A stretch of DNA of 64,000 bases. Origin: a virus. Location: positions 62,001 through 126,000 of IMG/VR virus record IMGVR_UViG_3300027985_000286; one strand, given 5' to 3'. Position numbers and translations under genes: made by a program. The notes beneath the pieces were generated by a model. It saw nothing but the letters and a program-made list of their open reading frames with translations. It was not told the origin of the DNA and searched no databases. How positions within the stretch are numbered: position 1 is the first letter of the stretch; each line of letters starts with the position of its first letter. This document shows positions 1-64,000 of the stretch, piece after piece.

Positions 1-2
1 CA

Positions 3-311
3 AAGCAGGTAAAAGATATCTGCAAACAGTTCAAGCTACACCAGGCGCCAGAGTTTGTTGGAACTCTCGGTAACGCATATATCTTATACCCGTCAGAGTT
101 TGATATTAGTTTCATTAAGAAAGATGGTACGAGGAATGAATGGATTAACAAGATATCAACGTGTGCGCTAACAAGCTGCGAGATTATATACGGAGATGAG
201 GGAGGGTATCAAATCCATGAAGACGAGTCTCCGGTAGAGATCGCACTGAATCTTGCGTTCATGGAAATGGAAGCTTTGTCCAAGGCAAGAATTGAGCAGG
301 AGGACTTCTAA
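3..311 (+). CDS. 48: Baseplate tail-tube cap gp48-like, C-terminal part
   Basis: The window opens inside this gene. The frame is open from base 3 to the TAA at 309-311 and gives the last 102 residues. The visible part contains YPSEFDI, NKISTCALTSCEI and SPVEIALNLAFMEME. This resembles the end of T4 gp48, the cap on the baseplate hub from which the tail tube polymerises. The related tube initiator gp54 has a similar fold and cannot be excluded. The stop overlaps the next start (TAATG), so the two genes are translationally coupled. Family assignment is from motif memory; the N-terminus is outside the window. Confidence 0.6.
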   Translation, partial: KQVKDICKQFKLHQAPEFVGTLGNAYILYPSEFDISFIKKDGTRNEWINKISTCALTSCEIIYGDEGGYQIHEDESPVEIALNLAFMEMEALSKARIEQEDF

Positions 312-781
312 TGAGCTACTTCTTACCCTTTCCGATGGTAAGCTTTGACGGTACACAAATGCCGGACATTACTGTCTCAACTATCATTTCTAGTTACGGC
401 AGAGATAGCTTCTTTGAGTATACGGTCCAAGACGATGAAACCCCTGAGATGCTAGCTCATAGGCTGTACCGTAATTCTGAGTATGCTAGCTTTATTCTCA
501 TGATGAATGATATTGTTGACCCTTACGAAGAGTGGCCTCTTAATTCAGAGGCTCTCAACCAAGTTGTTGCAGATAACTACATTGACCCCTACAGTATTCA
601 CCACTACGAAACTCTGATGGGAAACATTGTCTCAGAGACCTACCCAGAGTTTGACCGTATTCCTGTTACCAACTTAGAGTACGAGACTAGGAAGAACGAT
701 GCTAAGAGAGATATCTTCCTGCTGGTTCCAGACTTAATTGCTTCTTTTGCCGAGCAGCATAAGGCTCTTCTGAAGGTGTAG
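311..781 (+). CDS. 53: Baseplate wedge protein gp53
   Basis: A 156-residue protein, somewhat shorter than T4 gp53. The central part reads MLAHRLYRNSEYASFILMMN and then DIVDPYEEWPLNSEAL. This LysM-like pattern is typical of gp53, where one residue run places the fold and the following D-P-x-x-x-W-P segment is conserved. In T4, gp53 joins neighbouring wedges around the hub and completes the baseplate. The ATG overlaps the stop of the gp48-like gene, and the next gene follows after one base, so it lies in a tight late operon. Confidence 0.85.
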   Translation: MSYFLPFPMVSFDGTQMPDITVSTIISSYGRDSFFEYTVQDDETPEMLAHRLYRNSEYASFILMMNDIVDPYEEWPLNSEALNQVVADNYIDPYSIHHYETLMGNIVSETYPEFDRIPVTNLEYETRKNDAKRDIFLLVPDLIASFAEQHKALLKV

Positions 782-782
782 T

Positions 783-2063
783 ATGAACGAAATCCAGCAA
801 GACAGAAAGTTTAGAGGTCAGTATACCATATCTAAGGTGTCTTTGATCACGCACCAAGGAGTTGAAGCTGACCTGCTGCATGTCTTTACTGAAATCAACA
901 TATACGAAGACATCTTCTCAACCTCTCTGTCTGGTAATATCTCAATATACGATTCAATCAACCTGATTTCGAATTTACCAATCGTGGGTGGCGAAACACT
1001 AGAGCTTGAGTGGTCTACGTCAGCCAAAGAAGATACCCCTATTAAGAAAACCATGGTTGTGCATCGTATTGGTGACAAGATACCTCAGAAAGAACGTGTG
1101 CGCTCTTACACGCTATACTTCGTTACCCCAGAAGCCTTCATGAACCAACAGGTTCAGCTGATTAAGTCATATACGGGTACGCCATCCAAGATCATTGAAG
1201 ACATCTTTTACAAAGACGCGTTTCCTGATACAACCAAGCCTATTGTTGTTGAGAAGACAAAGAACATTCATTCTCTTGTATCCTGTCACTGGAACCCGTT
1301 TAAGGCGTTTACGTACCTAGCCAAGAGAGCAGTATCAATCGAAGGTAAAACTGCGTACCTGTTTTACGAGAGTCTGTATGGGTTTAATTTTAGATCTCTT
1401 GAGACGTTGTTTGAGCAAGAACCTTCTGTCAAGTACCAAAGAATCCTTGCAGTCAACGCCAACAATTTTAGCTCTGATGAGTTCAAGGAACGATTTAGCC
1501 ACGTAGAGTCTTTCTTGATTGGTGAGAGCGGACAGGTACTGGACATGGTGAACAGAGGTGCCTTTGGTCATACATGGGTGTATGTTGATGTATTCAACAA
1601 ACGCATTGATAAGAAACCCTACGTGTACGATTCAGACTTTAATAAGACCAAGCACGTAGAACAATACCCCTTCTATCCAGATAACGTTCAGTGGTTAGGT
1701 GACGAGAAGTCAAATAGGTACATGAGTGTGATTCACCCAGGGTCTACAATCGCCAACAATACGATGGCTGGTCAACTCCAGTATGGAAAACGATTGGCAA
1801 TCCTTAACCAGTTGTCTATGGTTGAAGAAACTATTGAAGTGGCAGGTGACAGTGAAATGTTCGTCGGCAACGTTGCTGAGTTCGACCCACCATCACCAGA
1901 GAGTATGGATACCCAATTCAAGAGAGAGCGGTACTACTCTGGTAAATCTTTGGTGACTGCAATCAGACACCAGTTGACTAAGACAGGCTACAAGATGTTT
2001 CTGACTCTCGCTAAAGACTCGTTGAGTGACGACCCAGCAATCGGAGGAAAAGATGCTACCTGA
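783..2063 (+). CDS. 27: Baseplate hub protein, gp27-like
   Basis: A 426-residue protein starting with a charged segment and then a beta-rich hub-type domain: FTEINIYEDIFSTSLSG followed by LISNLPIVGGETLELEW. This is the pattern of hub proteins of the gp27 / Mu gp44 group, which form the trimeric ring that carries the spike and joins the tail tube. T4 gp27 has 391 residues. The gene lies directly upstream of the gp5-like spike, as expected for its partner. Its last 11 bases overlap the chosen gp5 start. Assignment rests on motif pattern and context, not on alignment. Confidence 0.7.
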   Translation: MNEIQQDRKFRGQYTISKVSLITHQGVEADLLHVFTEINIYEDIFSTSLSGNISIYDSINLISNLPIVGGETLELEWSTSAKEDTPIKKTMVVHRIGDKIPQKERVRSYTLYFVTPEAFMNQQVQLIKSYTGTPSKIIEDIFYKDAFPDTTKPIVVEKTKNIHSLVSCHWNPFKAFTYLAKRAVSIEGKTAYLFYESLYGFNFRSLETLFEQEPSVKYQRILAVNANNFSSDEFKERFSHVESFLIGESGQVLDMVNRGAFGHTWVYVDVFNKRIDKKPYVYDSDFNKTKHVEQYPFYPDNVQWLGDEKSNRYMSVIHPGSTIANNTMAGQLQYGKRLAILNQLSMVEETIEVAGDSEMFVGNVAEFDPPSPESMDTQFKRERYYSGKSLVTAIRHQLTKTGYKMFLTLAKDSLSDDPAIGGKDAT

Positions 2064-2895
2064 TATGAAATGGTTTTTGGGTGTCGTTGAGGATATATCT
2101 GATCCTGAGAAGATGGACCGCGTGCGCGTGCGCATAGCAGGGTACCATACAGAGAATAAAGCTCAACTCCCTACAAGTGGGTTGCAGTGGGCAATTGTAA
2201 TGGACCCGACAACCTCAGCAGCGGTGTCAGGGGTGGGTCAGTCTCACGCCTTGGTGTGTGGTTCTTGGGTTATGGGAATATTCCTTGACGGTGAGGATAT
2301 GCAACAGCCTGCAGTCATGTTCTCTATGAAAGGAAAGCCTCAGATTAAGTACCCTACTAGTCAAGGGTTTTCAGATCCTAACGGAGAGTTCCCTAGGTAT
2401 ACTGGAGAGCCAGACACCAATAGGCTTGCCAGGAACGAAGGTTCTACCATTGTTTCTTCCAAGAACAGTACGCGCAAAACAGGTGTACAAGGAGTGTCTG
2501 GAGACTGGAGTGAGCCTGCATCACCTTACGCTGCTCAGTACCCGTACAATAAGGTAAAAGAGACTCCATCCGGTCATATTCAAGAGTTTGATGATACCCC
2601 AGGTGCTGAAAGAGTTCATACATATCATAGAACAGGAACCTATGATGAAATGCAACCTGACGGGTCTAGAGTAGAGAAGGTTATCAAGGATCATTACACT
2701 GTGGTACTAGGTGACGATAGAATGTACGTGGGTGGTAAGGTTCAAATCTATGTAGACGGTGACGCTGAGATTATCACCGGTGGCGATATCAATGCAGTAT
2801 CGCAGCAAAACGTATCAATATCAGCATCCGGTGAAATGAGACTACACGCTGATGGCAGAATGTGGCTAACAGCCGAAAGGATTGACCTCAACTAA
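2053..2895 (+). CDS. 5: Baseplate spike protein gp5-like, without lysozyme domain
   Basis: A 280-residue protein. The N-terminal 70 residues (KWFLGVVEDISDPEKMDRVR and onward) form the OB-fold of gp5/VgrG proteins, and the C-terminal 100 residues contain the repeating short beta strands of the spike (VGGKVQIYVDGDAEIITGGD). T4 gp5 has 575 residues, with a lysozyme domain between these two parts; here no such domain is present. I chose ATG 2053 because GGAGGA lies at 2043-2048; a GTG at 2026 in the same frame has no comparable site. It should form the trimeric puncturing needle under the gp27-like hub. Confidence 0.8.
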   Translation: MLPDMKWFLGVVEDISDPEKMDRVRVRIAGYHTENKAQLPTSGLQWAIVMDPTTSAAVSGVGQSHALVCGSWVMGIFLDGEDMQQPAVMFSMKGKPQIKYPTSQGFSDPNGEFPRYTGEPDTNRLARNEGSTIVSSKNSTRKTGVQGVSGDWSEPASPYAAQYPYNKVKETPSGHIQEFDDTPGAERVHTYHRTGTYDEMQPDGSRVEKVIKDHYTVVLGDDRMYVGGKVQIYVDGDAEIITGGDINAVSQQNVSISASGEMRLHADGRMWLTAERIDLN

Positions 2896-3968
2896 TGGCA
2901 CGCACAGAAAGGTTCCAAGACCCAAACACTGCGGGTGGATATGTTGTCTCTATCCCTCAAGGTACTGTCTACGTCAACGGGTTGTTGGCATCTGTTGACG
3001 GTTCTTTAGTATCACCAGATGCAGAGTGCCACGACAATAACGTGCACTGTTCTCCTGATACGGCGAATGGTGGCCCGACAGTATTCGTTGAAGGCATTCC
3101 CTTGAATAAAGCAGGTGACTTGGATACCTGCGGTCACCCTAGAGATGCTGGGTCCCCTGACGTGTTCAATGATTCTTTCCAAGGGGCAGGTGCTTTGATT
3201 GACAGCAACCCACCTTACCATAAAGACCCTCCTACAGGTGGTCAGCCAACACCACCTGATGCGTACGTCACCAACACTGCAGCGGATGTGCATGTCATAG
3301 AAAATAACGATGACCCGGATGGAACCTTAGCTGGTCCTCCAGAGCTCACTGATACCAAGCCAGTAGAAAAGAAGGAAGAAGAGGATAAGCCAGTGGACAA
3401 AGAAACTCCGGTATTGAACTGCTCTTCAATAGAACAACTGCCGTCTGATTATTCGTGGGACGATGACGGCGCTCCAAGCTTTGAGACTTGGGCGAGGAAC
3501 TTTCAGCTCTCGCCGCGCTTTACGGTATACGACTTGACTATGGGTACTGCTGTTAGCTCATACACTTTCACAACAGCACCAATCCAGGCTTGTGGGCTGT
3601 CACAGAAGCAAATCCTACAGAACCTTTGCTACCTAGCTAAGAGCGTGCTTGAACCTCTTGTTGACAAGTTCGGGTCTTTTACTCTTACCTCGGTTTTTAG
3701 GAACAAGAGCGATAAGAGTCAGCACAACAAAGGCCAAGCAGCAGATATCCAGTTCCTTAACTTCCATGGGTCGTCAGATACGGGTAAATACTACTTTGAG
3801 CGTGCCAAAGAGATTAGGGACTCAATTCAGTTTGACCAGCTTATTCTGGAATGGTTTGGTCGCAACCCATGGATTCACATCAGCTCTAACTCTTCAGGCA
3901 ACAGGGGTTCGGTACTAACTCAAACCGGTTCTAGCAGCTACTCACCAGGGCTAATGAGACTAGGATAA
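2895..3968 (+). CDS. PAAR spike-tip protein fused to M15-type peptidase
   Basis: A 357-residue two-domain protein. Residues 1-100 form a PAAR-like tip domain with Cys/His candidates for metal binding (C45, H46, H51, C52, C79, H81). A low-complexity Pro/Glu/Lys linker spans about 105-175. The C-terminal domain carries the zinc-peptidase pattern SQHNKGQAADIQ (H277, D284) and LILEW followed by WIHISSN (E319, H328), as in M15 D-Ala-D-Ala carboxypeptidase and endolysin families. I infer that it caps the gp5 needle and cuts the peptide part of peptidoglycan during injection. It overlaps the gp5 stop by one base. Catalytic activity is inferred from motifs only. Confidence 0.75.
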   Translation: MARTERFQDPNTAGGYVVSIPQGTVYVNGLLASVDGSLVSPDAECHDNNVHCSPDTANGGPTVFVEGIPLNKAGDLDTCGHPRDAGSPDVFNDSFQGAGALIDSNPPYHKDPPTGGQPTPPDAYVTNTAADVHVIENNDDPDGTLAGPPELTDTKPVEKKEEEDKPVDKETPVLNCSSIEQLPSDYSWDDDGAPSFETWARNFQLSPRFTVYDLTMGTAVSSYTFTTAPIQACGLSQKQILQNLCYLAKSVLEPLVDKFGSFTLTSVFRNKSDKSQHNKGQAADIQFLNFHGSSDTGKYYFERAKEIRDSIQFDQLILEWFGRNPWIHISSNSSGNRGSVLTQTGSSSYSPGLMRLG

Positions 3969-3971
3969 TAA

Positions 3972-4355
3972 ATGAAAACACCTGCATTCACATACAGAGA
4001 CCTAGACTTTAACTTCATCAGTCACCCCATCACAGGTGATGTGTCTACCAAGATTGATATTGGTGATGTGCAGCAATCTGTTAGAAACTTGGTCCTCACC
4101 AGTTACTACGAGAGAGGGTTTGCGGTTCACATTGGAAGTTCCATCCCTAAGCTTCTGTTTGAGCTGGCATCCCCTACCATCAACGTTGAGATCGAGGAAG
4201 AGATTAAAGCCTTGATTAACAACTTCGAGCCTAGAGTTGACCTTGTGTCAGTTACATCTGGATTTGACGACTACTACCTCAACATCATAATCAAATTCAA
4301 CATCCTCAATAACGATACCGTAAGGGACGTGTTTATCAAGCTTGAAAGACCTTGA
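3972..4355 (+). CDS. 25: Baseplate wedge protein gp25
   Basis: A 127-residue protein, close to T4 gp25 (132). The opening YRDLDFNFISHPITGDVSTK is typical of the gp25 / Mu gpW-like family, and the middle contains QSVRNLVLTSYYERGF followed by a conserved leucine-rich helix. gp25 sits in the wedge core next to gp6 and the sheath and helps start sheath assembly. It starts three bases after the PAAR gene stop and is followed by a late promoter for gp6. Confidence 0.9.
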   Translation: MKTPAFTYRDLDFNFISHPITGDVSTKIDIGDVQQSVRNLVLTSYYERGFAVHIGSSIPKLLFELASPTINVEIEEEIKALINNFEPRVDLVSVTSGFDDYYLNIIIKFNILNNDTVRDVFIKLERP

Positions 4356-4363
4356 CATAAATA
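4356..4363 (+). promoter_or_regulatory. T4-type late promoter box upstream of gene 6
   Basis: CATAAATA lies 26 bases before the gp6 ATG, close to the T4 late consensus TATAAATA. A bulged dyad places ACCTTGA just before it and the gp6 Shine-Dalgarno AGAGGT after it. Confidence 0.6.
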
Positions 4364-4388
4364 GAAAAAATCAAAGAGGTAACTTTTC

Positions 4389-6155
4389 ATGACAACGAAT
4401 TTTGATACTGGCGTCCCTTCGCTTGACCCGTCTGTTATCAAGGCTTCACTAAGAGAATTCCTTAAAGGCCAGTCAGAGTTCTCTTCGTACAACTTTGAAG
4501 GTTCTGCTTTGTCGACAATCCTTGATCTGTTGACTAAGAACACCCATTACCTGGCCTTTGTTGCTAACATGCTTGCTCGCGAATCGTTCTTGGGTAGAGC
4601 ACAACTACGCAGAAACGTGGTAGAGCACGCTCAGAGGTTGTCTTACCGCCCTGGATCAAAAACCTGTTCGACAATTGAGGTAACGGTTGTCATTACGCCT
4701 GCTTCTGGAACAACTGTATTTCCAACCTTTATCACCATGTCCCCGAATACGCAGTTTTCTGGTCAGTATGATACTGAGGTTGTGCACTTCACGAATCAGG
4801 AAGAGTATACGCTATACAAGAATACAGATAACACTTACTCTCATTCTGGTGTAATCCTAAAGCAAGGTGACCTTGTCAACGAGACGTTCACTGTCACGAG
4901 TGATTCAAGGTTTGTGATTTCCAACCCAAACATTGATGTGTCTACTTTGCGCGTTACTGTTCAAAACAGCGCTACAGATACAAACCTAGTACCATTCACA
5001 GAAGCTACGTCTATCGTAGATGTTGGTCCTACAAGCACCGTCTATTTCCTATATGAGGACGATGATGAGAAGTTCCGTATTGAGTTCGGTGACGATGTTC
5101 TAGGAAAGAGTCTGAGCATTGGTAACGTAGTGAACGTTGAGTACATGGCTGTGAATTCTGACACCATTGCTAATGGCATTGATGCTCTTACGATGATTTC
5201 TGACATTGACGGTTTCGTTGACGCGGCTGTTACTCCAGACTCCCCTGCTTACGGTGGATCAGAAAGAGAGACTATTGAGCAGATTAGACGTTGGGCCCCT
5301 CTAGGCTGGGAGTCTCAAGACCGGTCGGTTACTGAGAGTGATTACGTTGTCAACCTAATGCGGTTATTCCCGCAGGCTAAGTCAGCTATCAGCTGGGGTG
5401 GTGAGGATAACGACCCACCCATGTACGGTAGCGTCTACATTGCAGTGAATACGAAAGACGGCTTGCCGTTGGTCGATAACGTTAAAGAAGCAATTAAGGC
5501 GCTTCTCAAAAAGACCAACGTTGGTTCGATTACACCCATCATCGTTGACCCAGATTACGGCGACCTTGATCTGAGTGTGTCTGTTGCTTACGACTCTACT
5601 AAGAGCTTAGGCTCTATGGCAGACGAGTTTAATGCAGTGTCCTTGATCTGTGTTTCGTACTCAGCTGACTACCTTGAAGATTTCAACCGTAATTTCATTA
5701 ACTCTGATCTTGTCGCAAAAGTGAAGGCTAGACCTGCAGTAGTGTCTTGCGATATTACCACCACTCTTACCAAAAAGGTTACTGTGGTAGAGGGTATTGA
5801 AGGTAGGTACATCGTTAAGTTCAATAACCCTATCACGGAAGGGAGCGTTGATGGTACTGGGTTTGCTGTCCTTCCCAATAGCACAGATACCAGATTGTAC
5901 GATGATGGCGCAGGAACGCTTCTAATTGATAGATTGGACGGTGGTGTTAGAAAGGTTATAGTAGAGAACGCAGGTACCGTTGACTACACTACCGGAGAGG
6001 TAGATGTCACGTTCTACCCAATCTCTGTGACAGACACAGACTCCACCGTTAGCATCACGGTTACCCCTTCTGATACTAACATCCTGGCTGTTCAGAAGGA
6101 TATCTTAAGAATCAACAGCGTAGGCGTAACAGAAAACACGAAGCTTAGGAGATGA
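4389..6155 (+). CDS. 6: Baseplate wedge protein gp6
   Basis: A 588-residue protein (T4 gp6 has 660). N-terminal segments such as LREFLKGQSEFSSYNFEGSA and YLAFVANMLARESFLGRAQL, and RRWAPLGWESQDRSVTESDY in the middle, are characteristic of gp6 / gpJ-type wedge proteins. gp6 forms the continuous inner ring of the baseplate and triggers contraction together with gp25 and gp53. AGAGGTAAC precedes the ATG and a late promoter lies 26 bases upstream, so it can be transcribed apart from gp25. Confidence 0.9.
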   Translation: MTTNFDTGVPSLDPSVIKASLREFLKGQSEFSSYNFEGSALSTILDLLTKNTHYLAFVANMLARESFLGRAQLRRNVVEHAQRLSYRPGSKTCSTIEVTVVITPASGTTVFPTFITMSPNTQFSGQYDTEVVHFTNQEEYTLYKNTDNTYSHSGVILKQGDLVNETFTVTSDSRFVISNPNIDVSTLRVTVQNSATDTNLVPFTEATSIVDVGPTSTVYFLYEDDDEKFRIEFGDDVLGKSLSIGNVVNVEYMAVNSDTIANGIDALTMISDIDGFVDAAVTPDSPAYGGSERETIEQIRRWAPLGWESQDRSVTESDYVVNLMRLFPQAKSAISWGGEDNDPPMYGSVYIAVNTKDGLPLVDNVKEAIKALLKKTNVGSITPIIVDPDYGDLDLSVSVAYDSTKSLGSMADEFNAVSLICVSYSADYLEDFNRNFINSDLVAKVKARPAVVSCDITTTLTKKVTVVEGIEGRYIVKFNNPITEGSVDGTGFAVLPNSTDTRLYDDGAGTLLIDRLDGGVRKVIVENAGTVDYTTGEVDVTFYPISVTDTDSTVSITVTPSDTNILAVQKDILRINSVGVTENTKLRR

Positions 6156-6161
6156 AATCGT

Positions 6162-6169
6162 CTTAAATA
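6162..6169 (+). promoter_or_regulatory. Late promoter box
   Basis: CTTAAATA lies 36 bases before the ATG at 6205 and matches the TTAAATA class found upstream of other virion genes in this window. Confidence 0.55.
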
Positions 6170-6204
6170 TCAATAGCTATTCTTAGGATATTAGGGACGA
6201 ATCA

Positions 6205-6621
6205 ATGACATTCTGGGACTTCCTGTGGACTTTTTGGACCAACGATGGTTGGTTGTTTTCATTTATCTTCATACTATTCATTGCCTTTGTTAAGATCTTC
6301 AACTTTGTAAAGCTTGCTCTTCTTGTTAGACACCTCCCTGATGAAAGAACCAGGCAGGATATGAAGAACACCTTCGACGAGCTCAGGATTGCGAATACAC
6401 TAGCTAGGAATGAAATCGAGAACCTGCACAACCGAGTAATGGATACAAAGACGTTACTTGGAGAATTAAATAGTGACATAGCCGAGCTCAACCAAAGGAT
6501 AAGCAGAAGCAGAAGACTGCTCGTAGAGAAAAAGAAACTCACCAGTATTGCAAAGGACGACCTGCAAGAGGTGATTGACGTGTTGGACGGTTACAGTGAC
6601 TGGAACAGCGACAACAAGTAA
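6205..6621 (+). CDS. Membrane-anchored coiled-coil protein, unknown
   Basis: A 138-residue protein I do not recognise. Residues 15-40 form one strongly hydrophobic membrane segment (LFSFIFILFIAFV), followed by a charged coiled coil from about 50 to 115. The topology suggests an inner-membrane anchor with a long helix on one side. It sits between baseplate genes 6 and the next wedge-type gene, under its own late box, and is followed by a second coiled-coil protein with a membrane segment at the opposite end. A lysis role (holin/spanin type) is possible, but nothing in the sequence proves it. Confidence 0.6.
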   Translation: MTFWDFLWTFWTNDGWLFSFIFILFIAFVKIFNFVKLALLVRHLPDERTRQDMKNTFDELRIANTLARNEIENLHNRVMDTKTLLGELNSDIAELNQRISRSRRLLVEKKKLTSIAKDDLQEVIDVLDGYSDWNSDNK

Positions 6622-6982
6622 CATCACTCAATACAGGGTGGAGCAACTTTCCACCACGATTGAGCACATAGGAAAATCACTTGAGAAACTACAAGAGACG
6701 CAAGGTTCTCTTGTGGAAACTGTTAACCGTCTGTCTGTTCAGATGCAGATGGTGCTAGAAATCAGAAAAACAGTCAGCGAGCACGATAGGTCAATCACTG
6801 AACTGCAAACACGTATGACTGCGATGGAGACTGCGGCTGAATCTATCAAGACACTAACTGCTGCAGTTAACCGACACACTTGGGTTAATCAGCTTGGTAT
6901 CTGGGTAGTGAGTCTCATTGTGTCTTCTTTGTTTGGTCTAGGTGTATGGTTTCTCCAGAACGCCATAGCTAATTCACCATAA
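6596..6982 (+). CDS. Coiled-coil protein with C-terminal membrane segment, XhlA-like
   Basis: A 128-residue protein with a heptad-rich coil (about 12-92) and one C-terminal membrane segment (about 100-121, GIWVVSLIVSSLFGLGVWF). This arrangement resembles XhlA-type haemolysin/holin accessory proteins, though I see no diagnostic motif. The start is uncertain: GTG 6596 and GTG 6638 are both possible and no strong ribosome site decides; TTG 6575 is also in frame. It overlaps the preceding gene in another frame. The inverse topology of the two neighbours suggests they work together. Confidence 0.5.
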   Translation: MTGTATTSNITQYRVEQLSTTIEHIGKSLEKLQETQGSLVETVNRLSVQMQMVLEIRKTVSEHDRSITELQTRMTAMETAAESIKTLTAAVNRHTWVNQLGIWVVSLIVSSLFGLGVWFLQNAIANSP

Positions 6983-6991
6983 GGTCCTAAC

Positions 6992-8503
6992 GTGGCAAAA
7001 AGTGTAACTCTGTCAAAACTGATTGCCCAGCAAGTACCAGGGCACGTTAGAAAGAACTACGATACGTTCGTCAAGTTCTTAGAGTATTACTACGAGTGGC
7101 TTGAGCAGAAATACGGTCCCACTGACGTTATCAGAAATTGGGAGACGTACGGATCTGTTGACTCTGATGTAGACGAGTTTGTCAACGAGTTCAAGAGCGA
7201 AACGCTCTACTCTTTGCCTCTGAGTATCGTGGGTGATAAGAGACGACTTCTTCTACATGCTCGCGAGTTTCTCAAAACTAAGGGCACAGAAAGATCATTT
7301 AAGTTCCTTTTTCGTATCCTGTTCAATGAAGATGTTGATCTGTACTTGCCCAAAGAGAACATCTTCCGTCTGTCTGATGGTGACTGGGTCAAGAACGATA
7401 ATGTGATTGTAGCTACCTCTATTAACGACCCGTCCACGTTCCTGTATAAGAGAATTAAGCAGGTGCGTGTGATTAACGAGTTCCTCACAGAGGAAGCATC
7501 AGCTCTAGTTATCAAAGCTGAAAGGTATCGCAGGGACAAGATTGTCAGAAATAGGTTCTTTGTTTCTGATGTGCGAGGTGTATTCAAAGATACACATCCT
7601 GTCTTTCTAGAATCTGATGAAGGAACGTACGAGTATCTTTACCCTATTGTGACTAGCGTCGATATTACTACTGCAGGGACAGGTTACATCAAAGGGGATA
7701 CTATCAGCTTAGACGGGACAGCGCAGTGGGTTGTATCAGGAACGCTGAACATTGCTAAGATTTTTGATACAAAGGTCACCTCTCTTCTAGCTGCATCTGA
7801 TATTGTTGTCAAAGTCAATACTGTGACAACAACCAGCTTCACGTTCGATGGTAGATACATCACATTAAGCTCTTACGCTGAAGGCGACGATGTTGAGGTG
7901 CTGTTTCCTTCTGTTACTGGTTACGTTGAGGTTGATGGTGTTGACTCTACGGGTGGCATTGTTCAAACACGAATCTATGACTTCCCTATTGGGTACCCAA
8001 CGTCACCCACCTACTCAATTACATCTAGAACTGGTTCTGGCGCTGTCTTACAGGTGAACGTGGGTACAGTAGGGTATGTGGCTGGGTACTACATTGGCAG
8101 CAAAGGAATGCCGTCTTCAACCAATTTCTTGCAAGACAGTCTGTATTACCAGGAATACTCCTACGTCATACGAGCATCCAGGTCAGTTGACACCTACGCA
8201 AGCATCGTAAAGCAACTATTGCATCCTGCTGGTATGATGATGTTTGGTGAGATTAGCATCCTGTCTCTTATTTCAATGATTATTCGAGACATGAAGAGTT
8301 ACGTCGATGTGGTTGTACTGTACGGTTCGTATGTACTGGTTACATCAGAAGCCTTGCACAGCAGGGTGATGACATACGATAAGCATAAAACTGCAGTAGA
8401 CCTTGATGTAAATACATACGAAAACTTTACCATACAGTCCGTCTTGAATAACTACAGAACGAAATGGGATTATGGACTCCCAGTAACAGTTACTATCCAA
8501 TAA
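6992..8503 (+). CDS. Baseplate or tail structural protein, gp7-like
   Basis: A 503-residue protein. The N-terminus (VRKNYDTFVKFLEYYYEWLE) and the segment LLLHAREFLKTKGTERSFKF recur in virion proteins of distant T4 relatives placed after gp6. T4 gp7 has 1032 residues, so orthology with gp7 is uncertain. The middle contains a Gly-rich beta segment (TTAGTGYIKGDTISLDG) like the modules in the gp8-like and sheath proteins. The C-terminal 100 residues contain short helices. The position after gp6 and before the fibre genes supports a peripheral baseplate role. Confidence 0.55.
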   Translation: MAKSVTLSKLIAQQVPGHVRKNYDTFVKFLEYYYEWLEQKYGPTDVIRNWETYGSVDSDVDEFVNEFKSETLYSLPLSIVGDKRRLLLHAREFLKTKGTERSFKFLFRILFNEDVDLYLPKENIFRLSDGDWVKNDNVIVATSINDPSTFLYKRIKQVRVINEFLTEEASALVIKAERYRRDKIVRNRFFVSDVRGVFKDTHPVFLESDEGTYEYLYPIVTSVDITTAGTGYIKGDTISLDGTAQWVVSGTLNIAKIFDTKVTSLLAASDIVVKVNTVTTTSFTFDGRYITLSSYAEGDDVEVLFPSVTGYVEVDGVDSTGGIVQTRIYDFPIGYPTSPTYSITSRTGSGAVLQVNVGTVGYVAGYYIGSKGMPSSTNFLQDSLYYQEYSYVIRASRSVDTYASIVKQLLHPAGMMMFGEISILSLISMIIRDMKSYVDVVVLYGSYVLVTSEALHSRVMTYDKHKTAVDLDVNTYENFTIQSVLNNYRTKWDYGLPVTVTIQ

Positions 8504-8513
8504 CGAGGAAACA

Positions 8514-8861
8514 ATGAAAGCTCTAAAATCAAGTAACTGGGTTGATCTCCCTGTTGTGGGACCACCAATTGATGGCGCATACTACGTGCTCGAAGGTACT
8601 TACACGATTACTGTGCCTGCTGGCGCTCAAATGGTGAGCTTTATCTGCAAAACAGGTACTGCGTACGTGATGGAAAGCCAGACAGATGCAGAAGTTTTGC
8701 CTACTCCCTGGCCTCCTGCTTCAAACGAAACAACCGGATTCCCTTGGGCTCCTCTAGCGGCATCTACTTCTTACGAGTATGGTGAATACGCGGTGGCACC
8801 GGGACAGAAGTTGCGTCTGTCCGTGCTGGCCACCAGCTCCGTGCAGGTGCTGTTCAGCTGA
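8514..8861 (+). CDS. Small virion-type protein, unknown
   Basis: A 115-residue beta-rich protein I do not recognise (TITVPAGAQMVSFICKTGTA, ending in VLATSSVQVLFS). GAGGAAACA precedes the ATG. Its position between a wedge protein and a lectin-like protein suggests a fibre or baseplate accessory. Base composition changes inside this gene: the last 70 bases are GC-rich like the next gene, whereas the first part matches the phage. The stop overlaps the next ATG (TGATG). Confidence 0.6.
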   Translation: MKALKSSNWVDLPVVGPPIDGAYYVLEGTYTITVPAGAQMVSFICKTGTAYVMESQTDAEVLPTPWPPASNETTGFPWAPLAASTSYEYGEYAVAPGQKLRLSVLATSSVQVLFS

Positions 8862-9502
8862 TGGCCCGGCGACTCGGGACAGGGACAGGGAGCGGACGCG
8901 CTCGTTTCCACGGCGAGCACAGTGGAGGTAGCGGGTTATTCCTGCTCGACACGTTCACGGACAACGACGGGGTGTTGTTGACGGCCCACGCGCCGGAGGT
9001 TGGTGTGGCCTGGAACCCGGTTTACGGTTCGTCTGCGTCACCAACGATTGCGAATAACCGATTGCACGGAAACGGCACAGTGACGGCGGAATACATGGTT
9101 TCCACGGGTCTCGCACCGAGCGCCGACTATTCCGTGGCCGGTCAGTTCACCTATCTGACCGGAATTGGTGGAGACATGATTGGAGTGCTCGGCCGTGTCT
9201 CAACAGATGCGCAGACGTGGTACAAATTCGACTACTACGGCGGCGCTTTCAGGCTCGTCAAGCGGGTTGATGGTGTCGATGAGATCCTCGCGTCATTTCC
9301 GTTGATCCCGTCAGCAGGCGATACCAAAACAATTACGCTGACTATGGTTGGGACCAGTATTGTCGGCTACCTGGACGGCGCGCCCATTGCGTCTGCGGTG
9401 AATGGTGCGATTGTCGCCGCCGGTCACCCGGGCCTGGTGACGCGCTATTCGACTCCGACGACGGGCTGCGTACTCGATTGGATTCAGGCGGATGCGGCCT
9501 AA
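8861..9502 (+). CDS. Lectin-fold putative receptor-binding protein, GC-rich
   Basis: A 213-residue protein: a Gly-rich N-terminus (GTGSGRARFHGEHSGGSG) followed by a domain with the pattern of concanavalin A/LamG lectin folds (DTFTDNDGVLLTAHAPEVG; later YKFDYYGGAFRLVKRVDG). Such domains bind sugars, so a role in host recognition on the tail is likely. The gene is visibly richer in G+C than its neighbours and uses codons ending in C or G much more often, which points to recent acquisition from a GC-rich source. It is coupled to both neighbours by overlapping stop and start codons. Confidence 0.65.
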   Translation: MARRLGTGTGSGRARFHGEHSGGSGLFLLDTFTDNDGVLLTAHAPEVGVAWNPVYGSSASPTIANNRLHGNGTVTAEYMVSTGLAPSADYSVAGQFTYLTGIGGDMIGVLGRVSTDAQTWYKFDYYGGAFRLVKRVDGVDEILASFPLIPSAGDTKTITLTMVGTSIVGYLDGAPIASAVNGAIVAAGHPGLVTRYSTPTTGCVLDWIQADAA

Positions 9503-9597
9503 TGACTGACCGCCTCATCACCGGCTACATCTACCTCCTCGCCGCGCTCTCCAGCGCGATGGGGGGACCGGGGTGGAGTGCAATGGGCATCTGCTGA
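9502..9597 (+). CDS. Small membrane peptide or gene remnant
   Basis: A 31-residue open frame whose ATG overlaps the stop of the lectin-like gene (TAATG). It reads MTDRLITGYIYLLAALSSAM and continues with GGPGWSAMGIC, with one hydrophobic stretch. It shares the high GC content of the gene before it. It may be the start of a longer gene truncated at the right edge of the transferred segment. No function can be assigned. Confidence 0.35.
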   Translation: MTDRLITGYIYLLAALSSAMGGPGWSAMGIC

Positions 9598-9613
9598 AAT
9601 GCAGGCCAGAGTC

Positions 9614-9637
9614 GTCCAGGTGATCTAAAATCTGGAC
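9614..9637 (+). terminator. Hairpin at right edge of GC-rich segment
   Basis: GTCCAG (9614-9619) pairs with CTGGAC (9632-9637) around a 12-base AT-rich loop. There is no T run after it, so termination is uncertain. It lies between the GC-rich insert and the next late promoter. Confidence 0.3.
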
Positions 9638-9639
9638 GC

Positions 9640-9668
9640 CTTACCTATAAGTAATAAATACAGGTAAG
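9640..9668 (+). promoter_or_regulatory. Late promoter within inverted repeat
   Basis: ATAAATA at 9654-9660 is a late-type box 34 bases before the ATG at 9694. It lies in the 15-base loop of a 7-bp inverted repeat, CTTACCT (9640-9646) and AGGTAAG (9662-9668). Confidence 0.5.
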
Positions 9669-9693
9669 ATTGCTCACATAGAGAAGAACTCAA

Positions 9694-11637
9694 ATGTCAT
9701 ATACTGGTGCACAACCAAGATACGCAAGACTAGAAACAGAATCCTTCGACGCTGACGGATCTACTGGTACTTTTGCTCTTACCTACGCCCCAGGTGTACC
9801 TGAGGGTATCTTAGTCTTTCTAGATAACGTCTTTCAAGAACCTAGGGTATCGTATACTGTATCCGGTAAGACACTTGTATTTGTAGGTGCCAATCCATCT
9901 GGACGACTCATTGTTATGTACCGTGGTATTGAGGGCGGCTCTGTTATCGAAGGATCGGTCAACATCTATGGAGACTATCCACTAGTTGGATCCCCGACTA
10001 ACCTAGGACAGTTCCTAACCCAGGTTAATAGCGGAATTCTGGGAGTGGTAGTTGCTGATAGAACTGCCGCGGAGGCTCTTCCGATCATTAATGGACTCAA
10101 AGTTCATATTAAGTCTGAAGATGGGGGTGATTTCATCCTAGAAACAGCAAACTCACCATACACAAGTGACGGCGGTTCTTACTGCGGTACAATAATTGCT
10201 CTAAGCGGTGGTACTGCAGGTCTTGTTCGAGTAAGACAGTCTAATTCTGTAGATATTACTTGGTATGGTGCATTTCCAACAGACGGAAGCACCACACCAG
10301 ATTGCTCTACTGCACTTACCTTGGCTTACAATGCTGTTTCATCTTCTGTGAGCGGGACTGACCCCACCAGGGTTTACTCTACTGGTGGCGAGATTATTTT
10401 TACCGCAGATGACAAGAAACGGCACTACTACTTTGCATCGGGTAGCTCTACTCTCCTGCTAACCTCTGACTTCATTACAATTCGAGGGTTGGGTGGACCG
10501 GTTATTCACAACCTTTCTGGTAATCCTGTTTTTGCTGTGGGAGACGGTTACTCTAACCTAGGACTTTGGATGACAACAAGCGAGCCGTCATTTGTTACTA
10601 TCTCTGACCTGATGATCTTCGATTATGCCGGCGGTGATCAGATTGAAGTGAGGGGTGGGCACTTCATCACGATCACCAACTTACTACTGAGAGGCAACGA
10701 TGCCAACACAATTGCAAGAAACGGTGGTATTAGAGCTAGACAGTTCCAGTGGCTAACTGTATCGCACAATCGTATTGAAGGGTTCAACGATTACGGAATT
10801 CTTGTCGAAACTGGCGACCAGCAAATAGACCATTTTCACTGCAACTCGAACAGCATATCTATTGGTGGTACGTTGTCTCTAGGTACAGAGGCTGCAGGTC
10901 TGTCTGTTAAAGGTCATAAGACTCTGGGTGCCATTGACTGGTCAATTGGAGACCTAACAGTATCTGCAGAAGTGTATGACCAGGCAACTTACGGAATAAA
11001 GATACAAGGTTACAGTGATTACACCTTCACTGCTGCTTCAATCAACAAGCCTGTTATCGAAGTCTTGAATATCGGTCACCTTGGACTAGAGTCTGTCGGT
11101 TACGGTATTTTCAACTCTCAAGGTGGTGCTATTAACATTGGTTCTCTTGACCATACGTCAAATGGTCACACCTACAGGTTGTATGATACAAACGGTTCGC
11201 CTTACTGTGAGACAGTAATTAGCGTGTTCAGCTCTCAAGGTGCATCTGCGCAGACTTGGTCTGGTGCTGGAACACCGCTGTTGTTCGCACCAAACAATAG
11301 TAGGCTCACACTAGGTATTGCTCGTGGTAGAGCAGTTGGGAGTATCTACTTTGCATCAACCCAATCTTTTACCAATATTGTCTTCTTGAGCACCGTTTAC
11401 GGTCCGTCTGGAAGTGAGTTCTACTACAGGAAATCAGGGTCGGTAACAATCACTGCCGCATCTACAACCTACGTTCTAGCTCACGGAGTGCTGAAAGCCC
11501 CTGAAAGGTACCATTTGCACCCTTCCTGGGATACTACTGTATTTGTGACTGCTGTAGACGATACGTCCATCTACATTTCGTTCGGCACAGCACCTGGGGT
11601 TGATTCTACACTCAGATGGGCTGCGAGCATCATCTAG
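9694..11637 (+). CDS. Tailspike or tail fibre with beta-helix
   Basis: A 647-residue protein. Residues 1-90 form an attachment-type domain (FDADGSTGTFALTYAPG; ILVFLDNVFQEPRVSYTVSG) also seen at the start of other phage fibre and appendage proteins. From about 240 to 560 the sequence has repeated short strands with N, G and D turns (ITIRGLGG, ITISDLM-like, ITNLLLRGN, LTVSHNRIEG), as in right-handed parallel beta-helix tailspikes of the pectate-lyase type. It probably binds or cuts surface polysaccharide; no catalytic residues can be named. It has its own late promoter. Confidence 0.7.
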   Translation: MSYTGAQPRYARLETESFDADGSTGTFALTYAPGVPEGILVFLDNVFQEPRVSYTVSGKTLVFVGANPSGRLIVMYRGIEGGSVIEGSVNIYGDYPLVGSPTNLGQFLTQVNSGILGVVVADRTAAEALPIINGLKVHIKSEDGGDFILETANSPYTSDGGSYCGTIIALSGGTAGLVRVRQSNSVDITWYGAFPTDGSTTPDCSTALTLAYNAVSSSVSGTDPTRVYSTGGEIIFTADDKKRHYYFASGSSTLLLTSDFITIRGLGGPVIHNLSGNPVFAVGDGYSNLGLWMTTSEPSFVTISDLMIFDYAGGDQIEVRGGHFITITNLLLRGNDANTIARNGGIRARQFQWLTVSHNRIEGFNDYGILVETGDQQIDHFHCNSNSISIGGTLSLGTEAAGLSVKGHKTLGAIDWSIGDLTVSAEVYDQATYGIKIQGYSDYTFTAASINKPVIEVLNIGHLGLESVGYGIFNSQGGAINIGSLDHTSNGHTYRLYDTNGSPYCETVISVFSSQGASAQTWSGAGTPLLFAPNNSRLTLGIARGRAVGSIYFASTQSFTNIVFLSTVYGPSGSEFYYRKSGSVTITAASTTYVLAHGVLKAPERYHLHPSWDTTVFVTAVDDTSIYISFGTAPGVDSTLRWAASII

Positions 11638-11658
11638 CCAATTAGAAGGCTGTTCTTA

Positions 11659-11665
11659 CTAAATA
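11659..11665 (+). promoter_or_regulatory. Late promoter box
   Basis: CTAAATA lies 26 bases before the ATG at 11692, with AGGAGA as ribosome site between. Confidence 0.5.
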
Positions 11666-11691
11666 GAATAAACCATTGTTAGGAGAAAATC

Positions 11692-11961
11692 ATGGCTGCA
11701 CCAGTTCGTAAAGTAAAAGAAAACAACACAACTGTCAGACTTCCTGACGGTACCACGTATAACAGAGCAACCAACGCGGCTGCGGTTACTGCTGCGATTG
11801 CAACCACTGCAACGGTTGATGCGACACTCAATACTGGTGGAACTACTGCAGAGAGACCAGTTGCTCCGGTGACCTATCAGAGCTTCTTCGACACCACTCT
11901 GGGTAAGCCAGTTTGGTACGATGGCGCAGGATGGGTTGACGCAACTGGTACGACTGCGTAA
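11692..11961 (+). CDS. Small virion decoration or fibre-associated protein
   Basis: An 89-residue protein. The C-terminal half (GGTTAERPVAPVTYQSFFDT then TLGKPVWYDGAGWVDATG) is a short module known from the ends of many phage capsid-decoration and fibre proteins. The N-terminal half is polar and rich in Thr and Ala. It stands alone between a late promoter and a terminator, so it is one transcription unit and is probably made in quantity. The exact role is unknown. Confidence 0.6.
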   Translation: MAAPVRKVKENNTTVRLPDGTTYNRATNAAAVTAAIATTATVDATLNTGGTTAERPVAPVTYQSFFDTTLGKPVWYDGAGWVDATGTTA

Positions 11962-11984
11962 GCAGTACGCGCCTAAAGTTGTAG

Positions 11985-12011
11985 GAAAGGGGCTAAGGCC
12001 CCTTTCTTTTT
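11985..12011 (+). terminator. Rho-independent terminator
   Basis: GAAAGGGGC (11985-11993) pairs perfectly with GCCCCTTTC (11998-12006) around a TAAG loop and is followed by TTTTT. It closes the unit of the 89-residue protein; the next late box starts right after it. Confidence 0.9.
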
Positions 12012-12019
12012 GTTAAATA
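12012..12019 (+). promoter_or_regulatory. Late promoter box
   Basis: GTTAAATA immediately follows the terminator and precedes the gp8-like ATG by 29 bases, which makes a promoter here necessary and likely. Confidence 0.65.
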
Positions 12020-12048
12020 CATGAAACCGTACCAACTGAGAGATTATT

Positions 12049-13380
12049 ATGGCCTCTATCATTACCACCCAGATTAGAAACTTCAACATTCAGCAAAACA
12101 AGGAAGCTTTTTCTGAAGTAGGCGCAGATAGGTTGTACCTCTTTGTTGGCAGAACTACTGCTTGGGCAGACGAACAGGTGCCGACTGTTCCTGTTGATTC
12201 AACCTGGACGTTCTTGGATGCTTACCGAAATATGGTGGGTCTCAAGTTGATTAACGCTTCAGATATCATCACCGTATGCAGACGGTTTGACTGGGAAGTG
12301 AATACAATCTACGACCAGTTTGATGATCTGGTTAACATGACCAACGGTTTCTCAATTGATGATACTAGCTTCCCGGTATTCTACGTTCTTACCGATGAGC
12401 TCAACGTCTACAAGTGCATCGATAACAACGGTAATTCTCTTTCAACAGTCAAGCCAACAGGTAACTCAGTGTCTTCCTTTGAGACTGCGGACGGCTATGT
12501 TTGGAAGTATATGTTTTCTCTAAAGACCACTGACGTATTCAACTTCCTTACCACAGATTGGATGCCTGTTGTGACTCTAAATGTCACAGACGGATCGACC
12601 CAATGGACCATCCAACAGAACGCGGTTCCTGGTGCTATTGAATCTATTGTCATTGAACAGGCAGGGCTAGGGTATGATGACGTACTCCTCCCTATCCTCA
12701 CAATCACAGGTGACGGTACTGGTGCGGAAGCCGCGGCTGAGGTAGATCCAGTTACTGGAGCGATCACAAAGATCAGAATGACTAACGTTGGTAGCGGATA
12801 CACGTATGCAGATGTGGCAATTGACGCCAACGGATCTGCCGGGGCTGGCGGTGTTGCGCGTGCAATTATGAGCCCTTCAGGAGGTCATGGTGCTGACCCA
12901 ATCGAAGAACTGGGTGGGTACTACATCATGGTTGCTACCAAGCTCGAAGGAGATGAAGGCGGTAAGATCCCTGAGACAATCGAGTTCCGACAGCTAGGTC
13001 TAGTAGCTAACCCTCTGTCTACCACCTTAGGGAAAAGAATTGGCTTTAGTGGTCTTGCAGGGTGTTTTGATATCGGAGACACAGTCACCGGTAGTGGTTC
13101 TGGTGCCACAGGAACTATCGTTAGTGTCAACTTGTCTGACGGATACATGGATGTCAACGTGACAGCAGGGTCATTCCTTGTTGGCGAAACGGTCACGTCC
13201 GGCGTATCTTCTGCTACCGTAGATTATGCGGTTGACACCTACCTGCCGCTGAGTGCGCTCACTGCTGCACTAGCTGACATTATCTCTGGGTCAGGAAAGA
13301 TGCTGTACCTTGAAAACAGAGTAAAGATTACCAGAAACGTAGGTCAGAATGAGCTAATTAAGTTTGTGATTGAAGGGTAA
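12049..13380 (+). CDS. 8: Baseplate wedge protein gp8-like
   Basis: A 443-residue protein (T4 gp8 has 334). The N-terminal part contains AFSEVGADRLYLFVGRTTAW, VYKCIDNNGNSLSTVKPTG and ADGYVWKYMFSL, the pattern of gp8 in cyanophages and T4. gp8 dimerises in the wedge and contacts gp7. From about residue 200 to 280 there is an inserted pair of Gly-rich modules (AGLGYDDVLLPILTITGDG; NVGSGYT), which probably explains the extra length. It is flanked by a terminator and a late promoter. Confidence 0.75.
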   Translation: MASIITTQIRNFNIQQNKEAFSEVGADRLYLFVGRTTAWADEQVPTVPVDSTWTFLDAYRNMVGLKLINASDIITVCRRFDWEVNTIYDQFDDLVNMTNGFSIDDTSFPVFYVLTDELNVYKCIDNNGNSLSTVKPTGNSVSSFETADGYVWKYMFSLKTTDVFNFLTTDWMPVVTLNVTDGSTQWTIQQNAVPGAIESIVIEQAGLGYDDVLLPILTITGDGTGAEAAAEVDPVTGAITKIRMTNVGSGYTYADVAIDANGSAGAGGVARAIMSPSGGHGADPIEELGGYYIMVATKLEGDEGGKIPETIEFRQLGLVANPLSTTLGKRIGFSGLAGCFDIGDTVTGSGSGATGTIVSVNLSDGYMDVNVTAGSFLVGETVTSGVSSATVDYAVDTYLPLSALTAALADIISGSGKMLYLENRVKITRNVGQNELIKFVIEG

Positions 13381-13383
13381 CGC

Positions 13384-13391
13384 ATTAAATA
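13384..13391 (+). promoter_or_regulatory. Late promoter box
   Basis: ATTAAATA starts three bases after the gp8-like stop and lies 38 bases before the ATG at 13430; GGAG precedes that ATG. Confidence 0.55.
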
Positions 13392-13429
13392 CAAGCAGAT
13401 AACAACCAATGCTCTGATACGGAGTTAAC

Positions 13430-16400
13430 ATGGCGATCAATGAAAGCACTTCCCCTTATCATAATGACTATGATGAGGACAAGCAGTTTCTAAAAATCCT
13501 GTTCAAGCCTTCTGTAGCTGTTCAGGTTAGGGAAATGAACCAGCTACAGACTTTCCTGCAGAAGCAGGTCTCTAGACTGGGTGATCACTTCTTCGTTGAA
13601 GGCTCGATGGTGATTCCTGGTGAGGTCAACTACGATCTGGCCTTTGCATACGCAAAGCTCACCCTTGTTGATCCTTACGAAGATGTCGCTGCAGCTATTC
13701 TTAACGCAGGTGTTACGGTTGAAGGCACTGGTGGTCTTACTGCCGACGTCCTAGATTTCGTCAACGCTTCGGGCGCAGACCCTATCACGGTTTACTTGAA
13801 GTACAATGGTTCTGGCACTACAGGTGAGGTCTCTGCGTTTACTACTGCATCTACGATTACGTTCAAGGATTCTCTGGGCAACACCATCACCACAGCGACT
13901 GTTGATGAGACTGGTTTTGGTTCAAAAGTCAGTGTCAATCGGGGCATCTACTACATCAACGGGCAGTTTGTTCTAGTTACCGACCAGAATGTGATTGTTG
14001 AGAAGTACAGCCCAACGCCTACCAAGAAGGTGGGCCTGGTGTTTTCTGAGTCTGTTGTGACTGCGTTTGACGACGATTCTCTTCTTGACAATGCTCTGGG
14101 TACACCTAACTACACTGCACCCGGCGCCGACCGTTCTAAGATGACGGTAACCCTCACATCGTTGGATGTTGCGGACACTACATCTAATTTTGTTGAGCTT
14201 ATTAGGTTTGATGCTGGTAATGTGGAGAACCTTGTCGATAAGACTCAATACTCCATCCTTGCTGATACTCTTGCTCGAAGAACGTTTGACCAGTCTGGTG
14301 ATTTTACGGTTAACCCGTTCAACATTGTGCTCGCTGATCATCCCACAGATACCACTAAAATTCGAGTCGGTTTGGAGCCAGGAAAGGCGTACGTCAAAGG
14401 TTATGAGATTGGTACAACTGCAACACAGTATGTCAACGTCAATAAGGCTAGAGACACTGAATTGTTCAACAATTCTGTGACAATTGCTGAATTCGGAAAT
14501 TATGTTCTTGTTGAATCAGCGTACGGTTTGCCAGACGTTGCTACTTGTGACGAGATTGAGTTCTACACTGGTGCTGTAACTGTACCAGGATCAATGCCTA
14601 GTGGTACAAAGATTGCCACTGCCTACGTTCGTCATATCGAACAGATTAGCGCAACACAGTGGAAGATTTACGTTTTTGGTATTACAGGATCAATCGCTAC
14701 AGCGGTTTCTGTGTATGTCCCTGATACCTACGTTCCGTTTACAGGAACTCTGGTGCCGGATGTCTCTGGAAATAACCTCTACAGCTCAACTAACGGTTCG
14801 TACATTTTCCAGTCCCCACACACTAATGTCAAGACTCTTCTGGACGGGTTCGGAGCAACAGATACCAACTTTGTGGTAATGCGCAAGTATGACGTTACCG
14901 CAGATAGCTCAGCCAACGTCATTTTGACTGCAGGTACAGACGAGCTGTTCAGCGAATACTCTATTACGAATTACGTTCTCACTACAGTTGCGGGCGAGAT
15001 TGTTGATCTTACCGGTAAGGTGACTCGCGGTGGATCTCCTACAGGTACGCAGGTTACCATTGCTCTCGGTGCAGGGTACGAGAGCGTTAACGTGCGTGTG
15101 ATTGCTGCCGTTATTAGACAGGTTGCTCTTCAAAAGTCTAAGACTGTCCAGACTCAGGTCATCCCTGGTTCAGCTCTTGCTGCAGGTTTCCTATCTCTGG
15201 GTAAAGCAGACATCATTTCTCTTACTTCGGTGATTGATGACTCGACTTCCCAGGATATTACCAGCTCTTTCACTCTAGACAACGGACAGAGACGGTCCTA
15301 CTATGACCTAGGCTCAATCCAGCTCAAGGCAGGATATCCAACTCCCGCTTCAACAGTTACTGTGACGTTTGATTACTTCCAGCACAGCCCCGGTGATTAC
15401 TTCAGCGTGGACTCGTACTCAGTTATTGACTACGCTGATATTCCTACGTTCGTTGATGGTACCACCACATACAAGCTAACGGACTGCTTCGACTTCAGAC
15501 CTCGTATCAATGATGCTGGGACTGGTTTCAGTGGAACTGGTTCTTCCGTGGGTAACACAGTAAAGCCTGCAGGGTACATCACTGCAGACATTACCACCTA
15601 CTTGCCAAGAAAGGACAAGGTGTACCTAGACTACCGTGGTAACTTTGGTGTTGTTGAGGGTACTTCAGACCTTGATCCTAAAGAGCCACAAGACCCGAAC
15701 GATTCGATGGTTTTGTATAAGCTCTACGTCAACCCGTATACGGTTGACTCAAAAGACCTGGTTGTCACCTATGTCGAGAATAAGCGATACACCATGAGGG
15801 ACATTGGTAAGATTGAAAAGAGAGTAGATAACCTCGAATACTACACCGCGCTAAATGAGCTCGAAAAGAAAACTGTAGACCAGCAGGTGATTGACCCTGT
15901 TACCGGGAACGATAGGTATAAGAACGGGTTCTTTGCTGATCCGTTTGTTGACCATGCGATTGGTGACTTTGGGTCTTCAGAGGTACGGTGCTCTGTTGAT
16001 GAAGCCAACAGTATCCTGAGAGCTGAGTTTGATGCACAAGGTATCGACCTTGCGTTTGATGCTGCAGCTTCTACCAACGTTGAACAGCACGGCGACCTTA
16101 TCACTCTTCCGTTTGTTGACAGCGTGCTCATTAGTCAGCCACTGGCAACCCATTCCGTCAACGTGAACCCATACGACATCTTTGCGTGGATTGGGCGACT
16201 TGGCTTGACGCCTTCTTCGGACTATTGGGTTGACACTAGATACAAGGACCCGGATGTTACGTACTCTGAGAACGGTAAAAAGACAACTAACACGTGGTTG
16301 AGTTGGGCAACCGGATGGTCAGGGGCTCAGGTTGTTGATGTGAACGATACTGCTGCGTCTCGTTCAATCAACCTGTTCGGTAGAACGATTACTCTTTCTA

Positions 16401-18316
16401 ACGGTGTAAAGAGAACCACTACTACTGTTACCAACACAATCGTTGATGACAAGCTTGTGAGTAAGGATACTGTTCCTTGGATTCGTCCGAAGACCATCAA
16501 GTTTACTGCGCTCAAGCTCAAGCCATCTACTAGGGTATACCCGTTCTTTGATGGTGTTAACGTTTCAGCGTACTGCCGGCCTCTTGCAGGTGTTGCGGGC
16601 GCAGCACTCATCACCAATGCTGCTGGTAAGGTAGAAGGGTACTTTGATATTCCCGACAGCACCTTCAGAACAGGTACCAAAGAGTTCAAGCTCGTTGATG
16701 ACTCTGCGGGCGTTGATGCAGTGTCTCTGACGACTGCCAGAGACAATTACACAGCAAAGGGTATTCTGCAGACAAGACAGAAGACAATCGTTTCTACCAA
16801 AGAAACAACGTCTCAGGTTGTTTACGTTGATCCGTTGGCGCAGTCTTTTATGGTTGACTTGAACGGTGGAGCGTTCATTACCAAGCTTAGTCTCTATTTT
16901 GAGACCAAAGATGATAATATCCCGGTAAGCGTCGAAATCCGAGAGATGGAGAACGGTCAGCCAACCCCCAACGTTGTTCCTTACTCTTCTGTGGTTGTTG
17001 ATGCTGCTAGTGTGAACGTTTCAACCGACGCCTCATTAGCTACAGATTTTGTTTTCGACACACCGGTATACCTGCAGCAGGGCGTCGAGTATTGCTTTGT
17101 GGTTATGGCGGATAGCACTGCGTACAACCTATGGGTTAGCCAGATGGGTGAGCAGGACACTGTGACCGGAAAATGGGTCACCAAGCAGCCCTATATTGGT
17201 GTTATGTTCAAGTCTCAGAACAGCTCAACCTGGACTGAATCACAGCTAGAGGATATCAAGTTCCAGCTTTACAGGGCTAGCTTTACTCAGAGTTCAGGCA
17301 CAGTTAGTCTGAAGAACACTGACGTGGAAATGCTTCCTCTTCCTGGCCAGCCATTCTTGGCAACTAGCGGTTCATCTGTGCTACAGGTTAATCACCCGTA
17401 CCACGGTAAGATGATTGGTTCTTTGGTGACATACTCTGGTGCTACAGGTTCGGCTGGTATTGCTGATACAGACCTCAATAAGACGCATACGGTTGCGAGT
17501 ATTATTGACTCCGACACGTACACGATTGATGTGGGCGTGCTTGCAACCAGCGATACCTTAATGGGTGGTAATCCGCTGGCTAGCAGCAACATCCAGTTCA
17601 ACACGCTGCGTCCTTTAGTCAGAGAATTGATACTCTCTGGTACTAATACGTCTTGGTCAATGAGCGCGACTACAGGAAAGAGCGCAAGCGGATCAGAGAC
17701 CCCGTATGCGGCATTTGATTTGAGCGTCATCAATACGCAGGACCTGTCAGTGAAAGCTCCTCTCATTGTTCTGGAAGCCGCTGAAGAAACCTCTGCACTT
17801 GCAGGCAACAGAAGCTTTGAATTGGTGGGAACACTTACTACAGACAGCACCAACCTAAGCCCTGTGATTGACGTAAACCGTCTAGGTGCCATTGCAATAC
17901 GGAATAGAATCAACTCTCCTGCAGTTTTGGATGAGACTCCTGCGGTTGTTGATGACATTCCTGTGGCAAACAGAGCAACATGCAGATATATCAATAAGGC
18001 TGTGAGCTTGGACGACCCTGCCACTCTCCTTAAAGTCTGGTTCGATGTGCAGAAGCCTTCTGAGTCTGACGTGAAGGTGTTCTACAGGGTTGTTGCAGCA
18101 GATAGTGGTGACGACATCTCGAGTGTGAACTGGACTGAGATGGACGTTGTGAAGTACGCAACACCTAGTGGCTCTACATCGTACTTTGAGGAAGAGCACG
18201 ACAAGGACTTGAGTGCCACGCCGTTTACAGAGTTTCAGTTGAAGCTTGTTCTTATCAGTACGGTGGAGGGTGCAGTACCTCAGATCAAATCGCTTAGAGC
18301 AGTGGCTCTGAGCTAG
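13430..18316 (+). CDS. Very large virion protein, DUF4815-type N-terminus
   Basis: A 1628-residue protein, the largest in the window. The N-terminus carries FKPSVAVQVREMNQLQTFLQ and RLGDHFFVEGSMVIPG, the pattern of the DUF4815 domain found in large tail or baseplate proteins of cyanophages and other distant T4 relatives. A short helical region near residues 790-815 (RDIGKIEKRVDNLEYYTALN) is conserved in such proteins. The rest is beta-rich and repetitive in style, without a recognisable enzyme motif. It probably forms a long peripheral fibre or baseplate extension. It has its own late promoter and no close relative in T4 itself. Confidence 0.75.
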   Translation: MAINESTSPYHNDYDEDKQFLKILFKPSVAVQVREMNQLQTFLQKQVSRLGDHFFVEGSMVIPGEVNYDLAFAYAKLTLVDPYEDVAAAILNAGVTVEGTGGLTADVLDFVNASGADPITVYLKYNGSGTTGEVSAFTTASTITFKDSLGNTITTATVDETGFGSKVSVNRGIYYINGQFVLVTDQNVIVEKYSPTPTKKVGLVFSESVVTAFDDDSLLDNALGTPNYTAPGADRSKMTVTLTSLDVADTTSNFVELIRFDAGNVENLVDKTQYSILADTLARRTFDQSGDFTVNPFNIVLADHPTDTTKIRVGLEPGKAYVKGYEIGTTATQYVNVNKARDTELFNNSVTIAEFGNYVLVESAYGLPDVATCDEIEFYTGAVTVPGSMPSGTKIATAYVRHIEQISATQWKIYVFGITGSIATAVSVYVPDTYVPFTGTLVPDVSGNNLYSSTNGSYIFQSPHTNVKTLLDGFGATDTNFVVMRKYDVTADSSANVILTAGTDELFSEYSITNYVLTTVAGEIVDLTGKVTRGGSPTGTQVTIALGAGYESVNVRVIAAVIRQVALQKSKTVQTQVIPGSALAAGFLSLGKADIISLTSVIDDSTSQDITSSFTLDNGQRRSYYDLGSIQLKAGYPTPASTVTVTFDYFQHSPGDYFSVDSYSVIDYADIPTFVDGTTTYKLTDCFDFRPRINDAGTGFSGTGSSVGNTVKPAGYITADITTYLPRKDKVYLDYRGNFGVVEGTSDLDPKEPQDPNDSMVLYKLYVNPYTVDSKDLVVTYVENKRYTMRDIGKIEKRVDNLEYYTALNELEKKTVDQQVIDPVTGNDRYKNGFFADPFVDHAIGDFGSSEVRCSVDEANSILRAEFDAQGIDLAFDAAASTNVEQHGDLITLPFVDSVLISQPLATHSVNVNPYDIFAWIGRLGLTPSSDYWVDTRYKDPDVTYSENGKKTTNTWLSWATGWSGAQVVDVNDTAASRSINLFGRTITLSNGVKRTTTTVTNTIVDDKLVSKDTVPWIRPKTIKFTALKLKPSTRVYPFFDGVNVSAYCRPLAGVAGAALITNAAGKVEGYFDIPDSTFRTGTKEFKLVDDSAGVDAVSLTTARDNYTAKGILQTRQKTIVSTKETTSQVVYVDPLAQSFMVDLNGGAFITKLSLYFETKDDNIPVSVEIREMENGQPTPNVVPYSSVVVDAASVNVSTDASLATDFVFDTPVYLQQGVEYCFVVMADSTAYNLWVSQMGEQDTVTGKWVTKQPYIGVMFKSQNSSTWTESQLEDIKFQLYRASFTQSSGTVSLKNTDVEMLPLPGQPFLATSGSSVLQVNHPYHGKMIGSLVTYSGATGSAGIADTDLNKTHTVASIIDSDTYTIDVGVLATSDTLMGGNPLASSNIQFNTLRPLVRELILSGTNTSWSMSATTGKSASGSETPYAAFDLSVINTQDLSVKAPLIVLEAAEETSALAGNRSFELVGTLTTDSTNLSPVIDVNRLGAIAIRNRINSPAVLDETPAVVDDIPVANRATCRYINKAVSLDDPATLLKVWFDVQKPSESDVKVFYRVVAADSGDDISSVNWTEMDVVKYATPSGSTSYFEEEHDKDLSATPFTEFQLKLVLISTVEGAVPQIKSLRAVALS

Positions 18317-18326
18317 GACGGAGAAA

Positions 18327-18584
18327 ATGGCTGAAAGATCATTGCTTCCTGTCAAAGGGTCAACAAGCCTGTTTAGAGACCCAATATCAGGTGCGGTAAT
18401 CAACAAGAACGTCAACGAGTACAGAAAGACGATTGAAACTAGGAAAAGGGCGGTTGAGCTAAACAACACAATCAAAGACCTTACTGAGTCTGTTCGTCGA
18501 TTAGAGTCTACTGTACGGGTTATGTGTGACAGGTTAGACGCCCTAGAGCACTCAGAGTGTATGCAGATAGCCTCTATGGACTAG
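18327..18584 (+). CDS. Small coiled-coil protein, unknown
   Basis: An 85-residue protein. GGAGAAA precedes the ATG. The second half (RKRAVELNNTIKDLTESVRR) has heptads and should form a coiled coil; the end contains two Cys. It follows the DUF4815 protein by 10 bases and could be a fibre chaperone or clip, but this is inferred from size and place only. Confidence 0.6.
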   Translation: MAERSLLPVKGSTSLFRDPISGAVINKNVNEYRKTIETRKRAVELNNTIKDLTESVRRLESTVRVMCDRLDALEHSECMQIASMD

Positions 18585-18600
18585 CTGTATAGCTTAAGTA

Positions 18601-18632
18601 AGAAGTCGTGGCAGAACGTGTCTAGCGCAGTC
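18601..18632 (+). repeat. Dispersed 32-bp repeat, copy 1
   Basis: Starts AGAAGTCGTGGCAGAACG and ends GCAGTC. Two further copies lie at 41569-41600 and 45926-45957; this copy matches copy 2 at 27 of 32 positions by eye. It occupies most of the gap between the coiled-coil gene and gene 13. Confidence 0.6.
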
Positions 18633-18646
18633 CTAAAGGGGGTTTC

Positions 18647-19390
18647 GTGGCAAGCATAGCAACTAGAGAAGAGTTCACAGCCTACTGCCTGCGTCGGTTG
18701 GGTTCTCCTGTTATTAACATTGAGGTGGATACCACTCAGGTAGATGATCGCATTGATGATGCGATCGACTACTGGTGCAGAAACCATATGGATGGCTCTG
18801 AGAGAACCTACTTCATCCATACCATTACACAAGCAGACATTGACACCAGGCTGATCACTATACCTGAGGAAATCTTTGAAGTAAGGTCTGTGATCCCGTG
18901 GTCAACATCTAATAGCCATGACATGTTCAGCGTTAGATACCAGGTTAGGTTACAAGACTTTGCGTACTTCCGTCCAATTGATTCGCTGTCCTACTTTATT
19001 AGAGCGTCTTACTGGGATTACATCAACGAGCTTTTGAGTGAAGGTACGTCGATTGAGTTCAACTGGCATAAAGGTAAGGTTAGGCTAGATATTGACGCTG
19101 CCAACCTGTTTGTTGCAGATGGCAGCGTTTTGGTTCTTGACGTACAAAAGATGATTCTTCCTGCAGATAACCCTCATGCTTGGAATGATGAGATCCTAAA
19201 ACGCTACGCAACAGCATTAATCAAAAGACAATGGGGTGAAAACCTCAAGAAGTACTCACAGGTAATGCTCCCAGGCAATGTGACTACCAATGGAGTTGAG
19301 CTTTTCCAAGAAGCAGAGGCAGAAATTGCTAAGATTGAAGATGAGATGAGGGAGCGGTACTCATATCAGCCAATGTTTTTCATGGGGTAA
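18647..19390 (+). CDS. 13: Neck protein gp13
   Basis: A 247-residue protein (T4 gp13 has 309). The N-terminal ATREEFTAYCLRRLGSPVIN and VDDRIDDAIDYWCRNHMDGS are hallmarks of gp13, which with gp14 forms the neck that seals the filled head and receives the tail. It starts with GTG at 18647 after AAAGGGGG; no ATG fits. The neck genes 13, 14, 15 and terminase follow in T4 order, interrupted by one small membrane protein. Confidence 0.9.
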   Translation: MASIATREEFTAYCLRRLGSPVINIEVDTTQVDDRIDDAIDYWCRNHMDGSERTYFIHTITQADIDTRLITIPEEIFEVRSVIPWSTSNSHDMFSVRYQVRLQDFAYFRPIDSLSYFIRASYWDYINELLSEGTSIEFNWHKGKVRLDIDAANLFVADGSVLVLDVQKMILPADNPHAWNDEILKRYATALIKRQWGENLKKYSQVMLPGNVTTNGVELFQEAEAEIAKIEDEMRERYSYQPMFFMG

Positions 19391-19391
19391 T

Positions 19392-19697
19392 ATGGAAACG
19401 TTCATCGGCACAATCACATCGCCATTCTTCATGCTGATATACGGCCTACTGACTCATTTCTTAAAGGATCTGGTCAGGCTACAGTCAGAGGGTCAGAAGA
19501 AGCTGTACCTTATTCCGTACTGGATTAAGTTCCCGCATCAGTCCCTAATTGCCTTAGTGGGTGCAGTTGCAGGGTACTCTGCTCTGATTGAAACAAACCA
19601 GCTATCGGGGCTAACTGCTTTTGGCGTGGGTTACATGGCAAACTCGATTGCTGATACCTTGGGGAAGAGAACGGTGGATAGGTTCAATGACAGTTAA
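19392..19697 (+). CDS. Small membrane protein, holin-like, unknown
   Basis: A 101-residue protein with hydrophobic segments at about 8-26, 50-66 and 72-90, the first followed by a charged loop. Size and topology would fit a holin, but T4-type holins (gp t) have a single segment and a large domain, and I recognise no family motif. It is inserted between neck genes 13 and 14, where T4 has none. It ends inside the start region of gene 14, so the genes are coupled. Confidence 0.55.
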   Translation: METFIGTITSPFFMLIYGLLTHFLKDLVRLQSEGQKKLYLIPYWIKFPHQSLIALVGAVAGYSALIETNQLSGLTAFGVGYMANSIADTLGKRTVDRFNDS

Positions 19698-20331
19698 CTC
19701 CTACTTCAACTTCTATACCCCTACCAACGAGCAGGACTTGCAGGACTCCCTTGTGATCGAAGCCATCCAAATTCGAGGCTTTGATGCACAGTACATTCCG
19801 CGAGATTCTGTGAACACTGACTATCTTACCGGCGATAGTCCTGGCGAGTTCTATGATGTTGCGTTTCCTGTTGAAATGTACCTAGAGTCTGTTGATAGTT
19901 TTGGTGGTGATACAATGATGATGTCGAAGTTTGGTCTGCATATCGAAGACACCGCAACCTTGGTGGTTTCCAAGACTAGGTTTAAGGTAGAGGGTGCGAA
20001 GCTGACTCCTGCTATCGAGTATCCTAAGATCGGAGACCTACTCTACCTTCCTTTCTCAAAGTCGATTGTAGAGATTGAACACGTACCAACAGAAGAGCCG
20101 TTTTACCAGCTTGGACGGAACTATGTCTACAAGCTCAAGGTAAGAGCGTTTACGTTTACGCACCAAGATTTTGCTACTGGTATTGCTGACGTTGACACGT
20201 TTGCCACAGGGGTTGACCTAGACGGTGATCTTCTCCTGGCAAATGATACGTTCGGTGACAATATCGAAGCTGACACAGAGGTCGAGGCTGGAATCATAGA
20301 CCTCTCGAAAGACAACCCGTTTGTGAGGTAA
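19687..20331 (+). CDS. 14: Neck protein gp14
   Basis: A 214-residue protein (T4 gp14 has 256). NSYFNFYTPTNEQDLQDSLV followed by EAIQIRGFDAQYIPR is the signature of gp14, partner of gp13 in the neck ring. The C-terminus ends with the conserved-type segment DLSKDNPFVR. I chose ATG 19687 because the family N-terminus starts there; the frame is open further upstream only as overlap with the membrane-protein gene. Confidence 0.9.
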   Translation: MTVNSYFNFYTPTNEQDLQDSLVIEAIQIRGFDAQYIPRDSVNTDYLTGDSPGEFYDVAFPVEMYLESVDSFGGDTMMMSKFGLHIEDTATLVVSKTRFKVEGAKLTPAIEYPKIGDLLYLPFSKSIVEIEHVPTEEPFYQLGRNYVYKLKVRAFTFTHQDFATGIADVDTFATGVDLDGDLLLANDTFGDNIEADTEVEAGIIDLSKDNPFVR

Positions 20332-20333
20332 TA

Positions 20334-21047
20334 ATGAGCGGTTTGGGTGACACGTACTTTTATCACAAGACGACAAGAAAGGCGTTGGCTCTTTTCGAGT
20401 ACCTGTTCTCCAACATCTTTGTTCAACACGACCAGGGTGGTGGAACTGTCAAGACTATGAAGGTGCCTATCGCCTTTGGGTCTCCTCATAGGGATCACCC
20501 CGCCTACGTGAGCGATCCTAGCTACAAGCCCAAGGAAGGTGTGCGCGTGCGCACCATTCTTCCTCGGATGGGCTTTACTCTAGAGTCCTGGACTTTCGAC
20601 TCTGCAAGAAAGTTGAATACTGCAGAGCTGTTGCACCACACCACTACCGGAGTTAATAAAGGCCAGTACCAGAAGGTACCGTTCGACTTGGTTATTAGCT
20701 TGGGTATCCTCACTGATACGCTAGACGATTTGTTTCAGATTGTTGAGCAGATACTACCTTGGTTTGACCCCAAGCTAACAGTATCTACGTTGATGAATAG
20801 TGACCTTACAATCAACGACGACATCCACATCTTCTTAAATAGCTCTGACCCGTCAATTACGTTCGAGGGTTCCTTCGAGGATGCCAAGGTAATAGAGGCA
20901 ACACTGTCATTCACCATTAAAACGTTCATGTACCGTAGAACAATTGATGTTAAGCCTATCCTGAAGGTTGACATTGATCTGATCTCTGAAGACTGGTACG
21001 GCATTGAGGTCGACAACCACGGTCATGTAACGGAGATTGCACCGTGA
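20334..21047 (+). CDS. 15: Tail sheath stabiliser / tail terminator gp15
   Basis: A 237-residue protein (T4 gp15 has 272). It contains TYFYHKTTRKALALFEYLFS, VPIAFGSPHRDHPAY-type and RVRTILPRMGFTLESW segments typical of gp15. The hexamer caps the tube and the last sheath ring and docks onto the neck. It starts two bases after gp14 and its stop overlaps the GTG start of gene 16. Confidence 0.9.
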   Translation: MSGLGDTYFYHKTTRKALALFEYLFSNIFVQHDQGGGTVKTMKVPIAFGSPHRDHPAYVSDPSYKPKEGVRVRTILPRMGFTLESWTFDSARKLNTAELLHHTTTGVNKGQYQKVPFDLVISLGILTDTLDDLFQIVEQILPWFDPKLTVSTLMNSDLTINDDIHIFLNSSDPSITFEGSFEDAKVIEATLSFTIKTFMYRRTIDVKPILKVDIDLISEDWYGIEVDNHGHVTEIAP

Positions 21048-21571
21048 GTAATATTGGAAAAAGACTTGATGACATACTAGCTGGTTTCAATACCCAGATG
21101 ACAACTGATTCAAACCCTGCTGACGAGGAATTCCAGCGCCCGTCAAGTTTTCCAGAAAGGGTAGATATTACCAAGGTTCACTCAGACATTAAAGATACTA
21201 TTGGCTCTGACCTTGGAGATGACTTCGAGCACGCAAGAAACGTCTTAAGGCACCTCTTGGATAGAGGGGTTCTTACTCTTGAAGGTGCCATCAATATAGC
21301 CAAGGATACAGAAAATGCCAGAGCAGTAGAGGTTGTTAGTCTGCTAATGAGCACGATTAGCGATGTTACTACCAAACTTATGAAGCTACACGATGCGTCT
21401 CAGGTTAAAAACCTAAACAAGCCCAACGAAAACCTAGAAGGGGCTTCACCTGGTATCTACGTTCTAGGTAAAGGCAAAGATGCAAAGCAAATCCTTAACC
21501 ATATGCTAGGTAAGGCACTTAACGGCGAAGTCATTGAAGGCGAGATAGTAAAGGATGAGAAACGGACCTAA
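21044..21571 (+). CDS. 16: Terminase small subunit gp16
   Basis: A 175-residue protein (T4 gp16 has 164). The helical core DDFEHARNVLRHLLDRGVLT, then ENARAVEVVSLLMSTISDVT, matches the central oligomerisation domain of gp16, which recognises DNA and regulates gp17. The GTG start overlaps the gp15 stop (GTGA), and its last 17 bases overlap gene 17, an order identical to T4. Confidence 0.88.
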   Translation: MSNIGKRLDDILAGFNTQMTTDSNPADEEFQRPSSFPERVDITKVHSDIKDTIGSDLGDDFEHARNVLRHLLDRGVLTLEGAINIAKDTENARAVEVVSLLMSTISDVTTKLMKLHDASQVKNLNKPNENLEGASPGIYVLGKGKDAKQILNHMLGKALNGEVIEGEIVKDEKRT

Positions 21572-23342
21572 ATCACAACCCAAGCAACTCGCGCCGCCAA
21601 TCTGGGAACAGGCCGCAGCGTTTGTTGAACAGAATTTAGATGTTGCGGTTGAGTATATTCGAAGAGATACGTGGAACGTAGAAGTACCTGACATTGAAGA
21701 CCACGTAAAGCTCAAGAATTGCTACCGTAACGACCCAAGAATCAAATCCTTTTCTGCGAACATCTTTTACTCAGAACTACAGTTACTTGAATGGGTGAAG
21801 TGTTCCAAAGACCCAGTCTACTTCTTAACGAAATACGTCAAAATCGTTAGCCTTGATTATGGTATTGTTCCTTTCAAGTTGTGGGACTATCAGAAAGATA
21901 TCATTAAGACCTACGTCCAAGAAAGATTCGTTATCTCTATGCAAAGCAGACAGAGTGGCAAATCAACCACGGCTGCTGGGTATATCCTGTTCTATTCGTT
22001 ATTCCAGCAAGATAGAACTACAGCAATCCTAGCTAACAAGGCTGCCCAGGCCCAGGAGATTGTTAGAAGAATCCAGGGAATGTACGAAAGCATCCCTTGG
22101 TTTCTGCAACCAGGAGTAACATCATACAACAAAAGGTCGATGGGTCTGGCTAACAGGTCTCAGGTCATTTCTGCAGCATCGTCGAATAGCTCGATACGTG
22201 GTCAATCGATCAACTTGCTGTATTTGGATGAGTTTGCTTTCATCCCAAGAGAGCAAGAGTTTTACGAATCAACCTACCCTGTGATTACGTCTGGTATTGA
22301 CACCAAAGTCCTTATCACGTCAACACCTAAAGGTGCCCGTGGTTTGTTCTTTAACTTGTGGCAAGGCGCAATCAAAGGCAATAACGAGTATGTGCACAAG
22401 CTTGTTACCTGGAGAGATATCCCAGGCAGAGACGAGAAGTGGGCCAAGACTACTCGTGCGAATATGACAGAAGCGCAGTGGAACCAGGAGATGGAGTGCC
22501 AGTTCCTGGGTTCTCAGAATACGCTTATTCCTTATTCTATACTATCAACTATCTTTACTGAAGAACCCTTAGACGGCATTACAGATAATGAGCACCTGGA
22601 CGTGTATGATGAGCCTGTTAAGGGTCGAAAATACTTCATGACAGTTGATACGTCACGAGGGTTTGGTCAAGACTACTCTGCGTTCATTGTCTATGACATC
22701 ACTGAGATTCCTTTCAAGACTGTCGCGAAGTACAGGAACAACAGAATTAGCACCATGTTGTTCCCTACCGTGGTCTTTAACACTGCGCTGCACTACAACG
22801 AAGCTGAAGTTCTTGTAGAGGTTAACGATGCAGGCATTGAGGTCGTTAATAAGCTCTACTATGACTTTGAATATGAAAACACACTGATGACTTCAAAGGA
22901 TGGCGCTAAGGTAATATTGGGTGGGTATGGTACCAATGCCATCCTTGGTCTTAGAACTACCAAATCCACAAAAGCCATCGGATGCGGTAACCTAAAGGTT
23001 ATGGTTGAGAAAGAAAAGCTACGGGTTACTGATTTTGACACAATCGACGAGCTTACGAACTTTGTGGAGAAAGGTTCATCTTACGAAGCAGACGAAGGGT
23101 GTCACGATGACCTTGTGATGTGTTTGGTGCTGTTCGCTTGGGCGTCATCGCAGGATCACTTCAAGCAAAACTATGATGTCGACATTAGGAAAAGATTTGA
23201 AGAAGAAGAGATGCTCAGAGAAGAAGCATCCCTTATGCCATTTGGCGTTATATCGTCTAACGCCTACGATGACGATGTACCTGCAACAATCGAAGATTAC
23301 GCGGAGATTCGATGGGCATCAGAACGTGACCCTACCTTTTAA
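21555..23342 (+). CDS. 17: Terminase large subunit gp17
   Basis: A 595-residue protein, near T4 gp17 (610). The ATPase has Walker A SRQSGKST (131-138), Walker B LLYLDEFAF (221-229) and coupling motif ITSTPKG (254-260). The nuclease has FMTVDTSRGFGQD with D365 and a C-terminal HDDLVM with acidic residues at 518-519. It cuts concatemeric DNA and pumps it into the prohead through the portal. ATG 21555 overlaps the end of gene 16. Confidence 0.97.
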   Translation: MRNGPKSQPKQLAPPIWEQAAAFVEQNLDVAVEYIRRDTWNVEVPDIEDHVKLKNCYRNDPRIKSFSANIFYSELQLLEWVKCSKDPVYFLTKYVKIVSLDYGIVPFKLWDYQKDIIKTYVQERFVISMQSRQSGKSTTAAGYILFYSLFQQDRTTAILANKAAQAQEIVRRIQGMYESIPWFLQPGVTSYNKRSMGLANRSQVISAASSNSSIRGQSINLLYLDEFAFIPREQEFYESTYPVITSGIDTKVLITSTPKGARGLFFNLWQGAIKGNNEYVHKLVTWRDIPGRDEKWAKTTRANMTEAQWNQEMECQFLGSQNTLIPYSILSTIFTEEPLDGITDNEHLDVYDEPVKGRKYFMTVDTSRGFGQDYSAFIVYDITEIPFKTVAKYRNNRISTMLFPTVVFNTALHYNEAEVLVEVNDAGIEVVNKLYYDFEYENTLMTSKDGAKVILGGYGTNAILGLRTTKSTKAIGCGNLKVMVEKEKLRVTDFDTIDELTNFVEKGSSYEADEGCHDDLVMCLVLFAWASSQDHFKQNYDVDIRKRFEEEEMLREEASLMPFGVISSNAYDDDVPATIEDYAEIRWASERDPTF

Positions 23343-23363
23343 GCTTCAAACCCTAAATTTCTA

Positions 23364-23370
23364 CTAAATA
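23364..23370 (+). promoter_or_regulatory. Late promoter box of sheath gene
   Basis: CTAAATA lies 48 bases before the ATG at 23418, in the only gap between terminase and sheath genes; AGAGAGGAA is the ribosome site. Confidence 0.55.
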
Positions 23371-23417
23371 GGTTTAGATAACCAAGTTAGCATTCAAGAA
23401 TAGAGAGGAATAACACC

Positions 23418-25256
23418 ATGTTGAATATGGCGTCTCCCGGTATCAAATCTACAGAACTAGACCTTAGCTACACTGTTCAGTCAGTTGCTGGCGTGTCTGG
23501 TGCTTTTGTAGGTGCTTTTCTTTGGGGCCCTGTTGAAGAGGTTTTGAACGTAACTGATGGCACACCAGGTATGGTTCAGCGTTTCTTCCAGCCCGATAAC
23601 AACACTGCAATCTACTGGCTGTCTGTTCGAGATTACCTTATCTACAACAACAGCGCTAAAGTGGTGCGACTCGTAGGAGCTTCTGCGGTCAACGCCGTTC
23701 CCACTGGAGAGACTGCACTTCTCGTCAAGAACGAATCCCACTACGATACCTTAACCCTTACAGGTCTAAGCGTTATCGCCAAATATCCAGGTTCTCTGGG
23801 TAACGCTCTAGCTGTCCATGCGGCAGATAGCGTCGGGTTCACTGGATGGGCTTACGCAGACGACTTTGAGTTTGCTCCTGCTGCGGGTCAGTTCAACATG
23901 GTTGTTGTTGATACTACCGGCGCATGGTCTGGCACTGCTGGTACCGTTCTTGAGAAGTACGAGCTCATGACCAACGTGGCAGGGTCTAAGAAGACCGACG
24001 GTTCTTCTGCGTACGTCAAAGATGTGGTCAATCGTGGTTCAAACTATGTTTGGATTGGTGATATTGATGCAATGTACTTCCTACAGGAAGCAACCGCGGC
24101 GGAAATCGTTTCTGGTGGTTCTGGTTACACTGCAGCTGATACACTGACTGTGACTGGTGGAACAGGTACGTCAGCAACGATTACCGTTGATACAGTCGAT
24201 GGGTCTGGTGTGATCACGGGTATCACTGTTGCAACAGGCGGCTCGTACTCTGACATTCCAACTAACCCGGTTTCGGTGACTGGTGGTACTGGAACAGGTG
24301 CAACATTCAATCTTACGTTTGCTTCCATTACCGGGTTGTTTGATGCGACTCTCCAGGGCGGTGTTGACGATAACACACTAACATCTCACGTGACAGGTTG
24401 GAACCTGTTCGACAACCCGTCAACCACTGACGTGTGGGAGTTGGTAGCCGTTAACCAGGCAACTGCAGATATTGACGCGCTTGTTACTATCGCAGAAGGC
24501 CGCGGTGATTGTGTTGGCTTCTTCAGCCCCCCTCTTGCCGCTGTGTTGAACAATGTTGGTAGCGAGGTAACCGACATCGTTACCTACAGAAGCACTACGA
24601 CCAATAAGAACTCCTCGTACCTGATGATGGACGATAACTGGAAACAGGTGTACGACGAGTTTAACGACTTGTATCGCTGGATTCCGATGGCGCCGTCTAA
24701 TGCAGGACTGCACGCGGTTACTGTCAACTCTTCACAGCCTTGGCAGAGTCATGCAGGTTACACTCGCGGTAAGGTAAAGAACATCATCCGCCTTGCCTGG
24801 AACAGTAACGAAGCATACAGAAACACGCTTTACAAGATTGGTGTGAACTCGTTCATTTCTGAGCCTGGTGAGGGCGTGGTTCTGTACGGCGATAAAGTGC
24901 AGGTCCAGAACCCAACTGCATTCAGTCGCATCAACGTCAGAAACCTGTTCATTGTAATGCGCAAGGCGGTGTCTAGAGCTGCAAAGTATCAGCTTTTTGA
25001 GCTTAACGATTCGATCACTCGCAGCTTGTTCAGAAACCGTGTGTCTGCTTACCTGCAAGGCGTTCAGGCTGGTAGAGGTGTTTACGATTATCGAGTGGTG
25101 TGTGATGAGAGCAACAACACTGCTGAAGTGATTGACGCCAACGAGTTCATTGCATCAATCTTTGTGAAGCCTGCAAGAAGCATCAACTTCATTGGTCTTA
25201 ACTTTGTTGCAGTTGCTTCTGGTGTCGATTTTACTGAAATTGAAAACGCCATCTAA
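23418..25256 (+). CDS. 18: Tail sheath protein gp18
   Basis: A 612-residue protein (T4 gp18 has 659). The N-terminus (MASPGIKSTELDLSYTVQSV; GAFVGAFLWGPVE) and the C-terminal core (PSNAGLHAVTVNSSQPWQSH; ARSINFIGLNFVAV) are typical of contractile sheath proteins. Residues about 228-302 form an inserted Gly-rich double module (SGGSGYTAADTLTVTGG; SVTGGTGTGATF), not part of the sheath core and similar to segments in the gp8-like protein. ATG 23427 is an alternative start. Confidence 0.95.
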   Translation: MLNMASPGIKSTELDLSYTVQSVAGVSGAFVGAFLWGPVEEVLNVTDGTPGMVQRFFQPDNNTAIYWLSVRDYLIYNNSAKVVRLVGASAVNAVPTGETALLVKNESHYDTLTLTGLSVIAKYPGSLGNALAVHAADSVGFTGWAYADDFEFAPAAGQFNMVVVDTTGAWSGTAGTVLEKYELMTNVAGSKKTDGSSAYVKDVVNRGSNYVWIGDIDAMYFLQEATAAEIVSGGSGYTAADTLTVTGGTGTSATITVDTVDGSGVITGITVATGGSYSDIPTNPVSVTGGTGTGATFNLTFASITGLFDATLQGGVDDNTLTSHVTGWNLFDNPSTTDVWELVAVNQATADIDALVTIAEGRGDCVGFFSPPLAAVLNNVGSEVTDIVTYRSTTTNKNSSYLMMDDNWKQVYDEFNDLYRWIPMAPSNAGLHAVTVNSSQPWQSHAGYTRGKVKNIIRLAWNSNEAYRNTLYKIGVNSFISEPGEGVVLYGDKVQVQNPTAFSRINVRNLFIVMRKAVSRAAKYQLFELNDSITRSLFRNRVSAYLQGVQAGRGVYDYRVVCDESNNTAEVIDANEFIASIFVKPARSINFIGLNFVAVASGVDFTEIENAI

Positions 25257-25275
25257 TAGGAACCGGAGAGAATAG

Positions 25276-25800
25276 ATGAAGATTTCTGAATTCAAAAAGA
25301 ACCTTAGAGGCGGTGGCGCTCGTACCAACCTGTACCGGGTAGAAATTGACTACCCGGTCTTTGCTGGCGGTGAAGCCGAAACCCGAAGAGGTACATTCCT
25401 AATCAAAGCTGCATCCCTTCCTTCTTCGGTCATCGGAGTGATTGAAGTTGGCTACCGAGGAAGAAAGTTCAAGCTTGCGGGTGATAGAACGTTTGAAGAG
25501 TGGTCAGTCACTGTACTGAATGATACCGTGTTTGACATCAGAGATGCTCTGGAGCGCTGGTCTAACGGTATTAATCAGAACGAGTCAAACATTGGCCTTG
25601 AGAACCCTGAAGACTATATGTCTACTGCAATGGTTCACCAGCTCAACAGAAACGGTGACGTGGTAAAATCATACCTGTTCCAAGACGTTTGGCCATCCAA
25701 TGTGGGTATGATTCAGCTTAACCAGGATGACAGTGACACTGTTGAAGAGTTTGAAGTTACCCTTCAGTATTCACAGTGGACCAGCAACACTACTTCTTGA
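25276..25800 (+). CDS. 19: Tail tube protein gp19
   Basis: A 174-residue protein (T4 gp19 has 163). It begins MKISEFKKNLRGGGARTNLY and contains FLIKAASLPSSVIGVIEVGY and EWSVTVLNDTVFDIRDALER, typical of gp19. Hexamers stack to form the inner tube inside the sheath. GAACCGGAGAGA precedes the ATG. The sheath and tube genes are adjacent, as in T4. Confidence 0.95.
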   Translation: MKISEFKKNLRGGGARTNLYRVEIDYPVFAGGEAETRRGTFLIKAASLPSSVIGVIEVGYRGRKFKLAGDRTFEEWSVTVLNDTVFDIRDALERWSNGINQNESNIGLENPEDYMSTAMVHQLNRNGDVVKSYLFQDVWPSNVGMIQLNQDDSDTVEEFEVTLQYSQWTSNTTS

Positions 25801-25836
25801 TATGCTAAACAGTGAAAACAGGTAAAGGAGTGAACA

Positions 25837-27441
25837 ATGCGCTGGGATTCATTCTGGAATGGTTTCGGTTCTAAGAAGGAAGATAGAAAGCAGCAAACCA
25901 TCGCGGCAAACACTGTTGTAGAAGAACAAGACGGTGCGATTGTCGTTGAAGGCGGTTTCGGTTACTACGGTCAGGCTTTTGTTGGTTGGGATGGTTCACC
26001 CACAAAAACAGAAGCAGACCAGATTTCTAAATACAGAAACCTGCTTCTTATTCCTGAAGTAGACTATGCAGTTGACGACATTACAAACGAGGCAATCTCA
26101 ACTGATACGACAGATGTATCAGTTGAGGTTATCCTTGATGACGTTGAAGTTAGTGATAAGATCAAAAAGAGGATAGTTGAGGAATTTGAGACTGTCCTGT
26201 CTTTGATGAAATTTAGCGTTAGAGGTTATGAGTACTTCAAAGACTTTTACGTTGATGGTAGAGTTGCGTTCCACAAGATTATTGATTCTTCCAAACCCAA
26301 GCAGGGTTTGATTGCCGTTAAGCAGTTTGAGGCTATCTGTCTGACTAAGGTCAGAGAGGTAAATAGAGATGGAGACGGCATTATCAAGGATTTTCGTGAA
26401 TACTTCGTGTATGATGAAACACTCTTACCCTTCCATTCAAGAAGATCAAGATTCAACGGTAAGAAGGTTGAGATTCCTAAAGATTCGGTCACCTTTGTTA
26501 TTAGTGGTGATGTTGATGTGAGAACAGGTATGGTTATCGGCCCTTTGCACAAAGCTGTTAAGTGGGCTAATAACCTAACCATGCTAGAAGATGCCACTGT
26601 AGTCTATCGCTACAGCAGAGCACCAGAAAAGAGAATGTTTTATATTGATACTGGAAACCTTCCACCAACTAAGGCGGAAGCGTTCGTTACTAAGATCATG
26701 AACAAGTTCAAGAATAAGATTGTTTATGATCCAATGACTGGTGGCGTAAAGGATCAGAAGAATCTCCTAAGCATGTACGAAGACTTCTGGCTTCCTAGAT
26801 CTGCAACTGGTCGAGGCACTGAGGTAACTACTCTGCAAGGTGGTCAAAATCTTGGAGAGATTGATGATATTCTTTACTTCCGTAAGAAGCTATACCAGGC
26901 ACTTAATATCCCTACTTCAAGGGTTGAACAGGATGGTGTGATTCAGTTTGGTAAGCTTGCTGAAATCACCAGAGACGAGCTGAAGTTTTCAAAGTTCGTT
27001 GGTAGGCTCAGAAAGCGTTTCAGTGAGGTTTTTACTGACATACTTGGTACACAGTTAATACTCAAAGGAGTGCTAACTGAAGATGAGTGGTTAAATATCA
27101 ATGGAGATGTAAGGTACGATTTTGTTCAGGATGCCTACATTGCAAGACAGAAAGAAAACGAGCTTCTGCAGTCTAAAGTTGACATTATGAGAGACCTTGA
27201 ATCATATATTGGTAAGTTCATAAGCTACAAGTGGACGGCTAAGAATGTTTGGAGAATGTCAGATGAAGAGATTGAAGAGATGAAGAAAGAGATTATTGAA
27301 GAAAGGAGTGATGAGGTATACGGCCAGCCAATGAATGATGAGGGTGGTGATTTTGGTGGAGGCCAAACACCACCAGATAACAACTTTGGACAAGGTAGTA
27401 AACAACAAGATAACAACCAGGATACAGAGGAAGAGGATTAA
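25837..27441 (+). CDS. 20: Portal protein gp20
   Basis: A 534-residue protein (T4 gp20 has 524). YRNLLLIPEVDYAVDDITNE, FREYFVYDETLLPFHSRRSR and VTTLQGGQNLGEIDDILYFR, and the segment VYRYSRAPEKRMFYIDTGNL, are signature regions of T4-type portals. The dodecamer starts prohead assembly, binds gp17 and forms the DNA channel. The C-terminus is acidic and Gln/Asn-rich. AAAGGAG precedes the ATG. Confidence 0.97.
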   Translation: MRWDSFWNGFGSKKEDRKQQTIAANTVVEEQDGAIVVEGGFGYYGQAFVGWDGSPTKTEADQISKYRNLLLIPEVDYAVDDITNEAISTDTTDVSVEVILDDVEVSDKIKKRIVEEFETVLSLMKFSVRGYEYFKDFYVDGRVAFHKIIDSSKPKQGLIAVKQFEAICLTKVREVNRDGDGIIKDFREYFVYDETLLPFHSRRSRFNGKKVEIPKDSVTFVISGDVDVRTGMVIGPLHKAVKWANNLTMLEDATVVYRYSRAPEKRMFYIDTGNLPPTKAEAFVTKIMNKFKNKIVYDPMTGGVKDQKNLLSMYEDFWLPRSATGRGTEVTTLQGGQNLGEIDDILYFRKKLYQALNIPTSRVEQDGVIQFGKLAEITRDELKFSKFVGRLRKRFSEVFTDILGTQLILKGVLTEDEWLNINGDVRYDFVQDAYIARQKENELLQSKVDIMRDLESYIGKFISYKWTAKNVWRMSDEEIEEMKKEIIEERSDEVYGQPMNDEGGDFGGGQTPPDNNFGQGSKQQDNNQDTEEED

Positions 27442-27443
27442 CA

Positions 27444-27698
27444 ATGAATCTCTCAGAAGCAATTGAATCAAAAACACCGTCTCTTAAGATTGGAGAGATT
27501 GTGGAAGGTATCGCTGAAGCTACCCTATCTGGCATCATCAACGAGAATTTCGAAAGCGTTCTTGCTGAGCATTCTTTCATTCTCGAGAAGAAAAAGTGCT
27601 CTGAGGAAGAGGACGACATGGAAGGCAAGGAAGGCGATGATGACAAAGGTGACAAGGAAGGCGATGATGACTCTGACGAAGACGAAGACGAAGAATAA
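27444..27698 (+). CDS. 67: Prohead core protein gp67-like
   Basis: An 84-residue, strongly acidic protein that starts two bases after the portal stop. The N-terminal half (LSEAIESKTPSLKIGEIVEG) is helical; the tail is almost only E, D, K and G, as in T4 gp67 (80 residues), a core component cut by the gp21 protease. The position between 20 and 21 supports this. The sequence itself is low in complexity, so the call depends mainly on order and composition. Confidence 0.8.
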   Translation: MNLSEAIESKTPSLKIGEIVEGIAEATLSGIINENFESVLAEHSFILEKKKCSEEEDDMEGKEGDDDKGDKEGDDDSDEDEDEE

Positions 27699-27725
27699 TT
27701 CTTCTCTCGTCAAGGAGTAGTCACC

Positions 27726-27977
27726 GTGGCAACAGGTAGAATTAAGACCAGGGTTACGTCGAAAGGTCAGAAAATTAGACGTAAGTTCTGCGCAGCTGGT
27801 TTTCGGTTCAACCGAGAAACCAACACGTGCGAGAAAATGTCTGCTTCTGACAGAGCTCACAAAAAGCTAGCAATTAGAAAGGCTCTAAGAACAAAAAAGG
27901 CAGACTTGGGTGGTAAAAAGAGAGCCACAAGAAAACGTCTAAAGGCACTCAAAAGAAGAAAGGCAATGGGGTTGTAA
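27726..27977 (+). CDS. 68: Prohead core protein gp68-like
   Basis: An 83-residue, very basic protein. It starts with GTG at 27726 after AAGGAG. It contains GFRFNRETNTCEKMSASDRA and a C-terminal half made largely of K and R. T4 gp68 (141 residues) occupies the same place between 67 and 21. A basic partner next to the acidic gp67 fits an internal scaffold role. Similar short basic proteins are found here in many distant T4 relatives. Confidence 0.75.
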   Translation: MATGRIKTRVTSKGQKIRRKFCAAGFRFNRETNTCEKMSASDRAHKKLAIRKALRTKKADLGGKKRATRKRLKALKRRKAMGL

Positions 27978-27981
27978 CCTA

Positions 27982-28653
27982 ATGGCACTCAAGCTTATTC
28001 AAGAATCGTCATTTCAGCTGAGCACTATCCGAGAAGATACATCTGAAGGCAAGAGGATGTACATTGAAGGTATTTTCGCTCAAGCTGAGGTTGTCAACGG
28101 TAATAAAAGATGGTACTGGAAGCCTGTTCTTGAACAGTCGATTGGGAACTATATTGAAAACTTTGTAAAGAAGAACAGAGCAATCGGTGAAATTAACCAT
28201 CCCGACTACCCAATGCCTAATCCAGACAACGCTGCGATTCGAGTGACTGAGATGCAGTGGGATGGCAATAACGTATTGGGAAGAGCCCTTGTTCTAAAGA
28301 ACAATCAAGGTAAAAACCTCCAGAGTTTGATTGAGGATGGGTACCAAGGCGGCGTTTCTACTCGTGCTCTAGGTGAGATGAAGAAATCGAAGTCGATGAA
28401 GGGTGTTAATGAGGTCCAGATGGGTCTTATTACCACTGCAGTAGATTATGTGTCTGACCCATCTGGACCTGATTGCTGGGTAAACGGCATTAACGAGTCT
28501 CTCTCAGAATGGGTTCAAGATGCCAAAGGCGCATGGGTTCGGCGACTTGTTGAAGAGCGGAGCCGTGAGGCATTTGAAGACATCGACCCTAAAACAAGAG
28601 AGGCTTTGCTGCTCGAGTCTCTTAAGAGTTACTTTGACAGCTTTAGAGCATAA
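27982..28653 (+). CDS. 21: Prohead maturation protease gp21
   Basis: A 223-residue protein (T4 gp21 has 212). GKRMYIEGIFAQAEVVNGNK, GEINHPDYPMPNPDNAAIRV and GGVSTRALGEM are the signature of this serine protease; H in EINHP and S in GGVSTR are the probable catalytic His and Ser. It cleaves scaffold and capsid proteins after (L/I)-x-E. It starts four bases after gp68. Confidence 0.95.
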   Translation: MALKLIQESSFQLSTIREDTSEGKRMYIEGIFAQAEVVNGNKRWYWKPVLEQSIGNYIENFVKKNRAIGEINHPDYPMPNPDNAAIRVTEMQWDGNNVLGRALVLKNNQGKNLQSLIEDGYQGGVSTRALGEMKKSKSMKGVNEVQMGLITTAVDYVSDPSGPDCWVNGINESLSEWVQDAKGAWVRRLVEERSREAFEDIDPKTREALLLESLKSYFDSFRA

Positions 28654-28695
28654 CAAGGAGACTCGCAAGAGTATCCTTTCTAACCGTATTCATTT

Positions 28696-28703
28696 GTTAA
28701 ATA
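28696..28703 (+). promoter_or_regulatory. Late promoter box of scaffold gene
   Basis: GTTAAATA lies 33 bases before the gp22 ATG; AGAGGAAG is the ribosome site. A 7-bp AT-rich dyad, TTTCTAA (28677-28683) and TTAGAAA (28714-28720), encloses the box. Confidence 0.6.
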
Positions 28704-28736
28704 ACAGAAACGCTTAGAAATACCAGAGGAAGAACA

Positions 28737-29471
28737 ATGAACGAACTGCTGAATATTTTTGAAGGCAAGGTTGAGCTCTCAGATGAACTGAAAACTGCTC
28801 TTTCCGCTCTTTGGGAGGCTAAGGTTGAGGCTGTTACCACAGAACTAGAAGCCAAGCAAGAGAAGTACATCACTGAAGAGGTCATTCCTTTTTACGAGCA
28901 GAAGGCTCAGAATTACATCGACGACGTGATTATGCCTGAGGTAAACGATTACGTGACCGAGTCGGTCAAGGACTTTGCCAGAAAGCACGAAAAAGAACTG
29001 CGCAACTATGCAATCACCGAGGCTAACTCTTATTTCATCGGTAAGATGAAAGACCTGTTTGAAGGGATGTCAATCAAAGTTCCTGAAGGCAAGGTTAACG
29101 AGCTGAGCGACGCAATGGCGCGCATCGCTAAGCTGGAGGAGCAGGTAGAATCTGCAACTCAGGCCAAGATCATTGCCGAGAAGGCAGTTCTTGACATGAA
29201 GAAAGGTATTATCGTTGAAGACCTGAAAGACGGCATGAGCGAGCTACAGGCCGAGAAGTTCTCCAAGCTCATCGAGTCTATCGATTCGGACAGCCTAGAA
29301 ACCTTCGAGAAGAGAGCTAACCTGATTAAAGAGTCTGTTACGGTGAAGGCCCCGGCTAAAGTCGAAGAAGGTAAGGATACACCACCTGCAAGTGTAATCA
29401 ACGAAGACGGTATCACTGACCCCTGGCTCCGTAGCCTTGTTGATTCTGTGAAAAAGAATCCTAAGGCTTAA
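28737..29471 (+). CDS. 22: Prohead scaffold protein gp22
   Basis: A 244-residue protein (T4 gp22 has 269), highly charged and almost entirely helical. The N-terminus (MNELLNIFEGKVELSDELKT) and the repeated Glu/Lys-rich helices match gp22, the main scaffold around which gp23 assembles and which the protease later destroys. It has its own late box, allowing high expression. Confidence 0.9.
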   Translation: MNELLNIFEGKVELSDELKTALSALWEAKVEAVTTELEAKQEKYITEEVIPFYEQKAQNYIDDVIMPEVNDYVTESVKDFARKHEKELRNYAITEANSYFIGKMKDLFEGMSIKVPEGKVNELSDAMARIAKLEEQVESATQAKIIAEKAVLDMKKGIIVEDLKDGMSELQAEKFSKLIESIDSDSLETFEKRANLIKESVTVKAPAKVEEGKDTPPASVINEDGITDPWLRSLVDSVKKNPKA

Positions 29472-29490
29472 GGTTTAGACTGGCAAAAGA

Positions 29491-29498
29491 ATTAAATA
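29491..29498 (+). promoter_or_regulatory. Late promoter box of capsid gene
   Basis: ATTAAATA lies 36 bases before the chosen gp23 ATG, between scaffold and capsid genes, where T4 also has a strong late promoter. Confidence 0.65.
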
Positions 29499-29533
29499 CC
29501 AATAGAAAACACAAGACTTGAAGAGGAATGACA

Positions 29534-30826
29534 ATGGAACGCATTTTCGAAAATCTTGACCACGGTGAGGCCGTTTCTCAGTTGCTGACTGATGAAAAGG
29601 GTGCACCTCTTATCAAAGAGAACTACAAGAAGTTCGTCACAGCAACTATGCTCGATAACCAGATTGACTTCCTGAAGGAGTCTGCTCCTCCTGTGAACGT
29701 TACTGGTTCGGCTATTCAGAATTGGGACCCCGTCCTCATTCAGATGGTTCGTCGGGCAACCCCTCAGCTGATGGCGTTTGACATCGCTGGTGTGCAGCCG
29801 ATGACCGGTCCTACCGGTCTGATCTTTGCCATCCGCTCACGTTACACGTCGCAGACCGGTGATGAGGCACTCTATAACGAGGCTAACTCCGCGTTCTCGG
29901 GTACGGGTACTCAGGCTGGTGATACGTCAGGCTTTGCTGCTGACGCGTTCGGTACTGGTGACCCTGCTACTGGTACTTCTGCTGGTACTGGTATGGCTAC
30001 GAGCGCTGCAGAGCTGCTGGGCACCACTTCTGGTACTGCCTGGTCAGAGATGGCGTTCAGCATTGAGAAGACCAACGTTACTGCTACGAGCCGCAAGCTG
30101 AAGGCTACCTTCTCGCATGAAATTGCGCATGACCTGCGTAAGATTCATGGCCTGGATGCAGAGACTGAGCTGGGCAACATCCTGTCCACTGAGATCGTTG
30201 CAGAGCAGGACAGAGAGATCCTGCGTCGGCTGAACATCTCTGCTTCGCTGGGCTGCGTGACCGGTACCACTTCTCAGTACATCTACGACGTTGCCTCTGA
30301 CTCTGATGGTCGTTGGCTTGTTGAGCGTTGGAAGGGACTGGTCTTCCAAATGGAGAAGGAAGCTAACGTGATTATGAAGGCTACGAGACGTGGCAAGGCA
30401 AACATTGTGATTTGCTCTGCTAACGTGGCGTCTGCGCTGAGCATGGTTGGCTTGCTGGACTCTAGCAACAACCCGCGTTTCAAGGGTGACCTGATGGTGG
30501 ACGAGACTTCCAGCACTTATGCTGGTGTGCTGAACGCTCGTTACAAGGTCTACATTGACCCATTTGCGACCATTGATTACATCACAATGGCGTATCGCGG
30601 TCCTAACGCTTGGGATGCAGGCATTTATTACTGCCCGTACGTGCCGCTCGAGATGTACCGTGCAGTGGGTGAGGATTCGTTCCAGCCACGTATCGGTATT
30701 GCCACTCGGTACGGCATTGTTGCCAACCCGTTCGCTGCTAACACAGCAACTGGTGAAAAGACTGGCAAGGGCCTTGGACAGGGTGAGAACCCTTACTTCC
30801 GCAAGTTCAAGGTGATCGGTATCTAA
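29534..30826 (+). CDS. 23: Major capsid protein gp23
   Basis: A 430-residue protein (T4 gp23 has 521). IQNWDPVLIQMVRRATPQLM, AFDIAGVQPMTGPTGLIFAI and AELGTTSGTAWSEMAF-type segments are the core of T4-family capsid proteins. I chose ATG 29534 because AGAGGA at 29522-29527 is six bases away; ATG 29528 in frame would have no spacer. A likely gp21 cut lies after L-K-E at residues 47-49. G, A and T-rich DNA and codon choice fit a highly expressed gene. Confidence 0.97.
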   Translation: MERIFENLDHGEAVSQLLTDEKGAPLIKENYKKFVTATMLDNQIDFLKESAPPVNVTGSAIQNWDPVLIQMVRRATPQLMAFDIAGVQPMTGPTGLIFAIRSRYTSQTGDEALYNEANSAFSGTGTQAGDTSGFAADAFGTGDPATGTSAGTGMATSAAELLGTTSGTAWSEMAFSIEKTNVTATSRKLKATFSHEIAHDLRKIHGLDAETELGNILSTEIVAEQDREILRRLNISASLGCVTGTTSQYIYDVASDSDGRWLVERWKGLVFQMEKEANVIMKATRRGKANIVICSANVASALSMVGLLDSSNNPRFKGDLMVDETSSTYAGVLNARYKVYIDPFATIDYITMAYRGPNAWDAGIYYCPYVPLEMYRAVGEDSFQPRIGIATRYGIVANPFAANTATGEKTGKGLGQGENPYFRKFKVIGI

Positions 30827-30851
30827 TACCAACAACCAGAGTAGTAACATT

Positions 30852-30879
30852 GAAAGGGCCTATTCGGCCCTTTCTTTTT
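30852..30879 (+). terminator. Terminator after capsid gene
   Basis: GAAAGGGCC (30852-30860) pairs with GGCCCTTTC (30866-30874) around TATTC, followed by TTTTT. The stop codon of the minus-strand gene (30860-30862) lies in the hairpin, and the A-rich left flank gives weak function in the other direction too. Confidence 0.92.
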
Positions 30880-31162
30880 GGTTGTCTTTTCTGGGGATGG
30901 TAACGTCGATGAGATCTTGGGTTAGCTTATCGAGCTTATCCCTTTCACTCTGTACTAGCTCACCAACAGTATTAAAGGTGCTGTTTTGGAAAGCAGGAAC
31001 GTTCCTATAGACACTCTTAAGTGGTGTACTAGGATCCATACCAGAGAAGAGTATGGCATAGTGTAGTATGACACTTCTGGTGTCTTCGATCTGGGTTAAA
31101 AGCTCCTTGCGACGCTCCCCCATACCTTTCTTAGCACGTCTCTTCTTAAGGTTACCGTTCAT
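30860..31162 (-). CDS. Small minus-strand protein, unknown
   Basis: A 100-residue protein, convergent to gene 23. ATG at 31162 is preceded on the minus strand by GGAGGAGC with good spacing, which supports a real gene; the frame extends further to a TTG at 31177 that has no such site. The N-terminus is Lys/Arg-rich (NLKKRRAKKGMGERRKELL) and the rest is helical and charged. I recognise no family. A plausible extended -10 (TAACGT on the minus strand, 31192-31197) lies upstream. Confidence 0.6.
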   Translation of the reverse strand: MNGNLKKRRAKKGMGERRKELLTQIEDTRSVILHYAILFSGMDPSTPLKSVYRNVPAFQNSTFNTVGELVQSERDKLDKLTQDLIDVTIPRKDNQKERAE

Positions 31163-31191
31163 ACATTGCTCCTCCAATTAGTAGCGCAAAC

Positions 31192-31197
31192 ACGTTA
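31192..31197 (-). promoter_or_regulatory. Possible early promoter for the minus-strand gene
   Basis: On the minus strand the sequence reads GTGC then TAACGT, like the extended -10 class seen on the plus strand; a weak TTTATT lies 17 bases before it. Divergent from the promoter at 31223. Confidence 0.35.
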
Positions 31198-31222
31198 GCA
31201 CAAAAATAAATCAGAATAAACC

Positions 31223-31250
31223 TTGTATCTTTGATATGTTCGTGTATACT
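31223..31250 (+). promoter_or_regulatory. Sigma70-like early promoter
   Basis: TTGTAT (31223-31228), a 16-base spacer and TATACT (31245-31250), followed by AACAACATAC, which is shared with the promoters at 36322 and 38479. It drives the group of small genes from 31297. Confidence 0.6.
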
Positions 31251-31296
31251 AACAACATACAAACAACACAGCACAACTTGAAGATAGGACTACACA

Positions 31297-31551
31297 ATGG
31301 CACGTAACAAAATCGCATCACCTCAGCGTGTAAAGTCTGTAATCAAAGAGCTGGTAGAATCTGGGTTTGAGTTTGTAGAATGGACCGAAGATAGTCCTTA
31401 CGACTCTCCCAAAGTTCGCGTTAAAAAGAATGACATAACGTGGAGCGTGGCTATTGAAAAGGGTACCGTGCAAGCTCTTAGGATGAGCGACTGGTCTTGG
31501 GGCAAAAGCCATACCAACGTAATCGATATGATTGAAGAAATGGGGAGATAA
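31297..31551 (+). CDS. Small early protein, unknown
   Basis: An 84-residue protein with no family I recognise. The N-terminus is basic (MARNKIASPQRVKSVIKELV) and the C-terminal half contains a Trp-rich beta segment (ITWSVAIEKGTVQALRMSDW). It is the first gene after a sigma70-like promoter, with the leader ACTTGAAGATAGGAC before the ATG. The size and place suggest an early host-takeover protein, but this is only inference. Confidence 0.6.
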   Translation: MARNKIASPQRVKSVIKELVESGFEFVEWTEDSPYDSPKVRVKKNDITWSVAIEKGTVQALRMSDWSWGKSHTNVIDMIEEMGR

Positions 31552-31553
31552 CA

Positions 31554-31736
31554 ATGACACCCGAACAGCAAACAGAAATCCTTGAATTCCTGCGTTCACG
31601 GGCAGATGAATGGCAAAACAAAGCTGAATCGTTCAGCGGTGACCCAGATTTCGATGAAGGCGTGGTATCTGGAATGTTTCGCTGCGGTGACGAGGTTGAA
31701 ACTCTACTACGACGCCTGGGCCTCTGCAGGCGTTAG
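31554..31736 (+). CDS. Small acidic protein, unknown
   Basis: A 60-residue, mainly helical protein (MTPEQQTEILEFLRSRADEW) two bases after the previous stop, so co-transcribed. It has two Cys near residues 43 and 58. No family recognised. Confidence 0.5.
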   Translation: MTPEQQTEILEFLRSRADEWQNKAESFSGDPDFDEGVVSGMFRCGDEVETLLRRLGLCRR

Positions 31737-31771
31737 TACACATAGCAGCACAACTTGAAGAGGACTACACA

Positions 31772-32071
31772 ATGGCACACAATGACAACGAAACTACTTT
31801 GGTCCTTAACCGAATTTTCACTGTTGCCAGCAAGTTCAACCTCATATTCGACGGCCCTGGTACTTCGAACTGGCGTCGTCGCAAAGGTGAGTACCACATC
31901 TACTTCCGCGCTGTAAACACAAAAGGTAACCCCACACTGAAGGAATTGTGGGTGAGCAAAGGCAATCGCATGGACTCGGAGCTCAGTAAAGAGCTCAGCA
32001 AGCACTTCAGCGCGGTAAAGTTTGAAGGTGGCTGCGCTGACCTTGGTGCTTCGTACAAGGTCAAGATCTGA
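31772..32071 (+). CDS. Small protein, unknown
   Basis: A 99-residue protein (starts MAHNDNETTLVLNRIFTVAS). Its leader nearly repeats that of the gene at 31297: CAGCACAACTTGAAG, GGACTACACA and ATGGCAC are shared, whereas the proteins are not alike beyond the first residues. The middle has a basic patch (SNWRRRKGEY). No family recognised. Confidence 0.55.
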   Translation: MAHNDNETTLVLNRIFTVASKFNLIFDGPGTSNWRRRKGEYHIYFRAVNTKGNPTLKELWVSKGNRMDSELSKELSKHFSAVKFEGGCADLGASYKVKI

Positions 32072-32081
32072 GGGGATAACC

Positions 32082-32258
32082 ATGGACCGCAACTTGCTGA
32101 ACATTGCTCGAGAGATTGAAGAAGACGGGTTGCTCTACGACCAAATCAACGGGTTCCATCGCACTGTACTGGACGAGGTAATAATCAACACTGTGTCAAG
32201 GAGCATGGATCCTGACTGCACTGCATACTCGCAGTGGGTGTTGAACCTCAATCTCTAA
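32082..32258 (+). CDS. Small protein, unknown
   Basis: A 58-residue protein (MDRNLLNIAREIEEDGLLYD). ATG 32082 follows AGGGGATAACC, which acts as ribosome site; the frame is open upstream only by overlap with the previous gene. No family recognised. Confidence 0.5.
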   Translation: MDRNLLNIAREIEEDGLLYDQINGFHRTVLDEVIINTVSRSMDPDCTAYSQWVLNLNL

Positions 32259-32261
32259 CGC

Positions 32262-32311
32262 TTGCGGAGTCCTTTGCTTAAATAGAGTTGTTCTAGCAAA
32301 GGACTCCGCAA
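32262..32311 (+). promoter_or_regulatory. 16-bp inverted repeat enclosing a late promoter and the ribosome site
   Basis: TTGCGGAGTCCTTTGC (32262-32277) is the exact reverse complement of GCAAAGGACTCCGCAA (32296-32311). The 18-base loop holds the late box, with CTTAAATA at 32277-32284. The Shine-Dalgarno AAAGGA and the first base of the ATG at 32311 lie in the right arm. RNA that reads through from upstream would hide the ribosome site, whereas RNA started at the late box would lack the left arm. Confidence 0.85.
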
Positions 32312-32811
32312 TGTCATCATCTATACAAAGCGCTCTTAACAACCTTACACCTGATAAGTTCTTGATGAGGGTGTCTGTGTTGCCCAACTTATCTTTCCGG
32401 ATAAAGCAAACTCAAATCCCCGGGTTGTCTGTTGCTGTACCTCAAATTGGAAACCGAGCAAGTCAGAGATTTAAACCCACTGCATACAACGTGGAGCTGA
32501 GTCCCCTCAATGTCACGTTTGTGGTAGATGAAGAGCTTAGGAATTGGATGGAGGCCTTCAACTGGTTTAAATTGTGTACCAAGTCAGATGACCTCTTTGA
32601 GGATGGCATTCTAGCTGAAATATCCATCTTGGTACTAGACTCTGACCTTAAAGAGGTGTTGGAGCTGCAGCTACAAGATTGCGTACCAGTGTCCTTGAGT
32701 GATATCAACCTAGCAGTTGATGACGAGAGTACAACCCTTCTGGCAACTGTTACCATTGACTACTCTACCTACAAAATCAAAACACCCTTGTTTGAAGTGT
32801 CATATGATTAA
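32311..32811 (+). CDS. Tail-tube-fold virion protein (gp19/gp54-related)
   Basis: A 166-residue protein. IKQTQIPGLSVAVPQIGN, YNVELSPLNVTFVVDEELRN and WMEAFNWFKL follow the pattern of tube-type proteins (gp19, gp54 and relatives) in distant T4 phages. It could be the tube initiator or a tube/sheath completion protein; I cannot decide which. It stands among early genes, and the late promoter and hairpin at 32262-32311 appear to restrict its translation to late infection. Confidence 0.6.
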   Translation: MSSSIQSALNNLTPDKFLMRVSVLPNLSFRIKQTQIPGLSVAVPQIGNRASQRFKPTAYNVELSPLNVTFVVDEELRNWMEAFNWFKLCTKSDDLFEDGILAEISILVLDSDLKEVLELQLQDCVPVSLSDINLAVDDESTTLLATVTIDYSTYKIKTPLFEVSYD

Positions 32812-32825
32812 TCCGCCTATCGTGC

Positions 32826-32831
32826 TATACT
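32826..32831 (+). promoter_or_regulatory. Extended -10 promoter of uvsY
   Basis: CGTGC followed by TATACT (32826-32831), with no clear -35, lies 25 bases before the uvsY ATG. The TGC before the hexamer is the extended -10 element seen at other early genes here. Confidence 0.45.
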
Positions 32832-32855
32832 AAATGAGGTTCTACTAGAGGTAAG

Positions 32856-33308
32856 ATGATGACAACCGACTCGTTGTTCGACAAGAAGTTTGATGATCTT
32901 AAGAAAGAAGCCAACAATGACGTTAAGATCAACGTTGCAGACCTTGGAAGGTCTGCATCAGAAAATCCTAAACTGTACGTCAAGTACCTTGACAAGCTTT
33001 CAACAGAGGTTGTCCAACTCGATAAGCTAGAAAGAGAAAAGGCAAGGTTGTACAAGTCAAGATGGTCTTACTATATGGGTCATGCACCTGAGGAAGAGTA
33101 CAAGAAGAGTCCATTAAGAGAGAAGATACAGAAGGCAGACATAAATAAATACATTGACGCCGACCCTTTGATGCTAGAGATGAGCGCGCGCATCGACAGG
33201 CAGAAGGTGCTCGTAAGATACCTAGAAGATGTAATCAAAGCTATCAAAGATCGACAATTTTCCATCAAAGCTGCCATTGACTGGCAAAAATTCCAAAGCG
33301 GGGCATGA
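32856..33308 (+). CDS. uvsY: Recombination mediator UvsY
   Basis: A 150-residue helical protein (T4 UvsY has 137). It shares the T4 arrangement: an N-terminal acidic part, a central LYVKYLDKLSTEVVQLDKLE and KARLYKSRWSYYMG, and a C-terminal AIKDRQFSIKAAIDWQKFQS. UvsY loads the UvsX recombinase onto gp32-covered DNA. uvsY and uvsW are near each other in T4 as well. ATG 32859 is a possible alternative start. Confidence 0.85.
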   Translation: MMTTDSLFDKKFDDLKKEANNDVKINVADLGRSASENPKLYVKYLDKLSTEVVQLDKLEREKARLYKSRWSYYMGHAPEEEYKKSPLREKIQKADINKYIDADPLMLEMSARIDRQKVLVRYLEDVIKAIKDRQFSIKAAIDWQKFQSGA

Positions 33309-33309
33309 C

Positions 33310-33498
33310 ATGAAATCATTCAAAGAATTCGTCAACGAAGCCAAGTATCAGGCATATGGTCCGTTCAAGACCAAAGAAGAAGCTATAGCAGATGCCAAAG
33401 AAGAGATTGGCGGTGGAACTCAAGGAAAGAACTTTTTCATCGAAAAGGAGAAAGATGGTTTCTACTGGTCAGAAACCAAGAAAGATGGGTCGATTTAA
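33310..33498 (+). CDS. Candidate internal head protein with capsid-targeting N-terminus
   Basis: A 62-residue protein. The first ten residues, MKSFKEFVNE, resemble the capsid-targeting sequence of T4 internal proteins (MKTYQEFIAE), which is cut off by gp21 after residue 10. The remaining 52 residues are small, charged and end in GFYWSETKKDGSI. ATG 33310 lies one base after the uvsY stop. If this reading is right, the mature protein is packaged and injected with the DNA. The V at the third position before the cut is not the usual L or I. Confidence 0.6.
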   Translation: MKSFKEFVNEAKYQAYGPFKTKEEAIADAKEEIGGGTQGKNFFIEKEKDGFYWSETKKDGSI

Positions 33499-33512
33499 CC
33501 CCATCTTTCTTT
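33478..33512. terminator. Bidirectional terminator between convergent genes
   Basis: AAGAAAGATGGG (33478-33489) pairs perfectly with CCCATCTTTCTT (33500-33511) around a 10-base loop. The stop codons of the plus-strand gene (33496-33498) and of rnhA (33495-33497) overlap in the loop. The stem bases are A-rich on one side and T-rich on the other, so both transcripts can end here. Confidence 0.8.
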
Positions 33513-33926
33513 AGCAGCAGCGAAAGCAGCCTTATCGGCAATTTCGTTGAAATGATCGCCGTTGTGACCGCGTACCCAGTTCCATTTGACCTTGTGCCTC
33601 TGCGATGCGGCTATTAGCCGCTTCCAGAGGTCTGGGTTCTTCACGTTCACAAAATTCTTTCTTTGCCACCCAAGAACCCATTTCGTCATTCCGTTGACAA
33701 CGTACTGGCTGTCAGAAACAATCTCAACTTCGCAGGGGTACGGTAATGCCTCTAAAGCAGAAATTGGACCCATCAACTCCATACGATTATTGGTAGACTG
33801 AGCATCGTCACTGGCACCAGTCAAAACCTTGTAGTTTCCACTCTCGAGAATGACAACTGCAGCCCATCCACCAGGGCCTGGATTCTTACGAGTACTGCCG
33901 TCAGTGTAAATCTTTATCTTGCGCAT
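33495..33926 (-). CDS. rnhA: Ribonuclease HI
   Basis: A 143-residue RNase HI of bacterial type. IYTDGSTRKNPGPGGWA carries D9, RMELMGP carries E50, VSDSQYVVNGM carries D72, and the C-terminal WVRGHNGDHFNEIADKAA carries the His and final Asp (D131). It removes RNA from RNA-DNA hybrids such as replication primers. T4 rnh is a different 5'-exonuclease-type enzyme, so this bacterial-type gene is a replacement. It is transcribed against its neighbours; AGGAAAAGAA precedes the ATG on the minus strand. Confidence 0.95.
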   Translation of the reverse strand: MRKIKIYTDGSTRKNPGPGGWAAVVILESGNYKVLTGASDDAQSTNNRMELMGPISALEALPYPCEVEIVSDSQYVVNGMTKWVLGWQRKNFVNVKNPDLWKRLIAASQRHKVKWNWVRGHNGDHFNEIADKAAFAAAKERWG

Positions 33927-33936
33927 TTCTTTTCCT

Positions 33937-33944
33937 GTTAAATA
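33937..33944 (+). promoter_or_regulatory. Late promoter box plus extended -10
   Basis: GTTAAATA (33937-33944) is directly followed by TGC and TATATT (33948-33953). The first fits the late class and the second the extended -10 class, so the gene at 33987 may be served by both. Confidence 0.5.
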
Positions 33945-33986
33945 TGCTATATTGTAGTGAAATTTATCTAAAGGAGCAACACTATC

Positions 33987-34271
33987 ATGAAAACACTAAA
34001 AGATTACCTCGGAGAAGAGGTGAAAGATCCTGCAGTCTTGAAAGCGTTCAAGGATGCTGGCATCCCAGCAGTGTCTTATGGCTTCATTGCCAGAACTGCA
34101 GCACAGGATAAGAAAATAGACGTGTTCTTGTCTGTTCTTAAGAAGTCTGGTTTTGATTACAGAGACCTAGGTAACGGTACGTACCAGTTTTTCAAAGGTA
34201 GGACTGTGGTAGGTATCCGTCCCAAGAACAAAATGAAGTTCCAGTCAATTCTCGACATTGACGAGGCTTGA
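33987..34271 (+). CDS. Candidate internal head protein with capsid-targeting N-terminus
   Basis: A 94-residue protein. The first ten residues are MKTLKDYLGE, with L-x-E at positions 8-10, exactly where gp21 cuts T4 internal proteins. The predicted mature part has 84 residues and contains KIDVFLSVLKKSGFDYRDLG and a beta segment YQFFKGRTVVGI. Late-type box and AAAGGAG precede it. Size, N-terminus and promoter fit an internal protein; the mature sequence is not one I recognise. Confidence 0.6.
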   Translation: MKTLKDYLGEEVKDPAVLKAFKDAGIPAVSYGFIARTAAQDKKIDVFLSVLKKSGFDYRDLGNGTYQFFKGRTVVGIRPKNKMKFQSILDIDEA

Positions 34272-34289
34272 GATGCTAGAGCTAGATGT

Positions 34290-35840
34290 ATGAGCGCAGA
34301 CATCAAGGTAATCAAAGAGGACGAGTCAACCTTAATTGTTGTGCCTAACGAGGCGCACATAATCGAGGAACTCTCTGATTACTTTGAGATTGAAAAGGAG
34401 AATTCGGTATACCAGAGAAGAAACCGTAAAGGTTGGGATGGTATAACGCGCCTTTACAGTAAGGCATCTGGAAGGCTCCCTGCTGGTCTCTTCCATCACC
34501 TTAAAAAATTCGCTTATGACTTCCAATACACCATGGATGTTGAAGAGTCAATCGACTCGAAGTTAGATATCAATAGAGAAGACTACGTTAAGTTCGTAAA
34601 TGAGGATATCTGCCCCTACTCTAAGGGAAATCCAATCAAGCCGTACGAGTACCAGCTCTACGCTGCCTACTACGCTCTAAAGAATAAGAGAGGTACTTTG
34701 CTTGCCGCCACGTCAGCAGGGAAGAGCCTTATAATTTACATCATCAGCAGAATTATGGAACTAAGTGATGAGAAAGGAGTAGGTAAGCGCATCCTTATCA
34801 CAGTACCCACAACGTCTCTGGTTGAGCAGCTCTACAATGACTTTGTTGACTACGCTAACAACCACAAGAAGGACTGGGTAGTTGGTAACCACGTCCAAAA
34901 GATATCAGGGCAGTATGAGAAAACTGTAAACAGAAACATTGTGATTTCGACATGGCAGTCTGCAATCAAGCTCTACAACTTGAACCAGTTTGGTGTCTGG
35001 ATCAACGATGAGACCCACAACGGTAAATCCTCATCAATCAAAGAGATTGGCAAGAACCTATCTGAGTGCGCGTTCAGGGTTGGCCTTACAGGAACACTTG
35101 ACGGAGTAGAACTACACAGCCTAGAGATACAAGGCGTTTTCGGTCCGGTGAAACAGATTGTGAAAGCAAAAGAGCTTCAAGATATGGGTAGAGCAGCAGA
35201 GACTAAGGTGTTTGGTATCCTTCTTGAGCACCCAGAGTCTGCCAAACGGTTGCTAAGAAACCTCCAAAACGAGGATAAGAAGGTCAAAGGCAGTAAATCT
35301 AACCCTTACGAGATTGAGATGCAGTACCTTATGTCATGCCCTCTAAGAAACGACTACTTAACCAGACTTGCGTCCGAGCTGAAAGGGAACACAGTGTTCC
35401 TAACTGGTAGAATTGATGCACACTTGAAACCACTAGAAGAGAAGTTCAAAGAAGCAACAGACAAGCCAATATTCGTTATTCACGGTGGCGTAGGTGCAGA
35501 CGAGCGAGAAGTCATCCGAAACATCCTAGAGACCCACGATAACGCTATCATCCTTGCTTCTTACGGAACTATGAGTACTGGTGTTAGTGTCAAGAACCTG
35601 CACAATTTGGTATTTGCATACCCACTGAAGGCTAGAATCAAGATCTTGCAGTCAGTAGGAAGAATGATGCGGATGCACACATCTAAGAGCCACGCTAAAA
35701 TCATAGATATTGGTGATAACTTGAAGCTGGGTGGTAAAGCAAATCACACCATGGAGCATATGAGAAAAAGATTTGAACACTACATCAGCGAAGGATGGAA
35801 GATCAAGTTTCTTCAAGTACCGTTAACAAATAAGGGATGA
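34290..35840 (+). CDS. uvsW: UvsW DNA/RNA helicase
   Basis: A 516-residue superfamily 2 helicase. Walker A is AATSAGKSL (139-147), motif II is DETH (240-243), motif III is in RVGLTGTL, and the C-terminal QSVGRMMRMH is motif VI. The N-terminal 100 residues form the substrate-recognition region of UvsW. It unwinds R-loops and branched DNA and helps switch T4 replication from origins to recombination. uvsY lies close by as in T4. Confidence 0.93.
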   Translation: MSADIKVIKEDESTLIVVPNEAHIIEELSDYFEIEKENSVYQRRNRKGWDGITRLYSKASGRLPAGLFHHLKKFAYDFQYTMDVEESIDSKLDINREDYVKFVNEDICPYSKGNPIKPYEYQLYAAYYALKNKRGTLLAATSAGKSLIIYIISRIMELSDEKGVGKRILITVPTTSLVEQLYNDFVDYANNHKKDWVVGNHVQKISGQYEKTVNRNIVISTWQSAIKLYNLNQFGVWINDETHNGKSSSIKEIGKNLSECAFRVGLTGTLDGVELHSLEIQGVFGPVKQIVKAKELQDMGRAAETKVFGILLEHPESAKRLLRNLQNEDKKVKGSKSNPYEIEMQYLMSCPLRNDYLTRLASELKGNTVFLTGRIDAHLKPLEEKFKEATDKPIFVIHGGVGADEREVIRNILETHDNAIILASYGTMSTGVSVKNLHNLVFAYPLKARIKILQSVGRMMRMHTSKSHAKIIDIGDNLKLGGKANHTMEHMRKRFEHYISEGWKIKFLQVPLTNKG

Positions 35841-36321
35841 ACTGAAGTAGCAACAGAGTTCAGGGATGATTCAAAAAGTCATAGGTCCCCTAAAGCGACT
35901 ATCCAAAACATCATTGCCCGTAGCCATACGGTTTTTGGTTTTGGGTTACACTAACTGAGTTCAGTACACGACCCCTTCAGTCAGAACGTGAGCATGACCA
36001 TAAAGGTGAGTAGGCGGTCAGCCTGTACCTACTTCTTACCTTGCTGTTGTCTGAGTGTTAACACTCACTGACGGTTTGTATCACTGCAGGATGCTCACGT
36101 TCCAACTATCCTGCAGTTCGGGTAACCCCGATCATTTGTTTCTCGGCTGTTTGCTTTAAGGTGCCTGAGTGCTTGTTAGTACAATGAGGTACCACACTCC
36201 CTAGGGCTACTCTCCAAGCCACAATGTTGCTGTGCCACTGCTTGGAGGGTCACCAGGTATAGTCAACCTGCCTTGCATTGTATATAGCGTTTTGTGTTTT
36301 GTAAAGATGCGAGAAGATGTC
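35841..36321 (+). other. Structured non-coding region, possible RNA gene or origin
   Basis: No credible gene lies here. The region has several inverted repeats: GAACGTGAGCAT (35984-35995) with ATGCTCACGTTC (36091-36102), ACTGCAGG (36083-36090) with CCTGCAGT (36110-36117), CTCCAAGC (36212-36219) with GCTTGGAG (36240-36247), and the 16-bp palindrome TGAGTGTTAACACTCA (36052-36067). The second overlaps the first arm's neighbourhood, so alternative folds are possible. No tRNA T-loop is visible. It could be a structured RNA or a replication origin near uvsY/uvsW. Confidence 0.55.
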
Positions 36322-36350
36322 TTGCTATTCTTAATCAATGGTGCTATGTT
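36322..36350 (+). promoter_or_regulatory. Sigma70-like early promoter, extended -10
   Basis: TTGCTA (36322-36327), 17 bases, then TATGTT (36345-36350) preceded by GGTGC. ACAACATAC follows, as at 31252 and 38509. Confidence 0.6.
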
Positions 36351-36383
36351 TACAACATACAAAACGTGATGAGAGACAATACA

Positions 36384-36920
36384 ATGACAAACCCAATCGT
36401 AGAAGCCGTAAGTCCTCTCAAGAACAGTGCAATGGACCGCGCTGAACAGCATGCCAACTCGTTGATCAATCGTGTGAAGAAAGAACTCGAGATTGGTGGG
36501 TGGGACCTTAATGCGGTCGCTCCTTACCCCAGAGCATGGGGGGCTAGCAAGAAAAGTTACGCAGAGGCGCGGAGCCGGAACGCAATGTTTTGGGCGTTGG
36601 TTGTACCTGCAGGAGAGCAAGCTTCACGTATAACTGGCAAGCCGTATATTGTGAAGTTGAGCGACACTAAAATCCAGAAGTTTGTTGATTCTGCTCGCAA
36701 AGATGCAGCTGAGCAGTATGACTCCTTCGTGGCCAAGCTTGTGTCGAAGATCGGTGAGGTGGAAAAGGCTTCGTTGATCGGAGACCATGTGTGGTCTCAT
36801 TCAATCTTAGTTGTCTCCAAGAGGGACGGTTCGGTTGAGCGTTGGAAGACCCAGATGATCATTAACGTGTCCAAGCTGGGCAATCTCTTCAATCAGTGGC
36901 CTACTCGTAAGGTCAAGTGA
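36384..36920 (+). CDS. Conserved phage/plasmid protein, unknown
   Basis: A 178-residue protein. EAVSPLKNSAMDRAEQHANS, APYPRAW and the C-terminal QMIINVSKLGNLFNQWPTRK follow a pattern I associate with uncharacterised proteins of phages and plasmids. The ATG at 36384 is the first after the promoter; the frame is open upstream without a ribosome site. No enzyme motif is visible. It heads a small operon with the next gene. Confidence 0.6.
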   Translation: MTNPIVEAVSPLKNSAMDRAEQHANSLINRVKKELEIGGWDLNAVAPYPRAWGASKKSYAEARSRNAMFWALVVPAGEQASRITGKPYIVKLSDTKIQKFVDSARKDAAEQYDSFVAKLVSKIGEVEKASLIGDHVWSHSILVVSKRDGSVERWKTQMIINVSKLGNLFNQWPTRKVK

Positions 36921-36933
36921 GGAGGGCTAGACT

Positions 36934-37311
36934 ATGGCAAGGCGCAGGTCGGTAAACGTGCATTCTTGGGAGTACATCACCAAAGGCGCAACAGAACCGC
37001 ACGTGAGATGGACTAACTCTGAGCTCGCCAAGTTTCACTACATGAACAAGAACGGTGTTTACTTTGAGCACCGTCGGATGGTTCATTTAGTCGGTATGGC
37101 AGTGAAAGCTGGATTCATAAGAAGCGGTTGGTACTTGGCATATTGTATGAGTACCCAACCTGATACCCTGAGCAAGTACGCAAGGATGAAAAAGGTAAAG
37201 GCAACCTCTCTGCACGTCACTGTTCAAATGATAAAGGAAAACACCGCCAAGGCTCTTTCGAGGTTACAAGAAGAAGGTTTCGATATCAACCAAGAGGTAC
37301 CCAACCTGTGA
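36934..37311 (+). CDS. Small basic protein, unknown
   Basis: A 125-residue protein (MARRRSVNVHSWEYITKGAT). GGAGGGC precedes the ATG. It is basic, contains several aromatic residues and ends with a helix. It probably shares a transcript with the gene before it. No family recognised. Confidence 0.55.
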   Translation: MARRRSVNVHSWEYITKGATEPHVRWTNSELAKFHYMNKNGVYFEHRRMVHLVGMAVKAGFIRSGWYLAYCMSTQPDTLSKYARMKKVKATSLHVTVQMIKENTAKALSRLQEEGFDINQEVPNL

Positions 37312-37317
37312 GGTCTT

Positions 37318-37467
37318 ATGGTACTGTATAACTGTATGCAAGAGGCGTGGATTGATACTGATGACGATACGTTCAATGTAGACATGACGCCGTCTATGAA
37401 TGTCCGTGATGAGGACCTAGAGTTTTGCGATCAGGCTGCTTTCTGGGTATGGTATAACGGTGAGTAG
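37318..37467 (+). CDS. Small acidic protein, unknown
   Basis: A 49-residue frame (MVLYNCMQEAWIDTDDDTFN) starting seven bases after the previous stop, with GAGG before the ATG and strongly acidic content. Its stop lies at the edge of the next late promoter. It is too short for family recognition. Confidence 0.4.
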   Translation: MVLYNCMQEAWIDTDDDTFNVDMTPSMNVRDEDLEFCDQAAFWVWYNGE

Positions 37468-37475
37468 GTTAAATA
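37468..37475 (+). promoter_or_regulatory. Late promoter box
   Basis: GTTAAATA lies 30 bases before the ATG at 37505 and follows directly on the stop of the small acidic gene. Confidence 0.55.
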
Positions 37476-37504
37476 CACTAGTCCCTTTTCAGAGTATACC
37501 CGCA

Positions 37505-37741
37505 ATGAGCAAGTTCACAAAGTACCTTTCTGAGTCTGCAGTGAGAGTCAACGCTGACGCCTTGGCTCTCGTTATCTCTAACACTGGAAATATTCCCAAA
37601 GGCACTGCGTTGGCATTGGCCAAGCAGATCGCGATTAGGGTGGAAGGTGGGAGAGCATGGGAGCGTCAGGTTCTCAACAACGTCGACGATAACCCAGACA
37701 AGGTTATAGCTCAGATCAAAGCAATTCTGGCCAAACCTTGA
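37505..37741 (+). CDS. Candidate internal head protein with capsid-targeting N-terminus
   Basis: A 78-residue protein. MSKFTKYLSE, the first ten residues, follows the targeting pattern of T4 internal proteins, with L-x-E at 8-10 as gp21 cut site. The mature 68 residues are mostly helical (NADALALVISNTGNIPKGTA). The late promoter starts 37 bases upstream. The ribosome site is weak. The frame is open further upstream to 37460, but that part contains the promoter. Its stop overlaps the TTG start of the next gene. Confidence 0.6.
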   Translation: MSKFTKYLSESAVRVNADALALVISNTGNIPKGTALALAKQIAIRVEGGRAWERQVLNNVDDNPDKVIAQIKAILAKP

Positions 37742-38160
37742 ACATACAACAAGTCTTAGAGCATGTAAACCAAAAGTATCAACCTGGCCCAGTCTATCAG
37801 TACGTAGAGGACCAGGTTGACTACTGGCAGTCACCAGACGAGTTTGAGGAAAGCAAGGCCGGGGATTGCGAGGATTTCGCCATTGCCAAGTTTTTTGCCT
37901 TGAAGGGTGTGGTAAAGGACAAAGGAAAGCTAAGCCTAGCCCATGTATCTCTAGCGAACGGTCAACAGCATATGGTCTGCATGTACGGTGACATGGTGCT
38001 AGACATACGCACTTCTCTTGTAGTCGATATCAAGCACCGTCCTGATATAGCCCAGCTCATCTACAAGTTCAACGAAGACAGTCTCACGATAGGGACCACT
38101 GTTATGAAAGGTGTTCCTAATATCAAGCCTTGGAAGGAAGTTCTTGCACGTATGAGTTAG
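37738..38160 (+). CDS. Transglutaminase-like cysteine protease fold protein
   Basis: A 140-residue protein. WQSPDEFEESKAGDCEDFAI places C44 in the G-D-C-E-D-F-A motif of bacterial transglutaminase-like cysteine proteinases, with H78 (GQQHMVCMY) and D89 (MVLDI) in the right order for a catalytic triad. It begins with TTG at 37738, overlapping the previous stop, so translation is probably coupled. It may cut a peptide bond or modify a host or virion protein; the target is unknown. No alternative start keeps the first helix. Confidence 0.65.
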   Translation: MNIQQVLEHVNQKYQPGPVYQYVEDQVDYWQSPDEFEESKAGDCEDFAIAKFFALKGVVKDKGKLSLAHVSLANGQQHMVCMYGDMVLDIRTSLVVDIKHRPDIAQLIYKFNEDSLTIGTTVMKGVPNIKPWKEVLARMS

Positions 38161-38264
38161 ACGTGTTAGCTTGTAAAGATACTTAGAGGATTAAAGCTTA
38201 AACCCAAGACGAGTTTTAGATTTGGTACAACAGTTGATTACATCATACTCAGGGAGGATATACA

Positions 38265-38474
38265 ATGGCTAAGATTATCGTTCTTAAGGAAATTGAGGTC
38301 CCTGAGGGTGACTACTGCTTTCTCAATAATAGGCCTGAAATCTGTATCAACCTCGACCCTTATACCCTGAATTGGGTAGAACCTCAGTGCGACCACGGGT
38401 TTTGTTGCCTTGAAAAGGATGAGGTAGGACTGAAGAAGTCACCCGAATGTAAGAAACTCCGTGTTTTGAAGTGA
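38265..38474 (+). CDS. Cysteine-rich GDYC protein 1
   Basis: A 69-residue protein with the pattern EGDYCF, ICIN, CDHGFCCL and a C-terminal PECKKLRVL. The same arrangement of Cys residues appears in the proteins at 40351 and 40768, so these are paralogs. The Cys may bind zinc or form disulfides. GGAGG precedes the ATG. About 100 bases upstream hold no gene; a weak promoter (TTGGTA, CATACT) is possible there. Confidence 0.6.
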   Translation: MAKIIVLKEIEVPEGDYCFLNNRPEICINLDPYTLNWVEPQCDHGFCCLEKDEVGLKKSPECKKLRVLK

Positions 38475-38478
38475 GTTG

Positions 38479-38507
38479 TTGCGTTTCTTCGTCAACGGTG
38501 CTAGAGT
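38479..38507 (+). promoter_or_regulatory. Sigma70-like early promoter, extended -10
   Basis: TTGCGT (38479-38484), 17 bases, then TAGAGT (38502-38507) preceded by GGTGC; ACAACATAC follows at 38509-38517. Confidence 0.55.
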
Positions 38508-38542
38508 AACAACATACAGAAGCACTTGATGAGGACTAGACA

Positions 38543-39703
38543 ATGAAGCAGACCTTCAAAGTTCCTACCAGCAAGATGGATTGGGTCAAGGCCAGGGTTG
38601 CCAAGCTCAATAAGCGCGCTTCAAAGCACAGTTTGCCTGGTCTTTACCTGACAGTGACGGGGACTCACGTTGAGCGCATAGTAGCTGACCCTTCTGACCC
38701 GCATAGTCAAAAGATCTGGGTAGAGTACACTGATTACACCGTAGAAGGTGAAACTCCTATCATCAAGGGTTGGGAGTTTATTGGGCGTATTGACCACGTT
38801 GATGGTCATAACATTACGCTCAGTGTACCTGGTTGCGATACCCAAATACCCGATGAGTTCAAAGATAGAGCTCCGTTTTGCGACCATTGCCGGACGCACC
38901 GTCTTAAGAAGAAGTCGTACATCATTACAAGAGACGGAGAGTTCATGCAAATTGGCTCTGCGTGCTTGAAAGAATTCTTCGATCGTCCTGTGGAGCAGCA
39001 GGTTCACAGGATGTCGGTGTTTGATGACATCGACCAGATGAATCAGAGCTGGGGGTTCAATGACTTCCGCCAGCCTTTGATGACCTCACTTGCGGTTGCG
39101 GCTGCGTCTATTCGGCAGTTTGGGTTCCAGAAGTCAGATTCTGAGAATCCAACCAAGCAGGACGTTATCACGTGGTTTAGCAGGGTTGGATGGCAGCATA
39201 AGGAACACCTCAAGCCTACTGTCAATGACCGCCGCATTGCTCGCAAGACTGTAAAGTGGGTGCGTCAGCAGAAAGCTAACAGCGAATTCATGCAGAACCT
39301 GCAAGCGTTTACGACTATGCGGTATGTGGACTTGAAGTACGCTGGGTTCCTTGCTGCTGCGGTTAACTCGTTCCTGCGGTCTGAGGCAGAGAAGAAAGAA
39401 AAAGAGGTTGTTGACAGTCATTGGGTTGGCAACATCAAGCAGCGCCTGGATCTGGATCTCACTTTGCAGCGAATGATTATCCGTGAGAACGAAGGTCACT
39501 ATGCTTACGCCTACGTTCCTAACTATACCTACATCCACATCTGGGTAGACGATGATGGAAATCGTTTCGTGTGGTTCGGTTCCAAGATCATTAGTGACGT
39601 GCCTGGAGAGCGTGTTAGCGTAAGGGGTACCGTTAAGGATCATAGTGAGTACAAGGGAATCAAGAATACGGTGCTTACCAGGGTTGTTGCCAAAGGGGCA
39701 TAA
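38543..39703 (+). CDS. Zinc-binding-type protein, unknown
   Basis: A 386-residue protein. Residues 110-145 (FCDHCRTHRLKKKSYI, then QIGSACLKEFF) hold C113, C116, H119 and C141, a likely zinc site. The last 25 residues (DHSEYKGIKNTVLTRVVAKG) recur in uncharacterised proteins from plasmids and phages, as far as I recall. No catalytic motif is visible. A nucleic-acid role is possible. The leader CACTTGATGAGGACTA resembles those at 31297 and 31772. Confidence 0.55.
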   Translation: MKQTFKVPTSKMDWVKARVAKLNKRASKHSLPGLYLTVTGTHVERIVADPSDPHSQKIWVEYTDYTVEGETPIIKGWEFIGRIDHVDGHNITLSVPGCDTQIPDEFKDRAPFCDHCRTHRLKKKSYIITRDGEFMQIGSACLKEFFDRPVEQQVHRMSVFDDIDQMNQSWGFNDFRQPLMTSLAVAAASIRQFGFQKSDSENPTKQDVITWFSRVGWQHKEHLKPTVNDRRIARKTVKWVRQQKANSEFMQNLQAFTTMRYVDLKYAGFLAAAVNSFLRSEAEKKEKEVVDSHWVGNIKQRLDLDLTLQRMIIRENEGHYAYAYVPNYTYIHIWVDDDGNRFVWFGSKIISDVPGERVSVRGTVKDHSEYKGIKNTVLTRVVAKGA

Positions 39704-39704
39704 T

Positions 39705-40022
39705 ATGAAACACATCATTGACATCGATACAGAGGCTCTTATCAAAGAAGCAGCGAGGTCAGCAGAGGCTGTTGCTCGTAAGTCAATCTCTGCTAACTTA
39801 GCACATAGGTTCCGTGGCCCACTAGGTTTTTGGGATTCCCCTGGTGGTGGTGATCTCTACGACCTTATGCTAGACAAGGTGAAAGACCTTGTCTCGAGCG
39901 ATGAGTTCGACCAGATGATCAACCGAATCATTCGGGAGAAGATGGAAGCGGCGGCTGACAGTGCAGTTAAAACGGCGTTGAACCATCTTGCTCGTAAAAA
40001 GGTTTTCCTGGAGAGAGTCTAG
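39705..40022 (+). CDS. Small helical protein, unknown
   Basis: A 105-residue protein (MKHIIDIDTEALIKEAARSA) one base after the previous stop. It is charged and helical, with a Gly/Pro segment near 38-50. No family recognised. ATG 39705 is favoured because it follows the stop directly (TAATATG). Confidence 0.5.
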   Translation: MKHIIDIDTEALIKEAARSAEAVARKSISANLAHRFRGPLGFWDSPGGGDLYDLMLDKVKDLVSSDEFDQMINRIIREKMEAAADSAVKTALNHLARKKVFLERV

Positions 40023-40024
40023 CC

Positions 40025-40321
40025 GTGTTTAACCTTTCTGAAATACCAGCTTGGCCTCAGCGACAAGATTCGCTTGCTGAACAGTTGTCAGACCTTCAAA
40101 TGGTTGCAGTTCGTCTTGGTATGTACGACGCAGCAGATGCCATTGTTCAGATGTACCCGAATCTTCCTAACCTGAAGTACGGCTGTCATTGTTGTTTAGG
40201 CACAGATAAAGAAGAGCCTGACGGTTGTGTTTTGGATGGTGGTTCAGTACGCTACTGTTTCTTAGCAACACAGTACGACAAGAAGGAAAAGTGCCCGTAT
40301 TGGAAGATAGTCACTTTGTGA
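40025..40321 (+). CDS. Small cysteine-rich protein, unknown
   Basis: A 98-residue protein that starts with GTG at 40025, two bases after the previous stop. The C-terminal half contains seven Cys (KYGCHCCLGTDKEEPDGC; RYCFLAT; EKCPYWKIV), a spacing related to but not the same as the GDYC proteins beside it. Metal binding is likely. Confidence 0.5.
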   Translation: MFNLSEIPAWPQRQDSLAEQLSDLQMVAVRLGMYDAADAIVQMYPNLPNLKYGCHCCLGTDKEEPDGCVLDGGSVRYCFLATQYDKKEKCPYWKIVTL

Positions 40322-40350
40322 CTAGTCTTGAAACCTTAGAGGTATTGGTT

Positions 40351-40764
40351 ATGAAAACGAAGAAGGTTACTCTTGAGGTTGAGGTTTCCGGCGGTGACTA
40401 CTGCTTTGACGAGGACTTTAACGGATGCCCTCATCTTACGTTGAGTTCTAACTCAACTTGCGCGCTTGGGTTCAAGCCGGAAATCGTCGATTTCCTTCAC
40501 ATCCGGAAAGATAGGGCTTGCGCAAACCTTCCGGATTGCCGCAACGACGATGCAGTGGATAATCAGAAGGAGTACCTGGTCTGTCACCCTGAAAAGGGGT
40601 TCTTTCGCGCATTCAGCAGTGTGGACATTGATGGATTTTTCCCTGAGCAGTGGACAGCTGATGAAGAGAAAGCGAAGGTTTTCACGGGTCGTCAGATTAA
40701 CGGGATTGTAAGGCTACACCCAAACCTGTTTGAGTTGTGCATGTTCAAGGTTAAGGAGGGCTGA
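40351..40764 (+). CDS. Cysteine-rich GDYC protein 2
   Basis: A 137-residue protein. The first 65 residues (VSGGDYCFDEDFNGCPHL, CALGFKP, ACANLPDC) repeat the layout of the protein at 38265. The C-terminal 70 residues are an addition without recognised features. ATG 40351 follows AGAGG at a longer spacing; the frame is open upstream in overlap with the previous gene. Confidence 0.55.
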   Translation: MKTKKVTLEVEVSGGDYCFDEDFNGCPHLTLSSNSTCALGFKPEIVDFLHIRKDRACANLPDCRNDDAVDNQKEYLVCHPEKGFFRAFSSVDIDGFFPEQWTADEEKAKVFTGRQINGIVRLHPNLFELCMFKVKEG

Positions 40765-40767
40765 CAC

Positions 40768-41091
40768 GTGGAATTCCAGCAAGTTGCTTTAAAGACTGCA
40801 GTTGTACCTAAAGGGGACTACTGTTGGTCGGACGGGTCAGGGTGTAGGTGGTTCTGCCACGATTCTCCTGTAGAGAATAGGTGTTTGAGAGGGTTTAAGC
40901 CTTCAGAACCAGAAGACCCGTTCGAGATCATTAAAGACCCGGAATGTGCAAGGTTAACTGTCATTCGACCCCGTATCTGCTTGGCGAAACCTTTGCGTTC
41001 TATTAAAAAGGCTTTACACTACTGGAAGCCGACAAGGCTTACTCTAAAGGTAAACCCAAGAATTCACGCTTGGCTTTGGTGGAACTTCTAA
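40768..41091 (+). CDS. Cysteine-rich GDYC protein 3
   Basis: A 107-residue protein starting with GTG at 40768 after AAGGAGG. It has PKGDYCWSDGSGCRWFC, NRCLRGFKP and DPECARLTV, the third member of the local family. The C-terminus is basic and unrelated to that of the second member. Confidence 0.55.
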   Translation: MEFQQVALKTAVVPKGDYCWSDGSGCRWFCHDSPVENRCLRGFKPSEPEDPFEIIKDPECARLTVIRPRICLAKPLRSIKKALHYWKPTRLTLKVNPRIHAWLWWNF

Positions 41092-41105
41092 GGAGACATT
41101 ACATC

Positions 41106-41558
41106 ATGAATAGCATCAAGAAAGAGGATATGACACCTGGTTGTACTATCTTTACCGTGCATGCCTTTTTGGATGGCGGTTCTTACATTGAAGAGCTCCG
41201 GGTAGTCAACCTCACGTCGAAGGATAGTCACTTTTTCGTTGATGGTTCTGAGTCTGAAAGGGCCTCTCGTAGCCAAGATTTTTTCGATGCTGTGCACGTT
41301 GGTAATGACAGAAGAGAGCAGTACACCTTTTTTGTGTCCTACCTGGACATGAACATTGTTCCCAACGGTTACAACAACCACAGAGCCTTTGCTACCAGGG
41401 AGGAGGCAGAGCACTACAAGAATCACCCTGAAATCTGGAGTAACGGACAAGGTGGCGTATCTGCTGATATGCGCGATAGCTTCCTTGATGATCTTTGGGA
41501 TGACTACGAAGAGGCGTACCCCTTCGACCGATTCGACGAACCCGATAGCACTGTGTAG
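41106..41558 (+). CDS. Acidic protein, unknown
   Basis: A 150-residue protein (MNSIKKEDMTPGCTIFTVHA) with a beta-rich N-terminal half and a very acidic C-terminus (DDLWDDYEEAYPFDRFDE). ATG 41106 follows AAGGAGA. It is the last gene before the hairpin that precedes the topoisomerase operon. No family recognised. Confidence 0.5.
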   Translation: MNSIKKEDMTPGCTIFTVHAFLDGGSYIEELRVVNLTSKDSHFFVDGSESERASRSQDFFDAVHVGNDRREQYTFFVSYLDMNIVPNGYNNHRAFATREEAEHYKNHPEIWSNGQGGVSADMRDSFLDDLWDDYEEAYPFDRFDEPDSTV

Positions 41559-41568
41559 GCCCCGGCCC

Positions 41569-41600
41569 AGAAGTCGTGGCAGAACGCCTCTCAGGCAGTC
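41569..41600 (+). repeat. Dispersed 32-bp repeat, copy 2, within a hairpin
   Basis: Matches copy 3 at 29 of 32 positions by eye. Here the repeat is part of a hairpin: CGTGGCAGA (41575-41583) pairs with TCTGCCACG (41599-41607), with an inner GCCT/AGGC stem. Located in the gap before the topoisomerase genes; it could act as a weak terminator, but there is no T run. Confidence 0.6.
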
Positions 41601-41615
41601 TGCCACGTATTGCTG

Positions 41616-41643
41616 TTGTATGCCAGCGCTGCTAAACTATGCT
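41616..41643 (+). promoter_or_regulatory. Sigma70-like promoter of topoisomerase operon
   Basis: TTGTAT (41616-41621), 16 bases and TATGCT (41638-41643), the same spacing and -35 as the promoter at 31223; 24 bases before the ATG. Confidence 0.5.
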
Positions 41644-41666
41644 GGAAAATACACCAGGGAGGCACA

Positions 41667-43523
41667 ATGAGCGATAACCTACACTCGAAGTACAAGATGC
41701 TGGACGAGCGCGAGCACGTCCTTATGCGCCCGGGGCGTTACGTAGGAAGTATCAAAGACCACGAAGGGATGTGCTGGGTGATGGATACCTCGAAGAAGAG
41801 GTTCCATCACCAGATAGCAAAGTACAACCCAGCGTTCCTCAAGCTCTTCGATGAAATCATTACCAACTCAGTGGACTTCAGCAAGACACCTGAAGGTAAG
41901 CATCTAGATACCATTGAGGTGACCTGTAACGCAGAGGATGGCTTGATTGAGGTGAAGGACAACGGTGGCATTCCTGTTGTCGTGCACCCAGATTACGGAG
42001 TGTATGTGCCAGAGCTGATTTTCTCCAACCTGCGCGCCGGGTCGAATTTTGACGATACTGAGGACTCTGTAGGAGCAGGGCAGAACGGAGAAGGTGCTGC
42101 CCTGGTGGCAATCTTCAGCAAAGAGTTCCGTGTGAAGACTTGTGACGGAAAGAACTCTTTTGTCCAGGAGTACACTGAAAACCTGCTCTACAGGACAGCG
42201 CCTGTAGTAACCAAGTCTGGCGAGCGTGGTACTACCATCAGTTACCGGGCGGACTGTAGTACCCTAGGTACCAGGTTCGAGGATAGCGTTCACGCTATTG
42301 TTCGTCGGGTGTATGATGTTGCAGGCACTAACCCTAAACTCAAGGTGTTTCTTAACGGTCAGCGAATCGGACCGTTCAAGAGTTTTGGTGATTACGTGCT
42401 CCACTGCTACGGAGGCGGTGACGCATCTGACCTTGTGTTCGAAGAGCAGAAGGACTGGCGAGTGGGGGTTAGCGTATCTGACGATGGCTTCCAGCACATT
42501 TCATTTGTCAACTGTACTGAGACCAAAATCGGTGGTTCTCACGTTAACCATGTAGCCTATGGTATTGCAAACAAGTTGCGTGACGTGATCTTGAAGAAGC
42601 ACAAGGTTGATGTTAAACCGCAACAGATTATGCAGTACATGCGCATCTTCATTGATGCTACTCTGGTTCGTCCTCGTTATAGCTCTCAGACCAAGGATGA
42701 CCTTATTACCGAGGAACGCGAATTCCAGAGCAAGTTCACCCCAACAGATAAGTTCATTAATCAGGTTTTCACCAGCCCTGTTGTTGAGTCTGTTATGAAC
42801 TGGGTAATGGCAAAGCAGAGAGCGGAAGAGCTTGCAGAGCTGCAGAAGAAGCAGAAGCAGAAGAAAAAAGAGAGGATTGCGCAGCATATTGAGTGTATTG
42901 GAAAGGGAGGCCCCAACAAGCCCCGAGCCTTGCATTTGATGGAGGGGCTGTCTGCGTGCAACAATTTCATCAACGTCTACAACAGTGACATCCACGGCGC
43001 ATACCCTCTGCGCGGTAAGGTCCTTAACGTTCGCGAAGAGAAGCTCTCGGTAATCGCAAAGAACGCTGAGCTGATGAACATTATGGGCATCATGGGTCTC
43101 CAGATTGGAAAGCCGGCAACTGGGCTGAACTACGAGATCATCAGAATTACCACAGACATGGACTACGATGGTATATCCATTGCAGCCATGCTTATTAACT
43201 TTTTCAGCTTCTGGCCAGAACTGTTTGACGATGGTCGTATACAGGTCCTTCAGTCCCCGTTGTACGTTGCTTCTAAGGGTAAGAACGTTCTGCGCTACTA
43301 CTCGACCGAGGAGTACATGGATGATGTGAGCAAGGGTAAGCTCAAGGGGTATACTGTAAACCACATGAAGGGGTTGGGAAGCTTGTCTACTGACGACTAC
43401 GACGAGATGATCAACAACCCTCGTTTCATTATTGTACGTCGTGACCAAGAGGCTGAGAAGTACCTTGACATCGCCTTTGGTAGTGTTTCCCAGAAGCGCA
43501 AGAAGTGGTTGATGGAGAATTAA
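41667..43523 (+). CDS. 39: Type II topoisomerase large subunit (gp39 and gp60 in one chain)
   Basis: A 618-residue protein. The N-terminal GHKL ATPase has DEIITNSVDFSK, EVKDNGGIPV and GAGQNGEGAAL; the transducer follows; the C-terminal part is a TOPRIM domain with MEGLSACNNF and TTDMDYDGISI. In T4 the last part is a separate gene (60). Here the chain is continuous. It pairs with gp52 to relax and decatenate DNA. GGGAGG precedes ATG 41667; the frame extends upstream without a ribosome site. Confidence 0.93.
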   Translation: MSDNLHSKYKMLDEREHVLMRPGRYVGSIKDHEGMCWVMDTSKKRFHHQIAKYNPAFLKLFDEIITNSVDFSKTPEGKHLDTIEVTCNAEDGLIEVKDNGGIPVVVHPDYGVYVPELIFSNLRAGSNFDDTEDSVGAGQNGEGAALVAIFSKEFRVKTCDGKNSFVQEYTENLLYRTAPVVTKSGERGTTISYRADCSTLGTRFEDSVHAIVRRVYDVAGTNPKLKVFLNGQRIGPFKSFGDYVLHCYGGGDASDLVFEEQKDWRVGVSVSDDGFQHISFVNCTETKIGGSHVNHVAYGIANKLRDVILKKHKVDVKPQQIMQYMRIFIDATLVRPRYSSQTKDDLITEEREFQSKFTPTDKFINQVFTSPVVESVMNWVMAKQRAEELAELQKKQKQKKKERIAQHIECIGKGGPNKPRALHLMEGLSACNNFINVYNSDIHGAYPLRGKVLNVREEKLSVIAKNAELMNIMGIMGLQIGKPATGLNYEIIRITTDMDYDGISIAAMLINFFSFWPELFDDGRIQVLQSPLYVASKGKNVLRYYSTEEYMDDVSKGKLKGYTVNHMKGLGSLSTDDYDEMINNPRFIIVRRDQEAEKYLDIAFGSVSQKRKKWLMEN

Positions 43524-43525
43524 CA

Positions 43526-43843
43526 GTGGCTTCAATGGTAATAGACAGGTACAACAGCAGTGAGCTCAAGGTTTACGTCCAGGGTGAGCTTGTCGCCGAT
43601 ATGCACGTTTCGAAAGTTGGCAAGGCTGCGCTAACCAGAGCCTATAAGTCCGCAGTCAGTATGGCAACGGCTTTGGGCATGGACCTAGTCATCAACGATA
43701 AACCTGAATGGCTGGTTGTCAATTTGGCTAGTGAGTTACTAGGTGCAATGAACAACCCTACAGGTTCCAGGAGGCAGAGCGACATCATTGCTGACCTTGA
43801 GAGTGCAATGAAGGTTGCCTCAGCCAATAATCCTAGGAAGTAA
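43526..43843 (+). CDS. Small protein in topoisomerase operon, unknown
   Basis: A 105-residue protein. GTG 43526 is chosen because GGAG lies eight bases before it; ATG 43535 is possible. The C-terminal half is helical (RQSDIIADLESAMKVASANN). It starts two bases after the topoisomerase stop, so it is co-translated. No family recognised. Confidence 0.5.
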   Translation: MASMVIDRYNSSELKVYVQGELVADMHVSKVGKAALTRAYKSAVSMATALGMDLVINDKPEWLVVNLASELLGAMNNPTGSRRQSDIIADLESAMKVASANNPRK

Positions 43844-43845
43844 CC

Positions 43846-44214
43846 ATGGCGAAATACTGCAAGACTAGGAAGGCAGCAAAGAAGCTAGGCAGGCTCTACT
43901 ACAAGACAGGAGAGGCATGTTTTCGCGGCCACAATGCTCCTCGGTTTACGTCAACAGGTAAGTGCGTTGAATGCGATAAGCTCTACAAGGTCAGCCGCAG
44001 GAACGCAATCAAACTGGCAACACCACCTTGGGCAGACCTAGGAAAAATCCAGGAGTTGTATGACGAGTGCTTTGATAAAGGGCCAGACTATCATGTAGAT
44101 CATAATATACCTCTACAGGGTGATCTTGTGTGCGGACTGCACACCCATGATAATTTGCGTATTCTTCATGGGAGTGTTAATATGAGTAAGTCCAATAGAT
44201 ACGAGGTGGAGTGA
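43846..44214 (+). CDS. HNH endonuclease
   Basis: A 122-residue protein. An N-terminal Cys/His zinc site (C25, H29, C40, C43) precedes the HNH core YHVDHNIPLQGDLVCGLHTH and DNLRILHGSVNMSKSN, with D85/H86, N103 and N112 as key residues. Small nucleases of this type are often homing enzymes, and T4 has a mobile endonuclease (mobA) near its topoisomerase genes too. The gene lies between the two topoisomerase subunits and overlaps the second by one base. Activity as a homing nuclease is inferred. Confidence 0.75.
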   Translation: MAKYCKTRKAAKKLGRLYYKTGEACFRGHNAPRFTSTGKCVECDKLYKVSRRNAIKLATPPWADLGKIQELYDECFDKGPDYHVDHNIPLQGDLVCGLHTHDNLRILHGSVNMSKSNRYEVE

Positions 44215-45590
44215 TGAGCGGACTTGACGATTTGCTTGATGACAACATTGAGAGTCCTTTGACGGGTGGGCCTGACTGGCCGAGATTGAGCACAGTCAGC
44301 CAGTACATTGATTGCAATTACCGAGACTACGCCAACTATGTGGTGTATTCGAGAGCAATCCCTCACATCATTGACGGGTTTAAACCCAGTCAGCGCAAGA
44401 TCTTCTTTACCGCCCTTAGCCATGCGTTGAACAGCGATGTCAAGACCGCTTCTCTTAGCGGTATGACTATTGCGTACTCCAACTATCATCATGGAGACGC
44501 CTCACTCAACGAGGCAATCAACGGTCTCACCGCAGAGTACAACAACAATCTTCCGGTTCTTAAGGGGAAAGGGTCGTTTGGTTCGCGCCTTGTTCAAGAG
44601 GCAGCTCAGGCAAGGTATACGAACGTACAAGTGAACAAGGAAGTCTTGAAGTATTTCATGGACTTTGAAATCTTGCCTCCGAGCGCAGACTCTGAAAACC
44701 CTGAACCTGAGTACTACCTACCAATCATTCCTTGGGTCCTGGTAAACGGAGTTCGAGGGATGGCGATTGGGTTCGCAACATCAATTCTACCGCGCAGCCC
44801 TGAGAACCTCAGTAAAGCATGCCAGAGCTTTTTGAAAGGTGATGATATTGATCCTTCTCTCTTGGTCCCTGTGTTCCCCAATTTTCGAGGAACTGTAGAT
44901 CAAGATCCATCAGACCCGCTCAGGTGGTTTGTGAAGGGGTCTTTTGAGAGGCAGGGTAAGACAGGCATACTCATCACAGAGGTTCCTTACGGTTACGATA
45001 GGGCCTCGTACATCGAGAAGCTTGAGTTACTGCGCAGTAAAGGGCGCATTACATCTTATGTTGACCGATGCAGTAAGGTGGGCTTCCGGTTCGAAGTCCG
45101 CATGAACGGCTTGGATAAGATGAGTGATGAAAAGGTTCTTAGTGACCTGTACCTGGTTAAGTCGTATAAAGAGAACATTGTTGTCATCAGCCAAGACACC
45201 AGCGTTCATGTGTTCGATAGTGCAGAGAGCCTGCTCAAGCAGTTTTGCACTGCTCGCTTGGAATTCTATTCTACTCGATACCAGTACCGCATAAAGAGAG
45301 ATACCGAAGATCTCGAAAAGACTGATGCCAAGATCAGGTTCATTGAAATGATCTTGGACCAGAGGATTACCATTGAAGGAAAGACTAAGGCCCAGCTGAT
45401 GAAGGAGTTGGCAGGTAGGGGTTTTGGTACTAACGTCCTAGACACACTCTTGTCCATGCCAATATATCACTTGTGCAAGGACAAGCTTGATGAGCTGAAG
45501 AGGAAGAGCAAGTCTCTGAGCAAAGACATTGTGACGTGGAAGAACACGAATAGTACCAAGGCATTCGTTAAAGACCTAGAAGGGGTGTGA
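44214..45590 (+). CDS. 52: Type II topoisomerase medium subunit gp52
   Basis: A 458-residue protein (T4 gp52 has 442). VYSRAIPHIIDGFKPSQRKI begins the breakage-reunion domain and QEAAQARYTNVQV holds the catalytic Tyr (Y135). Later segments contain the tower and coiled-coil dimer gate. Start codons GTG 44211 and ATG 44214 adjoin; I prefer the ATG. The C-terminal part after the coil is short, as in T4, with no beta-propeller. Confidence 0.93.
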   Translation: MSGLDDLLDDNIESPLTGGPDWPRLSTVSQYIDCNYRDYANYVVYSRAIPHIIDGFKPSQRKIFFTALSHALNSDVKTASLSGMTIAYSNYHHGDASLNEAINGLTAEYNNNLPVLKGKGSFGSRLVQEAAQARYTNVQVNKEVLKYFMDFEILPPSADSENPEPEYYLPIIPWVLVNGVRGMAIGFATSILPRSPENLSKACQSFLKGDDIDPSLLVPVFPNFRGTVDQDPSDPLRWFVKGSFERQGKTGILITEVPYGYDRASYIEKLELLRSKGRITSYVDRCSKVGFRFEVRMNGLDKMSDEKVLSDLYLVKSYKENIVVISQDTSVHVFDSAESLLKQFCTARLEFYSTRYQYRIKRDTEDLEKTDAKIRFIEMILDQRITIEGKTKAQLMKELAGRGFGTNVLDTLLSMPIYHLCKDKLDELKRKSKSLSKDIVTWKNTNSTKAFVKDLEGV

Positions 45591-45647
45591 TATGTGGCCT
45601 TTACGGGATTCTGCGGTATTTGCGCATTCTCAAGTTGACGGGACAGA

Positions 45648-46682
45648 ATGCTCTGGTTAGACACCAAGTACGTTAACCTGGTTTCGTTTCATCTTCAGGG
45701 GTTTGTCCAAAAAAAGGTAAACCTCTGGAACTCCTGGTGCTTGATTTGTGGAGACGATGACCATAAAAAAGGCAAGCGTTTCTACATACACCAAGGAAAG
45801 AGGGACCACTCTCAGGACTTGATGTGCACGTGTCATAACTGCGGATACCATAAGGAGCTACGCTGGTTCTTACGCGACGTAGACGTGCTGCTTTACAGAG
45901 AGTATACACTAGAGCGCTTTACACAAGAAGTCGCGGCAGAACGCTTCTCAGGCGGTCCTAGCTACACTGTTAAGCAGACTGCTAGCACGCTTCCTGCTGT
46001 AGGCGACGACATCCTAACTGGGTTGCAGCGCATTAGCGAACTGCACCCCAACCATAGCGCAAGGGTTTACTGCGTTGAACGCAAGATTCCTGACTTCGCG
46101 ATGGACGAGTTTCGTTGGAGTGATGATTTCAAAGCTGTTGCATCGAAGCTGAATGCCGAGTCGGCTAGAGATCTTCGAGAGAATGATCCCAGGATTGTTA
46201 TACCGTTCCTTGACGCTGATAACGATGTTACAATAATACAGGGCAGAACGATCGACCAAATGGTCAAGCCCAAGTACATAGCGATCAAGATGAACGACAG
46301 TGTTGACAAGGTTTACGGTCTATCACGGGTCGACAGGAGCCGACCAATCATAGTCCTAGAAGGACCCGTCGATAGCCTATTTGTTGATAACGCTGTTGCT
46401 ACAGGTGATAGCGACTTGACTAGGTTTAGTGCAGGATCGTCTTATGTCTTTGACAACCAACCTAGGAGCTACGAGATTGTCAAGAAGGTTCAAAGGGCTA
46501 TTAGCCAGGGATACCCGGTTTTCCTATGGTCGTCTGCTATGCTTGGTTTCGACGGCAAGGACATTAACGACCTTGTAAGAGAAGGAAAGGTAGAAGCTAA
46601 GGATCTGCATAACATCATTATGGACCACACTTACACTGGAATGAAGGCAAGGATGGAATTTATACGATGGCGCAAAGTGTGA
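45648..46682 (+). CDS. 61: DNA primase gp61
   Basis: A 344-residue protein, nearly the length of T4 gp61 (342). The zinc site is WCLICGDDD (C31, C34) with TCHNCGY (C62, C65). The catalytic part includes VLEGPVDSLFVDNAVATG, a TOPRIM-type acidic segment, and LWSSAMLGFDGKDINDLV. It makes RNA primers together with the gp41 helicase, which is not in this window. The gene contains the third copy of the dispersed 32-bp repeat. Confidence 0.88.
   Translation: MLWLDTKYVNLVSFHLQGFVQKKVNLWNSWCLICGDDDHKKGKRFYIHQGKRDHSQDLMCTCHNCGYHKELRWFLRDVDVLLYREYTLERFTQEVAAERFSGGPSYTVKQTASTLPAVGDDILTGLQRISELHPNHSARVYCVERKIPDFAMDEFRWSDDFKAVASKLNAESARDLRENDPRIVIPFLDADNDVTIIQGRTIDQMVKPKYIAIKMNDSVDKVYGLSRVDRSRPIIVLEGPVDSLFVDNAVATGDSDLTRFSAGSSYVFDNQPRSYEIVKKVQRAISQGYPVFLWSSAMLGFDGKDINDLVREGKVEAKDLHNIIMDHTYTGMKARMEFIRWRKV
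45926..45957 (+). repeat. Dispersed 32-bp repeat, copy 3, inside primase gene
   Basis: Starts AGAAGTCGCGGCAGAACG; differs from copy 2 at three positions. It is translated as part of a linker in the primase after the zinc-binding domain. Confidence 0.6.
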
Positions 46683-46716
46683 GTTAAAATAACGCGTCAG
46701 TCAAAGGATAGAACCA

Positions 46717-48240
46717 ATGCTTTTTTGTCCAAAGTGCGGAAGTAATAACCTAGCTAAGAGTGGTTTCACACCATCAGGCAAGCAAAGATACCGGTGTAGT
46801 GTATGTCATATAAAGACGTCATCACCTGCAGGCCACGATCATGTTGACGTGGTATTTGATAGAAAGGCCATTAGCAACCATATCAAGAAGAAGTCTGAAG
46901 TTTTTGTAATCACGTCTGCTCAGAACGCTACCCCTGTTAACAGTCCATTCCTGAACTCGTTGTTGTCATTCTGCAACCATAAGAAAGCAAAACTCATGGT
47001 TGTGCCGTACAGGTATAAAAACCCAACCTCAGTGTTTGTGGATAAGGATCACGACTGGTGGGATAGTAGCATTATTCCTTATATCGTTGACGAGAACGTG
47101 TCCGTCACTGATTCTTTGTGGGTGATGGGAGACATCAAAATCCAGCCTACTGCATCAAAACCTCTATCTGGACTCGAGTCCATGACCGGCGTTGAGAGCG
47201 CAGTATTCGGCCATCCTAAGGTTCAGCTTCGTTCTATTGCCACTCAAGCGGGTGAGATGGCAAAGATTATGACTACGACTGGCAGTGTAACCATTCCTAA
47301 TTACACTAACTCTAAGGCGGGCAAGAAAGGACAGCACCATCACTCGTACTCAGCTGTTATAGTTGAGAAGGATGGCGACGAGTTCCACCTTAGGCATGTC
47401 ACTGCAACAAAAGACGGACAGTTCATTGATCTAGAATATGAATACAGACCTGATGGAACGGTTGCTGCCGCACCTCCTGCTCTTGCTCTTGTCATGGGGG
47501 ACATACATGCAGTCTTTATGGAGCCTCTAGTTGATAAGGCAACCTTTGGTACCAAAGGCATCGTTCATGCTCTAAAACCAGAAAAGGTTGTTATGCAAGA
47601 TGTGCTAGACTCGTACGCTGTTTCTCATCACGATAAAAGCGACCCGTTCAAGCGAGTCAAGAAGTTTTATTCTGGTATGTCTAACATTGAAGATGAGATG
47701 AAGAAGACAGTGAAGTACCTGAAGGATAGAGATCACCTTGCTAACATTCACATCATCTCTAGTAACCACCATAATCACCTTAAGCGTTGGCTTATGGAGA
47801 CAGACTGGAGGAATGACCCTGAAAATGCACAGTTCTACCTTCACAGCGCATTAGCTATTGTTGACGGATATCACCAAGGTGTAGATGTCAACCCATTTAA
47901 GATGTGGGTCGAGAAGAGTGGTGTTAAAGCAACATTCCATGGTGATAACGAGGGGTTTCGAGTTGGCAAGTTTGAGTTAGGTTTTCATGGTGATGTTGGC
48001 CCTAACGGCGCCAAAGGTTCCCTGAGTAACTTATCTAAAATTGGCAGAAAGGTGATTATAGGGCACTCTCACTCCCCAGGACGCGAGGATGGCAGTATTC
48101 AGGTTGGTACGTCGTCTAGGCTAGATCTCGACTACGCAAAGGGTCCCAGTTCCTGGATGCACAGCCATGCGGTTATCTACGGAAATGGTAAGCCTACTCT
48201 CATAATGATACTGAGCAACGGAAGATGGAGAAAAGGATGA
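46717..48240 (+). CDS. Metallophosphoesterase, T5 A1-like, with zinc ribbon
   Basis: A 507-residue protein. An N-terminal zinc ribbon (FCPKCGSNNLAKSGF; C4, C7, C27, C30) resembles that of InsA. The main part contains ITSAQNATPVNSPFLNSLL and VPYRYKNPTS, then phosphoesterase motifs VMGDIHAVF, ISSNHHNHLKRW, FHGDVGPNG and IGHSHSPG in order. I associate this layout with T5 A1, a nuclease needed for host DNA breakdown, and its relatives. The link to A1 is from memory and not aligned. AAAGGATAG precedes the ATG. Confidence 0.65.
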   Translation: MLFCPKCGSNNLAKSGFTPSGKQRYRCSVCHIKTSSPAGHDHVDVVFDRKAISNHIKKKSEVFVITSAQNATPVNSPFLNSLLSFCNHKKAKLMVVPYRYKNPTSVFVDKDHDWWDSSIIPYIVDENVSVTDSLWVMGDIKIQPTASKPLSGLESMTGVESAVFGHPKVQLRSIATQAGEMAKIMTTTGSVTIPNYTNSKAGKKGQHHHSYSAVIVEKDGDEFHLRHVTATKDGQFIDLEYEYRPDGTVAAAPPALALVMGDIHAVFMEPLVDKATFGTKGIVHALKPEKVVMQDVLDSYAVSHHDKSDPFKRVKKFYSGMSNIEDEMKKTVKYLKDRDHLANIHIISSNHHNHLKRWLMETDWRNDPENAQFYLHSALAIVDGYHQGVDVNPFKMWVEKSGVKATFHGDNEGFRVGKFELGFHGDVGPNGAKGSLSNLSKIGRKVIIGHSHSPGREDGSIQVGTSSRLDLDYAKGPSSWMHSHAVIYGNGKPTLIMILSNGRWRKG

Positions 48241-48428
48241 TTGAGGTTTTGGTGTTGATTATATTCTTAAACGGCGGTGCAGTGTACTTTGATGAGTATA
48301 CGCACAACCCAGGTAGGCTGTCTTGCTCTGAACTAGCTAGAGACATTGCAGAGCAGCACATCAGAGTAGAGGACCGAGCTAAAGTCCTCTATACAAATCA
48401 GGTTTGCAAACCTATGGTGACCGCATGA
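48237..48428 (+). CDS. Small exported or membrane protein, unknown
   Basis: A 63-residue protein. The N-terminus [14 protein letters not shown] is hydrophobic and could be a signal or anchor; two Cys follow (C30 region and C58). The ATG at 48237 overlaps the previous stop (ATGA) and has GGAG six bases upstream. ATG 48225 is in frame but less well placed. Its stop overlaps thyA. Confidence 0.5.
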
Positions 48429-49333
48429 AACAGTACCAGGATATGCTACGCTACATCTTGAATTCCGGCGTAGACAAGGAAGACCGTACAGGCACAGGAA
48501 CTCGGTCTATCTTTGGACACCAAATGAGGTTTAACCTACAGGAAGGTTTTCCGATTGTTACAACCAAGTTTACCCCGTTTCGTCTTGTTGTGACTGAACT
48601 GCTCTGGTTCCTTAAAGGCAATCCAGACATTAGTTATCTCCACAAGCACAACAACCATATCTGGGATGAGTGGGTAAAGACGGACGGTACGTTTGGACCC
48701 ATCTACGGGAAGCAGTGGCGTTCGTGGCCAGTGTGTGATGGTCAGAATATTGACCAGATTACTAACGTCATTGAGACTCTCAAGAAGAATCCTGACGACC
48801 GACGAATGATCGTGTCTGCATGGAACGTCGCTGACGTAGAGAGTGGTGAGATGGCACTTCCACCATGTCACGTTATGTTCCAGTTCTACAGCGCACCGAT
48901 GAGCATCAGCGAACGAATAAAGATTGGAGACGAAGAAGGCAAGCTCTTTAGCCGATCGTTTTACGACGACCTTCAGCATTCTTTCCTTGATCAGGTTGGC
49001 ATTCCACGCCGCAGGCTTTCCTGCCAGCTCTACCAGCGCAGTTGCGACACGTTCCTGGGTGTGCCATTCAACATTGCGTCTTATGCTTTACTGACCCACA
49101 TGGTTGCTCACTTGACTGATCATGCAGTAGGGGACTTTATCTGGACGGGTGGTGACACACATATCTACAAGAATCATTTTGGCCAAGTGGTTGAGGTTCT
49201 TTCAAGAGACCCTCTTTCCTTGCCTCGACTCGTTATGACGCCCAGGGATAGCATTGATGCCTTTATTCCTGAGGATTTTCGTCTCGATGGGTACGAGCAC
49301 CATCCTGCGATCAAGGCTCCGGTGGCTGTATGA
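48425..49333 (+). CDS. thyA: Thymidylate synthase
   Basis: A 302-residue ThyA-type enzyme. [19 protein letters not shown] is the N-terminal folate/phosphate loop, [15 protein letters not shown] the core helix, [11 protein letters not shown] holds the catalytic Cys, and [20 protein letters not shown] and [10 protein letters not shown] complete the dUMP site. A charged insertion of about 30 residues lies between the Cys and the QRSCD motif. It makes dTMP for phage DNA. ATG 48425 overlaps the previous stop. Confidence 0.97.
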
Positions 49334-49452
49334 GGGCTTGGAATATCGGTCAGCCTCCGACACCCTGGCCAAAGGATTGGGAACGCAACTGGTGGAAACC
49401 AACATCACGGAAGAGAGATTTGATTAAGGCTGCAAGCTCTCATTATCGCTGA
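49330..49452 (+). CDS. Small Trp-rich protein
   Basis: A 40-residue frame whose ATG overlaps the thyA stop (ATGA). It contains [15 protein letters not shown] and a basic end. The overlap and composition suggest a real small gene; the function is unknown. Confidence 0.4.
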
Positions 49453-49494
49453 GATTGAGCGGCTCAATAGAACAGAGAGATAAAACCAAGCTAA

Positions 49495-49526
49495 ACAGCG
49501 GCAACTAACAAAGGAGTTGCCGCTGT
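49495..49526 (+). promoter_or_regulatory. 12-bp hairpin covering ribosome site and start
   Basis: ACAGCGGCAACT (49495-49506) pairs perfectly with AGTTGCCGCTGT (49515-49526) around AACAAAGG. The ribosome site AAGGAG (49511-49516) spans loop and stem, and the right arm ends inside the GTG start at 49525. It should limit translation of the next gene. There is no T run, so it is not a typical terminator. Confidence 0.75.
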
Positions 49527-49677
49527 GGCATATATCAAGTATGAATTTGCTTGTCACGAATGTGACAACGACATTACAATCTTCTTAAAGGATGATGTTG
49601 AAGATGAGCCAACCTTTTGCCCCGTCTGCGGAGTTGCCATTCGATCTAACGAACCTGTCGAGGATGATGGAGAATGA
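49525..49677 (+). CDS. Small zinc-ribbon protein
   Basis: A 50-residue protein starting with GTG 49525. FACHECDND and TFCPVCGVAI form two CxxC pairs 24 residues apart, a rubredoxin-like zinc ribbon, with an acidic end. The start lies in the hairpin described above, and the stop overlaps the next ATG (ATGA). It may regulate or bind a nucleic-acid enzyme; this is only inference. Confidence 0.6.
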   Translation: MAYIKYEFACHECDNDITIFLKDDVEDEPTFCPVCGVAIRSNEPVEDDGE

Positions 49678-50258
49678 TTCTCGCAGGGTTGGACTATTCA
49701 ATCACTTCTCCGGGGTTGACGATTGTAAATACACAGAAACCTTTAAGGTTCGAGAACATGGAAATGTTCTTCGTGACAACAAAGAAGGCGTTGGTAGGAG
49801 ACTTCAAGAACCTACACGGGTTTCAGTATCCAGAGTGGAAGTGTGCAGAGGAGAGGTACCACAAGTTAGCCCAGATGTACTTCGGCATATTGAAGAGGTT
49901 TGGCGTAGACGTTTTGATGCTGGAAGATTACTCCTACTCCAGCAGCAACCAAACACTCAATCTTGCAGAAGCACTATCGGTGCTGAAACAGTTCATGTGG
50001 GAGTCTGGCTTGAACTATTTCTCTATTCCACCCTCAAAGCTAAAAAAGCAAAGTACCGGGAAGGGAAACGCAGACAAATCTACAATGATCCGCTCGTTCT
50101 ATTCACGTGAGAAGTGCCAAACGTTTAATGAAATACTTGGCATCAAGAGTGAAAAGGTTGACGCTAAGCCTATTGACGACTTGGTGGACTCCGCGTGGCT
50201 GGCCATTGCACTATATGAGTCAGATCTTTGGAAAACAGTTAACAGAGAAGGAAAATAG
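49674..50258 (+). CDS. RuvC-like Holliday junction nuclease
   Basis: A 194-residue protein. AGLDYSITSPG holds D7, VDVLMLEDYSY holds E84, and PIDDLVDSAWLAIAL holds D168/D169 and D172, the four acidic positions of RuvC-fold resolvases. T4 uses an unrelated enzyme (gp49) for this. The gene is coupled to the zinc-ribbon gene and lies before the ligase, so a role in processing branched replication DNA is likely. Confidence 0.75.
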   Translation: MILAGLDYSITSPGLTIVNTQKPLRFENMEMFFVTTKKALVGDFKNLHGFQYPEWKCAEERYHKLAQMYFGILKRFGVDVLMLEDYSYSSSNQTLNLAEALSVLKQFMWESGLNYFSIPPSKLKKQSTGKGNADKSTMIRSFYSREKCQTFNEILGIKSEKVDAKPIDDLVDSAWLAIALYESDLWKTVNREGK

Positions 50259-50262
50259 AATA

Positions 50263-50724
50263 GTGACTATCAGAATCCCTACTAGAGTTGCACGGTACGA
50301 TATTTCAGAAATCTTCGATCTGCTGAACTCGGATAAAGTTCAGACAGAAGAGGATGCGCGAATTGTACTATCTTCGTATAAAACACCAGAGCTGATGTGG
50401 TTTCTCCGGACCATGTACGCGCCAGACGTCAAGTGGAAGTTTGGAACCACTCTACCCAGATGGAAGCCATCTACCCATATTCGCGGTAACACCTATTCGA
50501 CCTTGTTCCACCAGTTGTCTAGGTTTGAGAGTCTAATTGTTGGGCAGGGAACAGAGATGACAGATAAGAAGGCTAGAGAAGTCTTCTTGAATGCAATGGA
50601 GGTGATCCATGCTGACGAGGCTCGTTGGGTGGGTCATCTGGTTAGAGGTAACGCTGAGAAAAAGATTAAGTTCATGTCTAGAGACCTTGTTAACAGAACG
50701 TTTGTAGGACTTATCAAGACTTGA
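50263..50724 (+). CDS. Conserved protein near ligase, unknown
   Basis: A 153-residue protein from GTG 50263 (VTIRIPTRVARYDISEIFDL). SYKTPELMWFLRTMYAPDVK is a pattern I have seen in uncharacterised phage proteins placed close to DNA ligase. AAGGAAA lies before the start. No catalytic motif is visible. A longer frame upstream is overlap with the RuvC-like gene. Confidence 0.55.
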   Translation: MTIRIPTRVARYDISEIFDLLNSDKVQTEEDARIVLSSYKTPELMWFLRTMYAPDVKWKFGTTLPRWKPSTHIRGNTYSTLFHQLSRFESLIVGQGTEMTDKKAREVFLNAMEVIHADEARWVGHLVRGNAEKKIKFMSRDLVNRTFVGLIKT

Positions 50725-50726
50725 CT

Positions 50727-50754
50727 TTGTGTGAGTTTTGTGTAATCATACGAT
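50727..50754 (+). promoter_or_regulatory. Possible sigma70-like promoter of ligase gene
   Basis: TTGTGT (50727-50732), 16 bases, TACGAT (50749-50754), 27 bases before the GTG of the ligase. TTGACT at 50721 is another -35 candidate but has no good partner. Confidence 0.35.
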
Positions 50755-50780
50755 ATATGCAATGAACAGGAGGTAGGTCT

Positions 50781-52166
50781 GTGCAAATTAACGAGTATTG
50801 CAGAAACAAGTTCTCTGAGATTGAGAACACTTCTTCGAGGTTGGCTAAAGAGGCAATCATCAAAGAAGTGATGGAGAACCACAGTAAGGAGAGCCAGGTC
50901 TTCCTCGAGCTGGTTCGCCTCTCCCTAGACCCTACGATCACGTTTAACACCAAAACGATGCCTGAGGGGTTTGGGATTACGGCAAACCATGCAGTAGTCA
51001 GCGCAATGTCGTTTGACGAGGTTGCTGACAAGCTTGTGACGCTGTCCTCTCTTCGTGGTGCAGACAATGCTCGACTGCTGTCTGCTATCCTGTTCAGTCT
51101 TTGCGTTGAGGATGCCTTTATCATTTCCAGGGTAGTAATGAAGGCCCCTCGAATTGGCGCAACAGCAACCACCTTCAACAAGTTCCGTCCAGGGTTCATC
51201 TACCAACACCCGTATATGCGGTGCTCAAGCTTCGACTCTAAAATCATAGGAAAAAGTATCACTCTTCCTGCTTACAGTCAGCTCAAGGCAGATGGTAGAT
51301 ACAACGACACTGTCATCAACAACGGTACAGTGACCTTCAGAGGCAGAAGCGGCCTGTTTGTTGATATTGTAAAAGGCAGTAAGATCCTTACTGTGCTCGA
51401 GTCCATCGCCAGCGGGTTATCTGTTGTTCTTATGGGCGAGATGATCGCCCTAGACGAGAATGGTCAGGAGTACCCAAGAGAGAAATCCAATGGCATGCTG
51501 AACAGTGATGAGATTGTCACTGAACTAGCGTACCATGATCGTATTCGATTCTATCTTTGGGATTGCGTTCCGTACTACGATTGGAGCAAAGGTCGTTGCG
51601 AAATCCCATACAAGGAACGCTTCTCTACTTTGCAAAAGATTGTATCTGGACTGGACGACAACATCCGAGTCGTAGATACCAGATTCTGCGTGGAGGTTGA
51701 GGATCTTATTGATCACTTCACGTCCAAGATTAAGGCAGGACTGGAGGGCACCGTTGTAAAGGACCAGAACCTAATCTGGGAAGACGGCACCTCCAAGAAG
51801 CAGATGAAGATGAAGGTTGAGTTCGTGGTTGAGCTGGAAATCATGGAGGTGAAAGAGGGAAAGGGTAAGTTCAAAGATATGGCCGGGTCCCTTTTGTGCA
51901 AGACATCTGATGGCCTCCTTGAAGTGGGTGTATCCGGGATGACCGATAAGGTGAGAAAGGATTTCTGGGAGAGTAAGCTAACGTCTCCAGGCAGGGTGAT
52001 AAGTGTGCGTGCAAATGGTATTACTAACGCCGGCGATACGTATAGCCTTTACCTTCCACGGTTTAATGGTGAGCGCGATGATAAGCTCGTCGCTGATGAT
52101 CTCCCAAGGGTTAAGGAGCAGTTTGCAGCCTTTGTCAACACGGTCAAAGTCGCGTTCGGAGTGTAG
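50781..52166 (+). CDS. 30: ATP-dependent DNA ligase gp30-like
   Basis: A 461-residue protein (T4 gp30 has 487). Motif I is LKADGRYND with the adenylated K169; motif III is FRGRSGLFVD, motif IIIa VVLMGEMIAL, motif IV EGTVVKDQ and motif V KMKVEF. The N-terminal 160 residues form the DNA-binding domain, the C-terminus an OB-fold. It joins Okazaki fragments and nicks. It begins with GTG at 50781 after GGAGGT. Confidence 0.95.
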   Translation: MQINEYCRNKFSEIENTSSRLAKEAIIKEVMENHSKESQVFLELVRLSLDPTITFNTKTMPEGFGITANHAVVSAMSFDEVADKLVTLSSLRGADNARLLSAILFSLCVEDAFIISRVVMKAPRIGATATTFNKFRPGFIYQHPYMRCSSFDSKIIGKSITLPAYSQLKADGRYNDTVINNGTVTFRGRSGLFVDIVKGSKILTVLESIASGLSVVLMGEMIALDENGQEYPREKSNGMLNSDEIVTELAYHDRIRFYLWDCVPYYDWSKGRCEIPYKERFSTLQKIVSGLDDNIRVVDTRFCVEVEDLIDHFTSKIKAGLEGTVVKDQNLIWEDGTSKKQMKMKVEFVVELEIMEVKEGKGKFKDMAGSLLCKTSDGLLEVGVSGMTDKVRKDFWESKLTSPGRVISVRANGITNAGDTYSLYLPRFNGERDDKLVADDLPRVKEQFAAFVNTVKVAFGV

Positions 52167-52173
52167 CAAGAAG

Positions 52174-52356
52174 ATGGATTTTAGTCTTCTACCATACAAT
52201 ACGGATAGGGTGTACGTGATTGGTGTCGACAAGTCTGGCACTAAGGTATATGTGCCTATTCGCGATTTGGGTACAGTGTACCAACAAAGTGCCAGGGAAG
52301 AGCTTCAAGAGTATTTGGACACACAACCTGCTCCGGCCAGAGTAAGGAAGAAGTAG
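52174..52356 (+). CDS. Small protein, unknown
   Basis: A 60-residue protein (MDFSLLPYNTDRVYVIGVDK), with a basic end. ATG 52174 is chosen since the upstream frame overlaps the ligase. It is followed without gap by the FmdB-like gene. No family recognised. Confidence 0.5.
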   Translation: MDFSLLPYNTDRVYVIGVDKSGTKVYVPIRDLGTVYQQSAREELQEYLDTQPAPARVRKK

Positions 52357-52617
52357 ATGCCTCTGTACGATTACAAGTGTAAAAGCTGTGAGCACGAGTT
52401 CTCACAATGGCTCAAGTCTCAGGAAAACAAGCTGCCAGAATCTATGCCATGCCCTCAGTGCGGTGAGTCTGAGGTACAACAGGTTCTCGGGGCTACGGCA
52501 ATGTCTTACAGAGGTGCTACTAAGACCGTTAGTGATGATTTCAACTACCGCGTTAAGGAGATGAAGAAGAGGTACGGTAAATCGGAGACGCAGCTGGATG
52601 GAATCACAAAGAATTGA
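52357..52617 (+). CDS. FmdB-type zinc-ribbon protein
   Basis: An 86-residue protein. MPLYDYKCKSCEHEFSQW and PESMPCPQCGESEVQQVLG form the zinc ribbon of the FmdB family of putative regulatory proteins. The C-terminal 40 residues are charged and helical. It begins directly after the stop of the gene before. The role in the phage is unknown. Confidence 0.7.
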   Translation: MPLYDYKCKSCEHEFSQWLKSQENKLPESMPCPQCGESEVQQVLGATAMSYRGATKTVSDDFNYRVKEMKKRYGKSETQLDGITKN

Positions 52618-52900
52618 CTTTGATGTGCTTTCCAAGCAGCAAAGCCAGAAGAGCCTGAAACTGTTTTTGGTTGAAGGTCTTAGACGGTTTATCTCTTCCG
52701 TGCACAGCAAAGTAGACCGCATGACATTGGATGACTTCTACGTTTCAATAATGGATTCTGTGGGAGAGACTATAGGTCTTAGGGTAGTAGGTAAAGTCAA
52801 CGAGTACATGGAAGCTAATGATCTTGTGACTGCCAAGGATGCGCTCAGATCTTTGAATAAGTTTGTGCTGGATTTTGAAAAAGAGGTTCCTACCATTTAA
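52598..52900 (+). CDS. Small helical protein, unknown
   Basis: A 100-residue protein (MESQRIDFDVLSKQQSQKSL) that overlaps the FmdB-like gene by 20 bases. It is helical throughout, ends in VLDFEKEVPTI, and has no recognised family. Confidence 0.5.
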   Translation: MESQRIDFDVLSKQQSQKSLKLFLVEGLRRFISSVHSKVDRMTLDDFYVSIMDSVGETIGLRVVGKVNEYMEANDLVTAKDALRSLNKFVLDFEKEVPTI

Positions 52901-52903
52901 GTC

Positions 52904-52932
52904 TTGCAAGTACCAGTTTTAGGTGTTAAAAT
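52904..52932 (+). promoter_or_regulatory. Sigma70-like promoter
   Basis: TTGCAA (52904-52909), 17 bases, TAAAAT (52927-52932). It lies just after the previous stop and before the SprT-like gene. Confidence 0.5.
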
Positions 52933-52999
52933 TAGCTATTGCTGAGCTCTTTTATAAAATGAAAGGTCAAAACAATGAACAAACAAGGAGTGAGCTCAA

Positions 53000-53524
53000 T
53001 TGGAAAAAGCACTTGTTACCGTTCGAGCGAGGTTGGTTTTACTAGAAGCTGATAGAATTTGGCAAGATGTTTTGGGTGGTAGTACCTTTTCCAGACAAGC
53101 AAAAATTGAGTTTTTTAGAGATTCGCCCTTCTCTGGGATAGCGTACCCTTGGGACATGAAGGTGAGCTTCAACCTCGATTACGTCGAGTGTTATGGCATC
53201 AAAGCCTTCAATGACACCATTATCCACGAGATTTCCCACCTTGTAGCTGAAACCATCTACGGTGATTCTATCACCGACCATCATGGAAAGGAGTTTGTTG
53301 ACTGCTGCACTAAGCTAGGAGGTACGGGTGTGGCTCATCACACCTTTGACATCCAGACTTCTTTGAATCGAAAGGCTTTTAAGAAGCACTACACTTCACT
53401 ATCCTGTCCTCATTGCAGAAGCAAAACCTTCATCCGTAGTAGCGATGCCAGGAGAGTCCTTTACAATGGTTGCCTTGTGTCTTGCCAGCATTGCGGTGTG
53501 AACTTTACGTACCAACAGAGGTAA
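53000..53524 (+). CDS. SprT-like zinc metalloprotease
   Basis: A 174-residue protein. NDTIIHEISHLVAETI is the HExxH site (H76, E77, H80), with H95 (DHHGKEFVDCC) as third ligand; the C-terminal SCPHCRSKTF (C136, C139) and SCQHCGVNF (C162, C165) form a zinc ribbon. This matches the SprT/Spartan layout; Spartan proteases cut DNA-protein crosslinks. The frame starts with TTG 53000 after AAGGAG; an ATG at 52976 is in another frame and gives only 25 residues. Confidence 0.7.
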   Translation: MEKALVTVRARLVLLEADRIWQDVLGGSTFSRQAKIEFFRDSPFSGIAYPWDMKVSFNLDYVECYGIKAFNDTIIHEISHLVAETIYGDSITDHHGKEFVDCCTKLGGTGVAHHTFDIQTSLNRKAFKKHYTSLSCPHCRSKTFIRSSDARRVLYNGCLVSCQHCGVNFTYQQR

Positions 53525-53526
53525 CC

Positions 53527-54027
53527 ATGTTTAATCTATACACCAAGCTTGACCGTTTCTTTAGCTCTGTGAAAGGCATGATAGATAGCCACCAGTCCCT
53601 TAGAGAAGAGTACGACCAGAAAACGATAAAGGGTATGGGTGGTTACTCCTACGTGAACAGAGTCTGCACGCTGGGGTTTCAAGTACCAAGGTCTCTTGGT
53701 ACAACAACGTTCCTAAAAAATCTAATTAACTCGAATTACTTTGGTGACCGTGAGGTGTTTGTTTCACCTCATAATGATCAAAGGTACGATAGGATGTTTC
53801 ATAACCAGGACGTCCTATGGAAGAAAAGCAAAGGTCCTTCCTTCAACGTTGAATCGTGGTTTAGCGGCAAGCGATTTGAAAAGGGTGTTGTGTTCATTTT
53901 CACTGAATACAACCCTCAGCATGTAGAAGCACATCGTAAGTCTCAAATCGATTCTATTCTTATTCAGCTAGGAAGACTTGCTGATAGCGGTATGAAAGAC
54001 ATTACTGTTCTTTTCTTTTCAAGTTGA
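53527..54027 (+). CDS. Protein with P-loop-like segment, unknown
   Basis: A 166-residue protein (MFNLYTKLDRFFSSVKGMID). VPRSLGTTTFLKNLINS resembles the N-terminal part of a P-loop NTPase but lacks the usual GK(S/T); a later VVFIFTEYNPQ could be the matching beta strand. It may be a degenerate or atypical NTPase. It starts two bases after the SprT-like gene. Confidence 0.45.
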   Translation: MFNLYTKLDRFFSSVKGMIDSHQSLREEYDQKTIKGMGGYSYVNRVCTLGFQVPRSLGTTTFLKNLINSNYFGDREVFVSPHNDQRYDRMFHNQDVLWKKSKGPSFNVESWFSGKRFEKGVVFIFTEYNPQHVEAHRKSQIDSILIQLGRLADSGMKDITVLFFSS

Positions 54028-54034
54028 GGCAATC

Positions 54035-54985
54035 ATGGATATTCGTTACGGTAGAAAGCGTTCTGGCATTCGTAGAGAAGTTCAGGCAAAGGTTAATGAC
54101 TGGCTAGAGTCTATCAAAGATGAGGATCTGCGCGAGGCTGCAGAGAAGGATGTGATTGTGACTGGTGGCGCAATTGCTTCCATGCTCTTAGGTGAGCGCG
54201 TTAATGACTGGGATTTCTACTTTCGTACCAGGGAAACGACAAGGGCAGTTGCTGACTACTATGTCAATATGTTCAATGAGGCCCATAAGCTAGAGGTCAG
54301 CAAGGGAGTTAAGAACTGTCAGCCTCTTGTTAGAGAAGAGGATATTAAGAACATCCGCGGAGAATCAGAAAGGCGAGTTGTAATCTTCATTCAGTCTGCA
54401 GGTGTTGCCTCAGAGACACAAGAAACATACTCCTACTTTGAAGGTATGGGCGTTAACGATGCAATGGACTTTGCAGAGACCGCAATCAAAGAGCGGGAAG
54501 AAGAGGAGAAGGGAGAGAAGTATCGCCCGGTATTCATGTCTCAGAACGCTATTACACTGAGCAACAAGGTTCAGCTAGTTACCCGGTTCTACGGAGAGCC
54601 AGAAAAGATTCATGATAACTACGACTTCATCCACGCAACCAGTTATTGGGACCACGCCAAGAAAGAACTTGTGATTCCTGCTGCTGCGATGGAGTCACTT
54701 CTCAGTAGAACTCTAGTGTACCGAGGTAGTCTCTACCCTGTTGCTAGCATCTTTCGAGTCAAGAAGTTCATTGAGCGGGGATGGAGAATTACTGCAGGCC
54801 AACAGCTCAAGATCATGTGGCAGATTAGTGAGATTGATCTATCTGATTATGATGTCATGAGAGAACAGCTTACGGGAGTTGATATGGCCTATATGTGGCA
54901 GTTGATTGAAGCTCTAAAGGGAGTTGAACCAGACAAAGTCAACTCTTCGTACATTGGGGCAATCATCGATAAGATATTCGATTGA
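54035..54985 (+). CDS. Nucleotidyltransferase
   Basis: A 316-residue protein. DVIVTGGAIASMLLGERVND and WDFYF give the G-G and D58-x-D60 pattern of the polymerase-beta-type nucleotidyltransferase fold. The C-terminal half contains PAAAMESLLSRTLVYRGSLY and RVKKFIERGWRITAGQQLKI. Similar proteins are annotated in other phages; the substrate (a tRNA, DNA or protein) is unknown. It starts seven bases after the previous stop. Confidence 0.65.
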   Translation: MDIRYGRKRSGIRREVQAKVNDWLESIKDEDLREAAEKDVIVTGGAIASMLLGERVNDWDFYFRTRETTRAVADYYVNMFNEAHKLEVSKGVKNCQPLVREEDIKNIRGESERRVVIFIQSAGVASETQETYSYFEGMGVNDAMDFAETAIKEREEEEKGEKYRPVFMSQNAITLSNKVQLVTRFYGEPEKIHDNYDFIHATSYWDHAKKELVIPAAAMESLLSRTLVYRGSLYPVASIFRVKKFIERGWRITAGQQLKIMWQISEIDLSDYDVMREQLTGVDMAYMWQLIEALKGVEPDKVNSSYIGAIIDKIFD

Positions 54986-54997
54986 GCACAGCCTGGT

Positions 54998-55252
54998 ATG
55001 GACAGAGATCTGCAAGCGTTGATCAACCAAACGATCTTTGAGAACGAAGAGCTCAAAAAGGATAAGCACAACCTTGAGTTAAAGGTGCGTGGTTTACAGA
55101 AGAGTCTTGCTAGGGCGTGGTTTTATGCCCTAGAAGATATAATAGATGATATGGAGAAGGATTTGGCTTTCAGAGAAGAACTACGCCCTTTAGTCGAGAA
55201 GATTGTAGAGTTTGAGCACAGCAAGATAAAGGTTGAGCGGTGTTTTTTGTGA
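54998..55252 (+). CDS. Small coiled-coil protein, unknown
   Basis: An 84-residue, charged protein (NEELKKDKHNLELKVRGLQK) with heptads along most of its length. No family recognised. It lacks a strong ribosome site; the call rests on frame length and position. Confidence 0.45.
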   Translation: MDRDLQALINQTIFENEELKKDKHNLELKVRGLQKSLARAWFYALEDIIDDMEKDLAFREELRPLVEKIVEFEHSKIKVERCFL

Positions 55253-55259
55253 CGATGTC

Positions 55260-55288
55260 TTGAAGTCTACTCGTGTCGGTGCTAAGCT
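55260..55288 (+). promoter_or_regulatory. Sigma70-like early promoter, extended -10
   Basis: TTGAAG (55260-55265), 17 bases, TAAGCT (55283-55288) preceded by GGTGC, the same extended -10 as at 36345 and 38502. Confidence 0.5.
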
Positions 55289-55316
55289 ATAGACACACTA
55301 ACAAGGGTACTACACT

Positions 55317-55583
55317 ATGTCACGCAGAACTAACAAACAGATCCTCAAGCACGTTTGCCGTGTTACCCTTATCATGGACTTCAGCAACTACACTCTCTTG
55401 GATTGGATGGATGATGAAGACGTCCAGAAGATGCACAAGATGAAGGACGAGGGGCTGATCCAGTACGTTGAAGGTAAGGGTTGGCGAGCAACTGCTGGTG
55501 GGCTAGTTCGGTGTTACCCGATGATGAGCACAGACCTTCTCAAGGTTTACATTGAGGCAGATGAACGGAACGGGGTGGCTTGA
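55317..55583 (+). CDS. Small protein, unknown
   Basis: An 88-residue protein (SRRTNKQILKHVCRVTLIMD) with a helical, mixed-charge core and a winged-helix-like length and pattern (MKDEGLIQYVEGKGWRATAG). A DNA-binding role is possible. It is a single-gene unit between a promoter and a terminator. Confidence 0.5.
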   Translation: MSRRTNKQILKHVCRVTLIMDFSNYTLLDWMDDEDVQKMHKMKDEGLIQYVEGKGWRATAGGLVRCYPMMSTDLLKVYIEADERNGVA

Positions 55584-55600
55584 CCACCCCCTTTCTTTTC
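55572..55600 (+). terminator. Rho-independent terminator
   Basis: GGGGTGG (55572-55578) pairs with CCACCCC (55584-55590) around CTTGA, with CTTTCTTTTC after it. The stop codon of the preceding gene lies in the loop. Confidence 0.88.
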
Positions 55601-55645
55601 TGTTACAGTAAACCACGACATTACAAGTAATCTTGGAGGTTGACG

Positions 55646-56029
55646 ATGGACACCATCGTATACATTGCTATCGACAAGCTCTACACTGCTGATGACTTCA
55701 ACGTTGGTGACGAGGTTGTTTTGGCGTATCTCTTTCCTGGTAACGTGAAAGGCGAGTACACTTTCAACCCTTTGGCTCATAACAGAAAGGTTTTCCCTGA
55801 CCACGAATGCAGGGGTAAGATAATTAAGAAGATTGGTGACCGTGTTCACGTGGATAGTGACGACTACCCTATCACGGTTGGTCATACCTGTGGAAAGTTT
55901 GATTTCAGCCCGTTTATTGCAGCGTTTCCGGTGGACGTTGCAAAAGAGACCTACCGCAAGTTCTTGGAGGCTCAGCCTAATTCCTATGTAAAGCGAGAGC
56001 TTATTGATACCTGCGTCAATGGACTGTAA
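55646..56029 (+). CDS. Small protein, unknown
   Basis: A 127-residue beta-rich protein (MDTIVYIAIDKLYTADDFNV), with GGAGG before ATG 55646. It has several His and Cys at the end. No family recognised. A promoter must lie between the terminator and this gene, but I see no clear hexamers. Confidence 0.5.
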   Translation: MDTIVYIAIDKLYTADDFNVGDEVVLAYLFPGNVKGEYTFNPLAHNRKVFPDHECRGKIIKKIGDRVHVDSDDYPITVGHTCGKFDFSPFIAAFPVDVAKETYRKFLEAQPNSYVKRELIDTCVNGL

Positions 56030-56045
56030 AGGAGACCCATCAGAT

Positions 56046-56252
56046 ATGGCAAGAAATAGGAAAGATTTCGTCAACGGTTGCCCCGGAGAAGAAGAGGGAG
56101 CGCACGACTACCTAAAAGAGGTTCTTGATGAGATTGAGAACAGAGTCAACTTAATCAAGGATCTTTTAGAAAACATCAAAGGCGTGCGTGACCTAGGTCA
56201 AGCGGAAGATGCTATGAGAGAGCTTGATGACCTTTCAGAGGATCTGTACTAA
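56046..56252 (+). CDS. Small acidic helical protein, unknown
   Basis: A 68-residue protein (MARNRKDFVNGCPGEEEGAH), with a long amphipathic helix after it. The start is uncertain: ATG 56019 in frame overlaps the previous gene, and AAGGAG lies about ten bases before 56046. No family recognised. Confidence 0.45.
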   Translation: MARNRKDFVNGCPGEEEGAHDYLKEVLDEIENRVNLIKDLLENIKGVRDLGQAEDAMRELDDLSEDLY

Positions 56253-56261
56253 GGAGGCTAT

Positions 56262-56486
56262 ATGAAAGAGGTGGTGTTGCCATTTGCAAGTGCCTTCAGG
56301 TTGGCGGTCAAGGAAAACATCGAACGAGATCAGAGGAAGGGGTTGATCTCTAAGGTTCACGGTGACGTTGCTGACCTCTACGAAGAGGAAGCACGGGATG
56401 TACTAATTCGTACAGGGGCGAACTACAAGCCTGAGTACCCTGATCACCATTTCATTAAGGTAGAGGGGTTTATTGATGAACGTTAG
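56262..56486 (+). CDS. Small protein, unknown
   Basis: A 74-residue protein (MKEVVLPFASAFRLAVKENI). GGAGGC precedes the ATG. Its end overlaps the next gene by 11 bases. No family recognised. Confidence 0.5.
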   Translation: MKEVVLPFASAFRLAVKENIERDQRKGLISKVHGDVADLYEEEARDVLIRTGANYKPEYPDHHFIKVEGFIDER

Positions 56487-56682
56487 TTTGGTTATACCTA
56501 AGTCCACTTTTGACCAATTTCGTAAATCTAACCCCAATCTTCGGTGGGGTCAAGAATTCTACACGTTTATGCAACTGCATAAGGTTAAGTCTGAACGTGT
56601 CTTTTTCGACAGGTTGTATAACGAACAGTCCGACGAAGTAGCCAAGAAGATGGTATTAAGCATAGTAGACCACACCCAGTGA
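56476..56682 (+). CDS. Small protein, unknown, possibly frameshifted
   Basis: A 68-residue protein (MNVSLVIPKSTFDQFRKSNP), with AGAGG before the ATG. In the +1 frame beyond its stop a protein-like reading of 50 codons continues to 56821 without a start codon, so this gene may be the first part of a longer, frameshifted protein. No family recognised. Confidence 0.45.
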   Translation: MNVSLVIPKSTFDQFRKSNPNLRWGQEFYTFMQLHKVKSERVFFDRLYNEQSDEVAKKMVLSIVDHTQ

Positions 56683-56829
56683 CTGGGAGGTTGGTGTTGA
56701 CGATGAAGCAATTGTATCTGGTGACTACACTCTAGTGAAGAGTTTTGGCATAGGTACAAAGGACTCGAAGACGAGGTACAGCCTTATGATTTTCGATAAT
56801 GATAAGAAGGTTGTAAGGTGAAACCAGAT

Positions 56830-56892
56830 ACTCCTCTAGTACAGGAGTAGGGGTTAAATAATCTTGCTAGAGGAGTTCTAGCTTAGTACAAT
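56830..56892 (+). promoter_or_regulatory. Composite control region of NAD genes
   Basis: A 10-bp inverted repeat ACTCCTCTAG (56830-56839) and CTAGAGGAGT (56867-56876) encloses a late-type box GTTAAATA (56853-56860). A sigma70-like promoter overlaps: TTGCTA (56864-56869), 17 bases, TACAAT (56887-56892), with a short GCTAGA/TCTAGC dyad in its spacer. A competing hairpin TACTCCT/AGGAGTA lies at 56829-56849. Confidence 0.55.
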
Positions 56893-56928
56893 ACGTGTAA
56901 CTAGCAGTTCACTACATTGGGGAGTCCA

Positions 56929-57969
56929 ATGATGCAAAGTAAGCCTTATGACCTTATCGTTTACATCGGTAGGTTCCAACCTTTTCACTTTGGTCACTAC
57001 AAGGTTGCGCGCTACGCGCAAAGTATTTCAGAGAACCTTCTGATTCTGATTGGTTCTTCTGAGTCTCCTAGAACACCCAAGAACCCCTGGACATTCTTAG
57101 AAAGGGCTGAGATGGTACGCTGTTTACCATCACTGAACCTGTACATCAGACCCGTTCCGGATGTCATGTACGATGATTCAGCTTGGGTTGCCATCGTTGA
57201 TGGCTGCATTGAAGAAATCAAGAGCCGAACTAATGCCAAGAAGATTGGCATTATAGGTTTCAATAAGGACGAGTCCTCCTATTACCTAGACTACTTCAAA
57301 CAGCGGACGACATTTGTCCAGGCTCCTGAGTTTTCTGCAGGTGACCAACCGCTGAGCTCTACTGACATCAGGTCGTCTATGTTCAACGGTCTTCACGTCT
57401 TCACTAAGTCCGTTCTTCCGATTGATGTGTACTCCAAGTTCGTCGAGAATTTCGTCAAAACGTACCACTTCGAAGATCTGAAGAAGGACTACCAAGCTGT
57501 TTCGGATTACAAGAAGGCTTGGGCTAACAGTCCGTACCCACCAATTTTTACGACGGTTGACTGTGTTGTCGTACAGTCTGGCCACATCCTCTTGGTAAAA
57601 AGAGGAGCGTACCCTGGTAAGGGTTTGTGGGCATTGCCTGGCGGTTTTGTTAACCAGAATGAGCATATCCTGGATGCTGCAATCCGAGAGCTCAGAGAAG
57701 AGACTGGATTGCACGTTGCGGAAAAGGTTCTGCGCGGATCTATCCGAAAAGTAAAGGTGTTTGATAACCCGGATAGGTCAAGTAGAGGAAGAACCATCAC
57801 TCACGTACATGGTATCCGTTTGGACGACAAGAAGGACCTTCCAAGGGTTACCGGTGGTGATGATGCAGTAGAGGCAAAGTGGTTTTCTTTCGGCGAGTTC
57901 TACGGTATGCAGAGAGTGATGTTCGAAGACCACTATTTCATCGGCCGTTCAATCGTAAGTCAAATCTAA
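56929..57969 (+). CDS. nadM: Bifunctional NMN adenylyltransferase / Nudix hydrolase
   Basis: A 346-residue, two-domain enzyme. The N-terminal adenylyltransferase has GRFQPFHFGH (14-23), and LSSTDIRSS (142-150) is its second nucleotide-binding motif; it makes NAD from NMN and ATP. The C-terminal Nudix domain has GGFVNQNEHILDAAIRELRE followed by ETG (238-260), with the key residues of the Nudix box. Phage KVP40 has the same architecture (NatV). GGGGAG precedes ATG 56929; ATG 56932 is possible. The next gene supplies its substrate. Confidence 0.93.
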   Translation: MMQSKPYDLIVYIGRFQPFHFGHYKVARYAQSISENLLILIGSSESPRTPKNPWTFLERAEMVRCLPSLNLYIRPVPDVMYDDSAWVAIVDGCIEEIKSRTNAKKIGIIGFNKDESSYYLDYFKQRTTFVQAPEFSAGDQPLSSTDIRSSMFNGLHVFTKSVLPIDVYSKFVENFVKTYHFEDLKKDYQAVSDYKKAWANSPYPPIFTTVDCVVVQSGHILLVKRGAYPGKGLWALPGGFVNQNEHILDAAIRELREETGLHVAEKVLRGSIRKVKVFDNPDRSSRGRTITHVHGIRLDDKKDLPRVTGGDDAVEAKWFSFGEFYGMQRVMFEDHYFIGRSIVSQI

Positions 57970-57982
57970 GGGGAGCCCGAAG

Positions 57983-59383
57983 ATGCGCGTTAATCCTATT
58001 CTTAATACTGATAGTTACAAGTACAGCCACTACCTGCAATATCCGCCAAGAACCCAGTACGTTACTTCGTACATCGAAGCCAGAGGGTCTTACGACCCTG
58101 ACTATAACGAAACTGTTTTCTTCGGATTGCAAGCATTCCTTATGGAATACATGATGCAACCGATCACTATGTTTGACGTGATGGAAGCCAATTTCATCGT
58201 GTCAGCGCATGGTGAGCCCTTTAACCTGGAAGGTTGGAAGAAGATCGTAAACAAGCACGGCGGTTTCCTCCCTGTCAAGATTGAGGCGGTACCGGAGGGC
58301 ACTGCTGTTCCTCTGCGCAATGTCCTGGTGCAGGTGACCAACACTGATCCAGAACTCCCTTGGGTGACTACCTTTGTTGAGACTGCAATCCTCAGGGCAG
58401 TGTGGTACCCCTCAACCGTGGCCACCATTAGCATGAAGATTCGCAACATGCTCAAAGAGTATGCAGCGAAGTCTGGTTCTGTTGAAGGTGTTGACTTCAA
58501 GCTACACGATTTTGGAGCAAGAGGCGTTTCGTCTAACGAGTCTGCAATGCTCGGAGGCTTGGCCCATCTTGCTACCGGGGCGATGGGGACTGACACCGTC
58601 ATGTCATTGGTCGGTGCTCTGAACTACTATGACCAGCCAGATGCTGGGTTTTCAATTCCAGCAGCAGAGCACAGTACCATCACTTCCTGGGGCCCTGACC
58701 ACGAGATTGATGCGTATCGGAACATGCTCCAGCAGTTCGCCAAGCCTGGGTCCCTTGTAGCGGTTGTTTCTGACTCGTACAATATCTGGAATGCAGTTGA
58801 CAATCTCTGGGGCGAAGAGCTCAAGAAGGATGTCATCAATAGCGGAGCAACTGTTGTTGTTCGCCCAGATAGCGGTGACCCAACTACCGTACCGGTTGAG
58901 GTGATAGAAAGACTGATGCTGAAGTACGGTTATACCGTGAACGAGAAAGGGTACAAGACTCTTCCGAAGTGCATTCGAGTTATCCAAGGTGACGGAATCA
59001 ACAAGGATTCTATCAAGCAAATCCTTGCGAATATGGATGACAAGAAGCTTTCGCTAGACAACATCGCGTTTGGTATGGGTGGTGCGTTGCTCCAGAAGAT
59101 GGACAGAGATACGTTCATGTGGGCAATGAAAGAGAGCAACATTGTCGTTGATGGCAAGTCCCGTGACGTTTTCAAGAGCCCTGTAGGCGACGCAGTGAAG
59201 GCATCCAAACGCGGACGTTTGAAGCTGGTGCGTAACCCTCAGAACAATATGTTCACTACCATGAAGGAGTCTGTTGTGCACTTTGCTGGTGATGTGTCTG
59301 TCATGCGTGATGTCTACGAGGACGGTGTTCTCTACAACAAAACTACACTGAAAGAGGTTCGTGCGACTGCAAATGCTTCTTGA
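57983..59383 (+). CDS. nadV: Nicotinamide phosphoribosyltransferase
   Basis: A 466-residue NAMPT-type enzyme. NTDSYKYSHYLQYPPRTQYV opens the family, FGARGVSSNESAMLGGLAHL the core, and SIPAAEHSTITSWGPDH holds H230, equivalent to the catalytic His of human NAMPT. It makes NMN from nicotinamide and PRPP. With the preceding enzyme it forms a complete two-step route from nicotinamide to NAD. GGGGAG precedes the ATG, 13 bases after the previous stop. Confidence 0.96.
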   Translation: MRVNPILNTDSYKYSHYLQYPPRTQYVTSYIEARGSYDPDYNETVFFGLQAFLMEYMMQPITMFDVMEANFIVSAHGEPFNLEGWKKIVNKHGGFLPVKIEAVPEGTAVPLRNVLVQVTNTDPELPWVTTFVETAILRAVWYPSTVATISMKIRNMLKEYAAKSGSVEGVDFKLHDFGARGVSSNESAMLGGLAHLATGAMGTDTVMSLVGALNYYDQPDAGFSIPAAEHSTITSWGPDHEIDAYRNMLQQFAKPGSLVAVVSDSYNIWNAVDNLWGEELKKDVINSGATVVVRPDSGDPTTVPVEVIERLMLKYGYTVNEKGYKTLPKCIRVIQGDGINKDSIKQILANMDDKKLSLDNIAFGMGGALLQKMDRDTFMWAMKESNIVVDGKSRDVFKSPVGDAVKASKRGRLKLVRNPQNNMFTTMKESVVHFAGDVSVMRDVYEDGVLYNKTTLKEVRATANAS

Positions 59384-59408
59384 CCTCCAGGGTGAGAAGC
59401 GTTATAAT
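59380..59408 (+). promoter_or_regulatory. Strong sigma70 promoter of rIIA
   Basis: TTGACC (59380-59385), 17 bases, TATAAT (59403-59408): nearly a perfect bacterial consensus. It begins inside the end of nadV and serves rIIA and rIIB. Confidence 0.85.
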
Positions 59409-59439
59409 GAGCAAATTGTAAAGAGGAGGGTTACTCAGG

Positions 59440-62373
59440 ATGAAGGTTGCTTTTGACGACTCAGAAGTGCTGATTAGTGGAGAGAGAGAAACGCAGGATT
59501 TTCGGTTCAAGGCCTCTGGCCATGCGTTTAAGATTATGTCAGACACGCTGTACTCTGACAAAGTCAGGGCAATCATTCGTGAGTTGAGTACCAATGCTTG
59601 GGACTCGCACAAGGACGCAGGGAAGGAGGACGTCAAGTTTGACGTCCACTTCCCTACGATCTTTGATCCCTACTTCTACGTGAGAGACTACGGCACCGGG
59701 TTGTCACATAGTGATGTGATGAACCTCTACACCACATTCTTTGAGTCTACCAAGACAAACAGCAACGACTTTGTGGGCGCGTTGGGGCTGGGCTCTAAGA
59801 GTCCTTTTGGGTACACTGACCAGATTGTGGTGGATAGCTGGTTTGATGGGAATCACCGTAGTTACTCTACGTTCATAGGAGACGCCGGTATTCCGAAGTG
59901 TGTTCTTCTATCCACCAAGAAGTGTGATCCTGATGAGACGGGTATCAAGGTAACTATTCCTGTGGAAGAGAAGGACTGCCATTCTGGTGGCGTTTTCTTC
60001 CAGAAGGCTCTTTTGGTATTCCCTGTGTTTGAGGTTTTGCCTAATCTACTAAACCTCGAGAAGAACTACTTAGAGCAGATCGAAGAGGATCATCGGTTGT
60101 TCTGGGAAGAGTGTCCAAAGCTAGGAGAATCAGAGTACACCAAGAACACCTTGAACTTCCATAAGATTAGCGCGTTTCCTTGGTACGTAAGACAGGGTAA
60201 CGTCATTTACCCTGTCAGCGTTAACGACATCAAGATTAACGATGATAACGCCGAAAAAGAGAAAGACACCAAGCAGTTGGTTGAATGGTTTAGCAAGTAT
60301 CTTTTTTCCGTTCTAGGTACCAACAGGTACTCGAGCAGTCATGCTTGCTTGATATCAAACGTCGAAATCGGACAGGTATCTGTCGCCCCTTCTAGAGAGG
60401 CTTTGAGTTACGACGACGTTACGTCAAGTTTCATTATGAGTCAAATCAGTAAAGTTACTCAAGCCATGGTTGATTCTTATACAGAATCGTATCGTGCGTA
60501 CGAGAACCCAGATGATTTGTTTGCTGCAGTAAGCGAGCTGAAAAGAAAGGTTGTTGTTGTTCCGGAATGGCTTGAGACTAGAGTAGCTGAGTCACCTTAC
60601 AAAGCCGACGGCCTTGATAAATGGCTGATGCTCAGCCTTACTAACAAGTTCCCTCAGTTTTCCAAAAATTATCAAGGAACTATCGTCGAGACTGTCTCTG
60701 AGGTTTTGTGTAACACTATCCCTGACAGTCTAAGGCAAGATGTTTTGATCAAGCCTAAGGATCATGTTATTGAGGCCATGGTCTCCGGAGGAGTCGAACC
60801 CAGAGTCATAGAAAAGACATCAAAGGGCACATCTACTCCTATACTCTTCAATCTTCACGAAGTGAGCTCTAAGGAATCGTACAACTCGAAAGATTCATAC
60901 CCTACCTACAACGGTTACGGTAGTAGTGTTAGCTCTATTATGAGCCTTAGGACTCGACTCAGTAACGAAAAGAAAAACTACCCTAGCAACAAGAAAGAGA
61001 TAGTTACAGTAATTCTTGTTGATGACTTCAAGACCATCAGCGCTGGTAATAAGATCGCAAAGCTCATTAGAGACTACTCAGACGATCTTATTCTGTGCGG
61101 AGAGATTTTTGTTTATCGACCTGCAAACTCGTCGATTAGAGGTTACAAAGATAATCTGAAGATGGTAGGTACTACCGGGTCATCGTATATAGAGCAGGAT
61201 ATTGACGCTGACAAGGTGTACCAGTACTTCAAGGACACTGTTGTTCCTGTGATGGAATGGATCACTGGTGGAAAGGCAGTTATTTACTCTGATATCATCG
61301 AAGGCCTTGAGAAGAAACGCCGCGATGAGATGAAGAAGGCTAAAGCTGCGTCCAACCAGAATACTTTCCCTGTGAAGTGTCTGGGTGTTGGTAAGAGTGC
61401 GTGGTCGACTGGAGTAGAGGATATTCTGGAGTACGCGCGTAAGCACCAAAATATCTTTGTGGTGTACACAAAAGGTTCAATGTACCATTTCATCGACGGC
61501 GTAAAGGAATCTATTGCTTATAGCTCAGGTACCGAGATCATTGAACGGTTCCGAAGAGCGTTCAATTTCAAGGATAAGGTATTCTTCCTTAACCAAGTAG
61601 ATACTAAGTCTGTCAAAAAGGCGGGGCTGGCTGACAGGTTGATTAATTTCTACGATTGGATGTCTGTAACGTTTAGCACGTTCTCCGAACGGCACCCGTT
61701 GGCGTATGCCATGGCAAGGATTGGTCCGTCCAAACAGCCAGTGTCTCATAGAATCGTTCAAAGGGCTGCATCTCTTATTAGCGATGACTTCTTCGTTAAG
61801 AACTTCGAAGAACTTTTCGGTCATAGCGGTTTAAGACTTAAGAACTCTTCTGTGATCGATACGTTTATCAAAAAGGCTTCAGTCTTCAGGCTAGTACCTG
61901 AAGAAATGAGTCCTCTAGGTAAACCAAGTGCAACGTCGGTAAGAAACGCATCTTCATTGATTACAAAGGATACTCTTGCTGATGAGGTCGGAGAGGCTGC
62001 TGCCAACCTTGACATGCTGAAGAAGGTGAAGGACAAGATTAGGTTCTTCGTTAATCATCGGTACGAGTTGCTAAGCTTGAATAGTGTAACCAAGTCCAAC
62101 AGGTTTATGCCAAGGAGCAAGATCGCGTCTGATATCAAAGACTCTGCAAATAAGGTGATTCAGCTAGTAAAAGGTGAGCCAAGCCAGATGGGTGGGTTCT
62201 TGCACAAGGTTTATGAAAGGTACCCTCTCTTGAACGGTGTTGTGGTGTCAGCCATACCAGAAGATTTAGTCTTAGACCACATGAAGTTTTACATTTCAGC
62301 GGTTGACAAGGCTGCAGAATGCGTGCAAAATACGCAGACCCTAAACAAAGGAGACGAGAATGTCACTCTATGA
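59440..62373 (+). CDS. rIIA: rIIA-like protein, GHKL ATPase
   Basis: A 977-residue protein; T4 rIIA has 725. The GHKL site is clear: IIRELSTNAWDSHKDAG (E48, N52), VRDYGTGLS (D83, G85, G87) and ALGLGSKSPFGYT. T4 rIIA is a membrane-associated early protein that counters exclusion by a lambda prophage and affects lysis timing. The C-terminal 250 residues have no match I can name and may explain the extra length. AGAGGAGGG lies before the ATG; the next gene overlaps by 14 bases. Confidence 0.9.
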   Translation: MKVAFDDSEVLISGERETQDFRFKASGHAFKIMSDTLYSDKVRAIIRELSTNAWDSHKDAGKEDVKFDVHFPTIFDPYFYVRDYGTGLSHSDVMNLYTTFFESTKTNSNDFVGALGLGSKSPFGYTDQIVVDSWFDGNHRSYSTFIGDAGIPKCVLLSTKKCDPDETGIKVTIPVEEKDCHSGGVFFQKALLVFPVFEVLPNLLNLEKNYLEQIEEDHRLFWEECPKLGESEYTKNTLNFHKISAFPWYVRQGNVIYPVSVNDIKINDDNAEKEKDTKQLVEWFSKYLFSVLGTNRYSSSHACLISNVEIGQVSVAPSREALSYDDVTSSFIMSQISKVTQAMVDSYTESYRAYENPDDLFAAVSELKRKVVVVPEWLETRVAESPYKADGLDKWLMLSLTNKFPQFSKNYQGTIVETVSEVLCNTIPDSLRQDVLIKPKDHVIEAMVSGGVEPRVIEKTSKGTSTPILFNLHEVSSKESYNSKDSYPTYNGYGSSVSSIMSLRTRLSNEKKNYPSNKKEIVTVILVDDFKTISAGNKIAKLIRDYSDDLILCGEIFVYRPANSSIRGYKDNLKMVGTTGSSYIEQDIDADKVYQYFKDTVVPVMEWITGGKAVIYSDIIEGLEKKRRDEMKKAKAASNQNTFPVKCLGVGKSAWSTGVEDILEYARKHQNIFVVYTKGSMYHFIDGVKESIAYSSGTEIIERFRRAFNFKDKVFFLNQVDTKSVKKAGLADRLINFYDWMSVTFSTFSERHPLAYAMARIGPSKQPVSHRIVQRAASLISDDFFVKNFEELFGHSGLRLKNSSVIDTFIKKASVFRLVPEEMSPLGKPSATSVRNASSLITKDTLADEVGEAAANLDMLKKVKDKIRFFVNHRYELLSLNSVTKSNRFMPRSKIASDIKDSANKVIQLVKGEPSQMGGFLHKVYERYPLLNGVVVSAIPEDLVLDHMKFYISAVDKAAECVQNTQTLNKGDENVTL

Positions 62374-63613
62374 CGAACATAAGTATTCTTTCGCTATCGC
62401 TTATGCTGTATACGCAGGCGCGCATGTAAGTCTGTCTGACCTAGAGCGGTTTGGCAGTGTTGATTGCAGTCGGAAGACCTACTCGAAGGTTTTTAACGAT
62501 GCTGACAAACGTAACGAGATGGTCGGAACCCTGCTTACTGAGGTTGAGGGATACGAAGACCAGCTTGAAGAATCGCAGGTGTTTGACGATATCACTGCTC
62601 TCCTTGATGACATTGGCGGTGACAGTGAAGGTAAGGATGTAAAGTCTATCCTTAACGCTATTGGTGTTAGCCTTCCTGGAGAAGACGACGATGTGGACGA
62701 CGTAGACGACGACCCCTCAGAGCACGTTGACGTCGCTTACGAGGAAGAGGATGAGCCCGCCCAGGAACAGGTTGAATACATCGTTACTCGTGAGACTATT
62801 ACCCTGACTCGTGGTAACGAGACTCGCACTATCAAGAAGAGCATGGGTGTATTCGATGACGTTCGTGATCTCATTCTGGAGGATGACCTCGAAGGTGCTT
62901 GGTCTTCGGCATCGCCCAAAGAGTCCCTGATGAAGGCTACTGCTGGCTTCATTACCATCGAGGGAAACCAGGTCTTGTTCCAGGGTGTTCCTCTGAAGAA
63001 CGAGATGGCGAATCGAGTCATCTCACTCGTCACGCGCCATGGATCGAAGTATGTCGGCCATCTTGCGAATTTTGCAAGTCGCTGCATGGAGAACACGTCT
63101 TTCCGGGCAATCAACGAGCTCCTGAGCTTCATGGAGAAGAACACTCTCCCTATCACCGCTGATGGGTGCTTCTTGACTTATAAGAAGGTGAATCCCAAGT
63201 ACATGGATATTCACTCAACGAGTGTCTGTAACATGCCTTGGGACGTTTATACCAAGTCCTTTAACGGTTCGAAGCTCGAATACCCTGTGCTCTTGAAGGG
63301 CGGCAAGAACGATGAGGTGACCACCATCTACACTGAAGACGGTTGTGCGATTGTTAGCACCGATCGTCGTAACGTGGACGATAACTACAATCAGACCTGC
63401 TCTAACGGTCTGCATGTTTGCGGGTATAGTTACCTTGGACACTTTGGTTCTCATGAGTCTGGCACAGACAAGATCTTGGTCTGCAAGGTAGACCCGAAGA
63501 ACGTGGTTTCTGTTCCTCGTGATTACAATGACCAGAAGATGCGAGTTTGTGAGTACGAGATTGTAGGTACGATCCTTCCGGGTAGTCAGGTCAAGGATAT
63601 GTTTGTGGATTGA
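62360..63613 (+). CDS. rIIB: rIIB-like protein
   Basis: A 417-residue protein (T4 rIIB has 312). The N-terminal 110 residues are helical; an acidic linker (EDDDVDDVDDDPSEHVDVAY) follows; the C-terminal domain contains GFITIEGNQVLFQGVPLKNE, LPITADGCFLTYKKVNPKYM and CSNGLHVCGYSYLGHFG, the core of rIIB. It overlaps rIIA and acts with it. AAAGGAGACG precedes the ATG. Confidence 0.92.
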   Translation: MSLYDEHKYSFAIAYAVYAGAHVSLSDLERFGSVDCSRKTYSKVFNDADKRNEMVGTLLTEVEGYEDQLEESQVFDDITALLDDIGGDSEGKDVKSILNAIGVSLPGEDDDVDDVDDDPSEHVDVAYEEEDEPAQEQVEYIVTRETITLTRGNETRTIKKSMGVFDDVRDLILEDDLEGAWSSASPKESLMKATAGFITIEGNQVLFQGVPLKNEMANRVISLVTRHGSKYVGHLANFASRCMENTSFRAINELLSFMEKNTLPITADGCFLTYKKVNPKYMDIHSTSVCNMPWDVYTKSFNGSKLEYPVLLKGGKNDEVTTIYTEDGCAIVSTDRRNVDDNYNQTCSNGLHVCGYSYLGHFGSHESGTDKILVCKVDPKNVVSVPRDYNDQKMRVCEYEIVGTILPGSQVKDMFVD

Positions 63614-63626
63614 TTTGACCGACAGC

Positions 63627-63651
63627 TTGGGGTGGGGATAACCCACCCCAA
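63627..63651 (+). terminator. 10-bp hairpin after rIIB
   Basis: TTGGGGTGGG (63627-63636) pairs with CCCACCCCAA (63642-63651) around GATAA. There is no T run, and the right arm runs directly into the ribosome site AAGGAGG (63650-63656) of the next gene, so it may attenuate transcription or modulate translation rather than end the transcript. Confidence 0.55.
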
Positions 63652-63660
63652 GGAGGGTAC

Positions 63661-64000
63661 GTGGAAAAAGAATATGAGAAACTAGCGTACTTTGCGCGTC
63701 CTGTTGTAAACTTTGGTACTGAACAGGATAAGAAAGACATTGAGATGATTGAGTCTTTGGGCTATACTGTGATTGACATCACAACCCCAGAGGTAAAATT
63801 GATGTATCAACTTCACGGAATGTCCGTATTCGAACCTCTGGTTAAGAAGTCAAGCGTAGTCTTTTTTAGAGCGTTTCTAAGCGGTTCTATAGGAGCAGGC
63901 GTATACAAGGAGGTATGTTGGGCTAGAGACGCTAGGAAGCCTGTCCTAGAGCTTCCTACAGGGGTTTCTGACAGAGCTTTAACAGTAGAACAAACCAGGT
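63661..64000 (+). CDS. Deoxyribosyltransferase-like protein, N-terminal part
   Basis: The frame is open from GTG 63661 to the window end, 113 residues. AAGGAGG lies four bases upstream. YFARPVVNFGTEQDKKDIEM, SSVVFFRAFLSGSIGAGVYK and KPVLELP have the Rossmann-like pattern of nucleoside 2-deoxyribosyltransferase-type proteins; S-G-S-I-G-A-G-V would form the nucleotide-binding loop. The end lies outside the window. Function is tentative. Confidence 0.5.
   Translation, partial: MEKEYEKLAYFARPVVNFGTEQDKKDIEMIESLGYTVIDITTPEVKLMYQLHGMSVFEPLVKKSSVVFFRAFLSGSIGAGVYKEVCWARDARKPVLELPTGVSDRALTVEQTR

Follow-up and report, generated by a model that had tools for sequence, protein, structure and literature searches.

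A GC-rich segment with a predicted lectin-fold gene between baseplate genes of a T4-like phage, and its probable import

The locus between the wedge gene and gp8

The window analysed here is a stretch of 64,000 nucleotides, comprising bases 62001-126000 of a 149,348-bp virus record, which belongs to a large T4-like myovirus as judged from gp23 (the major capsid gene, at 29528), gp8, gp25-type, gp6-type and further wedge-type genes. Genes are named by their start positions in the window (Table 1). By its wedge gene 6992, the nearest named phage is Pseudomonas phage pf16 (32% identity), and a DNA search of the phage collection with bases 6000-16000 returned no relative at the nucleotide level.

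Table 1. Coordinates of the features in and around the GC-rich segment (positions of the window)
Feature	Position	Strand	Evidence or detail
Baseplate wedge gene, left wall	6992..8503	+	Pfam Baseplate_wedge 3.8e-13; PHROG baseplate wedge
Variable slot, wedge gene to gp8	8504..12048	+	gap compared in 67 relatives
115-aa gene, apparently chimeric	8514..8861	+	codons 1-91 of native composition, 92-115 GC-rich
Left junction of the putatively foreign segment	8787..8790	.	GC3 split best at 8787; GC segment start best at 8790
213-aa protein, predicted concanavalin-A-like (CBM66-like), with disordered Gly/Arg-rich leader	8861..9502	+	model, fold matches, relatives
31-codon GC-rich frame	9502..9597	+	GC3 0.844; start overlaps stop of gene 8861
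Stable hairpin at right edge, without T run	9609..9642	+	fold z -4.0
Late-promoter-like ATAAATAC	9654..9661	+	40 bases before gene 9694
Tail fibre gene, 647 aa, fibre-type N-terminus, beta-helix	9694..11637	+	PHROG tail fiber 1.4e-5; Pfam Beta_helix 0.0098
Small virion structural gene in slot	11692..11961	+	PHROG virion structural protein 2.7e-14
gp8 baseplate wedge gene, right wall	12049..13380	+	Pfam Phage-Gp8 8.7e-14; PHROG 438 6e-105

Gene 8861 is situated among the wedge gene, the fibre gene 9694 and gp8, in a stretch whose contents vary among related phages. The wedge gene is present in 80 of 80 related viral loci, and in the 67 loci where both walls could be placed, all of them distant relatives, the gap between the walls is shorter than 100 bp in 49 and reaches up to 1.35 kb in the others. 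The two occupants tested in these relatives are of the “baseplate wedge tail fiber protein connector” type and of the tail-fibre type; homologues of genes 8514, 8861 and 9694 are absent from the related loci, distant as these are. Changes of slot content are also seen at 73-80% flank identity, where a gene present in locus L029 is missing from L072, and where the difference between loci L009 and L007 begins within the wedge gene and ends just before gp8. Since this last exchange starts within the wedge gene, joins inside genes occur in other phages as well. The largest excess of GC over the flanks in any 400-bp stretch is 0.167 here versus at most 0.113 in the occupied slots of the relatives. 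L044 (8445-8657), as well as L042 and L070, has a 60-bp tandem repeat towards the end of the wedge gene; judging from the blastn pieces, the number of copies seems to vary among near-identical phages.

The arrangement of the genes bears on their expression. Gene 8514 starts ten bases after the wedge gene and is overlapped by gene 8861; a late-promoter motif is seen before neither of the two, hence they are most likely reached by readthrough from upstream. The motif itself is well represented in this phage: TTAAATA was found 12 times upstream of genes (0.5 expected), and NTAAATA(C/G/A) stands at -32 to -54 of its genes, including gp6, gp8 and gp23. Late-promoter-like motifs, most commonly of the form TTAAATAC, precede genes 4389, 9694, 11692, 12049, 13430, 23418, 28737, 29528 and 32311, while the T4 late-promoter form TATAAATA is absent from the window. 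The late promoter that the preliminary description of this DNA placed just after the segment is thus recognizable, as its motif matches that before gp6, gp8 and gp23. The hairpin claimed alongside it is stable (0 of 200 shuffles fold as well), but as a standard rho-independent terminator it fails, given that the T run is missing; the sequence that follows is CCTTACCTATAAG, and a terminator scan did not list the hairpin.

Composition and edges of the GC-rich segment

The segment 8790-9597 had been described as rich in G+C and in G/C third positions, and calculation agrees. By maximum likelihood, the GC segment spans 8790-9617, with a GC content of 0.611 compared to a mean of 0.464, and it constitutes the top 300-, 500- and 800-bp GC window within the 64 kb as well as the top 800-bp window of the whole record (0.614, z 5.5). 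Codon statistics were derived from 175 ORFs of the record, called mechanically (at least 80 codons, longest first), of which a few may be spurious. GC3 averages 0.517 (SD 0.064) across these ORFs and amounts to 0.676 in gene 8861 and 0.875 in the tail of gene 8514 (for the frame at 9502, see Table 1). At constant protein sequence, 144 codons of gene 8861 end in G or C, compared with an expectation of 99.8 (z 6.3); because this statistic is over-dispersed among genes (SD 2.0), the value corresponds to about three standard deviations and to rank 3 of 175. The excess persists with the protein fixed, so amino acid content does not account for the GC of the island. In synonymous codon use, the codon likelihood of gene 8861 (z -5.2) is the second lowest among the 175 ORFs. 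Both GC content and codon use therefore set the segment apart from its genome, and the composition of the window is not uniform.

The flanks are normal or lean the other way (z -2.2 for 8514-8789; z -4.1 for gene 9694). The adjoining fibre gene 9694, with a GC3 of 0.40, ranks fourth lowest of 175, and since its composition is opposite to that of the island, the contents of the slot may be of more than one origin. The second GC peak of the window, at 29.7-30.5 kb, coincides with the gp23 gene and was dropped as a candidate for foreign DNA. Elsewhere in the record, a second foreign-looking gene of 177 aa (L088:2739-3275, minus strand; record about 42739-43275) has the highest GC3 of the 175 ORFs (0.815), and its product, of DNA-binding type, matches HTH_23 weakly and contains a stretch rich in Gly, Ala and Pro. 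A phage-encoded, gyrase B-like subunit of a type II topoisomerase at 41667-43523 of the window is also rich in GC3.

The left edge lies inside a gene, as the preliminary description had supposed. The first 91 codons of gene 8514 have a GC3 of 0.385 and the remaining 24 one of 0.875 (permutation p 0.0004), with the change point at codon 91, base 8787, which is the strongest internal break of the 175 genes; moving the edge to gene boundaries costs 5.7-7.1 log-likelihood units. The right edge falls between about 9566 and 9652, just beyond the 31-codon frame. Starts and stops overlap at 8859-8863 (TGATG, genes 8514 and 8861) and at 9500-9504 (TAATG, gene 8861 and frame 9502). Together with the succession of a tail, a whole gene and a head, these overlaps are most simply read as a piece of a compact operon, in which the frame 9502-9597 is probably the truncated start of the gene that came next in the donor, and both neighbours of gene 8861 would have been cut.

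A homologue of gene 8514 was not found, and a peptide-pattern search for whole versions of the cut neighbours gave no relevant match. Homology between the tail of gene 8514 and the small gene that precedes the Rhizobium phage homologue described below was rejected (shuffle p 0.53). The search for flanking repeats or target-site duplications yielded one 13-bp pair, away from the edges, and no tRNA that might have served as an integration site occurs within the window. Transfer junctions devoid of mobile-element signatures are known from relatives of T4 (PMC2993671).

The product of gene 8861 and its relatives

As a single query against viral and bacterial contigs, the 213-aa protein had no match, and its relatives in viral contigs surfaced only with a Rhizobium phage protein as bridge query. 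This protein, QWY83766 of phage RHph_X3_15 (Schitoviridae), is 33% identical to the 8861 protein and resembles it in length (206 aa), in its short Arg-rich leader and in the FLLDTFTD motif; it differs in belonging to a podovirus, in standing beside a gene annotated as portal, and in a GC3 of 0.27, from which it follows that the protein sequence does not need high GC3. Besides this protein, the best relatives are those in the viral loci L093 (39% identity; locus GC 0.56), L092 (36%; 0.59) and L098 (30%; 0.68), so that the best homologues reside in viral contigs of 56-68% GC, as would have been anticipated from the preliminary description. Relatives are also encoded in a small number of bacterial contigs, at loci of 0.48-0.69 GC. 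A donor of the segment was not found in searches from which records near the window may have been withheld: the best homologue is that of L093, and the phages searched gave no DNA match.

Some relatives of the protein occur in tail-type settings. In L092, the lectin domain ends a GDSL-lipase protein. A short stretch of the L093 homologue is matched (E 4e-3) by two T4-like phages of Stenotrophomonas, BUCT608 and Ps15; in the latter (Menderavirus), the match lies in a cluster where overlapping genes carry the annotations pectate lyase, tail assembly protein and concanavalin-A-like. This adhesin cluster of a related T4-like phage is similar in having the match among overlapping tail-type genes, but it lies at another locus, the domain is part of a larger protein, and the match is weak.

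The fold was predicted from a model built with twelve relatives from viral contigs, a single-sequence fold having been poor (pLDDT 40.5) and set aside. The model is a confident all-beta sandwich (pLDDT 88, pTM 0.85; residues 1-22 unsure), whose two antiparallel sheets correspond, at the level of a prediction, to the concanavalin-A-like lectin/glucanase fold. It thus lends support to the lectin fold that had been proposed for the protein. Among 786 fold matches in the PDB at E <= 0.001, a CBM66 ranks first (E 1.3e-10, TM 0.61/0.77, 15% identity), followed by a Douge baseplate protein, the lectin domain of galactocerebrosidase, glucanases and ERGIC-53; further matches include the Douge central fibre, galectins and the CBM of phage J-1 Dit. 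The proteins matched by the model are largely glycan-binding. Since no Pfam match lies above the cut-off and the likeness to CBM66 is at fold level, the protein is not assigned to the CBM66 family here. In comparison with known structures, the beta-sandwich fold is shared with CBM66 of Bacillus subtilis (4b1m, 4azz) and with BppU and the central fibre of Douge (8zdo, 8zdp), at 11-16% sequence identity. Among viral proteins, an unnamed 206-residue entry is the first fold match, then mostly minor tail and fibre proteins, many of them from Arthrobacter, Rhodococcus, Gordonia and Mycobacterium phages. Weak sequence matches in the PDB to antibody chains were judged to be noise of a beta-rich composition.

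Origin and possible role of the segment

Acquisition by transfer, in the sense of the preliminary description, is well supported by the composition, the codon use, the break inside gene 8514 and the apparently cut neighbours, and it is further backed by the variable, mostly empty slot and by nearest homologues in GC-richer viral contigs. Regarding its age, the description as “recent” holds only insofar as codon use still departs from that of the genome; the segment is not yet ameliorated. The reading we consider probable is that 8790-9617 is a fragment of a virion operon, imported from the phage of a higher-GC host, which delivered an accessory glycan-binding gene. Against it count the modest identity of the best homologue (39%) and the fruitless searches for a donor and for whole versions of the cut neighbours. 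According to this scenario, the segment would have been fused in frame with the 5' portion of gene 8514 by non-homologous or short-homology recombination, as suggested by the shift in composition and by neighbours that look cut, and would have brought in one complete gene, that of the concanavalin-A-like, CBM66-like domain. Expression of gene 8861 would probably be late and depend on readthrough out of the wedge operon and on start/stop coupling to gene 8514, after which the hairpin and the separate late promoter would open the transcription unit of fibre gene 9694. Its product would most likely sit on the tail or baseplate and bind a cell-surface glycan as an accessory adhesin; as the leader is modelled at low confidence, attachment to the virion is a point that we infer.

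Several other explanations have to be weighed. The joins are known from one virus contig record, so that a stretch of another phage might have been misjoined into the metagenomic contig. This is improbable, considering that a misjoin is more often a single switch that persists, while here two joins lie about 800 bases apart inside one operon, the left join is in frame with the reading frame open to its stop, and the insert sits where relatives also vary. It would be similarly surprising if the gene were old in the lineage, its composition being kept by local selection or expression. Some native genes are indeed rich in GC3, such as L086:15667-17697 (z 7.1), and the second GC peak is that of gp23; however, the codon likelihood of the native GC-rich genes is ordinary or good (z 1.8 and 4.2) versus -5.2 for gene 8861, which moreover is found in none of the relatives, and the break lies inside gene 8514, away from its edge.

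Somewhat less remote, albeit still unlikely, is an acquired segment that has no part in host range, the gene being a functionless passenger or encoding a structural or head-proximal decoration protein. The homologue in the Rhizobium phage, which adjoins the annotated portal gene and has no obvious fibre cluster, counts against the import of an adhesin and fits such a reading, as do the lack of a Pfam match above the cut-off and the conjectural docking of the protein on a T4-like baseplate. Conversely, the 8861 frame is whole where its neighbours are apparently cut, the same domain is found in other phage tail-type proteins, including the fusion to a GDSL lipase, and the fold matches of the model are largely glycan-binding proteins. 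We therefore retain the import of an adhesin gene as the preferred reading, and the possible role of the segment as a host-range module, as suggested earlier, is inferred from fold, location and relatives.

Comparable exchanges have been reported. In the Alteromonas phages A5, V22 and P24, receptor-binding genes have moved across unrelated phage families whose genomes are otherwise unshared (PMC10579305); there, a multi-gene module with a proven fibre and a chaperone is concerned, here one small lectin-fold gene of predicted role. T4-like phages possess plastic host-recognition regions with concanavalin-A domains among their contents (PMC7029224), and, as at the present locus, variable tail or baseplate stretches lie between conserved genes and sometimes split the baseplate module, although these islands measure tens of kb and the slot 3.5 kb (PMC7029224, PMC2993671). 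Baseplate domains of such a fold in mycobacteriophage Douge bind cells and mycobacterial glycans (PMC13033339).

That distant phages exchange host-recognition genes is known in broad terms, the junctions being usually blurred. Here, the junctions are legible to tens of bases: one whole gene stands between two that are apparently cut, the left edge appears to form an in-frame chimera, and the two conserved genes around the slot enclose an empty gap in most relatives. The import of this lectin gene would be a clear new instance of the known trading of host-recognition parts—ordinary in kind, unusually legible in form. If true, it would point to a small slot in the baseplate operon of T4-like phages where single adhesin genes are traded, and it would offer a clean way to ask whether the range of cells bound by a phage changes with a single imported lectin.

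A far-reaching extension, to which we assign little probability, is that the slot accepts small free-standing adhesins in general, as a site where they dock, and that the imported leader acts as a portable docking tag on an unrelated baseplate. It derives from L092 (2955-5573), where two adjoining tail-type genes, one with a DUF7483 domain and the other with the GDSL lipase and lectin domain, carry a similar leader (MPGF..FGFG.HP) on different domains; the leader common to both genes is possibly an attachment signal.
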